Shown here: positions 1-64,000 of the stretch, piece after piece
How positions within the stretch are numbered: the stretch's first letter is position 1
Layout: the number at the start of each line of letters is the position of its first letter
Origin: Planctomycetaceae bacterium
GTDB lineage: Bacteria; Planctomycetota; Planctomycetia; Planctomycetales; Planctomycetaceae
DNA: 64,000 nucleotides
Assembly (NCBI GenBank): GCA_015485495.1
Contig: WFTL01000065.1
Location: 1-64,000, forward strand
Direction: 5' to 3'
The notes under the pieces: generated by a model
Told to the model about the DNA's origin: nothing
The model's input: only the letters and a program-made list of their open reading frames with translations
Database searches by the model: none
Position numbers and translations under genes: made by a program

Positions 1-267
1 CCAGGCTGCTGTGCGGACGCTCCTCGTTGTGCTCCTGAAGACGACGCTTCGCAAACCACCGTGCCTCCGACAGACTCACGAACTCTTCCACGTTCAGCAG
101 CTCGTCTCGAAGACGGCTGAAAAACGATTCCGCAAAACCATTCTGCCACGGACTGCCCGGTTCAATGTACAGCATCTCCAGGTCCGCACGCTCCGCGTGA
201 CGACGAATGGCCGACGCGATGAACTCCGGACCGTTGTCGCTGCGGATGTGTTTCGGAATGCCCCGCG
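1..267 (-). pseudogene. IS3-family transposase (OrfB, DDE) C-terminal fragment
   Basis: Read on the minus strand, this stretch encodes the last part of an IS3-type integrase core. It contains IRSDNGPEF, holding the second catalytic Asp, then SPWQNGFAESFFSRLRDE, holding the catalytic Glu, then a tail with EHNEERPHSSL, the usual IS3 ending. The window edge cuts the 3' end. The 5' end stops abruptly near 267, where sequence of an unrelated transposase begins on the other strand, so the first catalytic Asp and OrfA are missing from this side. It is a remnant of an insertion sequence, not a working gene. The family call is firm; the subgroup is not. Confidence 0.85.
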
Positions 268-612
268 TCAGGGCTGGCCGTCGCCCTGCACGAACTGGCA
301 TCTGGCCGGTTTACGTACGAGGCGAACCGTCGGCTGGCCGCGCACATTCGGAGACACTCGATGCACTGGTTCTGGTTCCTGATCGACCCGACGATCGACG
401 CGACGAACTGGCGTGCCGAGGAGGCCATCCGGCCGGCCGTGGTAAATGGGAAAGTGTGGGGCGGCAACCGCACATGGGCAGGTGCCCATGCTCAGTCCGT
501 GCTCCTCTCGGTCACCCGTACCCTCTTCCAGCGCGGGCATGACGTGCTCCAATGGTTCTCGAACCTCCGCCGTTCCCCCTCACCCCTTCTCCTGCCAGTG
601 GCGACGCGGTAA
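268..612 (+). pseudogene. IS66-family transposase C-terminal fragment
   Basis: The plus-strand frame is open from about 268 to the stop at 612. It encodes the end of an IS66-type transposase: DATNWRAEEAIRPAVVNGK, then GGNRTWAGAHAQS and a final helix with RGHDVLQW. IS66 transposases are about 450-550 residues and only about 114 remain. There is no start codon or ribosome-binding site at the left boundary, which coincides exactly with the end of the IS3 remnant on the opposite strand. It is a deletion or insertion scar between two insertion sequences. Confidence 0.8.
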
Positions 613-665
613 ACAAAGACCGCAGAAGTTGGCGCAGCAGAGGCTCAGAGGTGTTGATCCGTGTG

Positions 666-1871
666 TCACCTGGTGCGCCAAAAGACTCTGTACACGAAGA
701 AAGAGAGTATCAGGATCAGTGCAGCGCCATTAGTAAGCAGCAGGATTGTTCTGGCTGCCGGACGCGCGGTGGTTTCGGTGAATCCCCCGGTCTTTCTCCG
801 GGCATCGTTCAGTGGATCGGGCACAGGGGACAGGCTGGTCGTGCCATTGGAACGCGAGGGCTGTGCCCTTTTCGGGTGAAGGTTGTTGTTCAGTGACGTC
901 ACCCATCTGTCCGCAAGCCGCTCCCAGTGTTCGTCGCCTCCTCGGAATTCATCGCGCAGGGCTGTTGCCAGCGTGAGTGCTTTCTCGAGTTCACCTCGCG
1001 CTGTGTCGATCTCAAGCAGTTTGAAGCGTGCCAGTATCACACGGTTGTCTTCTGATGGCTCGAAATGCTCGGCCAGATCGAGAAAAAAGCGTTCCGCGTC
1101 GTCGTACATCTTCGCCCGCATCGCCACAACGCCGCCATCGTACAATGCAGGTATCGAGAAGAATGCGTTGCCTTCATTGTCGGCGACGATTCGGCGGTAC
1201 AAATCCAGCGACTCCGGCACCGAATCCGCCGCGAGCAGTGAGGCCAGAAGAAACACATTGGTGAACTGGTAGTGGGAGTAGGACGGAAGTGATGCGGACC
1301 TGTCAGGAGGAAAGTCTCGCAGGAAACGGACGGCAGCCTCACGCGCTCTCCTGTTTTCTCCCAGCCTTCGATAAAGCGTGGGCAGGCTGGCCAGCGCTGT
1401 GTACTGCGACAGCGTGCCCGGATGTTTCGTGGAAATGGTTTCCAGGCGGTCGATGATCTGGCGGATGGTGTTGTGGTCGTCGCCTGCGAGGGCGGCCTGA
1501 GCCTGGTGCTGGAGTTCCTTCAGTTCGTCGCGTGCCGGATTCATACGATCAGACGCGGAGATGATATGCTGTGCTGCTTCGGGTGACACGAGACCTTTGT
1601 CCATCCAGGAACGGACCGTTGCTGCACAGCGCGTTGCGGCGGCTGAACCCGGAAATCGTTCACAAAGAGCGGCCATTTCAGACAGAAGACGCTCGCGTTC
1701 GTCGGGTTCCAGTGCGGCATGGCGTGCCCGTGACATGATGGCTGCAAAGCGCTGTTCCGCTTCCGACTGCTGACGACGCGCGGCGGTGAAGGAGACGTCA
1801 TCAGGAAGAGAAACGCTTTCGGCTGCATCCACTTCCGCGGCGAGCAATGAAAGAAAAAGGACAACACTCAC
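666..1871 (-). CDS. Secreted/membrane TPR-like hypothetical protein
   Basis: The protein is about 401 residues. I place the start at GTG 1871 because GGAGG lies 7 bases upstream; a GTG at 1910 is also in frame. The N-terminus is a signal peptide (SVVLFLSLLAAEVDA). The middle is alpha-helical with TPR-like spacing (for example LYRRLGENRRAREAAVRFL and ALYDGGVVAMRAKMYDDAERFF). The C-terminus has one membrane helix (LTNGAALILILSFFVYRVF) and a short basic tail, so the repeats probably sit outside the cytoplasm. It starts 13 bases after the glycosyltransferase remnant on the same strand and may share its transcript. I do not recognise a specific family or function. Confidence 0.7.
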   Translation of the reverse strand: MSVVLFLSLLAAEVDAAESVSLPDDVSFTAARRQQSEAEQRFAAIMSRARHAALEPDERERLLSEMAALCERFPGSAAATRCAATVRSWMDKGLVSPEAAQHIISASDRMNPARDELKELQHQAQAALAGDDHNTIRQIIDRLETISTKHPGTLSQYTALASLPTLYRRLGENRRAREAAVRFLRDFPPDRSASLPSYSHYQFTNVFLLASLLAADSVPESLDLYRRIVADNEGNAFFSIPALYDGGVVAMRAKMYDDAERFFLDLAEHFEPSEDNRVILARFKLLEIDTARGELEKALTLATALRDEFRGGDEHWERLADRWVTSLNNNLHPKRAQPSRSNGTTSLSPVPDPLNDARRKTGGFTETTARPAARTILLLTNGAALILILSFFVYRVFWRTR

Positions 1872-1884
1872 TTTGAGGCCTCCG

Positions 1885-2664
1885 TCAATGAACAGATGCC
1901 GGACGATCACCGGGACAGCCGGGCTCCGGCAGAAACGCCGGCTCCGAAGGAGAAGGGGTGAGTTTCAGGACAAACAGAGTTCCAGAACCCGGCCGGCCGA
2001 CAACGCGCGATAGATGACCGGCTTCATCACATGTCCGCAGCGGACCGCTGAGCGGGTAATTCGAGGACACAACGCCGTTGCGACAGAGGGCCGTGACACT
2101 TGTGATGTATACGGCGGATCCTGGGCCCTGAGAAAACGGGGTGAGTTCCACAAGTTCGCGAGGCCAGGGCAGGACGAATTCAGACACGCGCCACCGTTCT
2201 TTGTTGTCGCACAGCCAGTTTTCCAGCAGGAGCAGGTCCTGGCCCCAGTCGAGGCTGCTTCCCAGAAGGTGTTTCCAGCCGTCTTTGGGACCGCCAGCCA
2301 GTTCATTGAAGTAGGCCAGATGGTGCGGGTGGTTTCCGAAAGCAGCGACGGATGTCCACAGCAGGCAGGCGGCAGCCGTGACACGCAGTGCACGGCCGGC
2401 AGCCTGCGACAGACGGCCGCGCGGGAGAAACGGTCGCGCCGGTTCCTTCATCGATACATCCGCTGCCGGCCGACGACCGGCCGGTGCGTCCGGGACACCG
2501 GCAGTGGCCAGCACGCCGCACAGGACGAACGCAAACCCGAAACTCGGCAGCACATACCGAAAATGCTCATTGATGGCCGTCTGAGAACTCACCAGGCCGA
2601 ACAGAACAACCGCCGGCAGCAGCAGACGCCGTGTGATTATCCCGCGGGGCTGCATATTCAGCAC
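1885..2664 (-). CDS. GT39-like membrane glycosyltransferase, N-terminally truncated
   Basis: At 259 residues from GTG 2664 this matches only the C-terminal part of planctomycete GT39/ArnT-like membrane glycosyltransferases. The recognisable pieces are HFRYVLPSFGFAF followed by a membrane helix, then HLAYFNELAGGPKDGW and LDWGQDLLLLENWL, both typical of the last third of the family. The usual protein is about 500-600 residues with a catalytic Asp-containing loop near the N-terminus. That part is absent, and I find no continuation upstream in any minus-strand frame. The gene is probably a remnant, perhaps damaged by the insertion-sequence activity seen at the left edge of the window. If translated, it would lack the catalytic loop. 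Confidence 0.6.
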   Translation of the reverse strand: MLNMQPRGIITRRLLLPAVVLFGLVSSQTAINEHFRYVLPSFGFAFVLCGVLATAGVPDAPAGRRPAADVSMKEPARPFLPRGRLSQAAGRALRVTAAACLLWTSVAAFGNHPHHLAYFNELAGGPKDGWKHLLGSSLDWGQDLLLLENWLCDNKERWRVSEFVLPWPRELVELTPFSQGPGSAVYITSVTALCRNGVVSSNYPLSGPLRTCDEAGHLSRVVGRPGSGTLFVLKLTPSPSEPAFLPEPGCPGDRPASVH

Positions 2665-3189
2665 GGGAGCGACGCCTGAAAGGAGGGTTCTGAATGCGAT
2701 GAGTCATCAGATGACTTCCCTCAACACACCGCCCGAAACCGCAAACAGGTCGGAGGACAGCACTGTCAGAACACCTGACACGACACGAAACCTGAGTGCG
2801 TCTGTCAAGCCCATGGGCCTGTTTTCTTTTGGGTCTTATGAGACGTTCGTGTCGGTCCGGATTTTTGTTGCCGGCAGACAGAGTGACGCCCGGACATGCG
2901 TGCTGCAGAAGACGGTGGCTGTTTCGGCGCAGTGCCGTCTTCTGAAGTGGCAGACAATCACGGATGAGTACACTCGGGAGTGTCTGGCAATGGAGGTCGA
3001 TCGGAGCATCACGTCGGATCGAGTGGTGGAGGTGCTGCCGCTGTTTGTGCCGGCAGGATGTCTGCGCTCCCGAGGCCGGCCGCTCAGCACGGGCGACCCC
3101 GTTGACGCCGCTGCTGCCGGATCGGCGTCGCGACGCTCCTGGATTCGGCCTGATGGATGTCGTTCACCGTGCGCATACGTTCAGCCGCA
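2665..3189. other. Region without a recognised gene
   Basis: Short open frames on both strands show no recognisable motifs and have arginine/proline-rich, low-quality translations. The missing N-terminal part of the GT39 gene is not found here. Position 2808-2820 has a small GCCCATGGGC palindrome followed by a T-rich stretch, too short to call a terminator. Confidence 0.4.
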
Positions 3190-3420
3190 TCAGCCGCAGG
3201 CTGTGCGAAAGCAGTCTGAGCAGTGTCGAAGCTGCCTGCGTCGTCGGGCCTGATCCGACTGGATGAATGCTTCCAGATCGGGTGTCGACAGGGTCTCCAG
3301 GTTGAGATTGGCCTGGACGATGGCATCCAGGACAGACAGTCCGCCGGATGCCGTCTGCACTGAGGCCTGGTGCGTGTCGCCGACCGGTTCCCGTGAAAGA
3401 GCTTCGTATGCAGATTCCAT
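3190..3420 (-). CDS. Small hypothetical protein (76 aa)
   Basis: The start at ATG 3420 is supported by AAAGGA about 6 bases upstream. The predicted protein begins MESAYEALSREPVG and contains an acidic/amphipathic stretch SVLDAIVQANLNLETLSTP that looks like real coding sequence. The C-terminal 20 residues are Arg- and Cys-rich and may be cytoplasmic tail or chance. There is no signal peptide or membrane helix. It stands alone on the minus strand between two non-coding stretches. I recognise no family. Confidence 0.4.
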   Translation of the reverse strand: MESAYEALSREPVGDTHQASVQTASGGLSVLDAIVQANLNLETLSTPDLEAFIQSDQARRRRQLRHCSDCFRTACG

Positions 3421-3735
3421 GACGATTCCTTTGTTCATTGTCTCTGCCAGTCGGACCCGGTGGGGCCGACATGTGTTTGCGATCTTCCGGAGATTTTCCG
3501 TTTCAGAAGATCCCCGAGTTCCAGGGACGCGTGCTTTGCAGATGACGTGCCGAAACGATGCATGGACCGCCAGCCCGTCAGGAAATGGCAGCTTCATCGA
3601 TCTCGCAGGATGCGACTGACCGACAGGAGACTTCTCAGGACGGGTGCGTCGCGCGGATTCCCGTCACCACGATGACGACAGAACGCTGTCGGTGTGATGA
3701 CAGTCTCGTCGCGATGTGTCAGGCCGTCCGACTGG
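3421..3735. other. Intergenic region without a recognised gene
   Basis: No convincing open frame, RNA or repeat is seen. It separates the small hypothetical gene from the thioredoxin-like lipoprotein gene, both on the minus strand, so it should hold the promoter of the small gene. Confidence 0.35.
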
Positions 3736-4230
3736 TTAGTCCAGGGAACTGTGCAGACGTTCAGAAAGCTGTGCTGCGGTGCGGTAGCCATGCAGGACAT
3801 CCGTGGGACGGCCGTTCATGAAAACCCTCAGGTGAGGCAGGCGGCGGACCCCGAAATAGCGAAGCAGTTCCTCAGTACTGCTCAGCTCCGCGTTGATGCG
3901 GAGCAGAATCATCGAGTCTGGATGCTGTCTGAGAACTTCGTTCAGTTCCGGTTCCAGCTGCCGGCAGACCGGACAGTGCGGACCATAGAAACTCAGAATC
4001 AGCAGCCCCCGCGCTTCACCACGCAGGTCCTTCAGTCGCACGGATTCCGAATGCAGGTTTCCCGTCGAATCCACGGAAACCCGTTCGGCAGGTGCATCGG
4101 GAGCGTGCTGCAGATCCGGGAGCGCTGTGTCACCGCAGCCGACAAACGGCAGCAGGAAGACAACGATCCAGGAGAACGGATGTCGATGCCGGCCAGCCGC
4201 CTGGCTTTTCCTGCCGCATCGTCGGTGCAT
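3736..4230 (-). CDS. Thioredoxin-fold lipoprotein
   Basis: This 164-residue protein has an N-terminal hydrophobic segment ending in a lipobox-like VGC near residue 32, so it is probably lipid-anchored outside the cytoplasm. After a short linker the thioredoxin fold follows: YGPHCPVCRQLEPEL carries the active-site CPVC near residue 90, and LRYFGVRRLPHLRVF carries the cis-proline (the P of LPH). The CPVC dipeptide differs from the CGPC of cytoplasmic thioredoxins and resembles exported thiol oxidoreductases. The expected role is reduction or exchange of protein disulfides in the periplasm. No partner gene lies next to it. Confidence 0.8.
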   Translation of the reverse strand: MHRRCGRKSQAAGRHRHPFSWIVVFLLPFVGCGDTALPDLQHAPDAPAERVSVDSTGNLHSESVRLKDLRGEARGLLILSFYGPHCPVCRQLEPELNEVLRQHPDSMILLRINAELSSTEELLRYFGVRRLPHLRVFMNGRPTDVLHGYRTAAQLSERLHSSLD

Positions 4231-4744
4231 GGAAAGGACTCCTGCAAGAACATGAAGAACAGGGAACAGGACTGACGCCTGTCTGCCGAAAACGTCTCTG
4301 TGCAGCGTCCGGACCGCTCTCGACCGCCCGGTGTCGCTACGGGAACAGAACGAAACAGATGCGGACGCAGGGAGCAGAATTCTGCGTCCGGAGACGCCGC
4401 GGACGGAATGCCTTTCGGGCTGTCCAGGGCAGCCGGGTCCGGTGGAATGTTACCGCTGGTTGAGACAGCCTCATCGTCGGATCCGTCGGCCGGGCATTTC
4501 TTTCCCCGAAAAGCGAATCCTCGCCCCCCGCCCGCTCTTGACAGCCGGCCGCTGCGGTCGAATAAACTGTTGTGTGCAGCAGGGATGCATCCGGGGCTGG
4601 TCGGTCTGTCGCCTTTCGGGGCCGGGCGTGTGCCGCGGGTGTGCGTAAACTGTTCCCTGTGAAACGGTTGGAACAATCGGTCTGCGGTAGTCGTTGGGTG
4701 TGGCGGTTGTCCGCATCGCATCACTGGTTTTTGGGGAGAAAACG
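4231..4744. other. Divergent intergenic region upstream of the IscA-type gene
   Basis: This region separates the lipoprotein gene (minus) from the IscA-type gene (plus). I see no gene in it. It contains one plausible sigma-70 promoter reading right, listed separately. Confidence 0.4.
4538..4566 (+). promoter_or_regulatory. Candidate sigma-70 promoter
   Basis: A perfect TTGACA (4538-4543) is followed after 17 bases by AATAAA, or after 19 bases by TAAACT, as the -10 element. It lies about 180 bases before the IscA-type start codon and points toward it. The -35 is strong and the -10 is only fair. Confidence 0.35.
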
Positions 4745-5077
4745 ATGAGTGTGACACTCACTGAAGCAGCTGCCGCTGAAATCAAGCGCGTCATGGCGGA
4801 ACAGGGACGCGATGACCTGAAGTATGTTCGGGTGGGAGTTGTCGGCGGAGGATGCAGCGGATTCCAGTATGCCTTCAATTTCACGGATTCCTGGGATTCG
4901 AAAGCCGACATTCTGGAGGAACACCACGGAGTCGGCGTGGTGGTTGACAAGAAGAGTGATCTGTTTCTTGACGGAACCACGATCGATTTCTGCTGTGAAC
5001 TCGACCGACGCGGTTTCCGGTTCGACAACCCGAATGCGGTGAAATCCTGCGGCTGCGGCAGCAGCTTTTCCGCCTGA
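4745..5077 (+). CDS. IscA/ErpA-type iron-sulfur cluster carrier
   Basis: The 110-residue protein is the usual length for A-type Fe-S carriers. ATG 4745 is chosen because GGGAG lies 7 bases upstream and the family starts there (MSVTLTEAAAAEIKRVM). The three conserved cysteines are visible: one in GGGCSGFQY near residue 38 and two in CGCGSSFSA at the C-terminus. A-type carriers accept Fe-S clusters from a scaffold and pass them to apo-proteins in the cytoplasm. No isc or suf genes are adjacent, which is common for stand-alone erpA-like genes. I cannot tell IscA, ErpA and SufA apart by eye, so no symbol is given. Confidence 0.92.
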   Translation: MSVTLTEAAAAEIKRVMAEQGRDDLKYVRVGVVGGGCSGFQYAFNFTDSWDSKADILEEHHGVGVVVDKKSDLFLDGTTIDFCCELDRRGFRFDNPNAVKSCGCGSSFSA

Positions 5078-5172
5078 CCGCGGTCCGGAGATTGCGGACG
5101 GTGTGCGTTTCGGTTTCCGGCAGGCAGGCTGACCGGCTGTGAGTGCACCGTTTCAAATGGATTCAGGTCAGC

Positions 5173-7449
5173 GTGGCCGGTCAGGGACTGTTTGAATTCG
5201 CCGACATCCCGGAATGGGAGCGAGCGGCGCGCGAAGACATTCAGGTGGCGGAAGTCGTCTTCAGCCTGCCGCTTGAACAGTCCTACACGTACCGGATTCC
5301 CGACGAATTTCGTGATCGGCTGCAGCCCGGGGTGCGCGTCCGGGTGCCTCTGGGGCGGGGCAGCCGTTCTGTTGTCGGATACTGCGTGGATGTGCGGCAG
5401 AGCCGCAATCCGAATCGGCGACTGAAACCGGTTCAGGAGATTCTCGATCCCGCCCCGCTGCTCAGTGAAACTATGCTGCAGCTCACCCGCTGGATCGGGG
5501 TGCGTTATCTGTGCAGCTGGGGGCAGGTCCTGGAAAGTGTCGTACCGGCCGGAGTGCGGCGACGGGCCGGCACGCGGCTGATTCAGGGGTTCGCTCTCAC
5601 GGACGATGCAGACGGGCGGCTGGCGGAACTGAAGCTGCCTCCGCGACAGCAGGCGGTCGTGGATGTGCTGCGAGGGTGTCAGGAACCGCTGCCGGCTGCG
5701 GAGATCTGTGAACGGGCCGGATGCGGCCCAGGTCCCATCAACGGGCTGCGCCGCAAAGGACTGCTGCGTGTGGAACGTGTGCGTTCGGAACTGCAGGGAC
5801 AGCTTTCCGAACCGGTCGACCGCGAACCGGACCTGGAAATGAATCCCCGGCAGCGGGACTGCCTGAATGAAATCTGCCGGGCCATGGAATCCGGTCAGCA
5901 TCAGACCTTTCTGCTGCACGGTGTCACCGGAAGCGGCAAGACGGAAGTCTACATCCGGGCCATTCGGGAAGCCGTACGGTATGGACGCCAGGCGATCGTT
6001 CTGGTTCCGGAAATCAGTCTGACTCCTCAGACCATTCGGCGTTTTCGGTCCCGATTCCGATCCGTGGCGGTGCTGCACAGCCACATGTCGGATGCCGAAC
6101 GCCACTGGCAGTGGCAGCAGATCGCGTCCGGTGAAATCGAAGTCGTGGTGGGGGCCCGCAGTGCGGTGTTCGCTCCCACGCCCCGACCGGGCCTGATCGT
6201 GATCGACGAAGAGCACGAACCGTCGTTCAAACAGGACAGCACGCCCCGTTACCACGCCCGCGAAGTCGCCCGGGAACGCTGCCGCATGGAAGGCATCCCC
6301 CTGGTCCTGGGATCTGCCACGCCGACTCTGGAATCGTGGCATCGGGCCCGGCAGCAGCAGGATGTGCTGCTGTCGATGCCGGAACGGGTGTCCGGCCTGC
6401 CTCTGCCGCCGGTCGTCGTGGTGGACATTCGAAACGATCCGTACATCGGGCGGGGACTGAGCATCGGCCGGGCTCTGCAGCAGGCGATTCATCGGGCTCT
6501 GGATGAAGGCGGACAGGTCATTCTGTTTCTGAACCTTCGGGGTTACGCGCCCACCGTCTGGTGTCGGCAGTGCGGAACCGGCGTGAAATGTCCGGACTGC
6601 GACCTGACACTCACCTGGCATCGGGATCGACAGCAGGCACTGTGTCACGGCTGTGATTACACGATCTCAGCCCCCAGGCAGTGTCCGGAATGCGGCTGCC
6701 CGAACATCCGGTATTTCGGGACGGGCACCCAGAAACTGGAAGAACAGGTGCGCGACCTGTTCCCTCAGGCTCCGGTTCTGCGAATGGACAGTGATTCGAT
6801 GCGCCGACCCGGCAGTCATGATGAAGCCCTGGAACGGTTTCGTTCCGGAAAAATCCGTATCCTGCTGGGAACGCAGATGATCGCCAAGGGACTGGACTTT
6901 CCCAACGTGACGCTGGTGGGAGTGGTGGATGCCGACAGCATGCTGCAGCAGCCGGACATGCGGGCCGCGGAACGCACGTTCCAGCTCATTTCCCAGGTGG
7001 CCGGTCGCACAGGCCGCAGTCGAAAAGGCGGACGCGTCATCGTGCAGACCACCTGTCCGGATGATGCCAGCATTGTTCATGCGGCCCGGCACGACTATGT
7101 CGGATTCGCGGGACACGAACTGCGCGAACGACACGATCTGCAGGCTCCGCCATACAGCCACGTGACCCGCGTTGTATTTCGAGGTCCCCACGAACAGGCC
7201 GTGGCGGAAACCGCCCGCGAAACCGCTCAGCGGCTTCGACAGGCGGCGGCCGCAGACAGCAGAATTCGGATCCTGGGTGCCGCACCGGCACCCATCGCCC
7301 GGCTGCGTTCCCGCTTTCGCTACCATCTGCAGATTTCTGCTCCCGATGTGGAATCGGTCCGGAAGATCTGGCTGGAGGTAGCGGCCGATCTGCAGATGCC
7401 CGATCACGTCGAGCTGGCCGTGGATGTGGATCCGGTCAGCTCCCGCTGA
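5173..7449 (+). CDS. priA: Primosomal replication-restart helicase PriA
   Basis: The protein is about 758 residues, the normal size for PriA. GTG 5173 gives a start just before GLFEFADIPEWE; GTG 5143 is the alternative. The N-terminal DNA-binding domain includes VAEVVFSLPLEQSYTY. The superfamily 2 helicase motifs follow: GVTGSGKTEVY (Walker A, about residue 250) and VIDEEHEPSFKQD (DEEH box, about 345). The zinc-binding cysteines are CRQCGTGVKCPDC and CHGCDYTI/CPECGCP (about residues 465-510). Motif V/VI sequence appears in GTQMIAKGLDFPNVTLVG and QVAGRTGRS. PriA reloads the replisome at stalled forks. It lies alone, 65 bases after the Fe-S carrier gene and possibly co-transcribed with it. Confidence 0.96.
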   Translation: MAGQGLFEFADIPEWERAAREDIQVAEVVFSLPLEQSYTYRIPDEFRDRLQPGVRVRVPLGRGSRSVVGYCVDVRQSRNPNRRLKPVQEILDPAPLLSETMLQLTRWIGVRYLCSWGQVLESVVPAGVRRRAGTRLIQGFALTDDADGRLAELKLPPRQQAVVDVLRGCQEPLPAAEICERAGCGPGPINGLRRKGLLRVERVRSELQGQLSEPVDREPDLEMNPRQRDCLNEICRAMESGQHQTFLLHGVTGSGKTEVYIRAIREAVRYGRQAIVLVPEISLTPQTIRRFRSRFRSVAVLHSHMSDAERHWQWQQIASGEIEVVVGARSAVFAPTPRPGLIVIDEEHEPSFKQDSTPRYHAREVARERCRMEGIPLVLGSATPTLESWHRARQQQDVLLSMPERVSGLPLPPVVVVDIRNDPYIGRGLSIGRALQQAIHRALDEGGQVILFLNLRGYAPTVWCRQCGTGVKCPDCDLTLTWHRDRQQALCHGCDYTISAPRQCPECGCPNIRYFGTGTQKLEEQVRDLFPQAPVLRMDSDSMRRPGSHDEALERFRSGKIRILLGTQMIAKGLDFPNVTLVGVVDADSMLQQPDMRAAERTFQLISQVAGRTGRSRKGGRVIVQTTCPDDASIVHAARHDYVGFAGHELRERHDLQAPPYSHVTRVVFRGPHEQAVAETARETAQRLRQAAAADSRIRILGAAPAPIARLRSRFRYHLQISAPDVESVRKIWLEVAADLQMPDHVELAVDVDPVSSR

Positions 7450-7530
7450 TCGATGCTTCCGGCGGATACCGGCAGTCGTCGAAAGACCGTCGCTGCCGAA
7501 AACCGTGTTTCAGTGCGGCGGCCGGCCGGA

Positions 7531-7842
7531 TCACTGATCGATCGTGATCACCACCCGGCCATCTTCAACGGCGGCTTCGTACACAGTCTGGCAGATGGTA
7601 TCACTGAGCTGATGGCGTCCGGTGGTGACATCGAACTGCCAGCCGTGCCAGGGGCACGTCACAATGCAGCCCTGCAGTGTGCCTTTTCCCAGAGGACCGC
7701 CCGCATGAGGACAGATGCCGTCGAACACATGGAACTGTCCGTTGACCCGGCAGACCGCGAAAATCCGGCCCTCGGCGGCGACTTCCATGCAGCAGCCTTC
7801 GGCCAGGTCATCGACAGAAATCAGCGGAATTCGGCGCGCCAT
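7531..7842 (-). CDS. Rieske [2Fe-2S] ferredoxin
   Basis: The 103-residue protein starting at ATG 7840-7842 has the Rieske ligands CPHAGGPLG (Cys-x-His, about residue 43) and CPWHGWQFD (Cys-x-x-His, about residue 63). Its size and lack of signal peptide or membrane helix point to a soluble ferredoxin like those feeding dioxygenases or nitrite-reductase small subunits, not a cytochrome bc subunit. It begins 4 bases after the stop of the upstream membrane protein on the same strand, so the two are surely co-transcribed. The electron partner is not identified. Confidence 0.9.
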   Translation of the reverse strand: MARRIPLISVDDLAEGCCMEVAAEGRIFAVCRVNGQFHVFDGICPHAGGPLGKGTLQGCIVTCPWHGWQFDVTTGRHQLSDTICQTVYEAAVEDGRVVITIDQ

Positions 7843-7846
7843 CGGA

Positions 7847-8977
7847 TCAGTCGGTCCTGTCAGGAGATTCGTGAGGAACAGGTCGTTCCGTGTCGACGGA
7901 ACCACGGGCCAGCGGCAGAAGAAGCTGAGCGGCCAGGAAAAGGACCAGGGGAACGACCCACAGAGCCCGCAGAAACAGCATGACACCTGTGGGAGGCGAC
8001 AGAAACTGGCCGATCAGCAGATATCCGATCAGGCCGATGAGCATCCAGGTGAGGACGCCACAGCCGATCACGGTCATCTGAGTTTTGAATGCCGCCCGTT
8101 CAGTCAGATCATCCAGAGACACATCGACGGTTCGGCGCCGCCGGGCGGACAGATCGATGGCCGCTATGACCTGCAGCGTTTCTGAAAACCGTTCCAGAGC
8201 CTGCACGCTGAGCGGACGGCTGCCCAGCAGACGCACCGCGCGATCCGTGATTCCGGACACCTGGCGGTTCGTCTCAGGCGATACGAAGCCGGGAACGACG
8301 ATCTGTCCGGCGGCCGTGCTGCCCGCCGAACGGCAAAGAAGCAGGCCCGGGGCCGCCGTTTCCGATGTACGCAAAGTGACCGCCGGGCGTGCCGTCTGGT
8401 CACCAGGGGGATCGGAAAGAATGATCCGCCGACCGTTCGGCGAAATGTCCAGAACGGTGACCTGCCGATCGGCGGCTCCCAGCGCGCGGACCGCATCCAC
8501 CGCCCACATGAGGCGGATGCGGCTGGCGGCGGCGTCGGTTTCATCCGGGAGGCCGACTTCATACTCCCGACCCGCGTGGAGAACCGGAGGTTCATCCGGC
8601 AGATGCAGCGCACCACAGGCCACCACGATTCCGCAGCAGCCCTCATCCTGCAGCAGACTCAGCTCGTAGCTCCAGGCGATGGATGCATCGGCAGGAGGCA
8701 CCACGATCACATGACGATCGGCCTGGCTGGCGTGACGGACGTACCGGACCGACTGGTCCGTATCGGAGACGGCCACGACCACGCCGTCGCAGTCCGGAAC
8801 GACGAGCGCCGCTTCCGGGGCGTCTACCGGTTCCACATCGGCCGGCAGAGAATCATCTGCCTGATCACGAAGTGCTCCGGTGAGACAGCAGGCCGCCAGA
8901 GTGTGTCGCCGGTCGGCAGCCAGGTCCCGGAGAAGCAGGATGGCTTCCGGGCGGTCTCCCGTGAATGAAAAACGCAT
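7847..8977 (-). CDS. Rossmann-like protein with C-terminal membrane helices, unknown function
   Basis: The 376-residue protein starts at ATG 8977. The N-terminal ~110 residues alternate strand and helix like the nucleotide-binding half of Gfo/Idh/MocA proteins (RFSFTGDRPEAILLLRDLA, then VVVAVSDTDQSVRYVRHAS). No clear GxGxxG is seen, so cofactor binding is uncertain. The C-terminal part has two hydrophobic helices (VIGCGVLTWMLIGLIGYLL and LWVVPLVLFLAAQLLLPL). It sits between a thioredoxin-fold gene and a Rieske gene, 46 and 4 bases away, all on the minus strand, so a shared redox task is likely but not shown. I do not recognise the family beyond the fold. Confidence 0.6.
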   Translation of the reverse strand: MRFSFTGDRPEAILLLRDLAADRRHTLAACCLTGALRDQADDSLPADVEPVDAPEAALVVPDCDGVVVAVSDTDQSVRYVRHASQADRHVIVVPPADASIAWSYELSLLQDEGCCGIVVACGALHLPDEPPVLHAGREYEVGLPDETDAAASRIRLMWAVDAVRALGAADRQVTVLDISPNGRRIILSDPPGDQTARPAVTLRTSETAAPGLLLCRSAGSTAAGQIVVPGFVSPETNRQVSGITDRAVRLLGSRPLSVQALERFSETLQVIAAIDLSARRRRTVDVSLDDLTERAAFKTQMTVIGCGVLTWMLIGLIGYLLIGQFLSPPTGVMLFLRALWVVPLVLFLAAQLLLPLARGSVDTERPVPHESPDRTD

Positions 8978-9023
8978 GAACCGGTCGGTCCTGAAAAGGG
9001 GGGAAGCCCCGGTGTCAGCGGCG

Positions 9024-9614
9024 TCACCCGGCCGCCTGTCCCGTGAAGTAGTCCGGTTCCCTGCCCGGTTTCCATTTGATGTTGCAGCCGATACTCGGCT
9101 TCTGTTCCGGCGACACCGGACGCCCGTCCAGAACGGCATCACAGGCCGCGCGGAGATCGCAGCCGGTGACCGGGATGCCATTGCCCGGACGGCTGTCGTC
9201 GAACTGTCCTCGATAGACAAGACGATGGTCTGCGTCGCACAAAAAGAAATCGGGCGTACAGGCGGCCTTCCAGGCCTTCGCCACTTCCTGGGACGCATCA
9301 TACAGGTAGGGAAACGGATAGCCGGCTTCCTGAACTTCGCGTTTCATTTCTTCCGGGCTGTCCTGCGGGTAATGCTCGACATCATTGGAACTGATTCCGA
9401 CGATCTGCAGCCCCTTCTGCATGTACTCAGCAGCGAACTGAGCCAGCGCTTCTCTCAGGTGAATCACGAACGGGCAGTGGTTGCACATGAAGATGACCAG
9501 CAGAGGTTTTCCGGCCATCTGTTCACGAGTGACCATGCGTCCTTCTGTATCGGGCAGAGAAAAATCCGGAGCCGGAGTGCCCAGAGGAAGCATTGTGGAT
9601 GCGGTTCTGACCAT
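9024..9614 (-). CDS. Thioredoxin-family (AhpC/TSA-like) protein
   Basis: The 196-residue cytoplasmic protein has the AhpC/TSA-type start (LGTPAPDFSLPDTEG) and the active site FMCNHCPFV, a CxxC with His inside that is typical of the thioredoxin-like proteins related to peroxiredoxins. The second half has YDASQEVAKAWKAACTPDFFL, with the cis-proline in the TPDFF loop. No signal peptide is present. It is the first gene of a three-gene minus-strand unit with the Rossmann/membrane protein and the Rieske ferredoxin. A thiol oxidoreductase or peroxide-handling role is likely; the substrate is unknown. Confidence 0.85.
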   Translation of the reverse strand: MVRTASTMLPLGTPAPDFSLPDTEGRMVTREQMAGKPLLVIFMCNHCPFVIHLREALAQFAAEYMQKGLQIVGISSNDVEHYPQDSPEEMKREVQEAGYPFPYLYDASQEVAKAWKAACTPDFFLCDADHRLVYRGQFDDSRPGNGIPVTGCDLRAACDAVLDGRPVSPEQKPSIGCNIKWKPGREPDYFTGQAAG

Positions 9615-10580
9615 GATTCGAATTCCACTTTTCTGAAACGATCACATTCCCGGACCGGCGGGAACGTCGTATCGGATGAACATGGGGTTCACGGATGCAC
9701 CGCAGGCCTGCGGTCATTTTGAACAGCCGATCGGCGGAGACGAAGCTGACGTCCGACAAAAATGGGGGAATTCATCCTGATTCCCGCCGGCAGGATCACG
9801 ACAGCGCATGCATCCGGCCGGGCCGGAGACGCTGTGTCCGCGGAAGACGGTCTGCGCTGCATGGCAGAAAGAGAACCGTCGGCAGCCGCATCGATTCCGG
9901 CCGTTGTTTCCGGAAAACCTGGGCGCAGTCCGGTCAACCGATGCAGGTGTTCTGTCTCGCAAAACTCGGTGTCTGAAGAAACGGCTGGAATCGACAGGGT
10001 GGCCCGATCGATATGTCGAAACAGCGGCGTTCTGTCGCTGCCCCACCGCACGATGCCCCGTCAGGTACCGGTGTGACTATTCACCGCCGCTCCGTCTGAC
10101 GGCCCGCCATGGATGACACCTGGTTGTCACAGATGCCGTTCGGCTGCCGAAATCGCAGTGTGACTGCATTCGGTTTCCCTGCTGCGTTTCCGGCAGCAGT
10201 CCTCACTTTGAACTTCTTGACTCCTCTTCACGCTCCGATAACCTGATCTGTCGTGGGCTGCTGCAGGTGTTTCGCTGCACTGAGACAGACAAGGGGGATT
10301 CTGTCCCGCGTGAAACTCCTCGCGGGCTGGATGGATTCTCTGTCCGTGTGTTGGGCGTTCGTTTCCGGCTTTCCCGCCGGTACGGGCGTTCGGAAGACGG
10401 ATTTCTGCGGCATTCGTCTGCAGACTGTCCGTTTCGTGCGGCAGGTTCTGAAGGTTCCTGAAAGGTTCCTGAAGGGAAAGATGACTGTTCGAACCATCCG
10501 GCAGGCAGATGGCCTGTCCGGCAGATGATCTGAATTTGCATGTCGCCGGTCGGTCTGCCGGCCTGTCTCGGGAAGCAAAC
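9615..10580. other. Long intergenic region (966 bp) without a recognised gene
   Basis: This divergent region separates the thioredoxin-family gene (minus) from the coiled-coil protein gene (plus). Open frames of 90-150 codons occur on both strands but their translations are Arg/Pro/Cys-rich with no motifs. Near 10444-10475 there are three imperfect tandem copies of GGTTCCTGAA. I see no RNA gene. Confidence 0.4.
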
Positions 10581-12140
10581 ATGTCGCAACAGAACGGTTT
10601 CCTTACCTACGGCGTCCTGTCGTTCTTTATCGTCATGACGGTGGTGCTGGGGGCTGTAACGGCAATTCGGCACAGCACCGCTACGCAGCTGGAATCGGAA
10701 CTGCGGCAGGCCAGTCGGGACCGCGAAGATGCGGAAACGGCTCTCCGCCGGGAACAGGACAAGGTTGCCACGCTGCTGACGATCATCGGTCAGGAAGGGG
10801 CCGAGGTGGGGCAGCTGGGCGACCCGGCTCCGAATACCGTGGCCGGCAGCATCCTGAGGAAGATTCAGTCACCCCGCGTAACGGACGAAAGTGCGGCCGC
10901 CTCCAGCCTGGAAGCGGCTCTGGACAAGGCCGTCACGGACCGGGATGTGGAAGCGATTGCGGCTCTGTCCCGCCGTCTCGACCTGCAGAATTACATCACG
11001 GAAATGCAGGAAGCACTGGCGGCGAAGGATGAAGAAATCGCCACGCAGCAGGCCGGCCGGGAGAAGGCAGAAGCCGATCTCCGCAAAGCCCTGGAAGACC
11101 ACACGGAAAAGCTGGCCAGCATCAACCGCCAGTTCACTCAGACACGAAATGAACTGAACGAACTGCAGATCGAATACGCGGATTATCGGGAATCGATTCA
11201 GCGGGAACTGGCCCGTCTGGAAGCAGACAACAGCGACAAGCGTCAGGCTCTGCTGGCCTTGCGGAAGGAACTGTTCCGGCAGCAGGACATCAGTTTTGCC
11301 ACTCCCGACGGCATCGTGGCTTCCGTGGATCAGCCACAGCTTCTGGCCTATATCAATCTGGGCAGCGCCGATGGCCTGCGGGAAGGCACCACGTTTTCCG
11401 TTTATACGTCCGACAATCGGGGAGTCGGACGACGCAACACGGATGACATCAAGGGCCGCATCGAAGTGGTCGACATCATGGAACCCCACCTGGCCCGGGC
11501 CAGCATCACCTATCAGGATCCGGCGCGTCCGGTTGCCAAAGGGGATCCGATCTATTCGCCCGTGTTCACGTCCGGCGTTCCGATGGAAGTCGCCATCGCC
11601 GGGCTGATCGATTTCGACGGGTCGCCCGGTTCCGACCGCGAAGAACTGCTCAAACTGATCACTGCACAGGGGGCGCGCGTGGCCGTCCAGGTCGATGACA
11701 ACGGAAATTTTGTGGACGGCAGCGGCGAAATCCTCACCGAACAGGAAGCCCGGGGAAGCATCACTCCGGCAACCCGTTTCCTGATCATCGGTGATCTGGG
11801 GGAAGATGCCAGTGACGATTCGAAGGACGAGAAGCGGCTGACGACATACCGTCAGATCCAGACGAACACGAAAGAACTGCGGCGCCAGGCGGAAAACCAC
11901 GCCGTGTTCGAAGTGGGACTGCCTGCGTTTCTGGAGTTTCTTGGTTATACCCGCAAGCGGCAGCTGTTCCGGTCGGGCGAAGTGTTTCCGCGTCCTCTGG
12001 CCAACGGGGGGCGGAGTCAGTCGGTCGACGCCCCTTTGGGCAATCGGGAAAGTTCCGCCGTGATTTCAGGCGCCTTTTCCAGACGCCGGTCGGCCCGCCG
12101 CACATCACTGGGGCATGTGAGCGGTATTTACGAAAAGTAG
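10581..12140 (+). CDS. Membrane-anchored coiled-coil protein, unknown function
   Basis: The protein is 519 residues, starting at ATG 10581 with GGGAAG upstream. One membrane helix lies at residues about 10-28 (GVLSFFIVMTVVLGAVTAI). A long coiled coil rich in Glu, Gln, Arg and Ala follows (about residues 35-240, interrupted near 70-120). A beta-rich domain comes next (about 245-430: LAYINLGSADGLREGTTFSVY and IEVVDIMEPHLARASI). The tail is basic. This layout is like planctomycete proteins with a periplasmic or cytoplasmic coiled-coil stalk; topology cannot be settled. No operon partner. It could be a cell-envelope structural protein, but that is a guess. Confidence 0.75.
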   Translation: MSQQNGFLTYGVLSFFIVMTVVLGAVTAIRHSTATQLESELRQASRDREDAETALRREQDKVATLLTIIGQEGAEVGQLGDPAPNTVAGSILRKIQSPRVTDESAAASSLEAALDKAVTDRDVEAIAALSRRLDLQNYITEMQEALAAKDEEIATQQAGREKAEADLRKALEDHTEKLASINRQFTQTRNELNELQIEYADYRESIQRELARLEADNSDKRQALLALRKELFRQQDISFATPDGIVASVDQPQLLAYINLGSADGLREGTTFSVYTSDNRGVGRRNTDDIKGRIEVVDIMEPHLARASITYQDPARPVAKGDPIYSPVFTSGVPMEVAIAGLIDFDGSPGSDREELLKLITAQGARVAVQVDDNGNFVDGSGEILTEQEARGSITPATRFLIIGDLGEDASDDSKDEKRLTTYRQIQTNTKELRRQAENHAVFEVGLPAFLEFLGYTRKRQLFRSGEVFPRPLANGGRSQSVDAPLGNRESSAVISGAFSRRRSARRTSLGHVSGIYEK

Positions 12141-12280
12141 AATACCGGACCGTTCCGTATCACGGCGCAGCCGATTCCGGAAGAAGGCGGCTGAACTGCG
12201 ACTGCAGGTCCCATGCGGCATCGGTCTTGGTTCCAGGCGTTCGTGTGTCCGCCTGGGGGCGGGAAAGTGACCGCCGGGAA

Positions 12281-12308
12281 TTGTCAGACGAAGACGGTCT
12301 GCTATAGT
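12281..12308 (+). promoter_or_regulatory. Sigma-70 promoter of tRNA-Pro
   Basis: TTGTCA (12281-12286) and TATAGT (12303-12308) are 16 bases apart, ending 10 bases before the mature tRNA. The match and position make this a good promoter for the tRNA. Confidence 0.65.
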
Positions 12309-12318
12309 CCGGCACGCA

Positions 12319-12392
12319 CGGGACGTGGCTCAGCCTGGTAGAGCGCTGCACTGGGGGTGCAGAGGTCGCAGGTTCAAATCCTGTCGTCCCGA
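12319..12392 (+). tRNA. tRNA-Pro (GGG)
   Basis: The cloverleaf can be drawn by hand. The acceptor stem CGGGACG pairs with CGTCCCG. The D arm is GCTC...GAGC. The anticodon stem CTGCA/TGCAG encloses the loop CTGGGGG, giving anticodon GGG. The T arm is GCAGG TTCAAAT CCTGT. The discriminator base is A and CCA is not encoded. The length is 74 bases. Confidence 0.95.
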
Positions 12393-12505
12393 TTTCAGTT
12401 CCCTGATGATGTTCGCTGTACAGCGGAACGTGTTGTCTGAGCGGGATGACGGTGCTTCGCTGTTCGCTGCGAAGGGACAGTGAGCGACAGGCCTGCCCGC
12501 AGTGG

Positions 12506-13642
12506 TCAGGGATGGTCCGGTTTTTCGGGGTCTCGGAGGCGGATCCAGGAGCACTGGGTGATGAGTTGATTCAGGGAAGCGAACGCCACGTGGGCGCTTG
12601 TGGCGACGGCCGGAGAGCGGGCGGCGGGGAACGTGGCCAGTGTCGCATCGCCGACGAGAAAGACATTGAAATCGCGGGACAGGTTGCGGTAGCCGGCGGT
12701 CGTTTCGCAGAAACACATGTCTGTTGCATAGCCTGTCAGCAGGATGTTTTTCACTCCGTGTGACGAAAGGAACTTCCGCAGTGCGGGATAGCCGTCGGCA
12801 TCGTAGATAACGATATCGTCCTCGTGCATGTCGATGGCGGCGTTCACCGGAACCGGCAGATCCCAGAATCCCGGACCATTGTAATGGTCTCCGGCGTCCA
12901 GCCCCGGAAACTGGCGAAAGTAATCGCGCACGACCGGTCCGTCGGACAGACGGATTTCCTGCGGCAGACGTCCGCCGCGGCAGGGGAACCCGGTGAGGAT
13001 CCGCTGCAGTTCCCGTCGTGCCTGGGCACGTTCTTCAGGACTCGGCCGATGCCGCATGCTGCGGTACAGTTTTCGATGAACCGGATGTTCGCGGCCCCGC
13101 AGACTGTACATGACAAAGGCCACACGGGGACGCAGCCGCTTCAGCAGGGGATTGACAACGTCGCGCAGATGCCGCTCGGCCAGATGATTCTTTTCCGGTG
13201 TGCAGAAATCGCAGACACCGGCCGGTTCGGGAGTGGTCCACCCCTGTCCGTCATCGATTCCCCAGGGATGAACGACGATGACCGCCGTACGGTCGGCACG
13301 CAGATGATTGGGCATTTCGATGATGCCGCGGGCATTATAGGAAAACCTCCAGGCACGGACCGACAGGTCGGCTCCCGGCTGGTCGACCAGAACCGGAGCC
13401 TCATACCGCACCGTTTCCTGGATGGGGTGGACATATTCCGGGTGGTCATTCAGCAGCGGCGGAGGATCTTCCAGTCGGGTGAGCACATTTCGGTAGATCC
13501 GGTGAGTGGTTGCCGCCGGAGCCGGCCGTTCCGTGTCCGATCGTTCCTGAGCCGGCAGGGAACCGGCGAAAGCCGCAACGGCCAGAACGGTCTGCACCGT
13601 AGATCCGGGGAATCGCAGCAATGACGGGATCAGGCGGCACAT
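12506..13642 (-). CDS. Secreted isochorismatase-like hydrolase
   Basis: The 378-residue protein starts at ATG 13642, with GGGAG 8 bases upstream. A signal peptide covers about residues 1-31 (TVQTVLAVAAFAGSLPAQ). The C-terminal half matches the isochorismatase-like cysteine hydrolase fold: DDIVIYDADGYPALRKFL, then VKNILLTGYATDMCFCETT, where the Cys after DM is at the catalytic position, then FNVFLVGDATLATF. Family members hydrolyse amides or vinyl ethers. The substrate here is unknown. The long N-terminal region (residues 40-200) is larger than in cytoplasmic family members. It is followed on the same strand by the deacetylase/cytochrome genes upstream of it. Confidence 0.8.
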   Translation of the reverse strand: MCRLIPSLLRFPGSTVQTVLAVAAFAGSLPAQERSDTERPAPAATTHRIYRNVLTRLEDPPPLLNDHPEYVHPIQETVRYEAPVLVDQPGADLSVRAWRFSYNARGIIEMPNHLRADRTAVIVVHPWGIDDGQGWTTPEPAGVCDFCTPEKNHLAERHLRDVVNPLLKRLRPRVAFVMYSLRGREHPVHRKLYRSMRHRPSPEERAQARRELQRILTGFPCRGGRLPQEIRLSDGPVVRDYFRQFPGLDAGDHYNGPGFWDLPVPVNAAIDMHEDDIVIYDADGYPALRKFLSSHGVKNILLTGYATDMCFCETTAGYRNLSRDFNVFLVGDATLATFPAARSPAVATSAHVAFASLNQLITQCSWIRLRDPEKPDHP

Positions 13643-13696
13643 TTCATGGTCTCCCTGTGTTCAGGTGGTCCGGCTGCGGCAGGATGGCCGCTAAGT

Positions 13697-14794
13697 TCAT
13701 CCGACGATCTTTGCAATGTCACCGAGTCCGACGATTTCCGCCCGGTCTCCGGCTTCCCGGACCAGTCGGCAGATCAGTTGAATGGCTTCAAAGTCCGGGT
13801 CTTCTACATACATGATGGACGGGTGACAGAGAAAATCGAAAACGCCTCCGTGTTCGATGGTGCACGTCACGCACTGCTGGATGGATTTCAGAAAGTCGGC
13901 CCGCTTCCAGCGACTGGTTCGGAATGCTCCCACATCGCTGATGGGGCTCATCGGTACTTCAATAAGACCAGTGGGATAACGGTACGGCTGACTTTTTTTC
14001 AGGGCCTTCACGATGGAAGAAAACACTGCATCAGATGGGGGACTGCCGGGCGTGCTGTATTCGTGCCGGGGATATCGGGAGCTGACCCACGTGAACCCTT
14101 CATCCAGAAGCATCTGCTGAAGGTCCTCACGGCCATCCAGAGCCAGATACGATCCGCCCGGAGTGCGAAACCCGTCCGGTCCGAACCCCAGCCGCTGTTT
14201 CATGGCCATTGTCGTCAGGCGGATGTTGTGCCGGATGATCTGCGGAACGTCCATTCCTTCCACCAGCCACGGGGAACGGCGGAATCGGAACTGGACCTGA
14301 TCGATCGACTGAGCCCACACATTGACATGATCGTACGTGTGGTTGCCGACGGGGTGTCCCATTTCATGGATCTGCTTCAGCCAGCGGACATCGGGCTGTT
14401 CCAGAACACGTCCCACACAGAAGAAATGAATGACGGCACCCAGATCGGATGCCAGTTTTGCGGCGTCGAGTGCGTACTGTCGCGTTTCTTTGTTCAGGTT
14501 TCCCTTCTGGTAGTCCCATTCCATCATCTCCCGCCGGGGATACATGCGGCTCATTTCCAGGTCGAGCGTGATGGCGATGCGTGCCCGACGAGGCCGTGGT
14601 GATTCGGCGGTCGGCGCGGCAGCAGCCACGGTGGATGCGGCCTGCGCGCCGGCTGCGGCCGCGACTGCTGCGGACGTCAAAAAGGTTCGGCGGGAGCAGC
14701 CGGAAACGGCTGCGGAAAGCCGGTCTTCGGAAAGCAGCGGCCCGACTGGCCCTGTGTCCGATGCCGGAATGAGAATCCGGTCGGTTTGATTCAT
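13697..14794 (-). CDS. Tat-exported polysaccharide deacetylase family protein
   Basis: The 365-residue protein has a twin-arginine signal near residues 34-60 (SRRTFLTSAAVAAAAGA). The catalytic domain shows ITLDLEMSR as motif 1 and GHPVGNHTYDHVNVW as motif 2 (His-x-x-x-His metal ligands). A later RTPGGSY resembles motif 3. NodB-type deacetylases remove acetyl groups from sugars, peptidoglycan or related amides; motif 1 reads LDLE, not the usual TFDDG, so the substrate may be atypical. Its ATG overlaps the stop of the giant cytochrome gene by 4 bases (14791-14794), which implies translational coupling: the cytochrome gene lies downstream of nothing else in this unit and is read first. Confidence 0.85.
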   Translation of the reverse strand: MNQTDRILIPASDTGPVGPLLSEDRLSAAVSGCSRRTFLTSAAVAAAAGAQAASTVAAAAPTAESPRPRRARIAITLDLEMSRMYPRREMMEWDYQKGNLNKETRQYALDAAKLASDLGAVIHFFCVGRVLEQPDVRWLKQIHEMGHPVGNHTYDHVNVWAQSIDQVQFRFRRSPWLVEGMDVPQIIRHNIRLTTMAMKQRLGFGPDGFRTPGGSYLALDGREDLQQMLLDEGFTWVSSRYPRHEYSTPGSPPSDAVFSSIVKALKKSQPYRYPTGLIEVPMSPISDVGAFRTSRWKRADFLKSIQQCVTCTIEHGGVFDFLCHPSIMYVEDPDFEAIQLICRLVREAGDRAEIVGLGDIAKIVG

Positions 14795-17700
14795 GGCTGC
14801 GGTCCTTTCGAAGAATGTGCATGATCTGGTGAGGTCTCCTGCAGCCAGGCGAACAGATCGCGCACGTCCTGCGGCGAGAAGGTCTTCAGCAGATTCTCCG
14901 GCATCAGGGACGTTTCAGACACCTGCATCGAGTCGATTTCGTCACGCTGGAGACGAATGCGCTGGTTCTTTTCCGTGAGCAGCGTGACTTCGGTCGCTGA
15001 ATCGTCTGCCAGAAGTCCAATAACAATGCGGCCGCTGGTGCTCACCACCACGTAGCGCAGATATTCCCGGCGGATGCGGGACGACGGGTCGACCAGACTG
15101 GTCAGCAGGTAGAGACGGTCCTGACGATTGGCCTGTGTCAGATCCGGACCAATTCGGCGGCCTTCTCCGAACAGGGTGTGGCAGGAGGCACAGTGGCGGC
15201 GGAACAGTTCCCGACCCCGGCCGCTGTCCCCCGATCCGGCTCGCAGATCGTTCATCAGGCGGCGAATCTCGGCCAGTCGCTCTTCCGGAGTCCCGGCGGT
15301 CTGCCTTCCCCAGTGTCTGTGAACAATCGCATCGATCGCGTCACTCTCGTGCGCAGCCAGAAGTTTCAGATGATCGCTGCCGATGTCTTTTTCGGGCAGC
15401 CGGCCGGCGTCGATTTCTTTGAGCAGCGCCAGAGCAGAATCCGGGTGTGAAACGAGAACGTCCTGAACGACCGGGCGAACGGTGTCGGGGACCGTTGTGT
15501 ACAGTTCCAGTAGCCGCCGAGTCACCAGGGGCGAGGGGAAGCGGCGGAGGACCTTCAGAGCAGCCGTCGTCAGTTGCGGATCCTGTTCGCTGTCGAGAAG
15601 TCTCAGCACAGAATCGACACACTCCACACCGGCGAGTTCTTCAAGAATCGAGAGCATTTCCAGACGCCGGTCTGAAGGCAGTGTCGGATCAGCCGCCAGT
15701 TCCACAGTCCGACTGAGTGCCGGCCGATGTCCCAGACGCGACAGCACGCGAAGGATCAGTGGGTCTTTCGTCTGCCGGTTCCAGCAGCGGCGGACGACAT
15801 CCCTCAGTTCCGGAGGTGTCTGCGCAAGACCACGCCGGCGGCCTGGCTGCTTCGGTTTTCGGACGGCGATTCCTTCGAAAGCCGTTCCGGGAGGAAGGCC
15901 CTGCGGCGGTTCTCGTCCCACCAGTTTCAGTCCGTCATCCAGAGCGTGCAGCATGTGGCGGAACTGGTCGTCATCCGGTGTGGAATTCAGCAGAGTGGCG
16001 GCAGACCGAAAGCCCGCACCACTGCCGTCGCCGGCAAAGCGTTTCATGAGACGGGGAAGAATCTCTTTGCGAATCAGGGAGTTCCGCCAGCCGGACTCAT
16101 CGGCGAACTGTGCCAGAACCGTGGAGGATGCGTCGATGGCATGCTGTTCCACAGCCCACCAGATCAGAAGCGGCAAATAGCGGTCCTTCGGCACGTCTTC
16201 CCGGGCAGACAGTGTGCGGACAACCTTCAGACCGACCGGGGCAGGAAGACGCCGCGCTGTGCAGGCGAGCTGACTGAGGACTCGGCGACTGGATGACCGG
16301 GCCGCCAGTTCCACCAGTCGGTTTTCCCACGCAGACGTCACCTCGGGCGGCGAGGCATCCGATTCGGTGGAGAATCGGTCTCCCAGAAAACGGATGGACC
16401 AGGCACACACAACATCATCGCGATGATGTGTCAATTCCACAGGAACACGGCTGTCGTAAACGCCCATGCCGGCCAGCGTCCACAACGCCTGACGCGCAGT
16501 ACGGATGCTGTCGCTGCGAAGCATCCGGTTCAGTTTCGGCACGACGGACAGATCTCGCCGTTCTGAAAGAATGCGGCGAGCCTGTACGGCCATCCAGTGG
16601 TTTGGACTGCTGAGTCGGTCTGTCAGCTCATCGGAGGACAGAGCCGTCAGGTCGAACGGCTGCCAGAGAGGCTGATTCCGGTATCGAAGACGAAAGATGC
16701 GTCCATTGCTTCGATCCCATTCCGCATCGGGATCGGGATGCGCGGTTCGGCGATCATGCCAGTCACTGAATATCAGAGAACCGTCGGGGGCTCTCGTCAG
16801 GTCGCTGGGAGCGAACCATGTGTCATTGGCATTCAGAAACGTGCCGGCGTATTCGGTTGTGAATGTGGAACCATCCGGCCGGATATCATGGAAGCGCACC
16901 GCATGTCCCAGCGTGTCGACGGCCATGTATCTGCCCCGAAACGGTTCGGGAAAGGCAGCAGACTGGTAAACCAGTCCGCCGACTGTCACATGGCCCCCCT
17001 GAAAGTTTGTGTGTGGAACATGCGGAAACCAGCCGAAGGCAAACGCGTTGTGCAGTTCGCCGTGTTTCGCGAACGATTTTTCATAGTAGGCGCCCTGGAC
17101 GCCGTGATGCATCAGATAACCGCCGTAGTTGGTACTGAAAAACAGATTGCCTTCTTCGTCGAAATCCAGTCCCCATGCGTTGCCCCCGCCTTCGCAGAAC
17201 AGTTCGAAACGCCGTGTGACAGGATGGTAACGCCAGACCCCCTGCTGGAATTCGATGCCGCGGATGCGGGCGGTGTTGTTCGTCCCCTGCGTGCCGTACA
17301 GCCAGCCATCCGGCCCGAAGATGAGTGAATTGGCCAGGGAGCTGGAATCTTCCATGCCGAATCCGCGAAGCAGCACTTCAGGATCGCTGTCGGGAACGTC
17401 ATCCTGGTTGCGGTCCGGGTAAAACAGCAGATAAGGCGTCTGCAGAACAAACACGCCTCCATGACCAAACGCGAATCCTGTCGCCAGATTCAGCCCGTCG
17501 ACGAAATCCGTGGCGGTTTCACAGATCCCGTCCCCGTCCTGATCCGTCAGAATCGTCAGCCGATCGGCTCCTTTCGGACCGTGGGGCGGGGGGGCAGGAA
17601 TGCGGTCGTATGTTGTGCGCGAATAACGGTCGACTTTGACGCGTTTCAGACCGGCCGGATTGGGATACTGAAGGTATTGCAGAACCCACAGACGTCCCCG

Positions 17701-17916
17701 GTCATCAACATCGACAGCCACGGGCTGACGCACCTGAGGTTCTGCAGCCAGAAGCTGCACGGAAAAGCCTTCCAGGACGTCCATCCGTGCCGCAGCTTCC
17801 CTCGGAGGGTACCCCTGACCGAACAGCGACGAAGAACCGCACAGAAGAATCAACAGAATCCAGACAGCCTGTTTCGCAAAACACCGGGCAAATGCGGAGG
17901 TCAGATTCCGTAACAT
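14791..17916 (-). CDS. PVC-type membrane-bound dehydrogenase / HEAT / cytochrome c protein
   Basis: This 1041-residue exported protein starts at ATG 17916 with GGAG upstream and has a signal peptide (VWILLILLCGSSSLFG). It has three parts. Residues about 40-420 form a beta-propeller-like dehydrogenase domain with repeated signature pieces (VDVDDRGRLWVLQYLQYPNP, FGPDGWLYGTQGTNNT, GNLFFSTNYGGYLMHHG). Residues about 430-870 are HEAT-like repeats. The C-terminus (about 890-1030) carries the haem site FRRHCASCHTLFGEG. Such proteins are expanded in Planctomycetes and Verrucomicrobia and are thought to oxidise sugars or alcohols in the periplasm, passing electrons to the haem. The substrate is unknown. 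It is translationally coupled to the deacetylase. Confidence 0.92.
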   Translation of the reverse strand: MLRNLTSAFARCFAKQAVWILLILLCGSSSLFGQGYPPREAAARMDVLEGFSVQLLAAEPQVRQPVAVDVDDRGRLWVLQYLQYPNPAGLKRVKVDRYSRTTYDRIPAPPPHGPKGADRLTILTDQDGDGICETATDFVDGLNLATGFAFGHGGVFVLQTPYLLFYPDRNQDDVPDSDPEVLLRGFGMEDSSSLANSLIFGPDGWLYGTQGTNNTARIRGIEFQQGVWRYHPVTRRFELFCEGGGNAWGLDFDEEGNLFFSTNYGGYLMHHGVQGAYYEKSFAKHGELHNAFAFGWFPHVPHTNFQGGHVTVGGLVYQSAAFPEPFRGRYMAVDTLGHAVRFHDIRPDGSTFTTEYAGTFLNANDTWFAPSDLTRAPDGSLIFSDWHDRRTAHPDPDAEWDRSNGRIFRLRYRNQPLWQPFDLTALSSDELTDRLSSPNHWMAVQARRILSERRDLSVVPKLNRMLRSDSIRTARQALWTLAGMGVYDSRVPVELTHHRDDVVCAWSIRFLGDRFSTESDASPPEVTSAWENRLVELAARSSSRRVLSQLACTARRLPAPVGLKVVRTLSAREDVPKDRYLPLLIWWAVEQHAIDASSTVLAQFADESGWRNSLIRKEILPRLMKRFAGDGSGAGFRSAATLLNSTPDDDQFRHMLHALDDGLKLVGREPPQGLPPGTAFEGIAVRKPKQPGRRRGLAQTPPELRDVVRRCWNRQTKDPLILRVLSRLGHRPALSRTVELAADPTLPSDRRLEMLSILEELAGVECVDSVLRLLDSEQDPQLTTAALKVLRRFPSPLVTRRLLELYTTVPDTVRPVVQDVLVSHPDSALALLKEIDAGRLPEKDIGSDHLKLLAAHESDAIDAIVHRHWGRQTAGTPEERLAEIRRLMNDLRAGSGDSGRGRELFRRHCASCHTLFGEGRRIGPDLTQANRQDRLYLLTSLVDPSSRIRREYLRYVVVSTSGRIVIGLLADDSATEVTLLTEKNQRIRLQRDEIDSMQVSETSLMPENLLKTFSPQDVRDLFAWLQETSPDHAHSSKGPQP

Positions 17917-18455
17917 GGCACAACTCCGGAGAACCAGAGGACCGGATGTCCCTGTCGCAAAGGGAAGTCTGCCGACGGTTCCTCAACAGCGCTGTCAGAC
18001 CAGGGAAGGAGATTGTCGAACGCAGAGACTTCGGTGGCGGGACGCCAGATGCCCGATGCAGCATGTGGAGAACAGACGTCCGTTGATCCGTTCATGGACG
18101 CAGTCATCGGTCGACTCCGATACAGACCGATCAGTTCAGGCTGCTGTTATCACGAACGATTATTCTGACGATGGGGCATGCAGATTCCAGCAGGAAAAGG
18201 GAGCCTGCCGCCGGGGATCGTGGTCGCCGGGCGTGCTGCGGACACGCGGTGTCATGGATTCGAAAAAGGTCTCCAAAGAAACACACGTCAGTCAGGCGGA
18301 TGCTCGTTACAATCCGGCTGCTCTGTGGATACGGACGGGTGTGTGCCGCAGCGGAACGTGGGGTGACGGAGTCCGTCATTCCGGTGTTTCGCAGACAGAA
18401 TCGGACCGGCAGTGCTGGTGGACTCATGTGATCGTTGAATTGGCTGGAGGTTGTT
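17917..18455. other. Divergent intergenic region (539 bp)
   Basis: It lies between the giant cytochrome gene (minus) and the ceramidase-like gene (plus) and should carry promoters for both. I find no convincing gene, RNA or well-matched promoter by eye. Confidence 0.35.
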
Positions 18456-19880
18456 ATGAAAAGATCCATCCCTGCATGGGAGCGGGCAGTCAGTCGGCGG
18501 GTTTTTCTGGGAACGGGGGTGGCGGCGGCCGGGTTTCCGGTTCTGCAGGCTGCGGGAGCGGCCGGGGACCGGCCTGGAAATCTGCGAGTGGGAACCTTTC
18601 GCTTCGATGTCACGCCTCCGATCGGGCATTCTCTGTGCGGCGGCTGGATCCGTCCGGTGGAAGCTGTCGATGATCCGCTGGAAGCGATCGGCTACGTTCT
18701 GCTGGGCTGTGGAAAGCCGATTGTCGTGTGCGTGGTGGACTGGACCGGTCTGCTGAATACCGCTCATATCCGATGGCGCGAAGCTCTTGCAGAAGCGGCC
18801 GATACAACGATCGATCGCGTGACGGTGCACTGTGTTCACCAGCACAATGCTCCGTTCGCCTGCGTGGATGCGGAACAGATCGTTCTGGAACAGGGAGACC
18901 TGCCGCACATCATCGAACTGGATTTTTTCCATCGCTGTCTGGACCGGGCACGGACGGCCGTGGAAACCGCACTGCGGCAGACACAGCCGGTGACTCATGT
19001 GGCACACGGGGAAGCCCGCGTTGTGCAGGTGGCGTCCAACCGCCGGATTCTGGGACCGGACGGCCGCGTGGCTTCGCAGCGGGGAAGCAGTTCGCGCAAT
19101 CCGGAACATCACCGGCTGCCGGAAGGCCTCATCGATCCCATGCTGAAAACGGTGGCTCTGTTCAGCGGGGCGCAGAAGATCGTCGCGTCCCATTACTACG
19201 CCTGCCATCCGATGAGCTACTACGGGGATGGCCGGGTGAGTGCGGATTTCTGCGGTCTGGCCCGGAAGGAGCGGCAGCAGCAGGAGCCGGACTGCGTGCA
19301 TCTGTATTTCAACGGCTGCGGAGGAAACATCGGGGCCGGGAAGTACAACGATGGTTCCAAAGCGATGCGCCCTGTGCTGACTCAGCGGATGCTGCAGGGG
19401 ATGGTGGCGTCAGAAGAACGGCTGATTCCGGAGCCGATCGACTCGCTGAAATGGGTGACGCACGATATCTTTCCGCCGCCGGATCGTGAACGCTTCGATG
19501 AAGCACGCATCATGAAGCAGATTGCGGACAGGAACCAGCGCGTCGTGAGTCGGAATCGGCCGGCGTACACGGTCGCCTGGCTGCGGCGGACGGCAAAGAA
19601 CATTCCCATCACACTCAGTGGTCTGCACATCAACCGAACTTCCATTCTGCATCTGCCGGCAGAATGTTTCGTCGAATACCAGCTGAACGCTCAGAGGGCG
19701 GCATCGGACCGGTTCGTCGCCTGCGCGGCCTACGGCGACGGCGGTCCCTGGTACATTCCGACGGCCGAAGCGTATCCGCAGGGCGGTTATGCGGTCAGCG
19801 TTGCCTGGTGCACGCCGGAAATCGATCCGATTCTGACCGGCGGAATCGAGACGCTGCTGGCGAAGGCCGAGAGCGGCTGA
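18456..19880 (+). CDS. Tat-exported neutral/alkaline ceramidase-like protein
   Basis: The 474-residue protein starts at ATG 18456, with GGAGG 6 bases upstream. A twin-arginine signal is present (SRRVFLGTGVAAAGF). The fold family is indicated by GTFRFDVTPPIGHSLCGG, VTVHCVHQHNAPFACVD (metal-binding His pair), SHYYACHPMSYYGDGRVS and YFNGCGGNIGAG, which match the neutral ceramidase-like amidohydrolases common in planctomycetes. True ceramidases cut the amide of sphingolipids; most bacterial relatives have unknown substrates. It stands alone, followed by a convergent gene. The family call is good; the substrate is not known. Confidence 0.85.
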   Translation: MKRSIPAWERAVSRRVFLGTGVAAAGFPVLQAAGAAGDRPGNLRVGTFRFDVTPPIGHSLCGGWIRPVEAVDDPLEAIGYVLLGCGKPIVVCVVDWTGLLNTAHIRWREALAEAADTTIDRVTVHCVHQHNAPFACVDAEQIVLEQGDLPHIIELDFFHRCLDRARTAVETALRQTQPVTHVAHGEARVVQVASNRRILGPDGRVASQRGSSSRNPEHHRLPEGLIDPMLKTVALFSGAQKIVASHYYACHPMSYYGDGRVSADFCGLARKERQQQEPDCVHLYFNGCGGNIGAGKYNDGSKAMRPVLTQRMLQGMVASEERLIPEPIDSLKWVTHDIFPPPDRERFDEARIMKQIADRNQRVVSRNRPAYTVAWLRRTAKNIPITLSGLHINRTSILHLPAECFVEYQLNAQRAASDRFVACAAYGDGGPWYIPTAEAYPQGGYAVSVAWCTPEIDPILTGGIETLLAKAESG

Positions 19881-19898
19881 TCGGCCGATCGAAGACCA

Positions 19899-20780
19899 TC
19901 AGGGAGCTGTCTCGGCCGGCTGAAGACGGGGCGGTTCGGCAGCCGTTCGTTCCAGAACGGTCCGCAGCAGAGCCGGGCGGTCGGTGGTGATGGAATCGAC
20001 GCCCCGTTCGGCAAACTTCCGGGCGGCATCCGGACTGTTGACGGTCCAGACATGAATTCCGCAGCCGGCATCACGAATCAGCCGGATGAACGGTCCGTTG
20101 AGAACATTCAGGTTGCCTTTCGATCCCAGGCCGGTCGCCTGGGTGTCCCGCAGCGTCCGCACGACATCCGACGGCGCGGGTTTCCAGGGGCCGTCCGGAT
20201 TGTCCTGCCGGTAGCTGGTGAGCCAGTTGGCGGCATACTGCGGCATGCGGCGGCGGGACTGGCGAATGACGGCTTTGCTGAAACTGATGATGGTGATCTG
20301 ATCCGGCCGCAGCCCGGATGCAGCAAGCTGCCGGCGGAGGGCAGGAAGGATTTCCGGACCGCACTTGATTTCCACGAACACACCGCGTCCGTCAGGCACC
20401 GTGGCCAGAACGTCTTCCAGCGTGGGGATCCGTTCTCCGGCATACCGGGAATGTTTCCATCGTCCGACGTCCAGCCGGCGGAGCTGTTTCAGGGTCGATT
20501 TGGCGACAGCGAGTGCGGGCTGTGCGGGAGCTGTCCGTTCTGTTGTTTCATCGTGCAGGCAGACGATGTGTCCGTCGGCAGTGAGTCGAAAGTCCCCTTC
20601 GACCGCGTCGGCTCCCCGATCCCATGCCAGTCGAAAGGCGGCCAGCGTGTTTTCCGGAGCGTCGTGCGAAGCGCCTCGATGGGCCACGATCAGCGGGATG
20701 GCGAACACCTGGCTGGTGGCCAGCAGCCAGATGATCACGGTCATTCGGACAGACGGGCGTCCGGTGAATCCTGGGGGCAT
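19899..20780 (-). CDS. Glycerophosphodiester phosphodiesterase
   Basis: The 293-residue protein starts at ATG 20780, with GGGAG about 11 bases upstream. A signal peptide (TVIIWLLATSQVFA) directs it out of the cytoplasm. Family motifs are VAHRGASHDAPENTLAAF, GADAVEGDFRLTADG and CLHDETTERT, carrying the His/Glu/Asp metal and catalytic residues, then FVEIK and HVWTVNS. It releases glycerol-3-phosphate from glycerophosphodiesters. The exported form suggests phosphate or glycerol scavenging. It lies 123 bases downstream of pgk on the same strand. Confidence 0.93.
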   Translation of the reverse strand: MPPGFTGRPSVRMTVIIWLLATSQVFAIPLIVAHRGASHDAPENTLAAFRLAWDRGADAVEGDFRLTADGHIVCLHDETTERTAPAQPALAVAKSTLKQLRRLDVGRWKHSRYAGERIPTLEDVLATVPDGRGVFVEIKCGPEILPALRRQLAASGLRPDQITIISFSKAVIRQSRRRMPQYAANWLTSYRQDNPDGPWKPAPSDVVRTLRDTQATGLGSKGNLNVLNGPFIRLIRDAGCGIHVWTVNSPDAARKFAERGVDSITTDRPALLRTVLERTAAEPPRLQPAETAP

Positions 20781-20903
20781 CTGCAGAAATCTCCCTGAAC
20801 GGCTGCGGTGCGGGGCATCGGTCGGCAGGCAGCCGGTCGGTCCGGATGTTCGACCGTTCGGACGTGGAAAAGACGTGAGACAGTCGGCAGTCCGCGAATC
20901 TGT

Positions 20904-22088
20904 TCAGGCCTCATCGAGCGCTTCGACGGATGCGAATGTGCGTCCTTCCAGCATCGCCAGACTGGCCCCGCCTCCGGTGCTGACGTGCGTGACCTGATCG
21001 GCGAAACCCAGTTTCTGTATGGCAGCCGCACTGTCGCCACCGCCGATGATGCTGGTGGCCGAACTGTCCGCAATGGCCTGAGCGACCGCGCGGGTGCCTT
21101 CATCGAACGGAGGCATTTCGAAGACTCCCATGGGGCCGTTCCACACGACGGTTTTCGCTTCTTCGATGATGTCGGAATACAGGGCGGCGGTGGCCGGGCC
21201 GATATCGAGTCCTTCATAATCGTCGGGGATTTCTCCGGCCGGGACGACCAGTTTGCTGCAGTCCGGGCGAAAGTCGTCGCCGCAGTGCGTGTCGGCCGGC
21301 AGGACGAGTTTCGTGCCGCCTTCTTCCATAAGTTCTCTGGCCAGGTCCGTTTTGTCCGGTTCCACGAGGCTTTTTCCCGTCTGGCCACCGCGGGCCAGAG
21401 AAAACGTATAGGCCATCGCTCCGCCGATGAGGACGCGGTCGCACCGTTTCAGCAGGTTGCGAATGACGTTGATTTTATCCGATACCTTGGCACCTCCCAG
21501 AATGGCCACGAAGGGCCGTTCGGGTGAAGACAGGACATCGCTGAGAAACCGGATCTCCTTCTGAACGAGGAAGCCGGCCACTTTGGGACGGTCGCCCATC
21601 GCCATCGGCACGCCGACCATCGATGCATCCATGTTGTGGCAGGTGCCGAACGCGTCGTTGCAGTAGATGTCGCCCAGGGAGGCCAGTGCCTGAGAAAACT
21701 CCGGGGAATTGGCTTTTTCGCCTTCGTGGAACCGCAGGTTTTCCAGGAGCAGGATCTGCCCCGGCTGCAGAGCCGCGGCGCGTTCGCGGGCTTCGTGGCC
21801 GACGATGTCTTCCACGAAAAGCACATCGGCGTCCACCAGTTCGCCCAGACGTTCGGCCACAGGACGCAGGCTGAACCGGGAATTGTCCTGTCCCGGTTTC
21901 GGACGTCCCAGATGACTCATCAGAATCAGGCGTCCGTTTCGGCTGAGGACGGATTCGATCGATGGCAGAGCCATCCGGATGCGGCGGTCGTCCGTGACGC
22001 GGGTGCCATCCAGAGGGACGTTGAAATCCACCCGCATGAGGACCGTTTTGCCGGACACATCCACCTGGTCGATTGTTTTCTTGCCCAT
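20904..22088 (-). CDS. pgk: Phosphoglycerate kinase
   Basis: The 394-residue protein is full length, starting at ATG 22088. It shows the family start [15 protein letters not shown] (substrate Arg and Asn), [37 protein letters not shown], and the C-terminal nucleotide-binding WNGPMGVFE and [11 protein letters not shown]. It makes ATP from 1,3-bisphosphoglycerate in glycolysis. The MDASMVG stretch replaces the more usual HAS after the FG loop, a mild variant. No other glycolytic gene is adjacent. The ribosome-binding site is weak. Confidence 0.97.
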
Positions 22089-22354
22089 GGTCGGTACTTG
22101 TCTGGAATTCTCGATCGGTACGCTGAACTGGAATGGCCGGACAGCCGGACGCGATACGTCGGCATTCCGGATATCCGGCTGACTGCCGGCATTCAACGGT
22201 GCAGACTGTAAGGCAGGGAGGCAGGCGGGGACCAGTGCCCTGCGGCGATACCGGCGGGCGTCTGATGGAATTCCGATGTTTGCGAAATGCGGCTGCCAAA
22301 GTCATGTTCGATCCGGTACACGTGTTTTTTTTCTGCTGAACAAAGGTCGACGGG

Positions 22355-23176
22355 ATGACGGAATCGTCCGCTGACAGCCGTGACGGCAACCGGAAGGCCT
22401 GGAACCGCCTGGCCCGATCGGGAAGCCTGTTCGCCCGTACAGCCACTGATGAAGAACTGCGTGATCCTCTGCGGGTTCTGGACGGCCGCGGCTGGCTCGC
22501 AGACGGTGTGCGGGGTCGGGACGTGCTGTGTCTGGCGTCGGGAGGCGGATGGCAGTCCATTTTGTACGCGGCTGCCGGAGCCCGGGTCACGGTGGTGGAT
22601 CTGAGTGAGGAAATGCTGCGTCTGGATGACGAACAGGCCCGCCGTCGGGGACTGTCTGTACGCACGATTTCGGCCAGCATGGATGACCTGTCTGTCCTGG
22701 ACGAGGCGTCTTTCGATGTCGTGCATCAGCCGGTGAGTACCTGTTATGTGCCTTCGGTGGAAGCGGTATACCGCCAAGTGGCTCGTGTTCTGAAAGATGA
22801 CGGGATCTACATCAGTCAGCACAAGCAGCCGATCAGTCTGCAGGTCAGCCATCGCAACCAGCGGCAGCAGTTCGTGATCGGTCTGGAGTATTATCACGAA
22901 GGGCCGCTGCCCCGGCAGATCGATGATTCGTACCGGGAATCCGGCACGACCGAGTATCTGCATCGGCTCGAGCAGCTGCTGGGCGGACTGTGCCGAAGCG
23001 GGTTCGTGATTGAAGACGTGTGCGAGCCAATGCGGGCCGACTGGTCGGCCCCCGTGTCTCATTACGGGTATCGAGGCCGCTTCGTGCCTCCCTACCTGCG
23101 CATTCTGGCCCGCCGACGTGTACGGACATCTGCGGACGACGCGGCGTCTCCTGCGATCTGGGTGCCCACGCGCTGA
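22355..23176 (+). CDS. SAM-dependent class I methyltransferase
   Basis: The 273-residue protein starts at ATG 22355, with AAAGG 9 bases upstream. The SAM-binding core is visible: DVLCLASGGGWQSILYAAAG (motif I), VTVVDLSEEMLRLD (acidic residue binding the SAM ribose), FDVVHQPVSTCYV and ARVLKDDGIYISQH. The substrate is not indicated, because the C-terminal part (LPRQIDDSYRESGTTEYLH) matches no family I know. It is monocistronic, with a convergent gene downstream. Confidence 0.88.
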   Translation: MTESSADSRDGNRKAWNRLARSGSLFARTATDEELRDPLRVLDGRGWLADGVRGRDVLCLASGGGWQSILYAAAGARVTVVDLSEEMLRLDDEQARRRGLSVRTISASMDDLSVLDEASFDVVHQPVSTCYVPSVEAVYRQVARVLKDDGIYISQHKQPISLQVSHRNQRQQFVIGLEYYHEGPLPRQIDDSYRESGTTEYLHRLEQLLGGLCRSGFVIEDVCEPMRADWSAPVSHYGYRGRFVPPYLRILARRRVRTSADDAASPAIWVPTR

Positions 23177-23232
23177 AGACAGGCCGGATGTCCGGCCGGT
23201 GCTGTCCGGCAGAAAGGGTCTCAGATCGCCCG

Positions 23233-23634
23233 TCAGGCAGCGCGGGCCATCTGCGGGTCGGCGGAATGGGTTTCGGAACCGTGTGCTTCGGCCGGTGCGG
23301 CACGATCGTTGTCCGACGGATCGTCCGAGGCATTCGGTTCCGGCAGCACCGTGTTCTGCCGGCGGAGGATTTCCCGGCCCAGATCACTGATCCGATACTG
23401 CAGGCCGGCCGTGCGGCTGACCAGTTCGAAACGCAGCATACCGCGGGCGATGAGGGAGCCATGGACGGCCGTGAGCTGAGCGGCCGTGAGTTCGCCGCAG
23501 GTCTGAACACGGTTCAGCCAGCCGTTGTGATCGGGATCGGCTGCCCGGGCTGCAGCGGCGCGGTCCGCATATGCCTGAAGCACCCGCAGATTCTGCGCAT
23601 CGAGCGTATCGGAAAGAAGATCGCATTCGGCCAT
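23233..23634 (-). CDS. Small helical (winged-helix-like) protein
   Basis: The 133-residue protein starts at ATG 23634. Residues about 10-95 look like a winged helix of the kind used in simple regulators (GELTAAQLTAVHGSLIARGML, then LQYRISDLGREIL). The last 40 residues are acidic, Asp/Ala/Pro-rich and probably disordered. No ligand domain is present. It lies just downstream of the cyclase-family gene on the same strand, 78 bases away. A DNA-binding role is an inference from the fold only. Confidence 0.6.
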   Translation of the reverse strand: MAECDLLSDTLDAQNLRVLQAYADRAAAARAADPDHNGWLNRVQTCGELTAAQLTAVHGSLIARGMLRFELVSRTAGLQYRISDLGREILRRQNTVLPEPNASDDPSDNDRAAPAEAHGSETHSADPQMARAA

Positions 23635-23712
23635 GCCAGGTTTATCGACCGCTGCCAGTCCGGCTTTCAGGAGGACCCGAGTCCGCCAGATGACCGCTAC
23701 GGGCCGTACAGA

Positions 23713-24504
23713 TTATCCAGGAGCGGTAACCGTGTCAGATGATTCGTCCAGAATGGCCACGACACGGGCCGGTGCTGCCGATGCGGCTGTGATTTTCAAT
23801 GGAAACGCAGCCACCTGAAAGCCCGTCAGAGGCAGACTGGTCAGGTTGGTCAGCTGTTCCATGTGACAGTATTCCTGATCGCGGCCGACCAGATGAGCTT
23901 CCCAGAACAGGTTTCGGTCTCCTGTGCGTTTCGCTTCCCGAATCAGGTGGGGCAGGGGCAGATCCCAGCCCCACTGATCGATCCCCATCACGCGAATTCC
24001 CCGGTCGATCAGCCAGCGTGTCGCTTCGGCACTCATTCCCGTACCGTGTGTGAAGAAACGGCGTGTGCCCATGTGCCGATCCCGGCCGGTTCGGATGAGG
24101 ACGATCATTCCTGGTTTCAGTTCCAGGGAATGTTCCTGCAGAAACGTCTGCAGGTCCTCCGCAGTGATGGCTTCGAAGTCCGGCTTGTGCTGCATATCGA
24201 TCACCAGGCCGTCTCCCAGACACCATTCCAGGGGAATCTGGTCGATGGTGCGGGCCGGTTGGCCGCCGCAGCGGGGGCTGTAATGCCAGGGGGCGTCCAG
24301 ATGCGTGGTCGAATGAACACCCATTTTGTGAATCGTATCGTCGGCCCAGCCGTCGAACCCCGGAGGAAACAGACGGAACGGCAGGCCGAACAGTCTGAGC
24401 AGCCAGCGGGCGCGCCGATGCGGCCGATGGCGAACAGTCACTCTCATGAAAGACGGATCGCCGGGGTTGTACTGAATCGGCTTTGACAGATCGACGATTT
24501 TCAT
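23713..24504 (-). CDS. Cyclase-family metal-dependent hydrolase (kynurenine-formamidase-like)
   Basis: The 263-residue protein contains the cyclase-family metal motif in MGVHSTTHLDAPWHYSP (HxxTHLDAPxH, about residue 62-75), preceded by IVDLSKPI at the N-terminus and followed by GMIVLIRTG and GIRVMGIDQWGWD. The family includes kynurenine formamidase and isatin hydrolase. Its ATG overlaps the stop of the Gfo/Idh/MocA gene by 4 bases (24501-24504), so the two are translationally coupled. The substrate is unknown. No other kynurenine-pathway gene is present, so I give no symbol. Confidence 0.88.
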   Translation of the reverse strand: MKIVDLSKPIQYNPGDPSFMRVTVRHRPHRRARWLLRLFGLPFRLFPPGFDGWADDTIHKMGVHSTTHLDAPWHYSPRCGGQPARTIDQIPLEWCLGDGLVIDMQHKPDFEAITAEDLQTFLQEHSLELKPGMIVLIRTGRDRHMGTRRFFTHGTGMSAEATRWLIDRGIRVMGIDQWGWDLPLPHLIREAKRTGDRNLFWEAHLVGRDQEYCHMEQLTNLTSLPLTGFQVAAFPLKITAASAAPARVVAILDESSDTVTAPG

Positions 24505-25877
24505 CCGGTGGTATCCGGCTGAGGAGGTTTCCAGGGAGACCGGTAGGCGACTGCGCTGAGCAGGGCGGCCGCTTCAGGATCACGGCGGATCGTCTGGGAA
24601 TCCGGGTCCCAGTTCAGAGGACGTTTCAGGGTCCACGACACGTATCCCAGATGTCCCGGAGTGACGGAACGGTGGGCGATGTCCGGCGGTGCGACACATT
24701 CCTGGCGGCTGCGGACACAGTCCAGAAAATTGTTCACATGAGCCTGTGTGTGCGGCAGGCGACCGGAGACTTTCGTCTGCTCCTTCAGCCAGCGGGGATC
24801 CGATGCTTCGATGTGTCCGCGTCTGGCGTACACCCAGCCGTCCGTTCCGGTGATCTTCAGCCCGATGGGGTGGGAATCCGAAATCTCAGACGTGATGCCG
24901 TTCGCGTATTCACAGCGAATGGTGTAGTGATGGGGCGTGTTGTAGATGTCGGTTTCCGGAAAAGTCCAGTCGACGGCTTCCACTGTCAGCGGGCCCGATC
25001 GTTCCACATCGACAGCCCGGTGGGCGATGTCGTTGTGGTGTCCGATCCAGTCCATGAGGACTCCGCCGCCGTAAGCGCGGTGGCCGCGCCACCAGCGGTG
25101 GTGGCGCGCTGCCATCAAAGGCAGACGGGGAGCCGGGCCGCACCACTGGTCGTAGTCGAGATCCGGACGGGGGGAGACGACCTGTGTACTGCCCTGGGGA
25201 CGGTCGTACCCGGACGGCAGACCGACTTCGATGCGGCGGACGGCACCGATCAGTCCCTGACGAACGATTTCCACCAGCCGTCCGAACAGTGGATCCGATC
25301 GCTGCTGAGAGCCGACCTGCATGATGGCCTGACGGCGGCGCACTTCTTCGGCGATGGCGCGTCCTTCCGCAAACAGGTGTGTCACGGGTTTTTCGCAGTA
25401 CACGTCGCAGCCGGCCTGCAGAGCGTCCCAGGTGCACAGGGCGTGCCAGTGGTCCGGTGTGGCGACGACCACCGCGTCCAGATCCGGCTGTGCCAGCAGT
25501 TCGCGGTAATCGGAACAGACGAACAGGCCGCGATGCGCGGTTCCCGACCGGTCGTTCGCATACGATTCGCGGATCCGGGCGGCAGCCGGATCGCGACCGT
25601 ATGCCGGGCCGGTTCCCCAGGGACGGTCGCGGTAATGAAAACGGTCCACATCACACACGGCCGTGATCTGGCAGTGCGGGTTGCGCAGCAGTGCATCGAC
25701 CAGGTTGAATCCCCGGGAACCCAGCCCGATTACGCCCACCGTGATGCGGTCCGATGGCGCCGTCCGGGCCAGGACGCGGGGGACGGGTTTCAGCAGAGCC
25801 GCTGCGGTGCCGGCTGCGAGCGTGCTGAAGCCGCGTCGGGACATTCGACGTGCTGTGGCAGGGGATGCGGATGTCAC
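24501..25877 (-). CDS. Tat-exported Gfo/Idh/MocA oxidoreductase
   Basis: I choose GTG 25877 as start (458 residues); in-frame codons continue upstream without a better ribosome-binding site. A twin-arginine signal lies near residues 12-30 (MSRRGFSTLAAGTAAALL). The NAD(P)-binding half has VGVIGLGSRGFNLVDAL, VCDVDRF and VVVATPDHWHA. The EKP motif is in DVYCEKPVTH. The second half ends around SDSHPIGLKITGTDGWVY. The enzymes oxidise or reduce sugars and cyclitols. It is coupled to the cyclase-family gene downstream and preceded at 110 bases by a second Gfo/Idh/MocA gene, suggesting one operon acting on one compound. Confidence 0.92.
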   Translation of the reverse strand: MTSASPATARRMSRRGFSTLAAGTAAALLKPVPRVLARTAPSDRITVGVIGLGSRGFNLVDALLRNPHCQITAVCDVDRFHYRDRPWGTGPAYGRDPAAARIRESYANDRSGTAHRGLFVCSDYRELLAQPDLDAVVVATPDHWHALCTWDALQAGCDVYCEKPVTHLFAEGRAIAEEVRRRQAIMQVGSQQRSDPLFGRLVEIVRQGLIGAVRRIEVGLPSGYDRPQGSTQVVSPRPDLDYDQWCGPAPRLPLMAARHHRWWRGHRAYGGGVLMDWIGHHNDIAHRAVDVERSGPLTVEAVDWTFPETDIYNTPHHYTIRCEYANGITSEISDSHPIGLKITGTDGWVYARRGHIEASDPRWLKEQTKVSGRLPHTQAHVNNFLDCVRSRQECVAPPDIAHRSVTPGHLGYVSWTLKRPLNWDPDSQTIRRDPEAAALLSAVAYRSPWKPPQPDTTG

Positions 25878-25987
25878 TTTGGTGCTTTCTTTTTTGGGGT
25901 GAGGCGGAAGAAACGTCCTGCAGGCCATGCCGGTTCCGGGGACCAGGGAGGCAGTGGATGGGGCCGAAGGACGGTCCGGAAGGAATG

Positions 25988-27337
25988 TCAGCGGAGCGTC
26001 CAGCCGTTGCGGTATTCCCGCTGCAGGCAGGCACCGGCGGAAGAAACATTGGTGACGTTCATGGCTTCGGCGTCCCATTCAAGTTTCTGTCCGACCCGAT
26101 GGGCCACATTTCCCAGGTGGCAGGTTTCGGTCAGTTGTCCGGCGTATTCGAAGTGGCAGGTGGTCGGCGAACCGGTTTTGGCGGCCAGAATCCATTCGGC
26201 GTGGTGGCCCACGGATGGCGGAATCCAGGGTTCCGGTGGCTGAAAGTCGCGGAATTTTTCTTCCGGCAGCAGCACATGGCGACTGTAGTTCGACAGCACC
26301 ATCCCGTCGTCTCCGACAAACAGAGCGCCGCTGTCCCACTTCGGAATGTCGCCGTTGTGCCAGCAGGGAGGTCGATATGTTCCCTGGTACCAGTGCACAC
26401 GCACATCGGGCCGTTCCCCGCGTGCTGCGAATTCATAGGTGACCTGCATGGAAGCCGGAGCGAGTTCCGGGTGAGGGTCCGGGCCGTGGGCTTCGATGGT
26501 TTTTGGAGCGTCCAGATCCAGAGCCCAGAACGGAAGGTCCATCCAGTGGCTTCCCAGGTCGGACATCGTTCCGTTTCCGAAATCCCACCAGCGGTACCAT
26601 CGGGGGCCGGGAAAATACTGATGGCTGAACGGCCGCCAGGGGGCCGGTCCCAGCCACAGATTCCAGTTCAGGTCAGGGGGAATCGGATCGGCTGTTTCGG
26701 GCCGCTCGAGTGTGTGCAGGATGTCCTGATGCTGTTCGGCTTCTTCCTTCGACTGACGTCCCCACGCCCGCCCGACCCACACGTGGCATTCCCGGACCGG
26801 TCCGATGGCGCCCGACTGGATGAGTTCCACGACGCGGCGGTAGTTGCTGCCCGCGTGAATCTGTGTGCCCATCTGAGTGGCCACGCCGGCTTCCGCGGCC
26901 GCTTGCCGGATGACGCGTGCTTCGTAGACGTCGTGCGTCAGAGGTTTTTCGCAGTACACGTGTTTGCCGAGCTGCAAAGCCGGAAGCGTGGCGAACGCGT
27001 GGGTGTGCTCCGTTGTGCTCACCACAACGGCATCGAATTCGTCGGCATGATCGAACAGACGCCGGAAATCCGTTTCACGGCGTGCGGAAGGATACTGTTC
27101 GGCAGCCCGGCGCAGATGGGCATCATTCACGTCGCACAGGGCCGTGATTTCTTCCGTGGCCACCTGTTTCAGATTCGCAGCGCCCCGTCCGCCGGTTCCG
27201 ATGATCGCGATTCGGAGACGTTCGTTTGCGGATGTCTGCCGTCCGCGGGCGACGGGCCAGGAGCCGGCGGCCAGAGCGGCTGTCAGAGAGGCAGATGCCC
27301 GGGAGAGAAAAGAACGACGGGTGCCCTGTGATGACAT
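25988..27337 (-). CDS. Tat-exported Gfo/Idh/MocA oxidoreductase (second copy)
   Basis: The 449-residue protein starts at ATG 27337. The Tat signal is [20 protein letters not shown]. The Rossmann half shows [25 protein letters not shown] and [11 protein letters not shown]; the EKP motif is [14 protein letters not shown]. The C-terminal half has [15 protein letters not shown] and [14 protein letters not shown]. It resembles its neighbour only at family level, so the two are probably paralogues with different substrates and not a recent duplication. It is first of the minus-strand unit Gfo, Gfo, cyclase. Confidence 0.92.
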
Positions 27338-27760
27338 GATGGCGTGGTACCTTGTTCCGGAAAATCGCGGGTCCGGGGAGCCCTTGGGACCAACGGGCTG
27401 CAGAACCAGAATCGTCTGCCAGTCAGGATGCGTCAATCCTGCGAGACACAATTCCCCGAGCCTGTGTGCTGGATGGCGGTGGCCGTGGTGATGGTTTGTG
27501 GTCCGTTGGTTCTGTCAGCCGGATTGCGTGCGGGATCGCACGCAGTGCGTGTGGGTATCGCCGGTGCGGTGCAGATGACAAAATGGCACCGCATGTTGCC
27601 GACTGTGAACGAGCGGTTTTTCCCGAGGAAGACAGTTCGGTTCGAGGGGAGCAGCGTGAGCGGAACAGAGATTGCCCTGGAAGCCTGAGGATTCTGTTCT
27701 GGAGAAGCAGCATCTTTCGTGTTCGAGAGACAATCCGGGGCCGGACAGGAGATCGCAGGC
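27338..27760. other. Divergent intergenic region (423 bp)
   Basis: It separates the second Gfo/Idh/MocA gene (minus) from the FAD oxidoreductase gene (plus). I see no gene or clear promoter match. Confidence 0.35.
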
Positions 27761-28927
27761 ATGCGGAATGTGGCGGACAATGATGTGATTATCGTGGGAG
27801 GCGGATTTTCGGGGCTGTCCATCGCGGCTCTGCTCGCCCAGGAAAGCATTCCTGTTACGCTTCTGGAAGCGGCCGAACTGGGGCATCTGGCATCGACCCG
27901 CAATCAGGGATGGCTGTACAGCGGTGCGTATTTTGCGAGGCGGCAGCGTGAACTGGCGGAAATGTGCTACGCATCGTTCTGCCGCACGGTGCGGTTCTGC
28001 CCGGAATGTCTGGAACCCGGGCAGACCGGCATGCTTATCGGTCTCATGGCCGCAGCGGCCGACGACTGGACTGCGGCGTGGGAGGCAGCGGGAATTCCCT
28101 GCCATGCGGTGGACGCCGGCGAAATGCGGGATGCGGTTCCCGGGAGTGAGGATGTCTGGGATACCGTCTTCCGGCTTCCTGATCGGTCGTTTCGGCCCAC
28201 GGTGCTGCTGCGGAGACTGGCCGACGTGGCGCGTTCCCGGGGAGCCCGCATTCGGACCGGGATTCGTGTGACACGGCTGAACTGTCACGACGGAACGGTG
28301 CAGTCCGTGGAAACCGGGGACAGAGAAACGCTGCACTGTTCGATGGTCATCATCGCGACAGGAGCCGGTCCGGAGGAACTCAGCCGCTTCACGGCCTGCG
28401 GGGTCGATGCGGGGGCCGGACAGAGTCTCTACGCTCGTGTGGCCATTTCGACAGAACTGGTTTCCCTGCCCCGTCTGTCTCCGGATCCGTTCTGTTTTCC
28501 GGAACTGGATGGGTTCAATCATCTTCCTCATCGCCTTCCCGATGACCGAGCGGTTTCTGTATTCGGTCTGGACCGCTGGGACGTCGTTTCACCGTCGACC
28601 GGTTCTTCCGAATCCGCGGCCGCCGGAACGGAGATTCTCAGCAGAGTGCACCGCCTGTTTCCTCAGGCGGACTGGCCGGACGACCAGGTGCGCTGCTGGC
28701 GTGCATCGACGGTTCAGGTGATGCATGCCGATCAGACGGAACCCGGACTGGTCCCATGGCCCACCGTGATCGATCACGCGCAGGAACATCCGTCCCTGGA
28801 CAACCTGTTCAGCGTGTACCCCGGTCGGGCGACTTTGTGGAGTCATCTTGCGGAAGACGCCGCGCGGCGTGTGGTGCGTCGTCTGAAACCGGTTCAGAGC
28901 CGTCTGGCCACACCGCCGTGGGCCTGA
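27761..28927 (+). CDS. FAD-dependent oxidoreductase, DAO family
   Basis: The 388-residue protein starts at ATG 27761, with AGGAG 9 bases upstream; an in-frame GTG lies at 27719. The dinucleotide-binding motif is DVIIVGGGFSGLSIAALLA at the N-terminus. TRNQGWLYSGAYF and VIIATGAGPEELSRF follow the D-amino-acid-oxidase family pattern. Family members oxidise amines or hydroxy acids such as glycine, sarcosine or 2-hydroxyglutarate. It lies upstream of a symporter gene on the same strand, 238 bases away. A role in catabolism of the transported solute is possible but unproven. Confidence 0.88.
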   Translation: MRNVADNDVIIVGGGFSGLSIAALLAQESIPVTLLEAAELGHLASTRNQGWLYSGAYFARRQRELAEMCYASFCRTVRFCPECLEPGQTGMLIGLMAAAADDWTAAWEAAGIPCHAVDAGEMRDAVPGSEDVWDTVFRLPDRSFRPTVLLRRLADVARSRGARIRTGIRVTRLNCHDGTVQSVETGDRETLHCSMVIIATGAGPEELSRFTACGVDAGAGQSLYARVAISTELVSLPRLSPDPFCFPELDGFNHLPHRLPDDRAVSVFGLDRWDVVSPSTGSSESAAAGTEILSRVHRLFPQADWPDDQVRCWRASTVQVMHADQTEPGLVPWPTVIDHAQEHPSLDNLFSVYPGRATLWSHLAEDAARRVVRRLKPVQSRLATPPWA

Positions 28928-29165
28928 GTCTTCAGAAACGAAAGGTCGTGACGGTTCCCGAGGGACCGGTGCAGTCGGCTGCTGCTGTCGTCCGGATATT
29001 CCCGTTTTGCGCCGCAGGGGTCCGGCGGCCGTGAACCGGCCTGGAGATGCCGCTATAAAGGGGCGGCGACAGAACCTGTCGGCAGATCGGATCCGCCGCG
29101 GCGCGGAGAGGGAGAGACGGTCTGCCTGCACCTTGTTTCCGCTGCGCTGTCAGAACAGGATTTCA

Positions 29166-30797
29166 ATGGACGGTCAACTGCGTTCCATCGATCTGGTCGT
29201 GCTGGTTGCTTATATGGCCAGTGTTTTTGGTCTGGGCTGCTGGTTCGCCCGCAAAAGCGGGACGACTCAGGAATTCATGGCGGCCGGCCGTTCTCTGCCC
29301 GGCTGGGCTGTTGGTCTGTCGATTTTCGGGACGTATGTCAGCAGCATCGGTTTTCTGGGGAACACGGGAAAGGCCTATGGCGGCACGTGGAATTCCTGGG
29401 TGTTCGGGCTGTCGCTGCCGATTGCCGCGGTGACTGCGGTCCGCTGGTTCGTGCCCCTGTACCGCAGCAGCAGCGCGATTTCTGCTTATGCTCAGCTTGA
29501 ACAGCGGTTCGGACCGTGGGCCCGCACATATGCGCTGGTGCTTTACCTGCTGTCGCAGCTGGCGCGTGTGGGATCGATTCTGTATCTGGTCGCCCTGGCC
29601 CTGGCCCCTCTGACCGGCTGGGACATGACGACCATCGTTCTGCTCACCGGCGTGATGGTGACGGTGTACACGCTCCTGGGCGGCATCGAGGCAGTCATCT
29701 GGACGGATGTCGTGCAGAGTGTGGTGCTGGTGGGGGGCGCTTTGCTGTGTGCGGTCGTCATGATTCTGGAAATCCCGGGGGGACTCGAACAGCTTTTCGA
29801 GATCGCCCGGGCCGAAAACAAGTTCGATGTGGGAACCTTCAGTCTGGCGCCGGAGACATTCACGGCGCCCGGTCCGAGTTTCTGGATCGTTCTGGTGTAT
29901 GGTCTGTTCATCAACCTGAAGAATTTCGGCATCGATCAGAACTTCGTGCAGCGCTACATCACGGCAAAATCCGATGCGGATGCCCGGCGCAGTGTGTGGC
30001 TGGGAACTTTGATGTTTCCCGTCGTGTCCACGCTGTTTTTCTTCATCGGGACCGGACTGTTCAGCCTGTACCAGGCGACGCCGGAGCTGCGGGAAGAAGT
30101 TCGGATGCAGGCCGCTCGGGACGCTCTGGCGGCCGACGGAGAACCGGTGACCGAAGCGGCCGTGGCGGCCAGAGCGGCCCGGATGACGGATGCCGATTTC
30201 GGCGACAAGGTGCTGCCGCACTTCATCGTCCGCAAACTGCCGGTGGGGGTGGCCGGCCTGCTGATCGCGGCCATCTTCGCAGCGGCGATGAGCAGCATTG
30301 ATACGAGTCTGAACAGTTCGGCCACGCTGGTCCTGTGCGATGTGTACTCGCGCTATGTGGATCCCGATGCAACGGAACAACGGTCGATGCGTGTGCTGTA
30401 CGGGGCGACTCTTTTCTTCGGAGCGGCGGGGACCACGATCGGTGTGATCCTGGCCGTGGCGAACATCAAAAGCGCGCTGGACGTGTGGTGGGTGCTGGAA
30501 GGAATTTTTTCCGGCGGGATACTGGGGCTGTTTCTGCTGGGAGTTCTGTCGCGGCGGGCCGGAAATCCGGAAGCCATTCTGGCCGGCATCATCGGGCTGC
30601 TGATCATCAGCTGGATGGCTCTGTCCCGTCAGGATTTCTGGCCGAAACGTCTCAGCGACTGGTCGAATCCGCTGCACGATTTCATGACGATCGTCATCGG
30701 GACCACGTCCATTGTCCTGATCGGCATGCTGGCCGGGCTGCTGTCCGGGAAACGTCGGCCGAACCTGGTCGGACCGTCCGAAGATCGCGAACGTTGA
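29166..30797 (+). CDS. Sodium:solute symporter (SSS family)
   Basis: The 543-residue integral membrane protein starts at ATG 29166, with AGGA 6 bases upstream. It has about 13 hydrophobic helices. SSS features include FMAAGRSLPGWAVGLSIFGTY near residue 40, the GGIEAVIWTDVVQ signature around residue 170, and IAAIFAAAMSSIDTSLNSSA around residue 375, which carries the Ser residues of the Na2 site. A hydrophilic Ala/Glu-rich loop lies before the last third (residues about 310-350). It takes up a small solute with sodium. The DJ-1 and TIM-barrel genes 34 bases downstream are probably in the same operon. Confidence 0.92.
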   Translation: MDGQLRSIDLVVLVAYMASVFGLGCWFARKSGTTQEFMAAGRSLPGWAVGLSIFGTYVSSIGFLGNTGKAYGGTWNSWVFGLSLPIAAVTAVRWFVPLYRSSSAISAYAQLEQRFGPWARTYALVLYLLSQLARVGSILYLVALALAPLTGWDMTTIVLLTGVMVTVYTLLGGIEAVIWTDVVQSVVLVGGALLCAVVMILEIPGGLEQLFEIARAENKFDVGTFSLAPETFTAPGPSFWIVLVYGLFINLKNFGIDQNFVQRYITAKSDADARRSVWLGTLMFPVVSTLFFFIGTGLFSLYQATPELREEVRMQAARDALAADGEPVTEAAVAARAARMTDADFGDKVLPHFIVRKLPVGVAGLLIAAIFAAAMSSIDTSLNSSATLVLCDVYSRYVDPDATEQRSMRVLYGATLFFGAAGTTIGVILAVANIKSALDVWWVLEGIFSGGILGLFLLGVLSRRAGNPEAILAGIIGLLIISWMALSRQDFWPKRLSDWSNPLHDFMTIVIGTTSIVLIGMLAGLLSGKRRPNLVGPSEDRER

Positions 30798-30831
30798 TCT
30801 GTGCCCGAAAGGGAAGCAAGGGAGAGCATGC

Positions 30832-31404
30832 GTGCCGAACATTCTGATGCCGATCGGTGATGGATCGGAAACGCTGGATACGTTCTACGCGTACTATCGG
30901 CTGCCGGAAGACGGTTATCGTGTCGTCGTGGCCGGTCCGGAAGCCCGGCTTTATCACACCGTGCTGCATGAAATTCCGCCGAATCCCGACGTGCCCTGGG
31001 ACATCACTCAGGAACGCCCCGGATATCACCTGGAAGCGACCGTGGCTTTCCGCGATCTTCAGCCGGATGATTTTTCAGGGGTGTTCGTGTCGGGAGGCCG
31101 GGCACCGGAATATCTGCGGTACGATCCGCATCTTCTGGAAACCATTCGGGTTCTGGTGGCCGCCGGCCGACCGGTCGCCTGTCTGTGCCACGGCATTGAA
31201 ATCCTGACGGCAGCCGGCTGCATCGAAGGAAAACGTGTCACGACAGTTCCCAAATGTGCTCTGGATGCTCAGCAGGGAGGAGCCCGGTATGTGGACGAAG
31301 ACGTGGTTGTGGACGGCCGGCTGGTCACGGGACGCGGTTATCAGCAGAACACCCGGGTCCTCCGCGAATTCCTGAACCTGCTGGATGATGCCGCCCGACG
31401 ATGA
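30832..31404 (+). CDS. DJ-1/PfpI family protein
   Basis: The 190-residue protein starts at GTG 30832, with GGAGAG upstream. The class I glutamine-amidotransferase-like fold is shown by GVFVSGGRAPEYLR and the nucleophile elbow RPVACLCHGIEIL, where the second Cys is the likely nucleophile. The C-terminal GRLVTGRGYQQN is typical. The family includes proteases, chaperones and glyoxalase-like enzymes, so the activity is open. Its stop overlaps the ATG of the next gene by 4 bases, so the two are co-translated. Confidence 0.88.
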   Translation: MPNILMPIGDGSETLDTFYAYYRLPEDGYRVVVAGPEARLYHTVLHEIPPNPDVPWDITQERPGYHLEATVAFRDLQPDDFSGVFVSGGRAPEYLRYDPHLLETIRVLVAAGRPVACLCHGIEILTAAGCIEGKRVTTVPKCALDAQQGGARYVDEDVVVDGRLVTGRGYQQNTRVLREFLNLLDDAARR

Positions 31405-32249
31405 TGCTGTCCATATCGTGCCGAATTGCGGAAGGATTTCTTTCGAAGGAACAGGCCAGCCTGTCCTTTGAAGAACTGGCGGATCTGGCCGTCGCCTGCG
31501 GATACGATGCGATCTGCATGCGGGCCTCTCAGTTCGGAATCGATACTCCGTTATCCGAACGGACCGCGGCGCGTCGTGTGCTGGAGCAGCGGCAGCTTCG
31601 GGTCAGTATGGTGACCGGGAATTTCGATATCGTTTATAACAATGCCCGAGGACCGGACTGCCTGCGGAACATCGTTCCCCATCTGGAACTGGCTGCCGCT
31701 TTCGATGCGCCGTTCGTCCGCGTGTGTCTGAAACGTGCGGATGACATCGACGCGGCCCGCCGAGCGGCTGATGAAGCGGCTGCCAGAGGCATCACGCTGG
31801 TTCACCAGTGCCACACGCTCAGTCTGTTCGAAACAGTCGATGGCATCACGGAAACACTGGAACGAATCGATCATCCGCATTTCGGTCTGATCTTCGAAGC
31901 GGCCAATCTGGAAGCCTGCCGGCAGGATTACGGAATCCCGACCATCGAACGCCTGGCTCCCTGGATCCGCAACGTGTACCTGCAGAATCAGGTGCTGAAG
32001 GAAGACGGCAGCGTGACGCTGGATACCTGGTGCTGCGGGCCGATTTCCTTCGACGTTGTTCCCGTGCACACAGTCGGAGGAATCGATTTCTCCACGGTCC
32101 TGACGGGACTGCATCGCGTCGGTTACGAAGGACCACTGACCGTTCATCAGTCGGGACCGGAAGACGGCCGCACGACCGCTCTGGAATCTGCCCGCGAAAC
32201 GGCGTCGTACCTGAGAAATCTTTGGGCACGCACCGGCTCAGAACGGTGA
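31401..32249 (+). CDS. Sugar phosphate isomerase/epimerase-like TIM barrel
   Basis: The 282-residue protein is of the xylose-isomerase-like TIM-barrel (AP endonuclease 2) superfamily. It has SFEELADLAVACGYDAICMRAS at the start, HLELAAAFDAPFVRVCL, GITLVHQCHTLSLFET, FGLIFEAANL and LHRVGYEGPLTVH near the end, with acidic/His residues at barrel-strand ends that could bind metal. It overlaps the DJ-1 gene by 4 bases. Its 3' end overlaps the 3' end of the convergent metallopeptidase-like gene by 12 bases. It could isomerise the sugar or polyol brought in by the symporter. Confidence 0.85.
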   Translation: MMLSISCRIAEGFLSKEQASLSFEELADLAVACGYDAICMRASQFGIDTPLSERTAARRVLEQRQLRVSMVTGNFDIVYNNARGPDCLRNIVPHLELAAAFDAPFVRVCLKRADDIDAARRAADEAAARGITLVHQCHTLSLFETVDGITETLERIDHPHFGLIFEAANLEACRQDYGIPTIERLAPWIRNVYLQNQVLKEDGSVTLDTWCCGPISFDVVPVHTVGGIDFSTVLTGLHRVGYEGPLTVHQSGPEDGRTTALESARETASYLRNLWARTGSER

Positions 32250-33851
32250 TCGGCCTTCGTTTACTGCAGAACGAACCGGGGAAACCTGTTCATTCCGCCT
32301 GCGAACGTTCGCGCCCTGTTTCACGACTGTGATCTGCAGGCGGCTGTCGGCCGGTGCGGCCAGCAGCACCCGGCAGGGACCGTCGGTGCGAAACCACCGC
32401 ACGGCTGTGCCCGCGATGGGAACGCAGCAGGTCCTGGATGGTTTCTGATGTCCGGAGCTGCGCTCGCTCGGGCGACCGGTGTGGAGAATCTGCACGTCGG
32501 GCAGATCGGGCGACTGCGTCATGGTCACCGCCCAGTCGCGAAAGGCACTCTGGAAGTCCGCATGGTTCGGATCGGCCACACCGATCCGGCGTGTGGCCAC
32601 CTGATCGGTGAGTGTTGTCCAGGGGATGGACCGAAGCAGATGCCTGACATAAGACAGCCCGGCTGCCCGAACCGGACCGCGTCCCGACACGTTGCGGGGA
32701 TTCGGTCGGCCGGCCGTCAGGGGCCAGCGCCCGGAATCGCGCTGCCAGGCGGTGATTCGCGGGGCGAGATTGGGGCTGGCCGGAAACAGGTCCGCCTCGC
32801 ACGCATGAGCGACCGCTTCGTGAAACCAGCGCGGCATGTGCGCGACCGCGTGACCGGATCGACGCAGCCGGACAAGGCGTGAAAATACGGCTGCATGAGT
32901 CAGTTCGTGAGCCAGAATGGGGGCTGCCGACTCCGTGTGCAGAATCTGTTCATCCAGATACACGATGTCTCCACCGAAATCATGGGGAACCAGAAAGTCG
33001 GTTTCCCGCACGCAGCCCACAAGAGGAACGTCGGATGGATGGATTCTGGACAGATCGGTGACAACCAGTGTCAGGTGTCCGTCGCGGTCGATGTCTTCGA
33101 TCTGTCCAAGACGTGCTTCGATTTCCGGTCGCAGATGGTCATCGACCGTCTGCACGAGATGCCGGGCCTGCTGACGTGAAATCGTGGATTCGTCTGCGTA
33201 CACGGCACAGCGACCCGAACGGCAGATCAGAGCCAGAACTGTGATTAGACCGGACGGATGGGATGGCAGAACCGCCGAAGGAACGCCCGTTGACGGACGA
33301 GGAATGCAGAACCGACGTCGCTGCGGCAGGGGGGCTGAAGCGGCCGAATCAGATGCAGGCACGGACACATCCACACGCGGTTCATCGTGTGGAACGGCCG
33401 TGAAGGACACCATGGTGCCACTGTGTCCCGGAGATTTGACGATCTGCCAGGACATGGGGCCGCTGGGAGCGGATGTCTGTGTTGCCGGGAGCTGCCCGGC
33501 CGGATCTCCGGATGACGGAGCGTTCAGGGTGATCTGAATGCGATGAGTTTGGTCCGGCGAAGCCAGGCTGCCGACAATGAGGATGTCGTCCGGCGTGAGG
33601 ACAACAGGGGCCTCGCTGAACATGGCCGACGGGCAGCCGGTGCAGGTGTTCGGATCGGGCCACCGCATCGGCGGTAAAACGGTTCCGGCCTGTTCCGGAA
33701 GTCGGGAAACCACCAGGACGGCCAGAAGGGCTGTGCCTGTCAGAATGGTCAGACTGCAGAGAACTCCGGGAACGGCTGTCGAAAGACCGAAAATCGCCTG
33801 TGCTGCTGAGTCGTCTGCGGCTCTGTCGATGGGGCCGTTCGTTCTGGCCAC
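32238..33851 (-). CDS. Membrane-anchored/secreted protein with HELTH zincin motif
   Basis: I choose GTG 33851 (537 residues) because GGAGG lies 8 bases upstream; TTG 33905 is also in frame. One hydrophobic helix lies near residues 28-50 (VLCSLTILTGTALLAVLVV), so the rest is probably outside the cytoplasm. The central region has VTDLSRIHPSDVP, then IVYLDEQILHTESAAPILAHELTHAAVFSRL, where HELTH is the zinc-metallopeptidase motif, followed by RWFHEAVAHACEADLF, with Glu or His as candidate third ligand. It resembles planctomycete proteins of unknown function with such a motif. Peptidase activity is an inference from the motif. Confidence 0.65.
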   Translation of the reverse strand: MARTNGPIDRAADDSAAQAIFGLSTAVPGVLCSLTILTGTALLAVLVVSRLPEQAGTVLPPMRWPDPNTCTGCPSAMFSEAPVVLTPDDILIVGSLASPDQTHRIQITLNAPSSGDPAGQLPATQTSAPSGPMSWQIVKSPGHSGTMVSFTAVPHDEPRVDVSVPASDSAASAPLPQRRRFCIPRPSTGVPSAVLPSHPSGLITVLALICRSGRCAVYADESTISRQQARHLVQTVDDHLRPEIEARLGQIEDIDRDGHLTLVVTDLSRIHPSDVPLVGCVRETDFLVPHDFGGDIVYLDEQILHTESAAPILAHELTHAAVFSRLVRLRRSGHAVAHMPRWFHEAVAHACEADLFPASPNLAPRITAWQRDSGRWPLTAGRPNPRNVSGRGPVRAAGLSYVRHLLRSIPWTTLTDQVATRRIGVADPNHADFQSAFRDWAVTMTQSPDLPDVQILHTGRPSERSSGHQKPSRTCCVPIAGTAVRWFRTDGPCRVLLAAPADSRLQITVVKQGANVRRRNEQVSPVRSAVNEGRSPF

Positions 33852-34234
33852 GATCCGTTCCTCCAGCAGAGAACATCGATTCTGTGGCCGGACAGCTTGA
33901 TTCAATCATCCGACCGGAATGCCGGATTGGGCGGCTCGTTTTCTGCGGACCGGGCCGGCCGGTGAGTTCTGCCAGACTGTACGGATTGTGTCGTTCGATC
34001 CGGACAGAGCACAGCAGACAGCTCCGGTGACAGGATGACTTTGCGGAGAGGACCGCATTCAACGTCGGTGCCTGAGCGGTCGGACAAAACCACGGAAGGG
34101 AACGGGTTTTTGCAGGGAATTCCTTTCTCACGTATCCGAGTACGACTATAGACTGTGAGGTGGACCCGGCCGGAGGTCGGGTTTTCCTGTATGTTTCCTG
34201 GTGTGATCGGTGTCGCCGAAGAGGACAATGATCG
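33852..34234. other. Divergent intergenic region (383 bp)
   Basis: It lies between the HELTH protein gene (minus) and the VWA/coiled-coil gene (plus). It holds a possible -10 TATAGA at 34147-34152 (poor -35) reading right and a hairpin at 34164-34182. No gene is seen. Confidence 0.4.
34164..34185 (+). terminator. Hairpin plus T-run in the leader of the VWA gene
   Basis: ACCCGGCC and GGTCGGGT form an 8-bp stem with one G-T pair and a GGA loop, followed by TTTT then CC. It lies between a possible -10 element and the start codon at 34235. It could be a terminator of upstream transcription or an attenuator in the leader. Confidence 0.35.
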
Positions 34235-36757
34235 ATGCGGTGTTCCGGATTGTCTGCCTGTGCTGCTGTCCTTCTGATTCTCCTGCCTGGGGGAACACCT
34301 GGTTCGGAAGTGATGGGGGCCGTCGATGAAGGCGACGCGGTGGTCGTGGAATATTCAGCAGGCCGGGAATCCTGGCAGGCGATTGCTTTGCGCGACACGG
34401 CACCGGGCAAACCCACCATTCGGCGGCATCTTTTGATCGTCGATACATCGGCCAGTCAGGTGGGTTATGTGCGCAGCGCAGCGCTGAAGCTGGTCGATGA
34501 CATTGCGAATCATCTGCCGGCCGGAAACCAGGTGCAGCTGGCCGTCGTGGACAGTCTGTGTCAGCCGCTGACGGACGGCTTCGTCAGTCCGCAGTCGGCG
34601 GAATTTTCTCAGGCCCGCAGGCGCCTGTCGTCCCGGACACCCCTGGGGGCCACCAATCTGCGTCTGGCGCTGGACCATGTTCTGTCGGTGGCCGGCGGGC
34701 AGCCGATGTCGGTGTGTTTCATTGGCGACGGTGTGACGGCTCTGCACGTGCTGACGAAGGAGGAAATCCGTGAAGTGACGGATCGGATGGCGGCGTCTCG
34801 GGTTTCCGTGCACTGGATCGTGACCGGACCGATCGCCAGCTCTGTGGTCCCGTCGGCACTGGCCGGCCGGACCGGAGGGACCGTGGTTTCTCTGGAGTCC
34901 GAACTTCCTGACGGACGCGCTGTTGTGGCGTCTCTGCAGATACAGCCGACCCGCATCGAATCGGTGTCGGCCGGCGGGCAGGAAATTCCTGTGATCAACG
35001 AATGTTCCTGGCTGAGGCCGGATGTGCACACGGTTCTGTTTTCCGGCGACAGGCATGTGGCAAAAGAGCCCCTGACGGCGACTCTGGCAGATGGCCGCAC
35101 GGTGACGTGGAAAGCAGCCGTGTCACGGCCTGGCGGAGCGGAGGTTCGAGTCTTGTCAGAACGGTTCGCTGAAACGGGCGGAGTGGTCCATCCGGCGGCC
35201 TCTTTGCAGCTTCTTGGCAAAGCTGCCGACGAATTCCAGACGCTGATGGATCGATCGGTCCGCGTGGCCAGACGTCTGCAGCGCATGGGACGCGAAGGTG
35301 CGTCGCTGGCGGTGATCCGGCAGGCAGCCGCCCTGGATCCTCAGAACGACGAGGTGGCGGCGGTTTTGACGAGTCTGGACAGTTCGGAGACTGCTGGCGG
35401 CGATGACTCCGCGGACGACCGGCTCACGGAGGATGACGTCATCGATGGATCTCTGGAAGATGTCAGTGCGCGGCTGCGCCGCCGGACACAGAAGATGGTC
35501 CACACGACCGAAACGACGATCGATGAAGCGCGGCGTTATGCAGCGGAGCAGCCGGAGTACGCGGAATCGCTGCTCAAGGATCTGCTGGCCACGGTGGAAG
35601 CGACAACGGATATCGCGGACGACGTGCGTGTGCAGCTGCGGGCGCGGATTGCCAGCGCCATCGGTCAGGTTCAGCGACGGCGCGAGGAACGCGAAGCGGT
35701 GCGGGAACGTCAGGCGGTGCGCCGCGCTGTGGAAGAAGCGCAGGCGAATCTGCTGGCAGAAGAAGCCAGGCAGGAGAAAGACCTGCAGACAATTATCGAC
35801 CAGGTTCGGGGTCTGCTGTACCGCGCCAGTCAGGGTGACACGAATTCCTACGAAGATGCCGAAACGGCGGCCCGCATTGCCATTGAACTGAAGCCGGGCA
35901 ACGGACCGGCGACTCAGGCCCTCATGATGGCCGAAGCATCGGGGCAGCTCGATAAGGCCCGTCGTCTCAGAGAACTGCGGGCCGACCGCTTTCTGGAAGC
36001 GCTTTACCAGGTGGAACTGTCCCATGTGCCGTTTCCCGATGAACCGCCGGTGCAGTATCCCCCCACGGATGTCTGGCGTGCTCTGACACTCACACGCAAG
36101 CCCAAATATTCTTCCCTGGCGCTGCAGTCGCAGAGCAAAACCGAAGAATGGCTCAACCGGATGCTGTCGGAACCGATTCCACTGCTGGATTATCCGGGGG
36201 AAGCGTCGCTCGACGAGATTCTGAGTTTCCTGGCGGACTACTACACGGAAACCTGGGGATCGGTTGGCGGCGGAACCGGCAGCGATTACCGCATGACCAT
36301 CTGGCCCGACTTCCAGATCCTCTCAGAAGAGGCCATCGATTCACTGGAGGATGTGACCGTTCAGGACATTGTTCTGGAGGGAATCACGCTGAAGACAGCT
36401 CTGAAACTCATCTTCGAAAGAACCGACCCGGAACTGACCTACATCATTCAGGATGATGTTGTGAAGATCACCACGGCCGAAGTGGCCAATTCCGACGAAT
36501 ATCTGGACACCCGCATCTATCCGGTGGGAGATCTGGTGATTCCCGCGACACCCCCAGCGGGTGGTGCCGGGGGATTCGGCCGTGGGGGAGCTGGTGGTGC
36601 ATTTGGTGGTGCCGGTGGTGCATTCGGGGGAGCCGGCGGCGGGTTCGGTGGAATTGGCGGCGGTGCCTTCAGCGTGCCTCCGGAATGGAATGCTCTGCTT
36701 GAGGCAGGTGAGGGCGGTATCACGAACGCCGTTCTCAAAAAAAAACGCACGCGCTGA
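34235..36757 (+). CDS. VWA / coiled-coil / secretin-N-like secreted protein
   Basis: The 840-residue protein has a signal peptide (AAVLLILLPGGTPG). Residues about 55-230 form a VWA-like domain with LIVDTSASQ, the MIDAS DxSxS pattern, and CFIGDGVTAL. Residues about 420-540 are charged coiled coil (RRREEREAVRERQAVRRAVEE). Residues about 630-760 resemble STN/secretin N domains (SLDEILSFLADYYTETW; VTVQDIVLEGITLKTALKLI; LTYIIQDDVVKITT). A glycine-rich tail follows, ending after an A9 run. The continuing reading frame is -1 and contains a further conserved-looking region, so the natural product may be a single ~1240-residue protein. The role is unknown; an envelope location is likely. Confidence 0.75.
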   Translation: MRCSGLSACAAVLLILLPGGTPGSEVMGAVDEGDAVVVEYSAGRESWQAIALRDTAPGKPTIRRHLLIVDTSASQVGYVRSAALKLVDDIANHLPAGNQVQLAVVDSLCQPLTDGFVSPQSAEFSQARRRLSSRTPLGATNLRLALDHVLSVAGGQPMSVCFIGDGVTALHVLTKEEIREVTDRMAASRVSVHWIVTGPIASSVVPSALAGRTGGTVVSLESELPDGRAVVASLQIQPTRIESVSAGGQEIPVINECSWLRPDVHTVLFSGDRHVAKEPLTATLADGRTVTWKAAVSRPGGAEVRVLSERFAETGGVVHPAASLQLLGKAADEFQTLMDRSVRVARRLQRMGREGASLAVIRQAAALDPQNDEVAAVLTSLDSSETAGGDDSADDRLTEDDVIDGSLEDVSARLRRRTQKMVHTTETTIDEARRYAAEQPEYAESLLKDLLATVEATTDIADDVRVQLRARIASAIGQVQRRREEREAVRERQAVRRAVEEAQANLLAEEARQEKDLQTIIDQVRGLLYRASQGDTNSYEDAETAARIAIELKPGNGPATQALMMAEASGQLDKARRLRELRADRFLEALYQVELSHVPFPDEPPVQYPPTDVWRALTLTRKPKYSSLALQSQSKTEEWLNRMLSEPIPLLDYPGEASLDEILSFLADYYTETWGSVGGGTGSDYRMTIWPDFQILSEEAIDSLEDVTVQDIVLEGITLKTALKLIFERTDPELTYIIQDDVVKITTAEVANSDEYLDTRIYPVGDLVIPATPPAGGAGGFGRGGAGGAFGGAGGAFGGAGGGFGGIGGGAFSVPPEWNALLEAGEGGITNAVLKKKRTR
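36556..36675 (+). repeat. Glycine-rich coding repeats
   Basis: Degenerate tandem units of about 18-24 bases such as GGTGCCGGTGGTGCATT encode GGAGGAFGGAGG-type sequence. They lie in the tail of the VWA gene. Such tracts are prone to slippage and can vary in length. Confidence 0.7.
36737..36745 (+). other. A9 run, candidate -1 frameshift or slippage site
   Basis: Nine A's read AAA AAA AAA in the VWA frame, and the TGA follows at 36755. The -1 frame is open from 36745 to 37953 with no stop. A run of A's of this length is a known site of ribosomal -1 shifting and of transcriptional slippage, but a plain deletion or sequencing error gives the same picture. Confidence 0.5.
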
Positions 36758-36846
36758 AGTCTCGGTCGGGACAGACGTCCAGTCCGGTTTCCCGAACACC
36801 GTCCGTTCCTGTTCGGAACCGCCGTCCGCGCCATGCGTCGCATGCC

Positions 36847-37953
36847 GTGGCCGGACCGCACTCCGTCTGGCAGCCGGTCGCGTTTCGTCAGCAGACAGAC
36901 ACCGGTCGAGAAACGGGCAGGAACGACATCGCTCGGAAGGCCCGCCGTCTGATTGAGTATCTGCGGGCGGCAACCGGATCGGCGTTCGAACGCTGCGATG
37001 TTCTGCTGCAGCGGGAACGGATTCCCGGGCCCGTATTGAGCCGCATGGTGGCGGAACTTCACGAAGCCGAAGAATATGACCTGGCCGTTGAATGCCTGCT
37101 GGCTGCGGTGCGGCACAACCAGGGACAGCCATGGATGTACTCCGTGCTACCTCTGGAAATGAAGCTGGCCGGTCGTCCGCGGGAAGAAATCGAACGCGCT
37201 CTGCTGTCGCGTGTCGATTTCGCAGCGGGGGACACCGATCAGGTACTGATTGCTGCTGCACTGCTGTCCCGCATGAAGTTCTGGAATGAGGCATTGCAGC
37301 TGTGCCGGGAGGCAGTGCGCATGGATCCCTGGCAGGCTCGCGTGTGGATGCGTGCGGCGTCCATTGCGGATCGGTCGGGCGATCCGGAGGCGATCGTGTG
37401 GTCCCGCTGCGGGATTCTGCGTTATGTCTGGACGGATGATGCGGCCGTCCGTCATCAGGAGGCTGAGGAAACGCTGCATCGAACGATCGTGGCGGTTCAG
37501 GAGTCCGGCAACACGGATCTGGCGGCCCGGCTGCGGGAACAGGTTCTGGAAGCGAAACGCTGGGACCTCATTGTGCGTGCCGAATGGGCCGGAGACAGCG
37601 ACGTGGATCTGGTCGTCACGGAACCTGGCGGCGCGGTGTGTGACCACAGTCATCAGATCACGGTGAACGGCGGCATTCTGGTACGCACCAGCAGCAGCGG
37701 GCGGCGGCACGTGGAAGAATACCGCTGTCAGATGGCTCCCCCCGGTCGGTTCCGTGTTCGTGTGCGACTGATTCGCGGCCGCATCGTGTCCGGACGAGTG
37801 CGGCTGACCGTGGAACGGTACAGCGGCAGCCGATTTCGACACAGGGAAGTCATCACCGTGCAGCCAGGTTCGTCTGATGCGATGATCGACGTGGATGTCG
37901 AACGCGGACGTGGAAGACTGCACCGCGGTGACCAGCCGGAAGCGGGACCATAA
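36847..37953 (+). CDS. Repeat/beta-domain protein; likely the C-terminal part of the VWA protein
   Basis: The frame has no credible start: the first GTG (36847) lacks a ribosome-binding site and the next ATG is inside the domain at 37045. Residues from about 36950 on are convincing: helical TPR-like repeats (EYDLAVECLLAAVRHN; REEIERALLSRVDFAAGDT; FWNEALQLCREAVRMDPWQA), then a beta domain (EWAGDSDVDLVVTEPGGAVC) of the kind found at the C-terminus of planctomycete VWA proteins. I recall such regions as one polypeptide with VWA domains in relatives, which I could not check. I favour expression as a -1 fusion with the upstream gene. Confidence 0.6.
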   Translation: MAGPHSVWQPVAFRQQTDTGRETGRNDIARKARRLIEYLRAATGSAFERCDVLLQRERIPGPVLSRMVAELHEAEEYDLAVECLLAAVRHNQGQPWMYSVLPLEMKLAGRPREEIERALLSRVDFAAGDTDQVLIAAALLSRMKFWNEALQLCREAVRMDPWQARVWMRAASIADRSGDPEAIVWSRCGILRYVWTDDAAVRHQEAEETLHRTIVAVQESGNTDLAARLREQVLEAKRWDLIVRAEWAGDSDVDLVVTEPGGAVCDHSHQITVNGGILVRTSSSGRRHVEEYRCQMAPPGRFRVRVRLIRGRIVSGRVRLTVERYSGSRFRHREVITVQPGSSDAMIDVDVERGRGRLHRGDQPEAGP

Positions 37954-38025
37954 GTGCCTGCAGGTGTTTGCGGGCCGGGGCGGGCAGACCGGAAGGATCG
38001 GCTGAACTGCCGAAAGAAAACGGAG

Positions 38026-38685
38026 TCAGTCGAGAGCGGGAAACGGCTGTTTCAGAGCGGCGGCCAGACCGGACACCAGGTGCAGCGTCAGTCCCCAGAT
38101 CAGGTGCTGTTCGTAACGGATCGCGGGAAAGGTCTGCCGGCGGCCGTCCAGCCGGTAGTCCAGACTCGTCACGAACCGACTGCTGGTCAGGTGCGACAGG
38201 GGCACCCAGAAGACACGATCCACCTCGTCGGGTGCCTGGATACCGGCTTCGGACTGGCGACCGGCATCGATGCAGTAGACCAGCGGGAACAGTGTCAGCC
38301 CCCGACGAATTCTGGGCAGAACACGGAGTGCTCCGACACGGTCGGTTTCTGTCAGCTCCAGCCCGATTTCTTCCCGTGTTTCGCGTTCTGCGACATCGGC
38401 CGGAGACCGGTCTGCCGGTTCTGCACGTCCGCCGGGAAAGGACACGTGACCGGACCACGGATCATCCGCGCGGACTGTGCGCTGGATGAAGCAGATTTCC
38501 GGATCCGAAGTCTTTTCAGAAATGACGATCGCAACGGACGCCTGGCTGCCGTGCGGATCGAAACGAACTGGGCAGCAGTCCCACGGATCGATCGCATCCC
38601 GGATTTGATCTCTGAATCGCACCCTGTAAGGTTTGCGAACGGCGGTGACGGCGTCAAGAGCAACGTGTCGCGGACCTTCGACCAT
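38026..38685 (-). CDS. Nudix hydrolase (CoA pyrophosphatase-like)
   Basis: The 219-residue protein starts at ATG 38685. The Nudix box is FPGGRAEPADRSPADVAERETREEIGL, given here only in part: GGRAEP...RETREEIGLEL, matching Gx5Ex7REUxEExGU. Just before it, RTVRADDPWSGHVSFPGG follows the pattern of CoA-diphosphatases (an LxxHxGxxSFPGG-like stretch). The gene may clip CoA or its thioesters. It starts 11 bases from the divergent thioesterase gene, another CoA-linked function. Confidence in Nudix is high and in the CoA subtype moderate. Confidence 0.88.
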   Translation of the reverse strand: MVEGPRHVALDAVTAVRKPYRVRFRDQIRDAIDPWDCCPVRFDPHGSQASVAIVISEKTSDPEICFIQRTVRADDPWSGHVSFPGGRAEPADRSPADVAERETREEIGLELTETDRVGALRVLPRIRRGLTLFPLVYCIDAGRQSEAGIQAPDEVDRVFWVPLSHLTSSRFVTSLDYRLDGRRQTFPAIRYEQHLIWGLTLHLVSGLAAALKQPFPALD

Positions 38686-38702
38686 CGCAGAACGGAATGA
38701 CC

Positions 38703-39116
38703 ATGCCTTTTCAGCATCGGATACGTGTTCGCTACGGAGAATGCGATCAGCAGGGCGTCGTGTTCAATGCCCACTACGTGGCTTACATGGATGATGCGAC
38801 GGAAGTCTGGGTGCGGTCTCTGGAACTGGACGGAACGGAAGGCGCTCCGGGCTGGGAATGGATGATCGCTCACGTGAGTGTGGACTGGATTTCATCCGCT
38901 CGCTGCGGCGATCTTCTGGACATCGACGTGGGAATCATCCGCTGGGGGCGAACGTCGTTCGACTTCGGTTTCATCGGCCGGATCGGGGAACGCGAAGTCT
39001 TTCGTGCCCGCAGTGTGGGAGTGACGGTGGAACGCGACACCCTGCGTCCGATGACGACTCCGGATTTCGTTCGCAGGGCCCTGGGCGATCCGGTGGACTG
39101 GGACGTGCCTTCCTGA
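38703..39116 (+). CDS. 4HBT hot-dog acyl-CoA thioesterase (YbgC/FadM-like)
   Basis: The protein is about 137 residues. ATG 38703 has CGGA 6 bases upstream and ATG 38697 is in frame. RVRYGECDQQGVVFNAHYVAYMDDA carries the hot-dog active-site Asp (ECDQQG) and the typical start of the 4-hydroxybenzoyl-CoA thioesterase family. VDWISSARCGDLLDIDV and FGFIGRIGEREVFRARSVG complete the fold. It hydrolyses acyl-CoA thioesters in the cytoplasm; the chain is unknown. It is divergent from the Nudix gene with start codons only 11-17 bases apart. Confidence 0.88.
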   Translation: MPFQHRIRVRYGECDQQGVVFNAHYVAYMDDATEVWVRSLELDGTEGAPGWEWMIAHVSVDWISSARCGDLLDIDVGIIRWGRTSFDFGFIGRIGEREVFRARSVGVTVERDTLRPMTTPDFVRRALGDPVDWDVPS

Positions 39117-39184
39117 CCGGCGGTCAGGCGATTTCGGGGCGTCATGTCGGCTGCCGGTCCGGTCTGTCGCGGACCGGCGGGCTG

Positions 39185-40186
39185 TCACGGGAATGCGGCC
39201 TGTCCCGCCTCCTTCAGAGCGGCCTCCAGACGCTTCATTCCCTCCTGCATGGAACAGACGGGGACGTAATCGAAATCCCGCTGAGCGGCCTGAATCGAAT
39301 AGGTATGAGTTCCGGAAAGCTGTTCGGCGACGAAGCGGGTCATGGGCGGTTCTCCCGGCAGCACGTTCCACAGGACTTCCATCACCGCGCCCAGTCTGCG
39401 GGCTGCTGAAGCAGAAAGAGATCGGCGAACGGGCGGCAGACCGGCCAGTGCCAGAATCTCGTCTATCCAGTCCCACAGGCAGACCGGGTCCGGTTCGTTG
39501 ATGAAATACGCACGGCCGGACGGTGTGGAGGAGCGGCGCAGAGCCGCTTCTGCCTGGAGATGGGCGGCGGCCGCGTTTTCCACGTAGCTGACGGATACCT
39601 GATTGCGTCCGCTGCCGACGCGGCGGAGTCGTCCGGACCGGGCCCGCTGCAGCAGACGGGGAATCAGATGATTGTCGCCAGGTCCCCAGATGAGATGCGG
39701 GCGCAGTGAAACGGTCTTCAGTTCCGTCCCGGCCGCTGCCAGGACGGCCTGTTCGGCCAGTGCCTTGGAATGCGGATAGTGACACAGCCAGCGGGATGGA
39801 TACGGCAGGGATTCATCGGCTTCGTGATGATCCGTGCCATCGAACACGACACTTGGCGAACTGGTGTAGATCAGCCGTCGCACTCCGCAGCGCTGACACG
39901 CCCGGATGATGTTTTTCGTCCCCAGGGTGTTGATGGAATAGTATGTTTTCCAGGGACCCCAGACACCCGGGACGGCCGCCACATGAAAGACGGCATCGAC
40001 AGCGGTACAGGCCTGGACCAGCCGCTGTTCATCGCGGATGTCTCCCTGGAGCAGTTCCACACCCGGCTGCTGAAGTTCCGGGTAACGGCCGCGACACAGA
40101 ATGCGCACCTGGTGGCCCGCCTGTCGAAGCTGTTCGACGATGTGCCGTCCCAGAAACCCGCCGCCTCCTGTCACCAGAAACCGCAT
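39185..40186 (-). CDS. NAD-dependent epimerase/3-beta-HSD family, OleD-like reductase
   Basis: The 333-residue protein starts at ATG 40186. The extended short-chain dehydrogenase features are [16 protein letters not shown] (NAD-binding), [22 protein letters not shown] and the catalytic [10 protein letters not shown] (YxxxK). The combination of [20 protein letters not shown] and DESLPYP is what I associate with OleD, the 2-alkyl-3-oxoalkanoate reductase of long-chain olefin synthesis. No OleA, OleB or OleC is in the window, so the role is unproven. No ribosome-binding site of note; GGAA lies upstream. Confidence 0.85.
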
Positions 40187-40441
40187 TGAGACTGTTCCGG
40201 CTGCCACCGGCTCATTTTCAGGTTGATGAACATGTCTCCGGCTGATTCCCGGAGAAAAATCGACGAACACCCTAATGGTCGTACCGAACAAACACAACAA
40301 TCCGCATGCCGCCGGTCGCGCACCTCCTGGTGCCCACCACACGGTGTGTGTCGGCGGGGCGGAATGGTATTCGGGAAATGAATACGGCCATTCGGAGCCG
40401 CAATGATGTCCCGGTGGCGATGAAGGAGGATGAAAAGTTTT

Positions 40442-41839
40442 ATGAATCGGCCTTCACTGGATCCGGATGCAGACACGATGCGCCGTGTCGGCTACGAACT
40501 GATCGATCGGTTCGTCGATCATGCGTGTTCGCTCAGTCGACTGCGGGCGATGAACGCGGCGTCACCGTCTGAATACATGGCGGCCGTCGATGGACCGCTT
40601 CCGGAAAACGGGTCGGGGCTTTCGGACTGTCTGCAGCAGTTCTTTCAGCGTGTGGTTCCGGGCATGACGCACGTCTGCCATCCCCGGTTTCATGGATGGA
40701 TTCCCGCGCCATCCAGTTTCGCGGGTGCTCTGGGAATGATGCTGGCTGCAGCCACGAATCCTTTCACCGGGACCTGGCTGGGGGGCGCCACGGTGACGGC
40801 GCTGGAGCAGACCGTTCTGCGGTGGATTGCAGAAATGCTGGATTTCGATCCGCAGGCGGCCGGCATTCTGACCAGTGGCGGGTCGATGGCCAATCTGACA
40901 GCTCTGGCGGCCGCTCGAACCCGCTGGACAGACCGAACGAAGATGCCCGGTGTGTATGTGTCTTCGGAAGGCCATGCATCCGTGATTCGGGCGGCATCGC
41001 TGCTCGGGTTTCCCGAACAGGCGATGCGGATTCTGCCGGCGGACGATTCGTTTCGAATGAGTCCGGAACGGCTGCGGCGTGCCCTGCAGCAGGATGTGGA
41101 TCGCGGCTGCAGTCCGGTGTGTGTGGTGGCCAGTGCCGGAACGACGAACCTGGGAACCGTCGATCCGCTGTCGGAGATCGCTCAGGTGTGTCGTGAGTAT
41201 TCCGTGTGGTTTCATGTGGACGGTGCCTATGGCGGTTTTGCCGGCATCAGCGACACCGGCCGGAGGCTGCTGAAAGGAATGTCGGAAGCCGATTCGCTCA
41301 CCCTGGATCCGCACAAATGGCTGTATTGCCCCGTCGGGGTCGGCTGCGTGCTGGTGCGGGACCGCGGGGCACTGCGGGCCGCATTTTCAAGCGGCGGAGA
41401 TTACCTGCGCGATCTGCCCCGAGATGCCGTGAATCCCTATGAATTCGGTCCGGAACTGTCCCGTCCGGCCCGCGTTCTGCCGGTGTGGATGGTTCTGCGT
41501 TCGGCCGGACGCGCTGAGCTGGCCCGGCAGATCGAACAGGACATGCAGCTGGCTCGACTGGCCGCCCGGCTGCTGCAGGAAGACGACCGGTTTGAAGTCG
41601 TGCCGCCGACGTTGTCCGTTGTGGGGTTTCGGCATCGGCCGAGACAGGGAGAATCCGAAGCGGAGCGGGCCGCACGGGATCATCGGCTGCTGCAGCGGCT
41701 GCGCGATGAAGGCGATGTTGTGCTTTCGTCCACGCTGAGTGCCGGGCGGAGTCTTCTGCGTCTGGTGGTATTGAATCATCGAACGACGGAAACCGAGATT
41801 CGGTATTCAGTCAGTCGCATTCGGAACTCCGCTTTGTAA
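40442..41839 (+). CDS. PLP-dependent group II (aromatic) amino-acid decarboxylase
   Basis: About 465 residues. AAGGAGG sits directly before ATG 40430, which leaves too little room, so ATG 40442 is preferred. The fold is of the aromatic-L-amino-acid/histidine/glutamate decarboxylase group. [14 protein letters not shown] is typical of the N-terminal part, and [19 protein letters not shown] follows. [16 protein letters not shown] binds the PLP phosphate. [10 protein letters not shown] carries the PLP Asp and [15 protein letters not shown] the Schiff-base Lys. It decarboxylates an amino acid in the cytoplasm; the substrate cannot be read. It precedes a VWA membrane gene with a 13-base gap. Confidence 0.92.
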
Positions 41840-41852
41840 TCCTGCGCCGGTG

Positions 41853-44381
41853 ATGACGCGGCATTTCACCTTTTCCGGATTCGAATCGATCGGGTTCGCG
41901 GCGACCGTTGTTTTCGCCGTGCTGCTGACGGCCGTGCTGTGTGTGTCCCTTCTGCGGAAGGAACTCGTTCTGGTTTCCCGCACCACCGCGATCGCGCTGC
42001 TGGGGCTGCGGCTGCTGATCCTGCTGCTGGTTCTGCTGATTCTGCTGCGGCCCGGCATTTCCTGGGAACGGGACCATGAGCATCTGCCGGAACTCGTTGT
42101 GGCCATCGACGTGTCCGGCAGCATGCAGTTGTCCGATGAACAGGCGGATGCTGAGGAGATTCTGCGGCGGGCACGCGGCATCGGTCAGGTGGCCCCTGAC
42201 CCTCCTGACAACGATCTGGCCGCCTGGAAAGCCGCATGGGATCGGGAGCCGCGGCCGTCGGGGGAGCGGGCTGCGACCGGCGCGGGCGAAATGACCGAAG
42301 ATCGAATACGGCGGGAACTGTTGAAGGAGATCAGTCGTCTCACACGTCGCCAGGTGGTGCAGCATCTGCTGACGAACCCGCGCAGACCGCTTCTGGACGG
42401 TCTGCAGGAAGACTTCCATGTGCGGGTTGTCCTGTTTTCCGAATCGCGCCGCAAAATCGATCCTGGAGATCTGGAATCGGAACTGGCATCGACCCGGGAC
42501 ACACGGTCGTCTCAGACGGATCTGGCCGGAGTCCTGAACGATGTGGTCACGGATGCGGCCGCTTCGGCGATCCGAGCGGTCATTCTGCTGTCCGACGGGC
42601 GGTCGACAATACCCGGCCACCCGGTCGATGTGGCCCGCCACCTGGGAGTACGACGGATTCCCGTTTTCTGCGTGCCGGTCGGTTCGGTGCATCTTCCGCG
42701 GGATCTCATCGCCCGACCGGTGGACGCGCCGACTTCCGTTTTTCCGAAAGATTCGGTCACCGTACGCTGCCCGGTGGCGGCTGCGGGATTCGACGGGCAG
42801 CAGGTGACTGTTCGGATTCAGGAAGGGCGTCTGGAACGAGGGTGGCAGGATGTGACCGTGAAAAACGGACGGGCGGATGCTCAGTTCGTCCTGAACGATC
42901 TGTCTGAAGGGACGCACGAACTGAAGGTGGAAGTCGATCCGCTTCCTGGGGAACTGTCCGAAGAAAACAACTCACAGCCGTTTGTCCTGCTGGTCACCGA
43001 CAGCAGCGCGCGCGTTCTGCTGATTGAACAGCGGCCGCGGTGGGAGTTTCGTTTTCTCCGAAATCTGCTGGAACGGGATGAACGCATCGATCTGGAAACG
43101 ATTCTTCTGGAACAGCCGTTTCTGCGTCTTTTGACAGCACCGGCTATGGACGCATCCATTCCGGAAGCCGGACAGCTGGCCTCCCGACTGAGTGAAACGG
43201 ACGTTCTGCTGCTGGGCGATGTGGCCCCTGATCGTCTCACGGAATCCGCCTGGCAGGCCGTTCGGGATGCCGTGGAAAAGGACGGCATGACACTGGTCGT
43301 GATTCCCGGACCGGATCACGGCGAGGTGCTGGAACAGCAGCCTGTGCTCAATGAACTGCTGCCGCTCGCGGGGGCGCGGAAGGTGCAGGCCGAATCGTTT
43401 CAGGCATCTCAGCGCGGCCGCCCGGTTTCCGCGTTTCGACTGATTCCGCGTCCGGAAGCATCACTGGTTCCCATGTTTCAGTTGTCCGAGACAGGGGACA
43501 ATGCAGCGGTGTTCGGCCGTCTTCCGGGGCATCCGCGGATCGTCACCGGAAACCCGCGGGCCGGAACGACCGTGTGGGCGGATGCCGTCCTGCAGACCAC
43601 TCAGGGAAGACAGTCGTTTCCCCTGGTGGTGTGGCGGCATTTCGGTTCCGGCCAGGTCGTGTGGATGGGAATGGACAGCACCTGGAGATGGCGGCGGCGG
43701 GCCGGTGATCGCTGGCATCATCGCTTCTGGGGACAACTGATCCGCTGGGCTGTTCGGAACCGGGCGGCAGCCACCGGGAAGGATGTGCGTCTGAATCTGT
43801 CAGCCGATCTGATCACGGAACGACAGACGGTCGAGGCCGAAGCTGCGCTGTCGGAAATCTTAGCGGAACGGATGGAGGAGGATTTTCTGACAGTCATCAT
43901 TCGGAAGAACGATCCGTCACCGGCTGAGAATCCTGCAGGTTCGGAAGCAGCTTCTGATGCGGTTGCCGCCGTGCGCATGAAGCGGATGCCGGAATCTTCA
44001 GATGGAAGGGCCCGCTTTCGCTGTCAGATTGGAGGGCTGGCTGCGGGACGTTACGAACTGGTCATCCAGGCGGATGAACAGTCGGTGATTTCCGGAGAAG
44101 ATGTTCGAGCGGAACTGACAGTCGTCTCCCGCAGCAGCCCGGAACTGGTCGATGTGACGGCCGATCGTGACGGTCTGCTGCAGATCGCCAGGAGCAGCGG
44201 CGGGCGCGTGGTGGAAATCGATGAACTGGATTCGCTGCCGAAACTGCTGCAGCGGGACAGGCCGGTTCAGGACGCCCGTCCGGAACAGACGGACCTGTGG
44301 GATCACTGGCTGACTCTGACTGTGCTGATTCTGCTTCTGACCTGCCAGTGGTTCCTGAGAAAACTGAGTGGTCTGCCCTGA
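41853..44381 (+). CDS. Membrane protein with VWA domain (BatA-like)
   Basis: The 842-residue protein starts at ATG 41853, with GTG 41850 next to it. Two N-terminal membrane helices (IGFAATVVFAVLLTAVLCVSL and TAIALLGLRLLILLLVLLIL) are followed by a periplasmic VWA domain with AIDVSGSMQLS (MIDAS) and AVILLSDGRSTIP. Further beta-rich and Rossmann-like parts follow (RVLLIEQRPRWEFRFLRNLL; VVIPGPDHGEVLEQ), and one helix closes the protein (LTLTVLILLLTCQWFL). It resembles planctomycete VWA proteins with a trailing glutamine-amidotransferase-like part. Function is unknown. It follows the decarboxylase gene in a likely operon. Confidence 0.8.
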   Translation: MTRHFTFSGFESIGFAATVVFAVLLTAVLCVSLLRKELVLVSRTTAIALLGLRLLILLLVLLILLRPGISWERDHEHLPELVVAIDVSGSMQLSDEQADAEEILRRARGIGQVAPDPPDNDLAAWKAAWDREPRPSGERAATGAGEMTEDRIRRELLKEISRLTRRQVVQHLLTNPRRPLLDGLQEDFHVRVVLFSESRRKIDPGDLESELASTRDTRSSQTDLAGVLNDVVTDAAASAIRAVILLSDGRSTIPGHPVDVARHLGVRRIPVFCVPVGSVHLPRDLIARPVDAPTSVFPKDSVTVRCPVAAAGFDGQQVTVRIQEGRLERGWQDVTVKNGRADAQFVLNDLSEGTHELKVEVDPLPGELSEENNSQPFVLLVTDSSARVLLIEQRPRWEFRFLRNLLERDERIDLETILLEQPFLRLLTAPAMDASIPEAGQLASRLSETDVLLLGDVAPDRLTESAWQAVRDAVEKDGMTLVVIPGPDHGEVLEQQPVLNELLPLAGARKVQAESFQASQRGRPVSAFRLIPRPEASLVPMFQLSETGDNAAVFGRLPGHPRIVTGNPRAGTTVWADAVLQTTQGRQSFPLVVWRHFGSGQVVWMGMDSTWRWRRRAGDRWHHRFWGQLIRWAVRNRAAATGKDVRLNLSADLITERQTVEAEAALSEILAERMEEDFLTVIIRKNDPSPAENPAGSEAASDAVAAVRMKRMPESSDGRARFRCQIGGLAAGRYELVIQADEQSVISGEDVRAELTVVSRSSPELVDVTADRDGLLQIARSSGGRVVEIDELDSLPKLLQRDRPVQDARPEQTDLWDHWLTLTVLILLLTCQWFLRKLSGLP

Positions 44382-44564
44382 CGCGGTGTTCCGGTATTCC
44401 TGAACGCTGTGGACGGGAACCTTCTGACGGGGCCGCTGCATCGAACGGGATTTCGACGGGGATCGGTCGCCCTGATCGGAGGCCGGGAACGGTCGGACAG
44501 GGGCAGGGACCTGGCGGCAGCCATGCGTCCGGTCCCGGTCCGGTCCATTTGTTCGGGAGCTGGC

Positions 44565-44593
44565 TTGTATCACCCGCAGGACAGCACTAGACT
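44565..44593 (+). promoter_or_regulatory. Candidate sigma-70 promoter of tRNA-Phe
   Basis: TTGTAT (44565-44570) and TAGACT (44588-44593) are spaced 17 bases apart and lie 35 bases before the tRNA. Confidence 0.5.
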
Positions 44594-44628
44594 CCCTCGC
44601 TCGCAGCCGATCCAGATATCTGCTGTGG

Positions 44629-44701
44629 GGGCGGATAGCTCAGTTGGTAGAGCACAGGACTGAAAATCCTGGTGTCGCCGGTTCGATTCCGGCTCCGCCC
44701 A
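44629..44701 (+). tRNA. tRNA-Phe (GAA)
   Basis: The acceptor stem GGGCGGA pairs with TCCGCCC. The D arm is GCTC...GAGC. The anticodon stem CAGGA/TCCTG encloses CTGAAAA, giving anticodon GAA. The T arm is GCCGG TTCGATT CCGGC. The discriminator base is A, no CCA is encoded, and the length is 73 bases. Confidence 0.95.
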
Positions 44702-44947
44702 TTCCCTCCTGTTGTGGAACCGGAAAGCGGGGACAGGATTCACGCACCGGGGATATCCAGACACCAGGTGACACCAGGCGATGAGTGCCGGCGATCTGCC
44801 GGAAAAGCGTGGTCGTTCCGGTCGGCCCGCAGAGCGGATCGGGGGGGGCGACCGGGGGCATACAGAAGGCCAGTGGGGCGCCGTGCAGTGGACGTCGTTC
44901 AGACCACTTCGTGCCGCGCCCCTGTGCTGTGCCGTTTTGACACACAG

Positions 44948-45211
44948 TCACACTTTCCACGATGCGATGTCTGCCTCCGTCAGCTCGATCCGGTCCACCT
45001 CCAGCCCCGCGCCTTGAACGGTGTGCACGGCCGACAGGATCGCCGATTGCAGGTCTGCTGCATCGCGGTGAAAATCCACATGAGCACAGCCGGCGATGAT
45101 TCCCGGTATGCTGTCGTCCCCTCCGACTTCATACAGCGCATTGGACCATTCCAGCAGGTCATCCGGTGCGGCAGACAGCCAGACGCGAAACGGCCACGTT
45201 GTCGTCGTCAT
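44948..45211 (-). CDS. Small conserved protein (87 aa)
   Basis: ATG 45211 has a good ribosome-binding site (AAGGAG). The protein (WPFRVWLSAAPDDLLEWSNALYEVGGDDSIPGIIAGCAHVDFHRDAADLQSAILSAVH, shown here only in short form: ALYEVGGDDSIPG and VDFHRDAADLQSAIL) matches a small family of bacterial proteins with a GCDDA-like core that I have seen annotated as DNA-binding or antitoxin-like. The fold is probably alpha/beta. Its neighbour on the right is a universal stress protein gene. Function is unknown. The stated family resemblance is from memory. Confidence 0.7.
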   Translation of the reverse strand: MTTTTWPFRVWLSAAPDDLLEWSNALYEVGGDDSIPGIIAGCAHVDFHRDAADLQSAILSAVHTVQGAGLEVDRIELTEADIASWKV

Positions 45212-45783
45212 GCGACCTTGTCTCCTTGTGAACAGGAATCACCGAACGCCGTCAGTTCACGCGCGTGACGTGCTTCCGCAGAACCGGTCCGGTCAGCATG
45301 AGAGTGCCAACGGCTTTCTCATCTGGGCACGGACACCGTCATGAAACGGAAACGACACACATCAGGGCGAATTGTCCGGATATCCTGTTTCACGATGCGG
45401 ATGCGTGCAGCCTGTTGTCTGTCGTTCCAGGAGACAGCCATCAGCCTGCCTGGCGGGATGATATGCAGTTTTCGTCCGTGTATGTGCGCTCCGCTTCCGA
45501 ATATCGGTCTGTACGCGACCGGATCTGGAGGCCGGCGGGCCACGCGAGCTCACTTGCACATGGAACGCGTGTCCGGTGGCGTAGGTACATCGATGGTGCT
45601 GTAGAATCGGCAGACTGCATTCGGAACAGATTTTGCACCTCTGGCAGGATGAAGAAGGGCTGCCTGCCAGGCCAGGAAGTTGCTGTCTGTGGTGGGAGGC
45701 TGGTGTTGTTCCGGAATGCTGACCGGCGCGTTCGCGGAAACCGAGGGGGCCGATTGGAAATCTGAAAACGGGGAGTCGGAATC
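45212..45783. other. Divergent intergenic region (572 bp)
   Basis: It lies between the small conserved gene (minus) and the universal stress protein gene (plus). No gene is convincing. A degenerate sigma-54-like site reading right is at 45622-45637 (listed as a finding). A TGGCAC half-site on the minus strand at 45303-45308 has its GC one base too close. Confidence 0.35.
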
Positions 45784-46242
45784 ATGATCAGAATCCAGCG
45801 AATTCTGGTACCGACGGACTTCAGCGAACCAGGGCGGTCCGCTTTGAAATACGCCGTCGAATTTGCGGATCAGTTCGGTGCGGCTGTGGATCTGCTGCAT
45901 GTGGTGGAACCGATTCCACCAGGAGCACTGCTGAGTTATCAGCCGATGGAGGATCTTCGCAGCAGCCTGGTGAAACACGCGGAAGAACAGATGGAAGCCC
46001 TGCACAGTCAGTGGGAAGACTGCTGCTTTCCGGTGGAGAAAATCGTTCTCGAGGGCCATCCGTTCGTGGAAATCGTGCGGTGTGCCCGGGACCGAAAGAC
46101 GGACCTGATCATCATGGGAACTCACGGGCGCGGTCCCATCGCGCACATGATGCTGGGAAGTACGACAGAACAGGTGATCCGCAAAGCTCCCTGTCCGGTG
46201 CTTACTGTGCGCCACCCGGAACATGAATTCATCCAGCCGTGA
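45784..46242 (+). CDS. Universal stress protein (UspA family)
   Basis: The 152-residue protein starts at ATG 45784 with GGGGAG upstream. It begins IQRILVPTDFSEPGRSALKYA, the Usp start, and ends with the ATP-binding motif GTHGRGPIAHMMLGSTTEQV (Gx2Gx9G[ST]). LIIMG precedes it. Usp proteins bind ATP and support survival of stasis and low oxygen. It is one of two Usp genes in this 2.5-kb stretch, flanking glgC, next to a hydrogenase operon. Confidence 0.93.
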   Translation: MIRIQRILVPTDFSEPGRSALKYAVEFADQFGAAVDLLHVVEPIPPGALLSYQPMEDLRSSLVKHAEEQMEALHSQWEDCCFPVEKIVLEGHPFVEIVRCARDRKTDLIIMGTHGRGPIAHMMLGSTTEQVIRKAPCPVLTVRHPEHEFIQP

Positions 46243-46339
46243 TCCGGTGCCGGCGAAAATGTGAAGTGGAGGGACGATCGACAGCGCGCCGCCGGACGTG
46301 AGGTGTTCCCCGTCGGTGTGTGCGAAAAGCCGCAGTGCT

Positions 46340-47611
46340 TCACGAAACGGCGGATACCATCGGCGCCACCGTGTCGATCTGCCAGGGTTCCGGAAAGCGG
46401 CATTCCGGTGTGACGACGGTGATTCCTGTTTCAGACACCGTGCATCCAGGAGGCGGTCTGTCACCCGGTGTTCCGATGCGCATCCCGGGAGGGATGTCGA
46501 CGGCTTCTTCAACGATGCAGTTGCGGATGCAGGCACCTGCCCCGATAGTCGCTCCGTCGAACACGATGCTGTTCGTCACGGCGGCGCCTGGTTCGACCGT
46601 CACATCGGCGGACAGGATGGATCGCGTGACGGCTGCTCCGTCGGTCACCACACGGGGACAAAGCAGCGACTGCTGCACAGAACCAGCGCGTTCCGACGAA
46701 GCGTCGTCGCTTCGGTCGGGGCATCCTGTCGGGGCATATCCGCAGACAGTCCAGGCAGAACATGTCAGGTCCAGCAGTGAATCGGGTTTCAGCATGTCCA
46801 TGCTGGCGCGGTGATAGGCGTCAATGGTTCCCACATCGCGCCAGTAGAAGGGCGTCTTCTGATTCGAACCGCTGCCGGCATGCCAGGCATAAACGGGCTG
46901 TGTACGGATCAGCGAGGGGAAAATGTCCTGGCCGAAATCGTGACCGGAAAAGCTGCTGCCGTGGTCATTGTTCAGAATCCGGATGAGACCTTCGGTGGAA
47001 AAAACGTAGATGCCCATCGAAACCAGAGCCCGCCGGGGATGTCCGGAGATCGCCTGCGGCTGATTCGGTTTTTCGTGGAAATCCACCACACGACCGGCAG
47101 TATCTGCGGTGACCACACCGAATCGCCGCGCCGCAGCCAGCGGCACGTCGGTGCATGCCACGGTTGCCACGGCGTCGGACTGCTGATGGGCGCGGATCAT
47201 CCCGGAATAATCCATCCGGTAGATGTGGTCTCCCGACAGAATGAGCACCCATCGGGCGCCGCTGCGTAGGATTGCATCGAGGTTCTGGTAGACGGCGTCC
47301 GCTGTGCCGCGGTACGACGACGTTCCGGGGAGGCTGTTCGGTGACACCGGTGTGATGGTTCCGTCCGGGCGGCCTGTCCATGGCGCCCAGTTCCGGCGAA
47401 GATGTCGGTGGACGGAATCGGCCTGATACTGTGTCAGGACCAGAATGCGGCTGAGTCCGGACTGGAGACAGTTCAGCAGTGTGAAATCGACAATGCGAAA
47501 GGCGCCGGCGAAGGGGACGGCCGGCTTGGCCCGGCGTCGCGTCAGAGGCGCCAGACGGGACCCGATTCCGCCGGCCAGCACGACGGCCAGAGTTTCCGAA
47601 CACACATCCAT
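46340..47611 (-). CDS. glgC: Glucose-1-phosphate adenylyltransferase
   Basis: The 423-residue protein is full length, starting at ATG 47611. The nucleotide-binding VVLAGGIGSRLAPLTRRR and AKPAVPFAG open the protein. GTADAVYQNLDAIL, ILSGDHIYRMDYSGMI, VDFHEKPNQP and FYWRDVGTIDAYHRASMDM are typical of bacterial GlgC, and the C-terminal beta-helix (VTDGAAVTRSILSADVTVEPGA) is present. It forms ADP-glucose for glycogen. A sigma-54 type promoter lies 72 bases before the start (47694-47709), unusual for glgC. Confidence 0.95.
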   Translation of the reverse strand: MDVCSETLAVVLAGGIGSRLAPLTRRRAKPAVPFAGAFRIVDFTLLNCLQSGLSRILVLTQYQADSVHRHLRRNWAPWTGRPDGTITPVSPNSLPGTSSYRGTADAVYQNLDAILRSGARWVLILSGDHIYRMDYSGMIRAHQQSDAVATVACTDVPLAAARRFGVVTADTAGRVVDFHEKPNQPQAISGHPRRALVSMGIYVFSTEGLIRILNNDHGSSFSGHDFGQDIFPSLIRTQPVYAWHAGSGSNQKTPFYWRDVGTIDAYHRASMDMLKPDSLLDLTCSAWTVCGYAPTGCPDRSDDASSERAGSVQQSLLCPRVVTDGAAVTRSILSADVTVEPGAAVTNSIVFDGATIGAGACIRNCIVEEAVDIPPGMRIGTPGDRPPPGCTVSETGITVVTPECRFPEPWQIDTVAPMVSAVS

Positions 47612-47693
47612 CGTCTGGCTCCTGCAGCAACTGGATTCGGTTCGAGATCTGTGTGCCTGAGAGATGGCTCTGCTCTACGGCAGCAGATTTTGC

Positions 47694-47709
47694 AGCAACA
47701 GACGTGCCG
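47694..47709 (-). promoter_or_regulatory. Candidate sigma-54 promoter of glgC
   Basis: On the minus strand CGGCAC, five bases (GTCTG), then TTGCT. The GG (47708-47707) and GC (47696-47695) are separated by the required 10 bases, and the only mismatch to TGGCAC-N5-TTGCT is the first base. Transcription would start near 47683, 72 bases upstream of the glgC ATG. Confidence 0.55.
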
Positions 47710-47888
47710 TGATTCCGAATTTTCCGACTGCATGCATCGGACGGCCTGGCGAACGGCGCCGGCTGGCTGGTGCGGAGGCGGCCGGTCGGGCGGGGAACCG
47801 GCCGGACCGGCTCCGGCCGGCGATCACCCGCAGTGGAGACGAAACGGTCGGCCGCACGGTGCTGCCGCGTGAAATCTCCTTTCTTATG

Positions 47889-48326
47889 TCACTTCAGCAG
47901 CAGGATGGGGCAGTCGCACAGAAGGGAAACCTTGTAGCTCAGTGTGCCCCACGTGGCGGCCAGGCGCCGAGGATCCAGTTTTCGGGCCCGCATGATGATC
48001 AGTTCGGTGTCGTGCTCCCTGGCAAAGGAAACGATTTCCTGCAGGCGGTCTCCTGTGCGGATGGTCTGTCGCACATGAGCACCCGTGTCACACAGGGGCC
48101 GGGCCATCTTCTGCATTTCGGGTTCGATACGGCGCCGAAGCCGTTCGTAGAAGGCGATCGTTTCCTCATCCGGTCCGTCGTCTCCGGATTCGATCGTCTG
48201 AATGACGTGCAGCAGATCAATCGTGGCAGGATTGTCGGCTGCAAGCTGTCTGGCTGCTTCCAGACATCCGGCACAGTGTCCGGCAATGTCCACCGGTACC
48301 AGAATCCGCTCACAGGGCCTGATCAT
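47889..48326 (-). CDS. Universal stress protein (UspA family), second copy
   Basis: The 145-residue protein starts at ATG 48326 with a strong AGGAG 8 bases upstream. ERILVPVDIAGHCAGCLEAARQL begins the fold. TELIIMRARKLDPRRLAATWGTLSYKV occupies the place of the ATP motif but lacks the clean Gx2Gx9G spacing, so ATP binding is doubtful, while the C-terminal CDCPILLLK is typical. Three Cys near CAGC and CDCP are a local feature. It is divergent from the hydrogenase operon with a perfect sigma-54 promoter on its own side. Confidence 0.88.
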   Translation of the reverse strand: MIRPCERILVPVDIAGHCAGCLEAARQLAADNPATIDLLHVIQTIESGDDGPDEETIAFYERLRRRIEPEMQKMARPLCDTGAHVRQTIRTGDRLQEIVSFAREHDTELIIMRARKLDPRRLAATWGTLSYKVSLLCDCPILLLK

Positions 48327-48400
48327 GTTTTCGTCTCCTCTTCATCAGTCATCATCCATTCATCAGTCTGCGAAGGATGTCCCGTCGACGGGGACGCTCC

Positions 48401-48412
48401 GAATCATGATTC
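48401..48412. promoter_or_regulatory. Perfect 12-bp palindrome, possible operator
   Basis: GAATCATGATTC is a perfect inverted repeat. It is about 110 bases upstream of the plus-strand sigma-54 site, where enhancer-binding proteins usually sit, and within the leader of the divergent Usp gene. Confidence 0.3.
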
Positions 48413-48443
48413 CTCAGCGTGCAGCATGGTTTTGAGTCTGCAT

Positions 48444-48459
48444 TGCAATCTCAGTGCCA
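48444..48459 (-). promoter_or_regulatory. Sigma-54 promoter of the usp gene
   Basis: Minus strand: TGGCAC, five bases (TGAGA), then TTGCA. GG (48458-48457) and GC (48446-48445) are exactly 10 bases apart. It matches the consensus without mismatch. Transcription would start near 48433, about 107 bases before the Usp start at 48326. Confidence 0.75.
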
Positions 48460-48520
48460 GGACGTCTGTCGGTCGCATCGGTGGACGGCGGAGGGGCGTC
48501 TCTCCGGGGCTTCGTGTGTT

Positions 48521-48537
48521 TTGGCACGGCGATTGCT
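48521..48537 (+). promoter_or_regulatory. Sigma-54 promoter of the hydrogenase operon
   Basis: TTGGCACG, GCGA, TTGCT matches TGGCACG-N4-TTGCW exactly. GG (48523-48524) and GC (48535-48536) are 10 bases apart. The start of transcription should be near 48548, 43 bases before ATG 48591. Confidence 0.8.
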
Positions 48538-48590
48538 TTTCCTGTGCACGATGATGTGGTGCCGTGCCGGCTGCTGCGGAGGCGAAACGG

Positions 48591-49079
48591 ATGACGATGG
48601 ACAGATCGCTGGCAGCCTGTCTGCGGGCCTCGCCATTCGGCCCTCTGCTGGATGGTCACCAGGCCGTTTCTGTTCTGGCCATCGGTCAGTGCGAAGAAGC
48701 GGCCGCCGGGCAGGTTGTGTTCAGCGAAGGAGCTCCGGCGGAACATCTGCGCATCATCTGTCAGGGGCAGGTGTCTCTGGAGATGTTGCTTCCGGGACGG
48801 GGACGTCGGCGGATTCTCACGCTGGGGCCCAGCGATCTTCTGGGCTGGTCGGCTGTGGCGGGTGACGGAACGATGTCGGCCACTGCGACCGCGATGGAAG
48901 ACACCTGGATGCTGAAGCTGCCGGCCTGCGAGCTTCGGTCGCTGTTCGACCGCGATCCGGTGACAGGGCGGATCATCATGGAACAGACGGCCCGGGCTCT
49001 GGCACGGAGGCTGCAGGCAGCACGGCTCCAGCTTCTGGATCTTTTCTCGCACGACGAATCTGTCGGAGGCGTGTCGTGA
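48591..49079 (+). CDS. Cyclic-nucleotide-binding-domain protein (Crp-like, no HTH)
   Basis: The 162-residue protein starts at ATG 48591, with GGAGG 8 bases upstream; GTG 48564 is in frame. It has a cNMP-binding fold (AAGQVVFSEGAPAEHLRIICQGQVSLEM; LTLGPSDLLGWSAV), with the sensor helix ALARRLQAARLQLLD at the end. The usual Crp/Fnr helix-turn-helix after residue ~140 is absent, so it does not look like a DNA-binding regulator by itself. Its stop overlaps the HydB start (TGATG at 49077-49081). I know such genes beside group 3b hydrogenases and think it senses redox or a nucleotide, though this is an inference. Confidence 0.82.
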   Translation: MTMDRSLAACLRASPFGPLLDGHQAVSVLAIGQCEEAAAGQVVFSEGAPAEHLRIICQGQVSLEMLLPGRGRRRILTLGPSDLLGWSAVAGDGTMSATATAMEDTWMLKLPACELRSLFDRDPVTGRIIMEQTARALARRLQAARLQLLDLFSHDESVGGVS

Positions 49080-50236
49080 TGCCGAACCAGGTGCCTGAGT
49101 GTACTGATGCGCCGGCTGTGCCGCCTGCCGCAGAATGGTTTCTGCCCAGGGACAGTCTGCAGGCGCTCATCGAGTGTCTGCAGGAAGACGGTTACACGGT
49201 GATCGGTCCGGTGGTGGATCAGGAAGCGATCACGTATCAGGTCATTTCGTCGGTGGATGATCTTCCCCGGGGCTGGACGGAGGAACAGTCGGCCGGCCGG
49301 TATCGGCTGGTGCGCCGCGACGATGAAGCACTGTTCGGTTACACCGTGGGTCCGCATTCCTGGAAGGCATTTCTGTTTCCGCCTCAGGTCACAGTGGCCC
49401 GGGCGGATCGTTCTTCCGACGGCCGCTGGGAGATGACCACGCCGGAAGAAACGGTTCCTCGCCATGCTTTTCTGGGAGTCCGCGCCTGCGAACTGGCGGC
49501 GATCGCCGTTCAGGACCGCGTGTTTCTGGAGGGTCCCTGGGTGGATCCCGTGTACCAGGCGCGTCGCCGCGAAGTGTTCATCGTGGCCGTGCACTGCACG
49601 CAGGCTGCCTCCACCTGCTTCTGCACATCGATGGGAACCGGGCCGGAGTGTCGAACGGGATTCGATCTGGCTCTGACAGAACTGGAAGACGGCTTTGTCA
49701 TCCAGGGCGGGTCGGACGCCGGCCATGAGATCCTTGAGCGTCTGGATGTCGCTGTTGCAGCACCGTCGCAGAGTGCCGCGGCCGGATCCGCTCGCAGACA
49801 GGCGGAACGTCAGATCCGCAGACACCTGGACACGAACGGTCTGAGAGACCTGCTTCTGAACAGTCTGGATGATTCGCAGTGGGACGCCGTGGCCGGCCGC
49901 TGTCTGTCCTGTACGAACTGCACCATGGTCTGTCCGACCTGCTTCTGCAGCACGGTGACGGACGTCCCGGATCTGTCCGGTGACCATGTGAAGCGGGAGC
50001 GGTCCTGGGATTCCTGTTTCAACGTGGATTTCAGCCGGATGAGTGGCGGTGTGATTCGCAATGACGTGCGCAGCCGCTACCGTCAGTGGCTGACCCACAA
50101 GCTGGCATCGTGGCACGATCAGTTCGGACAGTCCGGGTGCGTCGGCTGCGGCCGCTGCATTACCTGGTGTCCGCCGGGAATCGACCTGACGGAAGAAGTT
50201 GCCGCCATCCGGTCTCATCAGGAGCCGATTCCGTGA
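49079..50236 (+). CDS. hydB: Group 3b [NiFe] hydrogenase beta subunit (Fe-S, HydB-like)
   Basis: The 385-residue cytoplasmic protein starts at ATG 49079, one base overlapping the previous stop. Two [4Fe-4S] sites lie at the C-terminus: [15 protein letters not shown] and [17 protein letters not shown]. The N-terminal domain matches the sulfhydrogenase beta/anaerobic sulfite-reductase subunit A family ([26 protein letters not shown]). It passes electrons between the FAD-bearing gamma subunit and the NiFe heterodimer. The next gene begins inside its last codons, so the complex is made in fixed order. Confidence 0.93.
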
Positions 50237-51078
50237 CTGCCACCGGAATGGTCCACCCCTGGCAGTGTCGGAATGCCCGCGTTCGTTCCGTTCATTGTGA
50301 AGCTCCGGACGTGATGACTCTGGAACTTGTGATGGACGATCCGGCAGCGGCGCCTCCGTACCGATTCGAACCGGGGCAGTTCAACATGTTGTATGTTCCC
50401 GGAGTCGGAGAGGCGGCGATTTCCATCAGCGGTGATCCGTCCGACACATCGAGTCTGCTGCATACCGTTCGGGCTGTGGGAAACGTGACGCGGTTCCTCA
50501 CGAACATGACGGCCGGATCCTGTCTGGGAATCCGTGGCCCCCTGGGAGTCGGCTGGCCGCTGTCGCAGTGTGATGGAAAGGACATTCTTCTGGTGGCCGG
50601 CGGCATCGGCCTGGCCCCTTTGCGCCCGGTTGTGTCCGCTCTGCTGGCAGATCGGCATCGCTACGGACACATCAGTCTGCTCGTCGGTGCCCGCACACCG
50701 AAGGATCTTCTGTACAGGCGGGAATGGTCGGCCTGGCAGAAGGACATCGACGTTCAGGTGACTGTGGATCGGGCAGACGACGGCTGGAACGGTCATGTGG
50801 GAGTCGTGACGACGCTGCTGGACCGGCTTCCCGTCAGCCGGCCCGAACAGACGGTGCTGATGACCTGCGGTCCGGAAGTCATGATGTGGTACAGCATTCG
50901 GGCTGCTCTGGATCGCGGGGTGCGGTCGTCAGCGGTCTGGCTGTCTCTGGAACGTCATATGAACTGCGGGGTGGGTCTGTGCGGTCACTGCCAGCTTGGA
51001 CCGGAACTGCTCTGCCGCGATGGCCCGGTTGTCCCGTTCGATCGGGTGGCGCCCTTTCTGAAGGTCGACAGCTTATGA
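50233..51078 (+). CDS. hydG: Group 3b [NiFe] hydrogenase gamma subunit (FAD/NAD(P), HydG-like)
   Basis: The 281-residue protein starts at GTG 50233, four bases overlapping the beta stop, with AGGAG upstream. A ferredoxin-reductase-like fold is seen: FEPGQFNMLYVPG (FAD), LVAGGIGLAPLRPVV and VLMTCGPEVMMWYSI (NAD(P)). A [2Fe-2S] ligand set lies at CGVGLCGHCQLG and LLCRDG. It receives electrons from NAD(P)H, or delivers them. It is co-transcribed with beta and delta. The coenzyme preference (NADPH in the characterised group 3b members) is not proven here. Confidence 0.93.
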   Translation: MTATGMVHPWQCRNARVRSVHCEAPDVMTLELVMDDPAAAPPYRFEPGQFNMLYVPGVGEAAISISGDPSDTSSLLHTVRAVGNVTRFLTNMTAGSCLGIRGPLGVGWPLSQCDGKDILLVAGGIGLAPLRPVVSALLADRHRYGHISLLVGARTPKDLLYRREWSAWQKDIDVQVTVDRADDGWNGHVGVVTTLLDRLPVSRPEQTVLMTCGPEVMMWYSIRAALDRGVRSSAVWLSLERHMNCGVGLCGHCQLGPELLCRDGPVVPFDRVAPFLKVDSL

Positions 51079-51917
51079 CATCTTCTGTGTCGGACGATCC
51101 GGTGGCGGTCGGCCGAAAAAAACTGGCCGTGTTCAAGTTTGCTTCCTGCGACGGCTGTCAGCTTTCGCTGCTGTCCTGCGAAGACGAACTGCCTGCGCTG
51201 GCCGAACAGATCGACATTTCGTTCTTTCTCGAAGCGTCCAGCCGCATCGGCACGGGGCCGTGGGACATCGCTCTGGTAGAGGGCTCCATCACGACACCGG
51301 AAGACGAACAGCGGATTCGTTCGGTGCGCCGCCAGGCGGCCACGGTGGTGACGATCGGAGCCTGTGCGACGGCAGGCGGCATTCAGTCTCTGCGGAACTG
51401 GGCAGACCATGACGAGTTTCTCCGGTGTGTGTATGCCCGGCCCGAATTCATTTCGACTCTGGCTTCGTCGACTGCCGTCGCCGATCACATTCCGGTTGAT
51501 TATGAGCTGCGGGGATGTCCGGTGGACCGGTATCAGCTTCTGAGCGTCCTGCGGGATCTGATTCGCGGCCGCACCGTGCGGCTGCCGCGGCACAGCGTGT
51601 GTCTCGACTGCAAGCGCCGCGGAACCGTGTGCGTGGAGGTTGCTCAGGGAATTCCGTGTCTGGGGCCGGTGACGCACACCGGCTGCGGGGCCTTGTGTCC
51701 GGCATTCAACCGAGGATGCTATGGCTGTTTCGGGCCGTCCGCCCAGGCGAACACCGGGTCTCTGATCCGGACGCTGGCGGAGGGCGGTCTGCCGGAAGCC
51801 CGTCGGGTGGCTCTGTTTCGCAGTTTCAATGCGGCGGCTCCCGAATTCCGGATCGATGAACGGGCGGCGCGTTCCGACATTGGGTCTTCCGGTACCGGCA
51901 GAGGAGAACTGTCATGA
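51075..51917 (+). CDS. hydD: Group 3b [NiFe] hydrogenase small (delta) subunit
   Basis: The 280-residue protein starts at ATG 51075 and overlaps the gamma stop by 4 bases. The NiFe small-subunit cysteines are present: FASCDGCQLSLLSCE, GACATAGGIQ, ELRGCPVDRYQLL and VTHTGCGALCPAFNRGCYGCFGP. They hold three Fe-S clusters leading electrons from the NiFe site to the beta/gamma module. It lacks a Tat signal, as group 3 enzymes do, so the complex is cytoplasmic. The ATGA overlap with the next gene continues the coupling. Confidence 0.95.
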   Translation: MTSSVSDDPVAVGRKKLAVFKFASCDGCQLSLLSCEDELPALAEQIDISFFLEASSRIGTGPWDIALVEGSITTPEDEQRIRSVRRQAATVVTIGACATAGGIQSLRNWADHDEFLRCVYARPEFISTLASSTAVADHIPVDYELRGCPVDRYQLLSVLRDLIRGRTVRLPRHSVCLDCKRRGTVCVEVAQGIPCLGPVTHTGCGALCPAFNRGCYGCFGPSAQANTGSLIRTLAEGGLPEARRVALFRSFNAAAPEFRIDERAARSDIGSSGTGRGELS

Positions 51918-53227
51918 CGGAAACACGGCAGATTCGGGTACGGGCGCTGACTCGTGTGGAAGGGGAGGGCGGCCTGACCGTTCGCCTGCGGGGCGATGCT
52001 GTCGAGGATGTGCAGCTTCAGATCTACGAACCACCGCGTTTTTTCGAAGCACTGCTTCGTGGTCGGCCGCTGGAAGATGCCATCGACATCACTGCACGCA
52101 TCTGCGGTATCTGCCCGGTGGCCTATCAGATGAGTTCTGTGCACGCCCTGGAGGCCGCGCTGGGCATTTCCGTGGCGCCGGAGATTCGCCGGCTGCGCCG
52201 TCTGATGTACTGCGGGGAATGGATAGAAAGCCATGCGCTGCATATTCATCTGCTGCATGCTCCCGATTTTTTTCGTATGGACAGCGGCCTGGATCTGGCC
52301 CGACGTTTTCCCGACGAAATCCGCCGTGGTCTGGAACTGAAAAAACGCGGCAATGCTTTGCTGGAGGTGCTGGGGGGGCGGGCCATTCACCCGGTGAACG
52401 TGGCCGTGGGCGGGTTCCATCGGATTCCTCCCCGGGAACAGCTTGAAAGGCTGATTCCGCAGTTCGAACAGGGCCTGGAGGATGCGGTTGCCGCAGCGCG
52501 ATGGGTGGCCGGGTTTTCGTTTCCGGACGGCAGCCGCAGCTATGACCTGGTCGCTCTGAACCATCCGGATGAATATCCGATGAACGAAGGAACGGTTGTC
52601 TCACTGTCCGGAGTTCGCGTACAGCCGGACGCATTCGAACGGACGTTTCGGGAACATCAGGTTTCCTGGAGCACAGCTCTCCATTCCGGGATGGTCTCGT
52701 CGCCGCAGTCCCCGCCGACGGTCTATCATGTGGGACCGCTGGCGCGTGTGAGTCTGAATCGCGATCGCCTGTCTCCGACGGCTCAGCGTCTGGCCGACGA
52801 AACAGGCTTCGAAACTCCGTGTCACAGTCCCTGGCGGAGCATCATTGCCCGAAGTCTGGAACTGATTCATGCGTATGAGGAGGCTCTTGACATTCTTCGC
52901 ACGCTTCCGAAGACGTATCCGTCACGGCCGGTCTTCACACCGTGTCAGGCCACAGGCTGTGCGGTGACAGAAGCGCCGCGCGGACTGCTGTACCATCGAT
53001 ACGAGACGGACGATCACGGTCAGATCGCAGCGGCCAACATCATTCCGCCGACATCTCAGAACCAGAGGCAGATTGAAGAAGACCTGATCGCCTGTCTGCC
53101 TGGTATCCTTGAGGAAAGTTCGGATGACGCTGACGCAGGCCGTGCCTGCGAACGCCTCATCCGCTGCTACGATCCGTGCATCAGTTGTTCCACGCATTTT
53201 CTCACCGTAAGTTTCCAGCGAACATGA
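51914..53227 (+). CDS. hydA: Group 3b [NiFe] hydrogenase large (alpha) subunit
   Basis: The 437-residue protein starts at ATG 51914. The catalytic L1 motif is ARICGICPVAYQMS (about residue 62) and the L2 motif is YDPCISCSTHF (about residue 420-430), giving the four Cys that hold Ni and Fe. RVEGEGGL at the start and the extra C-terminal residues after the His of L2, which are removed by the protease encoded next, are typical. It makes or consumes H2 in the cytoplasm. Hyp maturation genes are not in the window, so they must lie elsewhere. Confidence 0.96.
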   Translation: MTETRQIRVRALTRVEGEGGLTVRLRGDAVEDVQLQIYEPPRFFEALLRGRPLEDAIDITARICGICPVAYQMSSVHALEAALGISVAPEIRRLRRLMYCGEWIESHALHIHLLHAPDFFRMDSGLDLARRFPDEIRRGLELKKRGNALLEVLGGRAIHPVNVAVGGFHRIPPREQLERLIPQFEQGLEDAVAAARWVAGFSFPDGSRSYDLVALNHPDEYPMNEGTVVSLSGVRVQPDAFERTFREHQVSWSTALHSGMVSSPQSPPTVYHVGPLARVSLNRDRLSPTAQRLADETGFETPCHSPWRSIIARSLELIHAYEEALDILRTLPKTYPSRPVFTPCQATGCAVTEAPRGLLYHRYETDDHGQIAAANIIPPTSQNQRQIEEDLIACLPGILEESSDDADAGRACERLIRCYDPCISCSTHFLTVSFQRT

Positions 53228-53760
53228 CCACCGGCAGAGGACAGGACGTGGCAGGCGGAACCTGCGCCCAGATGGTTGCGGGGCTGGGCAGTTCCCATGG
53301 GGACGATCGGGCCGGCTGGGTGCTGGCGGAAATGCTTGCCGAATGCTGTCCGCCGGGTGTGTCGGTCTTTGCGGTGCGAACGCCGCTGGATGTGCTTAGT
53401 CGGATCCGCCAGGACGTCTGGTTCCACCTGATCGATGCGTGCGATGCGGGACGGAAACCCGGGACGCTGCTTCGCTGGAGTTCGACAGCTTCGGACTGGT
53501 CGGCAGAACCGAACACCGTCCCGCAGATCGTGGCGGCATGCCGTGCTGCCACCACACATGACATGGATTGCTTATCGGTTCTGGAACTGGCACGCCGGCT
53601 GCAGCAGTTTCCCAGGGGGCTGACTGTCTGGATGATTCAGGGACGCTGTTTCGAACCAATGAGTGCGATGTCCGCTGAAGTGACCGGAGCGCTTCCCCAG
53701 GCGGCCGAAGCGGTTCTGCAGGAGCTGAACGGCCGGTCGGCACGGGCGGCGGAAGGCTGA
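53224..53760 (+). CDS. Hydrogenase maturation protease (HycI/HybD-like)
   Basis: The 178-residue protein starts at ATG 53224, four bases overlapping the large-subunit stop. AGLGSSHGDDRAGWVLAEML has the first Asp ligand, HLIDACDAG the second, and THDMDCLSVLELARRL the His; together they match the nickel-binding site of hydrogenase endopeptidases. It trims the large subunit C-terminus after nickel insertion. It ends the operon, with a convergent gene 20 bases on. Confidence 0.9.
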   Translation: MTTGRGQDVAGGTCAQMVAGLGSSHGDDRAGWVLAEMLAECCPPGVSVFAVRTPLDVLSRIRQDVWFHLIDACDAGRKPGTLLRWSSTASDWSAEPNTVPQIVAACRAATTHDMDCLSVLELARRLQQFPRGLTVWMIQGRCFEPMSAMSAEVTGALPQAAEAVLQELNGRSARAAEG

Positions 53761-53780
53761 CCGGCAGAGGTTGTGGTCCG

Positions 53781-54239
53781 TCAGGGGTGATACGACAGAT
53801 CGGCCACAATGGGTGCTTCGATCGCTTCGAAACTCGCATAACTCATGCGAATCGCATCTTCGTGGGACTGTCCTTCAAACACGATGTGGTCATCTTCCGT
53901 CAGTCGCGAATCGACCCACGTGGCCATTCCATACAGAGATCCGAACGGCGGAACGGCACCGATTTCACAGTCGGGAAACAGCGGCCCCAGTTCCTCTTCG
54001 GACGCGAGTTCCAGTTCCTGACAGCCGATTTCCGACCTGGCCAGCGACATGGCCAGATCGTGACTGGCCGGAAGAACGGCCAGAATGTATTCCCCGTCCG
54101 CCTTGAGAACGACGGTTTTGGCCACATAGTCGCCCGGTTCGTGAACGACATCAGCCAGACGCGATGCTGTGAATGTTTCCCGGTGCGGCAGGGATTCGAA
54201 TTCCACAGCCTGCTCACTCAGAAATCTGCGAATATCCAT
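53781..54239 (-). CDS. YbaK/EbsC-type aminoacyl-tRNA deacylase
   Basis: The 152-residue protein starts at ATG 54239 with a good ribosome-binding site. It contains DVVHEPGDYVAKTVVLKADGEYILAVLPASHDLAM and GAVPPFGSLYGMATWVDSRL, given here in short as AKTVVLKADG and GAVPPFGSLYG, the core of the YbaK/ProX editing domain; the conserved Lys and Gly-x-x-Pro-Pro-Phe-Gly are visible. It likely clears mischarged tRNA, such as Cys- or Ala-tRNA-Pro. It is convergent with the hydrogenase operon. Confidence 0.88.
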   Translation of the reverse strand: MDIRRFLSEQAVEFESLPHRETFTASRLADVVHEPGDYVAKTVVLKADGEYILAVLPASHDLAMSLARSEIGCQELELASEEELGPLFPDCEIGAVPPFGSLYGMATWVDSRLTEDDHIVFEGQSHEDAIRMSYASFEAIEAPIVADLSYHP

Positions 54240-54603
54240 GATGTCCGCTCCTGCTGCCGAACGGGACGTGAACGGAAGACGGGGAAGGTCCCGTTCCGCC
54301 GTTTCGCATTGTACGCGGTGCCGCTCGTTCTGTCGTGTGTTCTTTTACGGCGGACGGCCGGCTGAAGTTTTTTTCGCACGTTTGTGCGGTGGAAGCGATG
54401 AGCCGTTTTTCACATCACTGCAACAGGCCATTCCGCTCGCTGATTTTACCCGACCGGCGATTCAACAAATTTCATGCCGGAAACCGGAGCAGCGTGTTTT
54501 GGGATCCGGCGCAGGTGCTGAGTGCGATTGAGCACACCAGGGCAGCATCGCGGTACGAAGTTCCGCACAGCAGGCGATCCTGGCGGGGTGAATCCTGAGA
54601 CCA
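54240..54603. other. Intergenic region (364 bp)
   Basis: It separates two minus-strand genes. CGCACGTTTGTGCG at about 54378-54391 is a small hairpin whose T-run lies before it on the plus strand, so it does not act as a terminator for either direction convincingly. No gene is seen. Confidence 0.35.
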
Positions 54604-55776
54604 TCAACCCGCGATGTCGGCTGGCTGCACGACACACAACGGCCGTTCATCCATGGTGTGTGCTGCTGCTGCCGCGTCTTCCGGTCTGTTCCAGATGTTG
54701 AACGGGGCTTCGCCGTCGAGCACCGAGAGCCAGGCACGCCCGCTTTGATAGGCGTCTGCGACGTGCGGATGGCGGGAATGAATGAGTGTGCAGGTCTGGC
54801 GGCCTGCCAGAAAACAGCCTCGATCAATGAACATCTGCTGAAAACGAGGCTGCATGCGTCCTGCCACGGCGGCTGCACCGGCGTCGTGGGCACGGGCAAA
54901 CAGATGGCTGATAACAGCCGGTGCATCACCGGATCGGGCGACGATCTGTGCGACACGGGCGACGCCTTCGGGCCGGAGGGTATAGATGTACCAGCCCAGA
55001 AGGCGACCGTGGCTGTTGCTCACCGCTACGGCAGACACCGGGCCGGAATCGGGTGTCAGGTAGGGCAGTCGTTCCCACAGCCACTGCGCGGCTGCTGTGC
55101 TGTACACGGGACGGATCTGTTCATCGTCTGTCAGTTCCGTGAGATGTTCACTGAACAGCTCAGGGGTCAAAGGCGCTTCTGACAGACTGCCGCGTACCGG
55201 GATCATTCGGCAGGACAGGCGTCCGGAAACGAGCCGGTCCAGCAGACGGGCAGCCGGACGCATCGCCGCAGCGGGAATGCGTCCGCCTCGCCGTTCACGC
55301 AGCAGTTCCGCAGCCAGCCGGGCCGGCCGCAGAATTCCAATCCAGTTGACATTCCAGGAAGACGCCACAAAGCCTCCCAGGCGTTCCCAGATCTGACGCG
55401 TGTTGTTGTTGGCCACATCGGCGATGGTGACATCCTGCGGCCCGTTCAGAAGTTCTTTGAGCAGTGCCAGGCCGGCCATGGAGCTGCGGGCCGTCCGGGC
55501 GACGAACAGATCGGCACCGATGGAGGCCTGCAGCGGCTGATCTCCACAGATCAGTTCGCGGGTGGCAACGGCAATCATTCCGGTCAGCCGTCCGGACGAA
55601 TCGGTGCTGACCAGTCCCGGCATTCGGGGGTGGGCTGTCGGAGCACGGAAGAACAGGCGGGGAAAGACGGTCTGCAAAGCAGCCTGCGTCTGCCGCCGGT
55701 CCTGAGCCGTCGGCTGTTCGGCCATTCGCAGAATGGCCAGTTCTTCCAGGTCGTTTTCTGTGAGCGGTCGAATCAT
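54604..55776 (-). CDS. GNAT-like N-acyltransferase-domain protein
   Basis: I choose ATG 55776 (390 residues) because MIRPLTENDLEELAILR is a typical GNAT start; ATG 55917 would add 47 non-conserved residues. The N-terminal half has GLVSTDSSGRLTGMIAVATRE and ASIGADLFVARTARSSMAGLALLKELL (acetyl-CoA loop position), and DVANNNTRQIWERLGGF matches the C-terminal GNAT part. The second half has a similar fold (SNSHGRLLGWYIYTLRPEG). Two GNAT-like domains in tandem are likely. Acceptor is unknown. It is divergent from the LLM gene across 396 bases. Confidence 0.65.
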   Translation of the reverse strand: MIRPLTENDLEELAILRMAEQPTAQDRRQTQAALQTVFPRLFFRAPTAHPRMPGLVSTDSSGRLTGMIAVATRELICGDQPLQASIGADLFVARTARSSMAGLALLKELLNGPQDVTIADVANNNTRQIWERLGGFVASSWNVNWIGILRPARLAAELLRERRGGRIPAAAMRPAARLLDRLVSGRLSCRMIPVRGSLSEAPLTPELFSEHLTELTDDEQIRPVYSTAAAQWLWERLPYLTPDSGPVSAVAVSNSHGRLLGWYIYTLRPEGVARVAQIVARSGDAPAVISHLFARAHDAGAAAVAGRMQPRFQQMFIDRGCFLAGRQTCTLIHSRHPHVADAYQSGRAWLSVLDGEAPFNIWNRPEDAAAAAHTMDERPLCVVQPADIAG

Positions 55777-56172
55777 GCCGGCCGGACTTTCAGAACGCAG
55801 ATGCGCGGGTGACGAATGTTCTGGCAGGGAAGCTGCTTCGTGAAAATACCGCCGGCAGGGATCGAGGCAGGTGAAAAACACAGAAAACTTTCGGCTCCCG
55901 GTCTTACCGGTGTTCACGGAATCTGCTGCGACGGGTTTGTCTTTTCACGCCGCGTGTGGACGAAATGCAACAGCCGATGACGCGAAAGGTCAACATGCAG
56001 GTTTCTCCGCCGCCACATTCGGCAGCCCACGACGAATCTTCGGATAAGGACTTGCCTGTCCTGTTTGGCGAAGCAACGTTCGGTCAGATCAATTCAGAAC
56101 GCTGCCGGAAATCCGGTTTGTCACCAGTCGATGTATCCGGTGGTCGATTCCGAGTCTGTCGGGAGCCTGTTC
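55777..56172. other. Divergent intergenic region upstream of the putative biosynthetic cluster
   Basis: It separates the GNAT-like gene (minus) from the LLM gene (plus) and must contain both promoters. No gene and no strong promoter motif is visible by eye. Confidence 0.35.
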
Positions 56173-57210
56173 ATGGCCGCACGTACGATTTCTGTTTTCT
56201 CCACATGTCCTCAGTCCAAACATGAATCGCCCCGGGATTACCTGAATCGGGCAGCTGCGGTGGCGCAGTGGAGCGAACGATTCGGCTGTCGGGGAATTCT
56301 GGTGTACACGGACAACGGTCTGGTGGATCCCTGGCTGGTGTCGCAGCACATCCTGCAGAGCACGTCAGAAATCTGTCCACTGGTGGCCGTGCAGCCGGTG
56401 TACATGCACCCCTACACCGTGGCGAAGATGGTGGCTTCCATGGCTTTCCTGCATGGAAGACGCCTGTATCTGAACATGCTGGCCGGAGGGTTCCGGAACG
56501 ACCTGGTGGCGCTGGGAGATTCCACACCGCATGACGATCGGTACGCCCGGCTGACGGAATACACGCGGATCATCCGGGATCTGCTCAGCAGTGAACGGGG
56601 CGTGACATTCGAAGGGACCTACTATCAGGTCCACAACCTGAAGATGACTCCGCCTCTGCCGGCCGATCTGTTTCCCGGCATCATGATGTCGGGATCGTCT
56701 CCGGCGGGAGTTCAGGCGGCCGCGGCGACCGGAGCCATTGCCATCCGGTACCCGCGGCGTCCGGAAGATGAGCAGAAGGATCGGGACACCCCACAGGGCC
56801 CGTCAGGGGTTCGGGTGGGGATCATCGCCCGGGAAACATCGGAAGAAGCCTGGCAGACGGCACACGAACGTTTTCCGCCGGACCGGAAAGGTCAGGTGAT
56901 GCATCGCGTTGCCATGAATGTGAGCGATTCCCACTGGCATCGACAGCTTTCCGAAATGGCCCGGGAATCTGCAGGGAAGGATGACCCCTACTGGCTGGGG
57001 CCGTTCGAAAACTACCGCACGTTCTGTCCCTACCTGGTCGGCAGTTACGAACGGGTGGCCCAGGAACTGCGGCGGTACATCGATCTGGGCCACGACAATT
57101 TCATTCTGGACATTCCTCCGTCGGAAGAAGAACTGCTGCATATTCACATCGTGTTTCAGGAAGCGACCGATGGCAGCCTGACGCCGGCCGGTTCCGCCGG
57201 AGCGTTGTGA
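56173..57210 (+). CDS. Luciferase-like (LLM) flavin-dependent monooxygenase
   Basis: The 345-residue protein starts at ATG 56173, with GGGAG 8 bases upstream; ATG 56131 is in frame. The SsuD/LadA-type TIM barrel is visible: VFSTCPQSKHESPRDYL, FGCRGILVYTDNGLVDPWL, VAVQPVYMHPYTVAKMVASM, NMLAGGFRNDLVALGDSTPHDDRY and SSPAGVQAAAATGAIAI. These bind reduced FMN. Such enzymes hydroxylate or oxidatively cleave small organic compounds. It is the first gene of a run with an adenylation enzyme, carrier protein and formyltransferase, so it may oxidise a carrier-bound amino acid. The next open frame starts within its stop. Confidence 0.92.
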   Translation: MAARTISVFSTCPQSKHESPRDYLNRAAAVAQWSERFGCRGILVYTDNGLVDPWLVSQHILQSTSEICPLVAVQPVYMHPYTVAKMVASMAFLHGRRLYLNMLAGGFRNDLVALGDSTPHDDRYARLTEYTRIIRDLLSSERGVTFEGTYYQVHNLKMTPPLPADLFPGIMMSGSSPAGVQAAAATGAIAIRYPRRPEDEQKDRDTPQGPSGVRVGIIARETSEEAWQTAHERFPPDRKGQVMHRVAMNVSDSHWHRQLSEMARESAGKDDPYWLGPFENYRTFCPYLVGSYERVAQELRRYIDLGHDNFILDIPPSEEELLHIHIVFQEATDGSLTPAGSAGAL

Positions 57211-57290
57211 GGCCGAACAGACGGCGGCCACCGGTTCCTCCGGGGCTGTCACGGATTCCCGACCATTTTCTGAAGGTGTGGCGGAACACA

Positions 57291-57335
57291 GGGGCCGTCA
57301 TGAAAGGGGCCGTTATGAAAGGGGCCGTTATGAAA
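57291..57335 (+). repeat. Three tandem 15-bp RBS-ATG repeats
   Basis: The unit GGGGCCGTYATGAAA occurs three times in a row (57291-57305, 57306-57320, 57321-57335). Each unit has an AAAGGGG-like ribosome-binding site ending the previous copy and an in-frame ATG (57300, 57315, 57330). It gives the adenylation gene three tandem start signals. Confidence 0.85.
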
Positions 57336-58961
57336 CAGCTCATTCAGCACTGGGTGACGCGGCAGGCCGAACAGCGGCCGGATGCAGCCGCCATTGTCTG
57401 GAAGAACGTCCGGGTGACCTACCGGGAACTGGAGGAACACAGCAATCGACTGGCTGCTGTGCTGAAACGGCAGGGTGCCGTACGGGGGGACCGCATTGCC
57501 TTCTGCATGGCGAAATCTCCGGAAGCCATCACGGCGATGCTGGGGGTTCTGAAGGCCGACTGCATGTATGTTCCGGTGGATGTGGAATGTCCCGCGTCCC
57601 GGGTGGAAAAGATCCTGACGGCCTGTGAGCCGGCCGGAGTTCTGGTGGATGCGTCCGGGGCACGGCTGATGGGTGACGTGCTGCGGTCGTTCGCCGGTCC
57701 GCGGCCGTTTCTGGGCACGCTGGAAGAAATGCCGCTGAAGGAAAATGTGCTGGCCACCGATTTCTGCGGGACGGACATCGCTGCGGAATCTTCCGCACCG
57801 CATGTCTGCGAAAACGATGCATCCGATGGGGCCCACATCCTGTTCACATCCGGGTCCACCGGAACTCCCAAGGGGGTCGTGGTCACGCACTCCAGCGTCA
57901 TCACCTACATCAACTGGACCCTGCGGTATTTCGGGATCGATGAAACAGATCGGGTCTCCGGGCATGCTCCGCTTCATTTCGATCTGTCGACTCAGGACAT
58001 CTACGGAGCGTTTGCTGCCGGAGCGGAGCTGCATCCGGTTCCACCGGAGTACAACCTGCTGCCCCGGAAGCTGGCGGCGTTCATTCAGGATCATCGGCTG
58101 ACACAGTGGTTTTCGGTGCCGTCGGTCCTGAACTATCTGTGCCGTTTCGATGCGGTGCCGGAAAACGGATTTCCGCACCTGCGGAGACTGATGTGGTGCG
58201 GAGAAGTGCTGCCGACTCCGACACTCATTTATCTCATGCAGAAACTCCCGTCTGTCCAGTTCACGAATCTTTACGGTCCGACGGAAGCGACGATTGCCAG
58301 CAGCTTTTATACGGTGCCCGAATGCCCGGCATCGGAGACGGAGTCCATCCCGATCGGCACAGCCTGCGACGGCGAAGAACTGCTGGTTCTGGACGAACAG
58401 CGACTGCCGGTCGGTCCCGGAGAAATCGGCGATCTGTACATTGCCGGGGCGGGCCTGAGTCCCGGTTACTGGCGTGACCCGGAAAAGACGGCATCTGTGT
58501 TTCTTCCGGATCCGCGTTCCATTGAACCGCGGCGCATCTACCGAACCGGAGACCTGGCACGCATGGACGAAGAGGGCCGCGTCTGGTTTCTTGGCCGTGC
58601 CGACACTCAGATCAAAAGCCGCGGATACCGGATCGAACTGGGTGAGATCGAAACGGCTCTGCACGCAATCGACGTGCTGGAAGAATCGGCCGTCGTGGCC
58701 ATCGAAACCGGAGGCTTCGAGAATATGGCGATCTGCTGTGCCTGGGTGCCGGCCGGCGGGGCGGACATCAACGCGGCGGATGTGCGGACTCGTCTTGCAG
58801 AATCCGTGCCCCGCTACATGCTGCCCCGGCACTGGCTTCAGTTCGACCGTCTGCCGAAAAATGCGAACGGAAAAATCGACCGCCCCCGTCTGAAAGCGGA
58901 TTTTCGGGAGGCTTTTCTGTCGCAGAAATCCGGGACAGCCGTGCCGGGAGCAGCCACGTGA
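57330..58961 (+). CDS. Stand-alone amino-acid adenylation enzyme (NRPS A-domain-like)
   Basis: 543 residues from ATG 57330; ATG 57315 and 57300 add 5 and 10 residues and are in frame. All A-domain core motifs are present: FTSGSTGTPKGVVVTH (A3, about residue 170), HFDLSTQDIYGAF (A4, with the Asp that binds the amino group), NLYGPTEAT (A5, about 313), YRTGDLARMD (A7), RGYRIELGEIE (A8) and NANGKIDRP (A10, catalytic Lys). It has no carrier or condensation domain, so it loads the separate carrier downstream. The Asp in A4 argues for an alpha-amino acid. The side chain cannot be read with confidence. Confidence 0.93.
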   Translation: MKQLIQHWVTRQAEQRPDAAAIVWKNVRVTYRELEEHSNRLAAVLKRQGAVRGDRIAFCMAKSPEAITAMLGVLKADCMYVPVDVECPASRVEKILTACEPAGVLVDASGARLMGDVLRSFAGPRPFLGTLEEMPLKENVLATDFCGTDIAAESSAPHVCENDASDGAHILFTSGSTGTPKGVVVTHSSVITYINWTLRYFGIDETDRVSGHAPLHFDLSTQDIYGAFAAGAELHPVPPEYNLLPRKLAAFIQDHRLTQWFSVPSVLNYLCRFDAVPENGFPHLRRLMWCGEVLPTPTLIYLMQKLPSVQFTNLYGPTEATIASSFYTVPECPASETESIPIGTACDGEELLVLDEQRLPVGPGEIGDLYIAGAGLSPGYWRDPEKTASVFLPDPRSIEPRRIYRTGDLARMDEEGRVWFLGRADTQIKSRGYRIELGEIETALHAIDVLEESAVVAIETGGFENMAICCAWVPAGGADINAADVRTRLAESVPRYMLPRHWLQFDRLPKNANGKIDRPRLKADFREAFLSQKSGTAVPGAAT

Positions 58962-59033
58962 CGTGTGACGCTGTTCCGGACTGACTGTTCGGTCCGTTTT
59001 CTTTCACCTGTTCTCCTTCAGAAAATGACAGCC

Positions 59034-59306
59034 ATGTCTGACACCCTTCACAGGAAAATCATCGAACTGTTCGAAACGGAAATGAATCTGTCCGTTCCGG
59101 ATGCCACAACGGATCTCATTGAAGAAGGGCTGCTGGATTCGCTCATCTTCGTGGATCTCATCGTGCATCTGGAGACCATGTTCGATGTGGAGATTCCGGT
59201 GGCCGATCTGGAATTCGATCAGTTCCGGACTGTGGCAGGAATCGCGGAGTTCGTGGAGTCGCTGGATGCCGGGGCTGTTTCAGCGAAGCAGGACACGGCT
59301 GCCTGA
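59034..59306 (+). CDS. Peptidyl/acyl carrier protein
   Basis: The 90-residue protein starts at ATG 59034, or 59025 in frame; the ribosome-binding site is weak. It has the four-helix carrier pattern with LIEEGLLDSLIFVDLIVHLE, where the Ser of LLDSL carries phosphopantetheine, and FDQFRTVAGIAEFVESL near the end. Acidic, as usual. It sits between the adenylation gene and the formyltransferase and should be loaded by the former. No phosphopantetheinyl transferase is in the window. Confidence 0.88.
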   Translation: MSDTLHRKIIELFETEMNLSVPDATTDLIEEGLLDSLIFVDLIVHLETMFDVEIPVADLEFDQFRTVAGIAEFVESLDAGAVSAKQDTAA

Positions 59307-59366
59307 AGAACGGCTGCCGGTCTTCAGAATTCGTTTCTGAACGGCTGGCGAATGAGGTGATGTTTC

Positions 59367-60341
59367 ATGTCCGGTCAGGCACTCAACATTCTTCTGTGCG
59401 GCGGAGAATCCGCCGGTCAGCAGGCTCTGCGATGTCTGACGGGCAGTCCGCATCGGATCGTCGGTGTGCTGGCAGAACCGCCCGGCAGCGGTAAAGCTCC
59501 GGGGCTGTGGAACCAGGCGTGTGCTCGGGGGCTGGAGTGCCTGCCGGCAGAGCGGATTCGCTGTCCGGAATTCGCCCTGGAAGTGTGTGAGCGGAACGTG
59601 GATGTTCTGCTGAACGTTCATTCTTTGTATCTGGTTCCGGAGGCGGTTCTGGAAGCGTGCCGGATCGGAGCCTTCAATCTGCATCCGGGACCGCTGCCGG
59701 AATACGCCGGTCTGGATGTTCCCGGCTGGGCGATCTACAACGGAGAAACCCGTCATGGCGTGACCCTGCATGAAATGGTCCCGCAGGTCGATGCCGGGAC
59801 GATTGCCTACGCGGCCCGTTTCGACATCACGGAACGCGACACGGCCCTGACGGTCATGACCAGGTGCGTGCGCCACGGAATTCCTCTTGTGGAACGGCTG
59901 CTGAAGGATCTTTACCGGGATCCGGCCGACGTGCCCCGGATTCCGCAGGATCTCAGCCGCCGTCGATACTTCAGACGTCAGCCGCCCCAGGACGGCTGGA
60001 TCGACTGGACCCGGCCGGCCGTTCAGGTCGTTCGTCACATTCGGGCGGCCGACTATTCTCCGTTTGTGTCACCCTGGGGACATCCGGCAGGCCGTCAGGA
60101 CGGCACACGGATCGGATTCGTCCATGCGGTTGTGACGGATCGACCGGCTGAGAGGCCTCCTGGGACCGTCGGACCGGCGTCGGAATCAGGCGTTTTCGTG
60201 GCCGCCGGTGATCGGTGGATCGACGTCCGTTCGGTGGAGGTGGACGGGGAAAAACAGAAGGCGGCGGACGTGCTGGTGAGCGGGCAGCGGCTGGAAGGTT
60301 TTGCCCGGGTGGATTCCCGGACGGTGACCGTCGGAAAATGA
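59367..60341 (+). CDS. Formyltransferase (methionyl-tRNA formyltransferase-like)
   Basis: The 324-residue protein starts at ATG 59367, with GAGGTGA 7 bases upstream. The Rossmann-like formyltransferase core has FNLHPGPLPEYAGLDVPGWAI, carrying the catalytic Asn and His, and HEMVPQVDAGTIAYAARFDI, carrying the Asp. The C-terminal part (VVRHIRAADYSPFVSPWGHP) resembles Fmt/ArnA. The place next to a carrier protein suggests it formylates an amine on carrier-bound substrate with formyl-tetrahydrofolate, as LgrA does with its fused F domain. A true tRNA formyltransferase would be near def, which is not here. Confidence 0.9.
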   Translation: MSGQALNILLCGGESAGQQALRCLTGSPHRIVGVLAEPPGSGKAPGLWNQACARGLECLPAERIRCPEFALEVCERNVDVLLNVHSLYLVPEAVLEACRIGAFNLHPGPLPEYAGLDVPGWAIYNGETRHGVTLHEMVPQVDAGTIAYAARFDITERDTALTVMTRCVRHGIPLVERLLKDLYRDPADVPRIPQDLSRRRYFRRQPPQDGWIDWTRPAVQVVRHIRAADYSPFVSPWGHPAGRQDGTRIGFVHAVVTDRPAERPPGTVGPASESGVFVAAGDRWIDVRSVEVDGEKQKAADVLVSGQRLEGFARVDSRTVTVGK

Positions 60342-60418
60342 TGTGCCAGGCTGACGGAGCCCGGGTGTCGGGAATTTCAGGCTGAGAACATAGTTTCAGC
60401 AGTTCCGTGCTGTTCAGA

Positions 60419-60443
60419 CCGGATTCCCGGGATGGGAATCCGG
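60419..60443. terminator. Strong inverted repeat after the formyltransferase
   Basis: CCGGATTCCC, five bases, GGGAATCCGG: a perfect 10-bp stem. No T-run follows on either strand. It lies 78 bases after the formyltransferase stop and 204 bases before the kinase start. It may end the cluster's mRNA or protect its 3' end. It lies within a 305-bp gene-free stretch (60342-60646) that holds nothing else I can name. Confidence 0.45.
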
Positions 60444-60646
60444 ATTCTGCATTCTGGTCAGCGGACGGCTTCAGCACGGCCCGTGCTTTTTCGCGACAGA
60501 TCGCCGCTGTACGGTGTTCGGCTTCTCGATACAGTACATGTGATTTTCTGTGTCGGCGGCGTTCGTCCCGCAGCCGGAGACGGGGAATCGGACGAAAGCA
60601 GCAGCCCAGGGGCCGGGGCACGCAAAGGAATGTGGAGCAGGCGATT

Positions 60647-62254
60647 GTGTCAGAACACTGTCAGGGAACGACGATCCAGCCGGATGATTCCGACAGAACT
60701 CTGGTTTCAGATCCCGGCCTGATCAGCGGTCGATGGGATTCGGTACACGTCGATGCTTCCCGCGACACACAGGCACTGCTGGATATTCATCCCCACAGCA
60801 GTTCTGCGGAACTGGCTTCCCGGCTGCATGAAGGAATGCGGCAGCTCCTCCATGCGCGGCTCATGCTGGTTTCAGCCTGCCTGATTGCCGTCATGATCGT
60901 CATCACGATGATCACTGCGGTGAACATCGACCTGATGCCCGGCAGCATCCCGCTGCGTGCGGTGGCCGTGATTCTGCTGCTGGGCTGCATGGCCTGGCTG
61001 CATTTTCGCCGGCACGTGTCGATGGCCAGTCTGCGGCGGATCGAACTGATTATCTTCGCCGTGCCGGTGATCGAAATGGTGCTGCTGCAGGCGTTTCGTA
61101 CGGAAATGCAGCTCACACTGGGCCGTCCGGAAATCATTCCGCTCGTTCAGGCCACGGTGGGTCTGGCGGCCTGTCTTCTGATTGCCATATACGGGATTTT
61201 TATACCCAGTACCTGGCAGCGCACGGCTCTGATCACCACGGGAACGGCTCTGCTGCCGACCGGCGGAGCGTGGCTGCAGTTGTGGATGAACGACAGCCCG
61301 TCGCAGGCTTACGTTGAGTTCAACTATGCCATTCCGGTGCTGACGCTGTGCATGGCGGTGATCGTGAGCATGGGGGCTCACCTGGTGGATTCTCTGCGTC
61401 GGGAAGTCGAGGTGGCCAGAGAATACGGACAGTACCATCTCACGGAAGAAATCGGACGGGGCGGTATGGGCGTCGTGTACCGGGGAGAACACAGGCTGCT
61501 CAAACGGCCCGCCGCCATCAAACTCATTCACCCGGAATCGGCCGCAGACAAGGCGGCCGTGGAGCGGTTCGAACGTGAAGTCCAGCTCGCGGCAACACTC
61601 ACTCACTGGAACACGGTGCGAATCTATGATTATGGCCATACCGACCACGGAGACTTCTACTGCGTCATGGAGCTGCTGGAAGGTCGCACGCTGGCCGATC
61701 TGCTGAAGACGAAGAAGACTCTGTCTGTTCAGCAGACCGTCACGATCGTCAAACAAATCTGCGACGGACTGCAGGAAGCGCACGGCCGCGGAATGGTGCA
61801 TCGGGACCTGAAACCGGCCAACATTTTTCTGGCCGCCACGGGAGGCCGGGAACAGGTGGTGAAAATTCTGGACTTCGGCGTGGCCACATCGCGTTTTCTG
61901 CCCGAATCCACCGACACGGTCCGGCTCATCGGAACCCCGTTCTACATGTCGCCGGAACAGATCCGCGGAGAACCCACGGGACCGACCAGCGATATCTACA
62001 CGATCGGCTGCGTGATGTTCGAATGTCTGACAGGTGATCCGCCGTTTCGCCGTGACCGGATGCAGGATGCCCTGGAAGCGCATCTTTCGGAACCGCCGCC
62101 GCTGGATCGGCTGCCGGATCATCCGCCGGAACTGCGTGCTGTCGTGGCCCGCTGCCTGGAAAAGGACATCGACCGGCGGTTCCAGTCGGTTGACGAACTG
62201 CGGGCAGCCTGCCGACGTCTGGAAACCGGGAAGGAACAGCCGGCGGACCGATGA
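60647..62254 (+). CDS. Membrane Ser/Thr protein kinase with N-terminal multi-helix domain
   Basis: The protein is about 535 residues from GTG 60647, with GGAG 9 bases upstream. Six hydrophobic segments fill residues about 70-245. A Hanks-type kinase follows at about 262-525: GRGGMGVVYRGEH (glycine loop), AAIKLI (Lys), HRDLKPANIFL (catalytic loop), LDFGVATSR (DFG) and GTPFYMSPEQIRGE. The kinase is C-terminal in the chain, whereas many bacterial kinases have it N-terminal followed by one membrane helix. The membrane part may sense a signal. It follows the biosynthetic genes on the same strand after a hairpin and could regulate them or be unrelated. Confidence 0.92.
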   Translation: MSEHCQGTTIQPDDSDRTLVSDPGLISGRWDSVHVDASRDTQALLDIHPHSSSAELASRLHEGMRQLLHARLMLVSACLIAVMIVITMITAVNIDLMPGSIPLRAVAVILLLGCMAWLHFRRHVSMASLRRIELIIFAVPVIEMVLLQAFRTEMQLTLGRPEIIPLVQATVGLAACLLIAIYGIFIPSTWQRTALITTGTALLPTGGAWLQLWMNDSPSQAYVEFNYAIPVLTLCMAVIVSMGAHLVDSLRREVEVAREYGQYHLTEEIGRGGMGVVYRGEHRLLKRPAAIKLIHPESAADKAAVERFEREVQLAATLTHWNTVRIYDYGHTDHGDFYCVMELLEGRTLADLLKTKKTLSVQQTVTIVKQICDGLQEAHGRGMVHRDLKPANIFLAATGGREQVVKILDFGVATSRFLPESTDTVRLIGTPFYMSPEQIRGEPTGPTSDIYTIGCVMFECLTGDPPFRRDRMQDALEAHLSEPPPLDRLPDHPPELRAVVARCLEKDIDRRFQSVDELRAACRRLETGKEQPADR

Positions 62255-62271
62255 GACGCCCTGCGCCCGAT

Positions 62272-63714
62272 TCAGGACATCTGCGAAGCAGCTTCTTCGG
62301 CGGCGCGGCGGCCGGATCGGATGGCTCCTTCCACATAGCCGGACCACACGGATGCCGTTTCCGTACCGGCCCAGTGGATGCGTCCGAACGGTTGCCGGAT
62401 CGCGTGTCCGAAACGTGTCAGAGCTCCCGGCGGCAGAAAGGCCCCGTAGCAGCCTCGTGACCACCGTTCGCCCGTCCAGTCGCGTTCGACGTAATCGATG
62501 GGATGGCGGGCTTCCGGTCCGAGAGCAGATTCGAGTGTTTTGAGGACCATGTCGCGTCTGGCTTCCTCCGACTGATCCGACCAGGTGTCCGCGGCGCGGC
62601 CTTCGATGAACCCGGCCAGCAGCCCGATGTCGCTGTCTGGAGGCCCCGCATCGAACACCGGAGAAAAGTCGGCCTGAGCATCAGCAATCATGCCGTTGTA
62701 CCCCTGATTCCGCCAGAAGGGACGTTCCCAGGCCACCCAGATTTTGATGCAGGATCCCATGACCTGCCTCTGCAGAAGCTGCTGCCGCGGTGTGGGCAGT
62801 TTCGGAAGAAAGTCGATGTGTTCCAGGAGAGTCGGAGGCACGGCGCAGATGACGCGTTTCGCGCGGTATGTGGCGCCGGCTGTCCGGACGGTGACGCCGG
62901 AATCCGTCTGAGTCACAGACACAGCCGGTTCGGACAGATGCAGGGCTTCCCCCAGCGGTTCGGCCAGACCGGTTGCCAGTTGATGCAGGCCGCCGACGCA
63001 GAGCTGATTCTGAGCTCCGCCGGGACCTCCCTGAGTCGCCACCTCGAGTCCGCCCAGAGCTTTCAGATAGAACAGCCAGAACAGCAGAGACAGCTCATTC
63101 GATTCCGCACAGAACACCGATTTGACCGTAAAATCGACGACCTCGCGTACGGTGCGGTCTCGGATGTTCCGGTTCATCCAGGATGCCACGGTTTCCCGAT
63201 CGTATTCTTCGGCGCGAGGCGATGCCCAGGGACGTTCCGGATCGATGTCGTCCATCAGACGCCGGATGCGTGATGCTGCCAGTCCGAGACGCAGTCGGGA
63301 CAGCATGGGCAGCCCTTTGTCCCACGCTTCTTCCGGAACCTGAAAGCGTCGGTCGCCGACACGGCCGACAAGGCGGCCCTGCAGATTCATCTCATAAACA
63401 CGGATGCCGAATCGATCGATCAGTTCCTGAACCGCCGTCTGAACAGGGCTGACCCACATGCCGCCCAGATCAATAGGATGTCCGGCGATGGTGCCCGGTT
63501 CGAGGCGTCCGCCGAATCGATCCCGGGCTTCCAGAACGCGTACGCGATACCCGCTGCGGCGGAGTGCGTCGGCGGCGGACAGACCGGCCATGCCGGCTCC
63601 CAGAACGATGCAGTCATCCGGTTCAGGAGAATCCGTGAATGTCATGGAAGTCTGTGTGTCGAGGGGAATGTCGGATTCGTTCGGAGACAGGGGCGGCCGG
63701 CTGAGGCCGTTCAT
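62272..63714 (-). CDS. FAD-dependent amine oxidase-like protein
   Basis: The 480-residue protein starts at ATG 63714, with GGAAG 7 bases upstream. It has CIVLGAGMAGLSAADALRRSG (FAD-binding), ARDRFGGRLEPG and DLGGMWVSPVQ (amine oxidase pattern), VICAVPPTLLEHIDF, and FGRIHWAGTETASVWSGYVEGAIRSG near the C-terminus, where FAD contacts recur. No signal peptide is evident. Monoamine-oxidase-type enzymes convert amines to aldehydes. Its ATG overlaps the stop of the short-chain dehydrogenase gene by 4 bases, a coupling that suggests oxidation of an amine to an aldehyde and onward conversion. Confidence 0.92.
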   Translation of the reverse strand: MNGLSRPPLSPNESDIPLDTQTSMTFTDSPEPDDCIVLGAGMAGLSAADALRRSGYRVRVLEARDRFGGRLEPGTIAGHPIDLGGMWVSPVQTAVQELIDRFGIRVYEMNLQGRLVGRVGDRRFQVPEEAWDKGLPMLSRLRLGLAASRIRRLMDDIDPERPWASPRAEEYDRETVASWMNRNIRDRTVREVVDFTVKSVFCAESNELSLLFWLFYLKALGGLEVATQGGPGGAQNQLCVGGLHQLATGLAEPLGEALHLSEPAVSVTQTDSGVTVRTAGATYRAKRVICAVPPTLLEHIDFLPKLPTPRQQLLQRQVMGSCIKIWVAWERPFWRNQGYNGMIADAQADFSPVFDAGPPDSDIGLLAGFIEGRAADTWSDQSEEARRDMVLKTLESALGPEARHPIDYVERDWTGERWSRGCYGAFLPPGALTRFGHAIRQPFGRIHWAGTETASVWSGYVEGAIRSGRRAAEEAASQMS

Positions 63715-64000
63715 TGCAGTTCTTCCGCAAACTGACGCCGGGTGAGGAAATGGTACAGGGTCGGCGCACGATGCCAGAGCCAGGCTCCCAGCCGAGGCGA
63801 CCACTGAGGTCCCAGGAGACGCTGCCGTCGACGCTGATGAGCGCGGAAAATGTCGGCCGCCGTCGATTCAGCCGACCGAATGGAACCCACCACCGACCGG
63901 GGCCGCGGCGTGGGAGTTCCGTCACTTCCCAGAGCCCGGGATTCGATCGGAGTCTGCAGAAAAGACGGATAGACCATCAGCAGATGAATCCCGCGTCGTT
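63711..64000 (-). CDS. Short-chain dehydrogenase/reductase, C-terminal part
   Basis: The gene runs off the right edge; only the last ~96 residues are in the window. RRGIHLLMVYPSFLQTPIE is the post-catalytic part of an SDR fold, with the Pro-x-x-x-x-Thr-Pro segment that binds NAD. The YxxxK and GxxxGxG motifs are outside the window. It is coupled to the amine-oxidase gene. The substrate is unknown. Confidence 0.75.
   Translation of the reverse strand, partial: RRGIHLLMVYPSFLQTPIESRALGSDGTPTPRPRSVVGSIRSAESTAADIFRAHQRRRQRLLGPQWSPRLGAWLWHRAPTLYHFLTRRQFAEELQ

Follow-up and report, generated by a model that had tools for sequence, protein, structure and literature searches.

In Chlamydia trachomatis, glgC is a direct target of sigma-54 (4.79-fold; promoter 136 nt upstream; PMC7482065) and its expression falls on knockdown of sigma factors (PMC10597470); the same sigma-54 regulon (RpoN with CtcC) also holds the hrcA-grpE heat-shock genes (PMC7482065, PMC10597470). 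In Planctomycetia, universal stress proteins (USPs; COG0589), GroEL, IbpA/Hsp20 and other chaperones have already been predicted as sigma-54 targets (PMC12316311). The main text of that study reports sigma-54-controlled hydrogenases for Proteobacteria only ([NiFe] enzymes COG1740/COG0374, together with formate hydrogenlyase), and leaves glgC, glycogen and bicarbonate uptake unmentioned (PMC12316311). A search of the open-access literature returned no report linking sigma-54 to a planctomycete group 3b hydrogenase, in itself weak evidence of absence.

Here we describe a 64-kb stretch of DNA from an uncultured Planctomycetaceae bacterium (contig WFTL01000065.1, positions 1 to 64,000; hereafter the ‘window’), in which three predicted -24/-12 elements fit inside 844 bp. 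We hold it highly likely that these are sigma-54 (RpoN) promoters—a divergent pair for a [NiFe] hydrogenase operon (hyh) and a universal stress protein gene (usp), with a third for glgC2, a paralog of the ADP-glucose pyrophosphorylase gene—and that they form part of a wider sigma-54 set; judged from sequence, the promoters are very probably functional. The USP/chaperone (PMC12316311) and chlamydial glgC (PMC7482065) precedents reduce the novelty of this; what is new is the site at a planctomycete group 3b hydrogenase and at the GlgC2 paralog.

Read directly and scored against the consensus, all three sites proposed in an initial annotation of this DNA are present where it had placed them, each with GG-N10-GC spacing, each noncoding and each aimed at a gene start. 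The hydrogenase site (48521–48537, plus strand) carries TGGCACG and TTGCT on either side of GCGA; its core, TGGCACGGCGATTGCT, occupies 48522–48537, is preceded by an extra T at 48521, and agrees at 12/12 positions with TGGCACG-N4-TTGCW. The usp site (TGGCACTGAGATTGCA; 48444–48459, minus strand) is an exact TGGCAC-N5-TTGCA, but scores 11/12 when a G is demanded after TGGCAC; the description of both as free of mismatches thus stands for the hydrogenase site against the 7+5 consensus and not for that of usp. At the glgC2 site (CGGCACGTCTGTTGCT; 47694–47709, minus strand; 11/12) a C replaces the first T of the consensus. The GG pairs of the divergent sites do lie 64 bases apart, as claimed, whilst the quoted gene-start distances of 43–110 bases hold when measured from the presumed start of transcription; the bases between site and start codon number 53 for the hydrogenase operon (ATG at 48591), 117 for usp (ATG at 48326) and about 82 for glgC2 (ATG at 47611). 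Sigma-70 promoters were considered as an alternative and rejected, no sigma-70-like site having been found in 46200–48700.

Moving rightwards from the divergent pair, the operon opens with a gene for a cyclic-nucleotide-binding-domain (cNMP-domain) protein (48591–49079, plus strand; PF00027, 2.6e-15), in which Pfam detects no HTH or DNA-binding domain. It is followed on the same strand by a hyhB-like gene for a 4Fe-4S subunit (49076–50236; PF17179), a hyhG-like gene for an FAD/NAD(P)-binding subunit (50233–51078, start approximate; PF00175, PF10418), hyhS, for the small subunit (51060–51917, start approximate; PF01058), hyhL, for the [NiFe] large subunit (51914–53227; PF00374, with RICGIC and DPCISC motifs identified by eye), and a maturation protease gene of the HycI family (53176–53760; PF01750) that the gene caller had missed. 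This gives the B-G-S-L subunit set, the order of which is conserved in relatives. The best PDB match of HyhL is sulfhydrogenase 1 subunit alpha (1.2e-61), from entries that we take to be Pyrococcus furiosus SHI, a group 3b enzyme. From the subunit set, the CxxC motifs and this structure-database match, the hydrogenase is classed as group 3b-type, predicted to be NADP-type and cytoplasmic. It shares the B-G-S-L set with P. furiosus sulfhydrogenase I, but the bacterial operon starts with the cNMP-domain protein and ends with the HycI protease; the sigma-54-controlled hydrogenases of Proteobacteria likewise have a promoter ahead of the hydrogenase genes, but belong to other hydrogenase groups. 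Most planctomycete relatives, and members of some other phyla, likewise have the cNMP-domain gene ahead of hyhB; in actinobacterial hydrogenase loci none was found. HypD is encoded elsewhere in the genome (contig C180) beside a HypE-like neighbour; there being no good site aimed at these genes, sigma-54 control of hyp was rejected.

To the left of the pair lies usp itself (47889–48326, minus strand; 145 aa; PF00582, 5.8e-14). A second Usp is encoded in the window (45784–46242, plus strand), convergent with glgC2 and 72% identical to a Usp of locus L362; an exact sigma-54 site lies some 48 bp ahead of the L362 gene, a weak one only (CGGAACAGATTTTGCA, at 45622) ahead of the window copy.

A first-order Markov version of the 64-kb window yields an expectation of 0.5 sites at 11/12 and 0 at 12/12. 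There are three further 11/12 sites in the window, two within called genes (25448, minus strand; 49000, plus strand) and one within the hycI reading frame (53588, plus strand); these are less convincing. The source genome (4.67 Mb in 180 contigs, 98% complete) was ranked, a genome-wide ranking having been proposed in the annotation, by pattern searches for TGGCAC-N5-TTGCW and its one-mismatch variants, and this places the hydrogenase and usp sites amongst just eight exact matches, against three for the reversed pattern; the expectation that any two of eight would fall within 100 bp of each other is about 0.001. Of the 84 sites with at most one mismatch, 83 could be classified by a gene caller based on codon usage (the exception, C60:48593, lies too near a contig end). 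Equal-scoring sites are not scattered through coding sequence: all eight exact matches are noncoding, six have a start within 300 bp downstream, and by eye the other two are also aimed at genes (dabA, and a small protein ahead of clpX). With one mismatch outside the core, 21/51 are noncoding and 15/51 near a start; with the mismatch in GG or GC, 9/24 and 1/24, respectively. The class of the glgC2 site, CGGCAC-N5-TTGCW, has seven members in the genome, six noncoding and one coding (on C40); it must therefore contain some false positives. RpoN is encoded once, and the genome also has about 15 sigma-54 activators, which carry AAA+ and Fis-type domains.

Elsewhere in the genome, the exact site TGGCACGGTTGTTGCA (C97; L081:8492–8507, minus strand) stands ahead of a cytochrome c gene and nitrate reductase operon, the order after the cytochrome c gene being molybdopterin subunit, nitrate reductase beta and gamma subunits, and a fourth, NarJ-like frame. 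On C138 an exact site precedes an MFS transporter and nitrite reductase, and on C169 another precedes the small protein and clpX. C89 has exact sites ahead of dabA with its partner and ahead of a SulP transporter, a cluster pointing to inorganic carbon uptake as a sigma-54-controlled process; it also encodes a response-regulator activator and a PTS EIIA with a near-exact, one-mismatch site (L079, L080). Two Hsp20 genes lie behind an exact site (C134; L082:8530–8545, plus strand) and groEL behind a one-mismatch site (C159; L087:8076–8091, minus strand), so that with usp the genome resembles the regulon predicted for Planctomycetia (PMC12316311). A one-mismatch site is also found upstream of the gene for glutamine synthetase. 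Glutamine synthetase is a classical sigma-54 target.

Orthologous intergenic regions, which the annotation had suggested as a check, were taken from a family of 170 genomes, with a match to hyhS in 80, glgC homologs in 169 and relatives of the window usp in 106. We scanned 350 bp upstream of each gene, with redundant regions removed and the window left out; the scoring matrix was hand-built by us from the published consensus, so that only comparisons of its scores with those of 300 column-permuted control matrices are reliable. Strong sites (score of at least 13) on the same strand are enriched at all three genes: 8/24 for glgC2 (none reverse; 0.23 expected), 5/28 for usp (one reverse; 0.18 expected) and 7/52 for hyh (three reverse; 0.49 expected), with one reverse match at each of usp and hyh being the partner promoter of a divergent pair (L199/L306). 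None of the 300 permuted matrices reached the observed counts. At three usp orthologs (L299, L302, L303) the exact site TGGCACCGGGATTGCT occurs at -134 to -138. In these relatives sites are commoner at glgC2 and usp than at hyh, and many orthologs have none; amongst the first 20 or so relatives there was no strong site upstream of hyh, the enrichment appearing only with more than 50 loci. Most hyh orthologs lacking a strong site, sigma-54 control would not be generally required for the operon, and appears patchy across the family. Same-genus genomes have neither a hydrogenase nor a match to the window usp, and hence offer no close footprint. In one relative (L199; a single-contig genome of 8.92 Mb) usp and the hydrogenase operon are again divergent and both have sites, CGGCACAATCATTGCA ahead of the cNMP-domain gene and CGGCACACGGCTTGCT ahead of usp, with glgC not adjacent to the pair. 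The usp-glgC2-hyh cluster was seen in the window genome only, the three genes being mostly unlinked in relatives.

The glgC gene of the window (46340–47611, minus strand; 423 aa; PF00483, PF24894) is a second, divergent copy on a long branch that retains, by eye, its main catalytic motifs (AGGIGSRL, GDHIYRMDY and FHEKP). In a maximum-likelihood tree the GlgC sequences fall into a canonical clade (23 rows) and a GlgC2 clade (27 rows), with support of 100/100, the window copy falling in the latter and the genome's other copy, on C115, in the former. No sigma-54 site was found at this canonical glgC, nor any strong site upstream of canonical orthologs (0/18), from which we conclude that the site belongs with GlgC2. 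At a looser threshold of 9, sites are found in 18/27 GlgC2 rows (a count that includes L283, a contig-edge row with an invalid upstream region) versus 2/23 canonical rows, both weak. Outside the family, the best 30 phylum-wide matches are all canonical, with weak same-strand sites at most (2/30). A usp beside glgC in genome G021 was considered as a window-like arrangement and rejected, its glgC being canonical and without a site. The annotation's remark that no glgC was known under sigma-54 in planctomycetes needs amending to the extent that a precedent exists in the sister phylum Chlamydiota (PMC7482065, PMC10597470); the window gene, moreover, is the second paralog. A glgC target is common to C. 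trachomatis and, by prediction, the window, with the differences that the window gene is this second paralog and that in C. trachomatis sigma-54 serves late developmental genes, its targets here including hydrogenase and usp. In the genome that contains L199, the genes downstream of glgC2 encode a HAD hydrolase, a 403-aa protein with no match in Pfam, and an enzyme of the alpha-amylase family (L352:6354–11629), a neighbourhood that might represent a compatible-solute pathway instead of glycogen.

Could the sites be chance matches to a short consensus? One-mismatch sites are indeed common, with 76 in the genome beyond the eight exact ones, and many lie inside coding sequence; exact sites, however, are few and all noncoding, and the same-strand enrichment is found at orthologs on which the choice of sites did not depend. 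We consider chance a very improbable explanation. Convincing sites, together with ortholog sites above chance, make this look like a real part of a sigma-54 regulon, for the most part not previously recorded.

How many activators serve genuine promoters is a separate matter. The annotation had one activator switching on all three units, of which the sigma-54 promoters ahead of usp, glgC and the hydrogenase operon stand, on genome ranking, noncoding position and ortholog enrichment, whilst the single activator is no more than plausible: about 15 are encoded, no shared element exceeded shuffles, and strong sites occur at only 7/52 hyh orthologs. The sites may instead be genuine yet depend on different activators and respond to different signals (say, redox for hyh and usp, carbon or nitrogen for glgC2), their proximity reflecting gene clustering, a reading that we judge about evenly balanced; the number of activators, the lack of a common element, the mostly unlinked genes of relatives and the uneven frequency of sites at glgC2, usp and hyh all speak for it. 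Against full separation, the hyh and usp promoters have 62 bp of upstream DNA in common (48460–48521), a candidate activator-binding region, and the divergent pair is kept in L199; by this geometry a common activator for those two is likely. For a single enhancer-binding protein acting on all three, this common DNA and the confinement of the sites to 844 bp can be cited, but no shared dyad or element was found and no relative was seen to have the three genes clustered, such that we think it rather unlikely. When the 220 bp ahead of promoters in this genome were searched for dyads and for words held in common, no candidate for an enhancer common to the three beat the shuffles. The search did show that the 62-bp region contains a 12-mer, GCTTCGTGTGTT, and a 10-mer, CTGTCGGTCG, also found in the upstream DNA of the C97 nar promoter; saying this, shuffled sets give a shared 12-mer for hyh/usp in 11% of cases and for any pair in 38%, making these words only a lead and leaving one activator for all three unproven.

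Returning to the preferred reading of three sigma-54 promoters, RNA polymerase with sigma-54 would bind the -24/-12 elements as a closed complex that fires only once remodelled by a signal-activated AAA+ enhancer-binding protein. The divergent pair would then turn on the group 3b-type hydrogenase operon rightward and usp leftward, the third site would switch on GlgC2, and the same sigma-54 set would extend to respiratory nitrate reductase, nitrate/nitrite transport, nitrite reductase, DabA inorganic carbon uptake, Hsp20, GroEL and glutamine synthetase. Most likely, with promoter activity, signal and physiological role all inferred, a disturbance of respiration or of nitrogen/carbon balance would lead to a shift of reductant (hydrogenase), protection (Usp and chaperones) and carbon storage (GlgC2). 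One sigma factor would so tie together a cytoplasmic hydrogenase, nitrate respiration, inorganic carbon uptake, chaperones and a second glycogen enzyme, a concrete and testable regulon for a phylum whose sigma-54 function rests on predictions, with a regulatory change linked to one paralog of the glgC pair. More tentatively, and with somewhat less than even confidence, we propose that glgC was duplicated in this planctomycete family and that GlgC2 came under sigma-54 to form a stress-inducible carbon-storage branch, in a regulon shared with the group 3b hydrogenase, nitrate respiration and chaperones; in light of the chlamydial case, regulation of glgC by sigma-54 may be ancient in the PVC superphylum or may have arisen there more than once. 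The chlamydial precedent makes sigma-54 and glycogen a testable question across the PVC group.

Further sites were seen beyond these genes. On C172, TGGCACGCAAGTTGCC (L091:2484–2499, plus strand) lies directly ahead of a gene for a 1152-aa type I restriction R-like helicase, which immediately follows the gene for a sigma-54 activator whose N-terminal part is unusual, and the one-mismatch site TGGCGCTGCAGTTGCA (L401:14251–14266, minus strand) is found 155 nt ahead of secA. In MAGs of Bacteroidetes, Chlorobi and Myxococcales (L180, L176, L166), operons of the group 3b type also have sigma-54-like sites just ahead of hyhB, with scores of 14.7–17.2.
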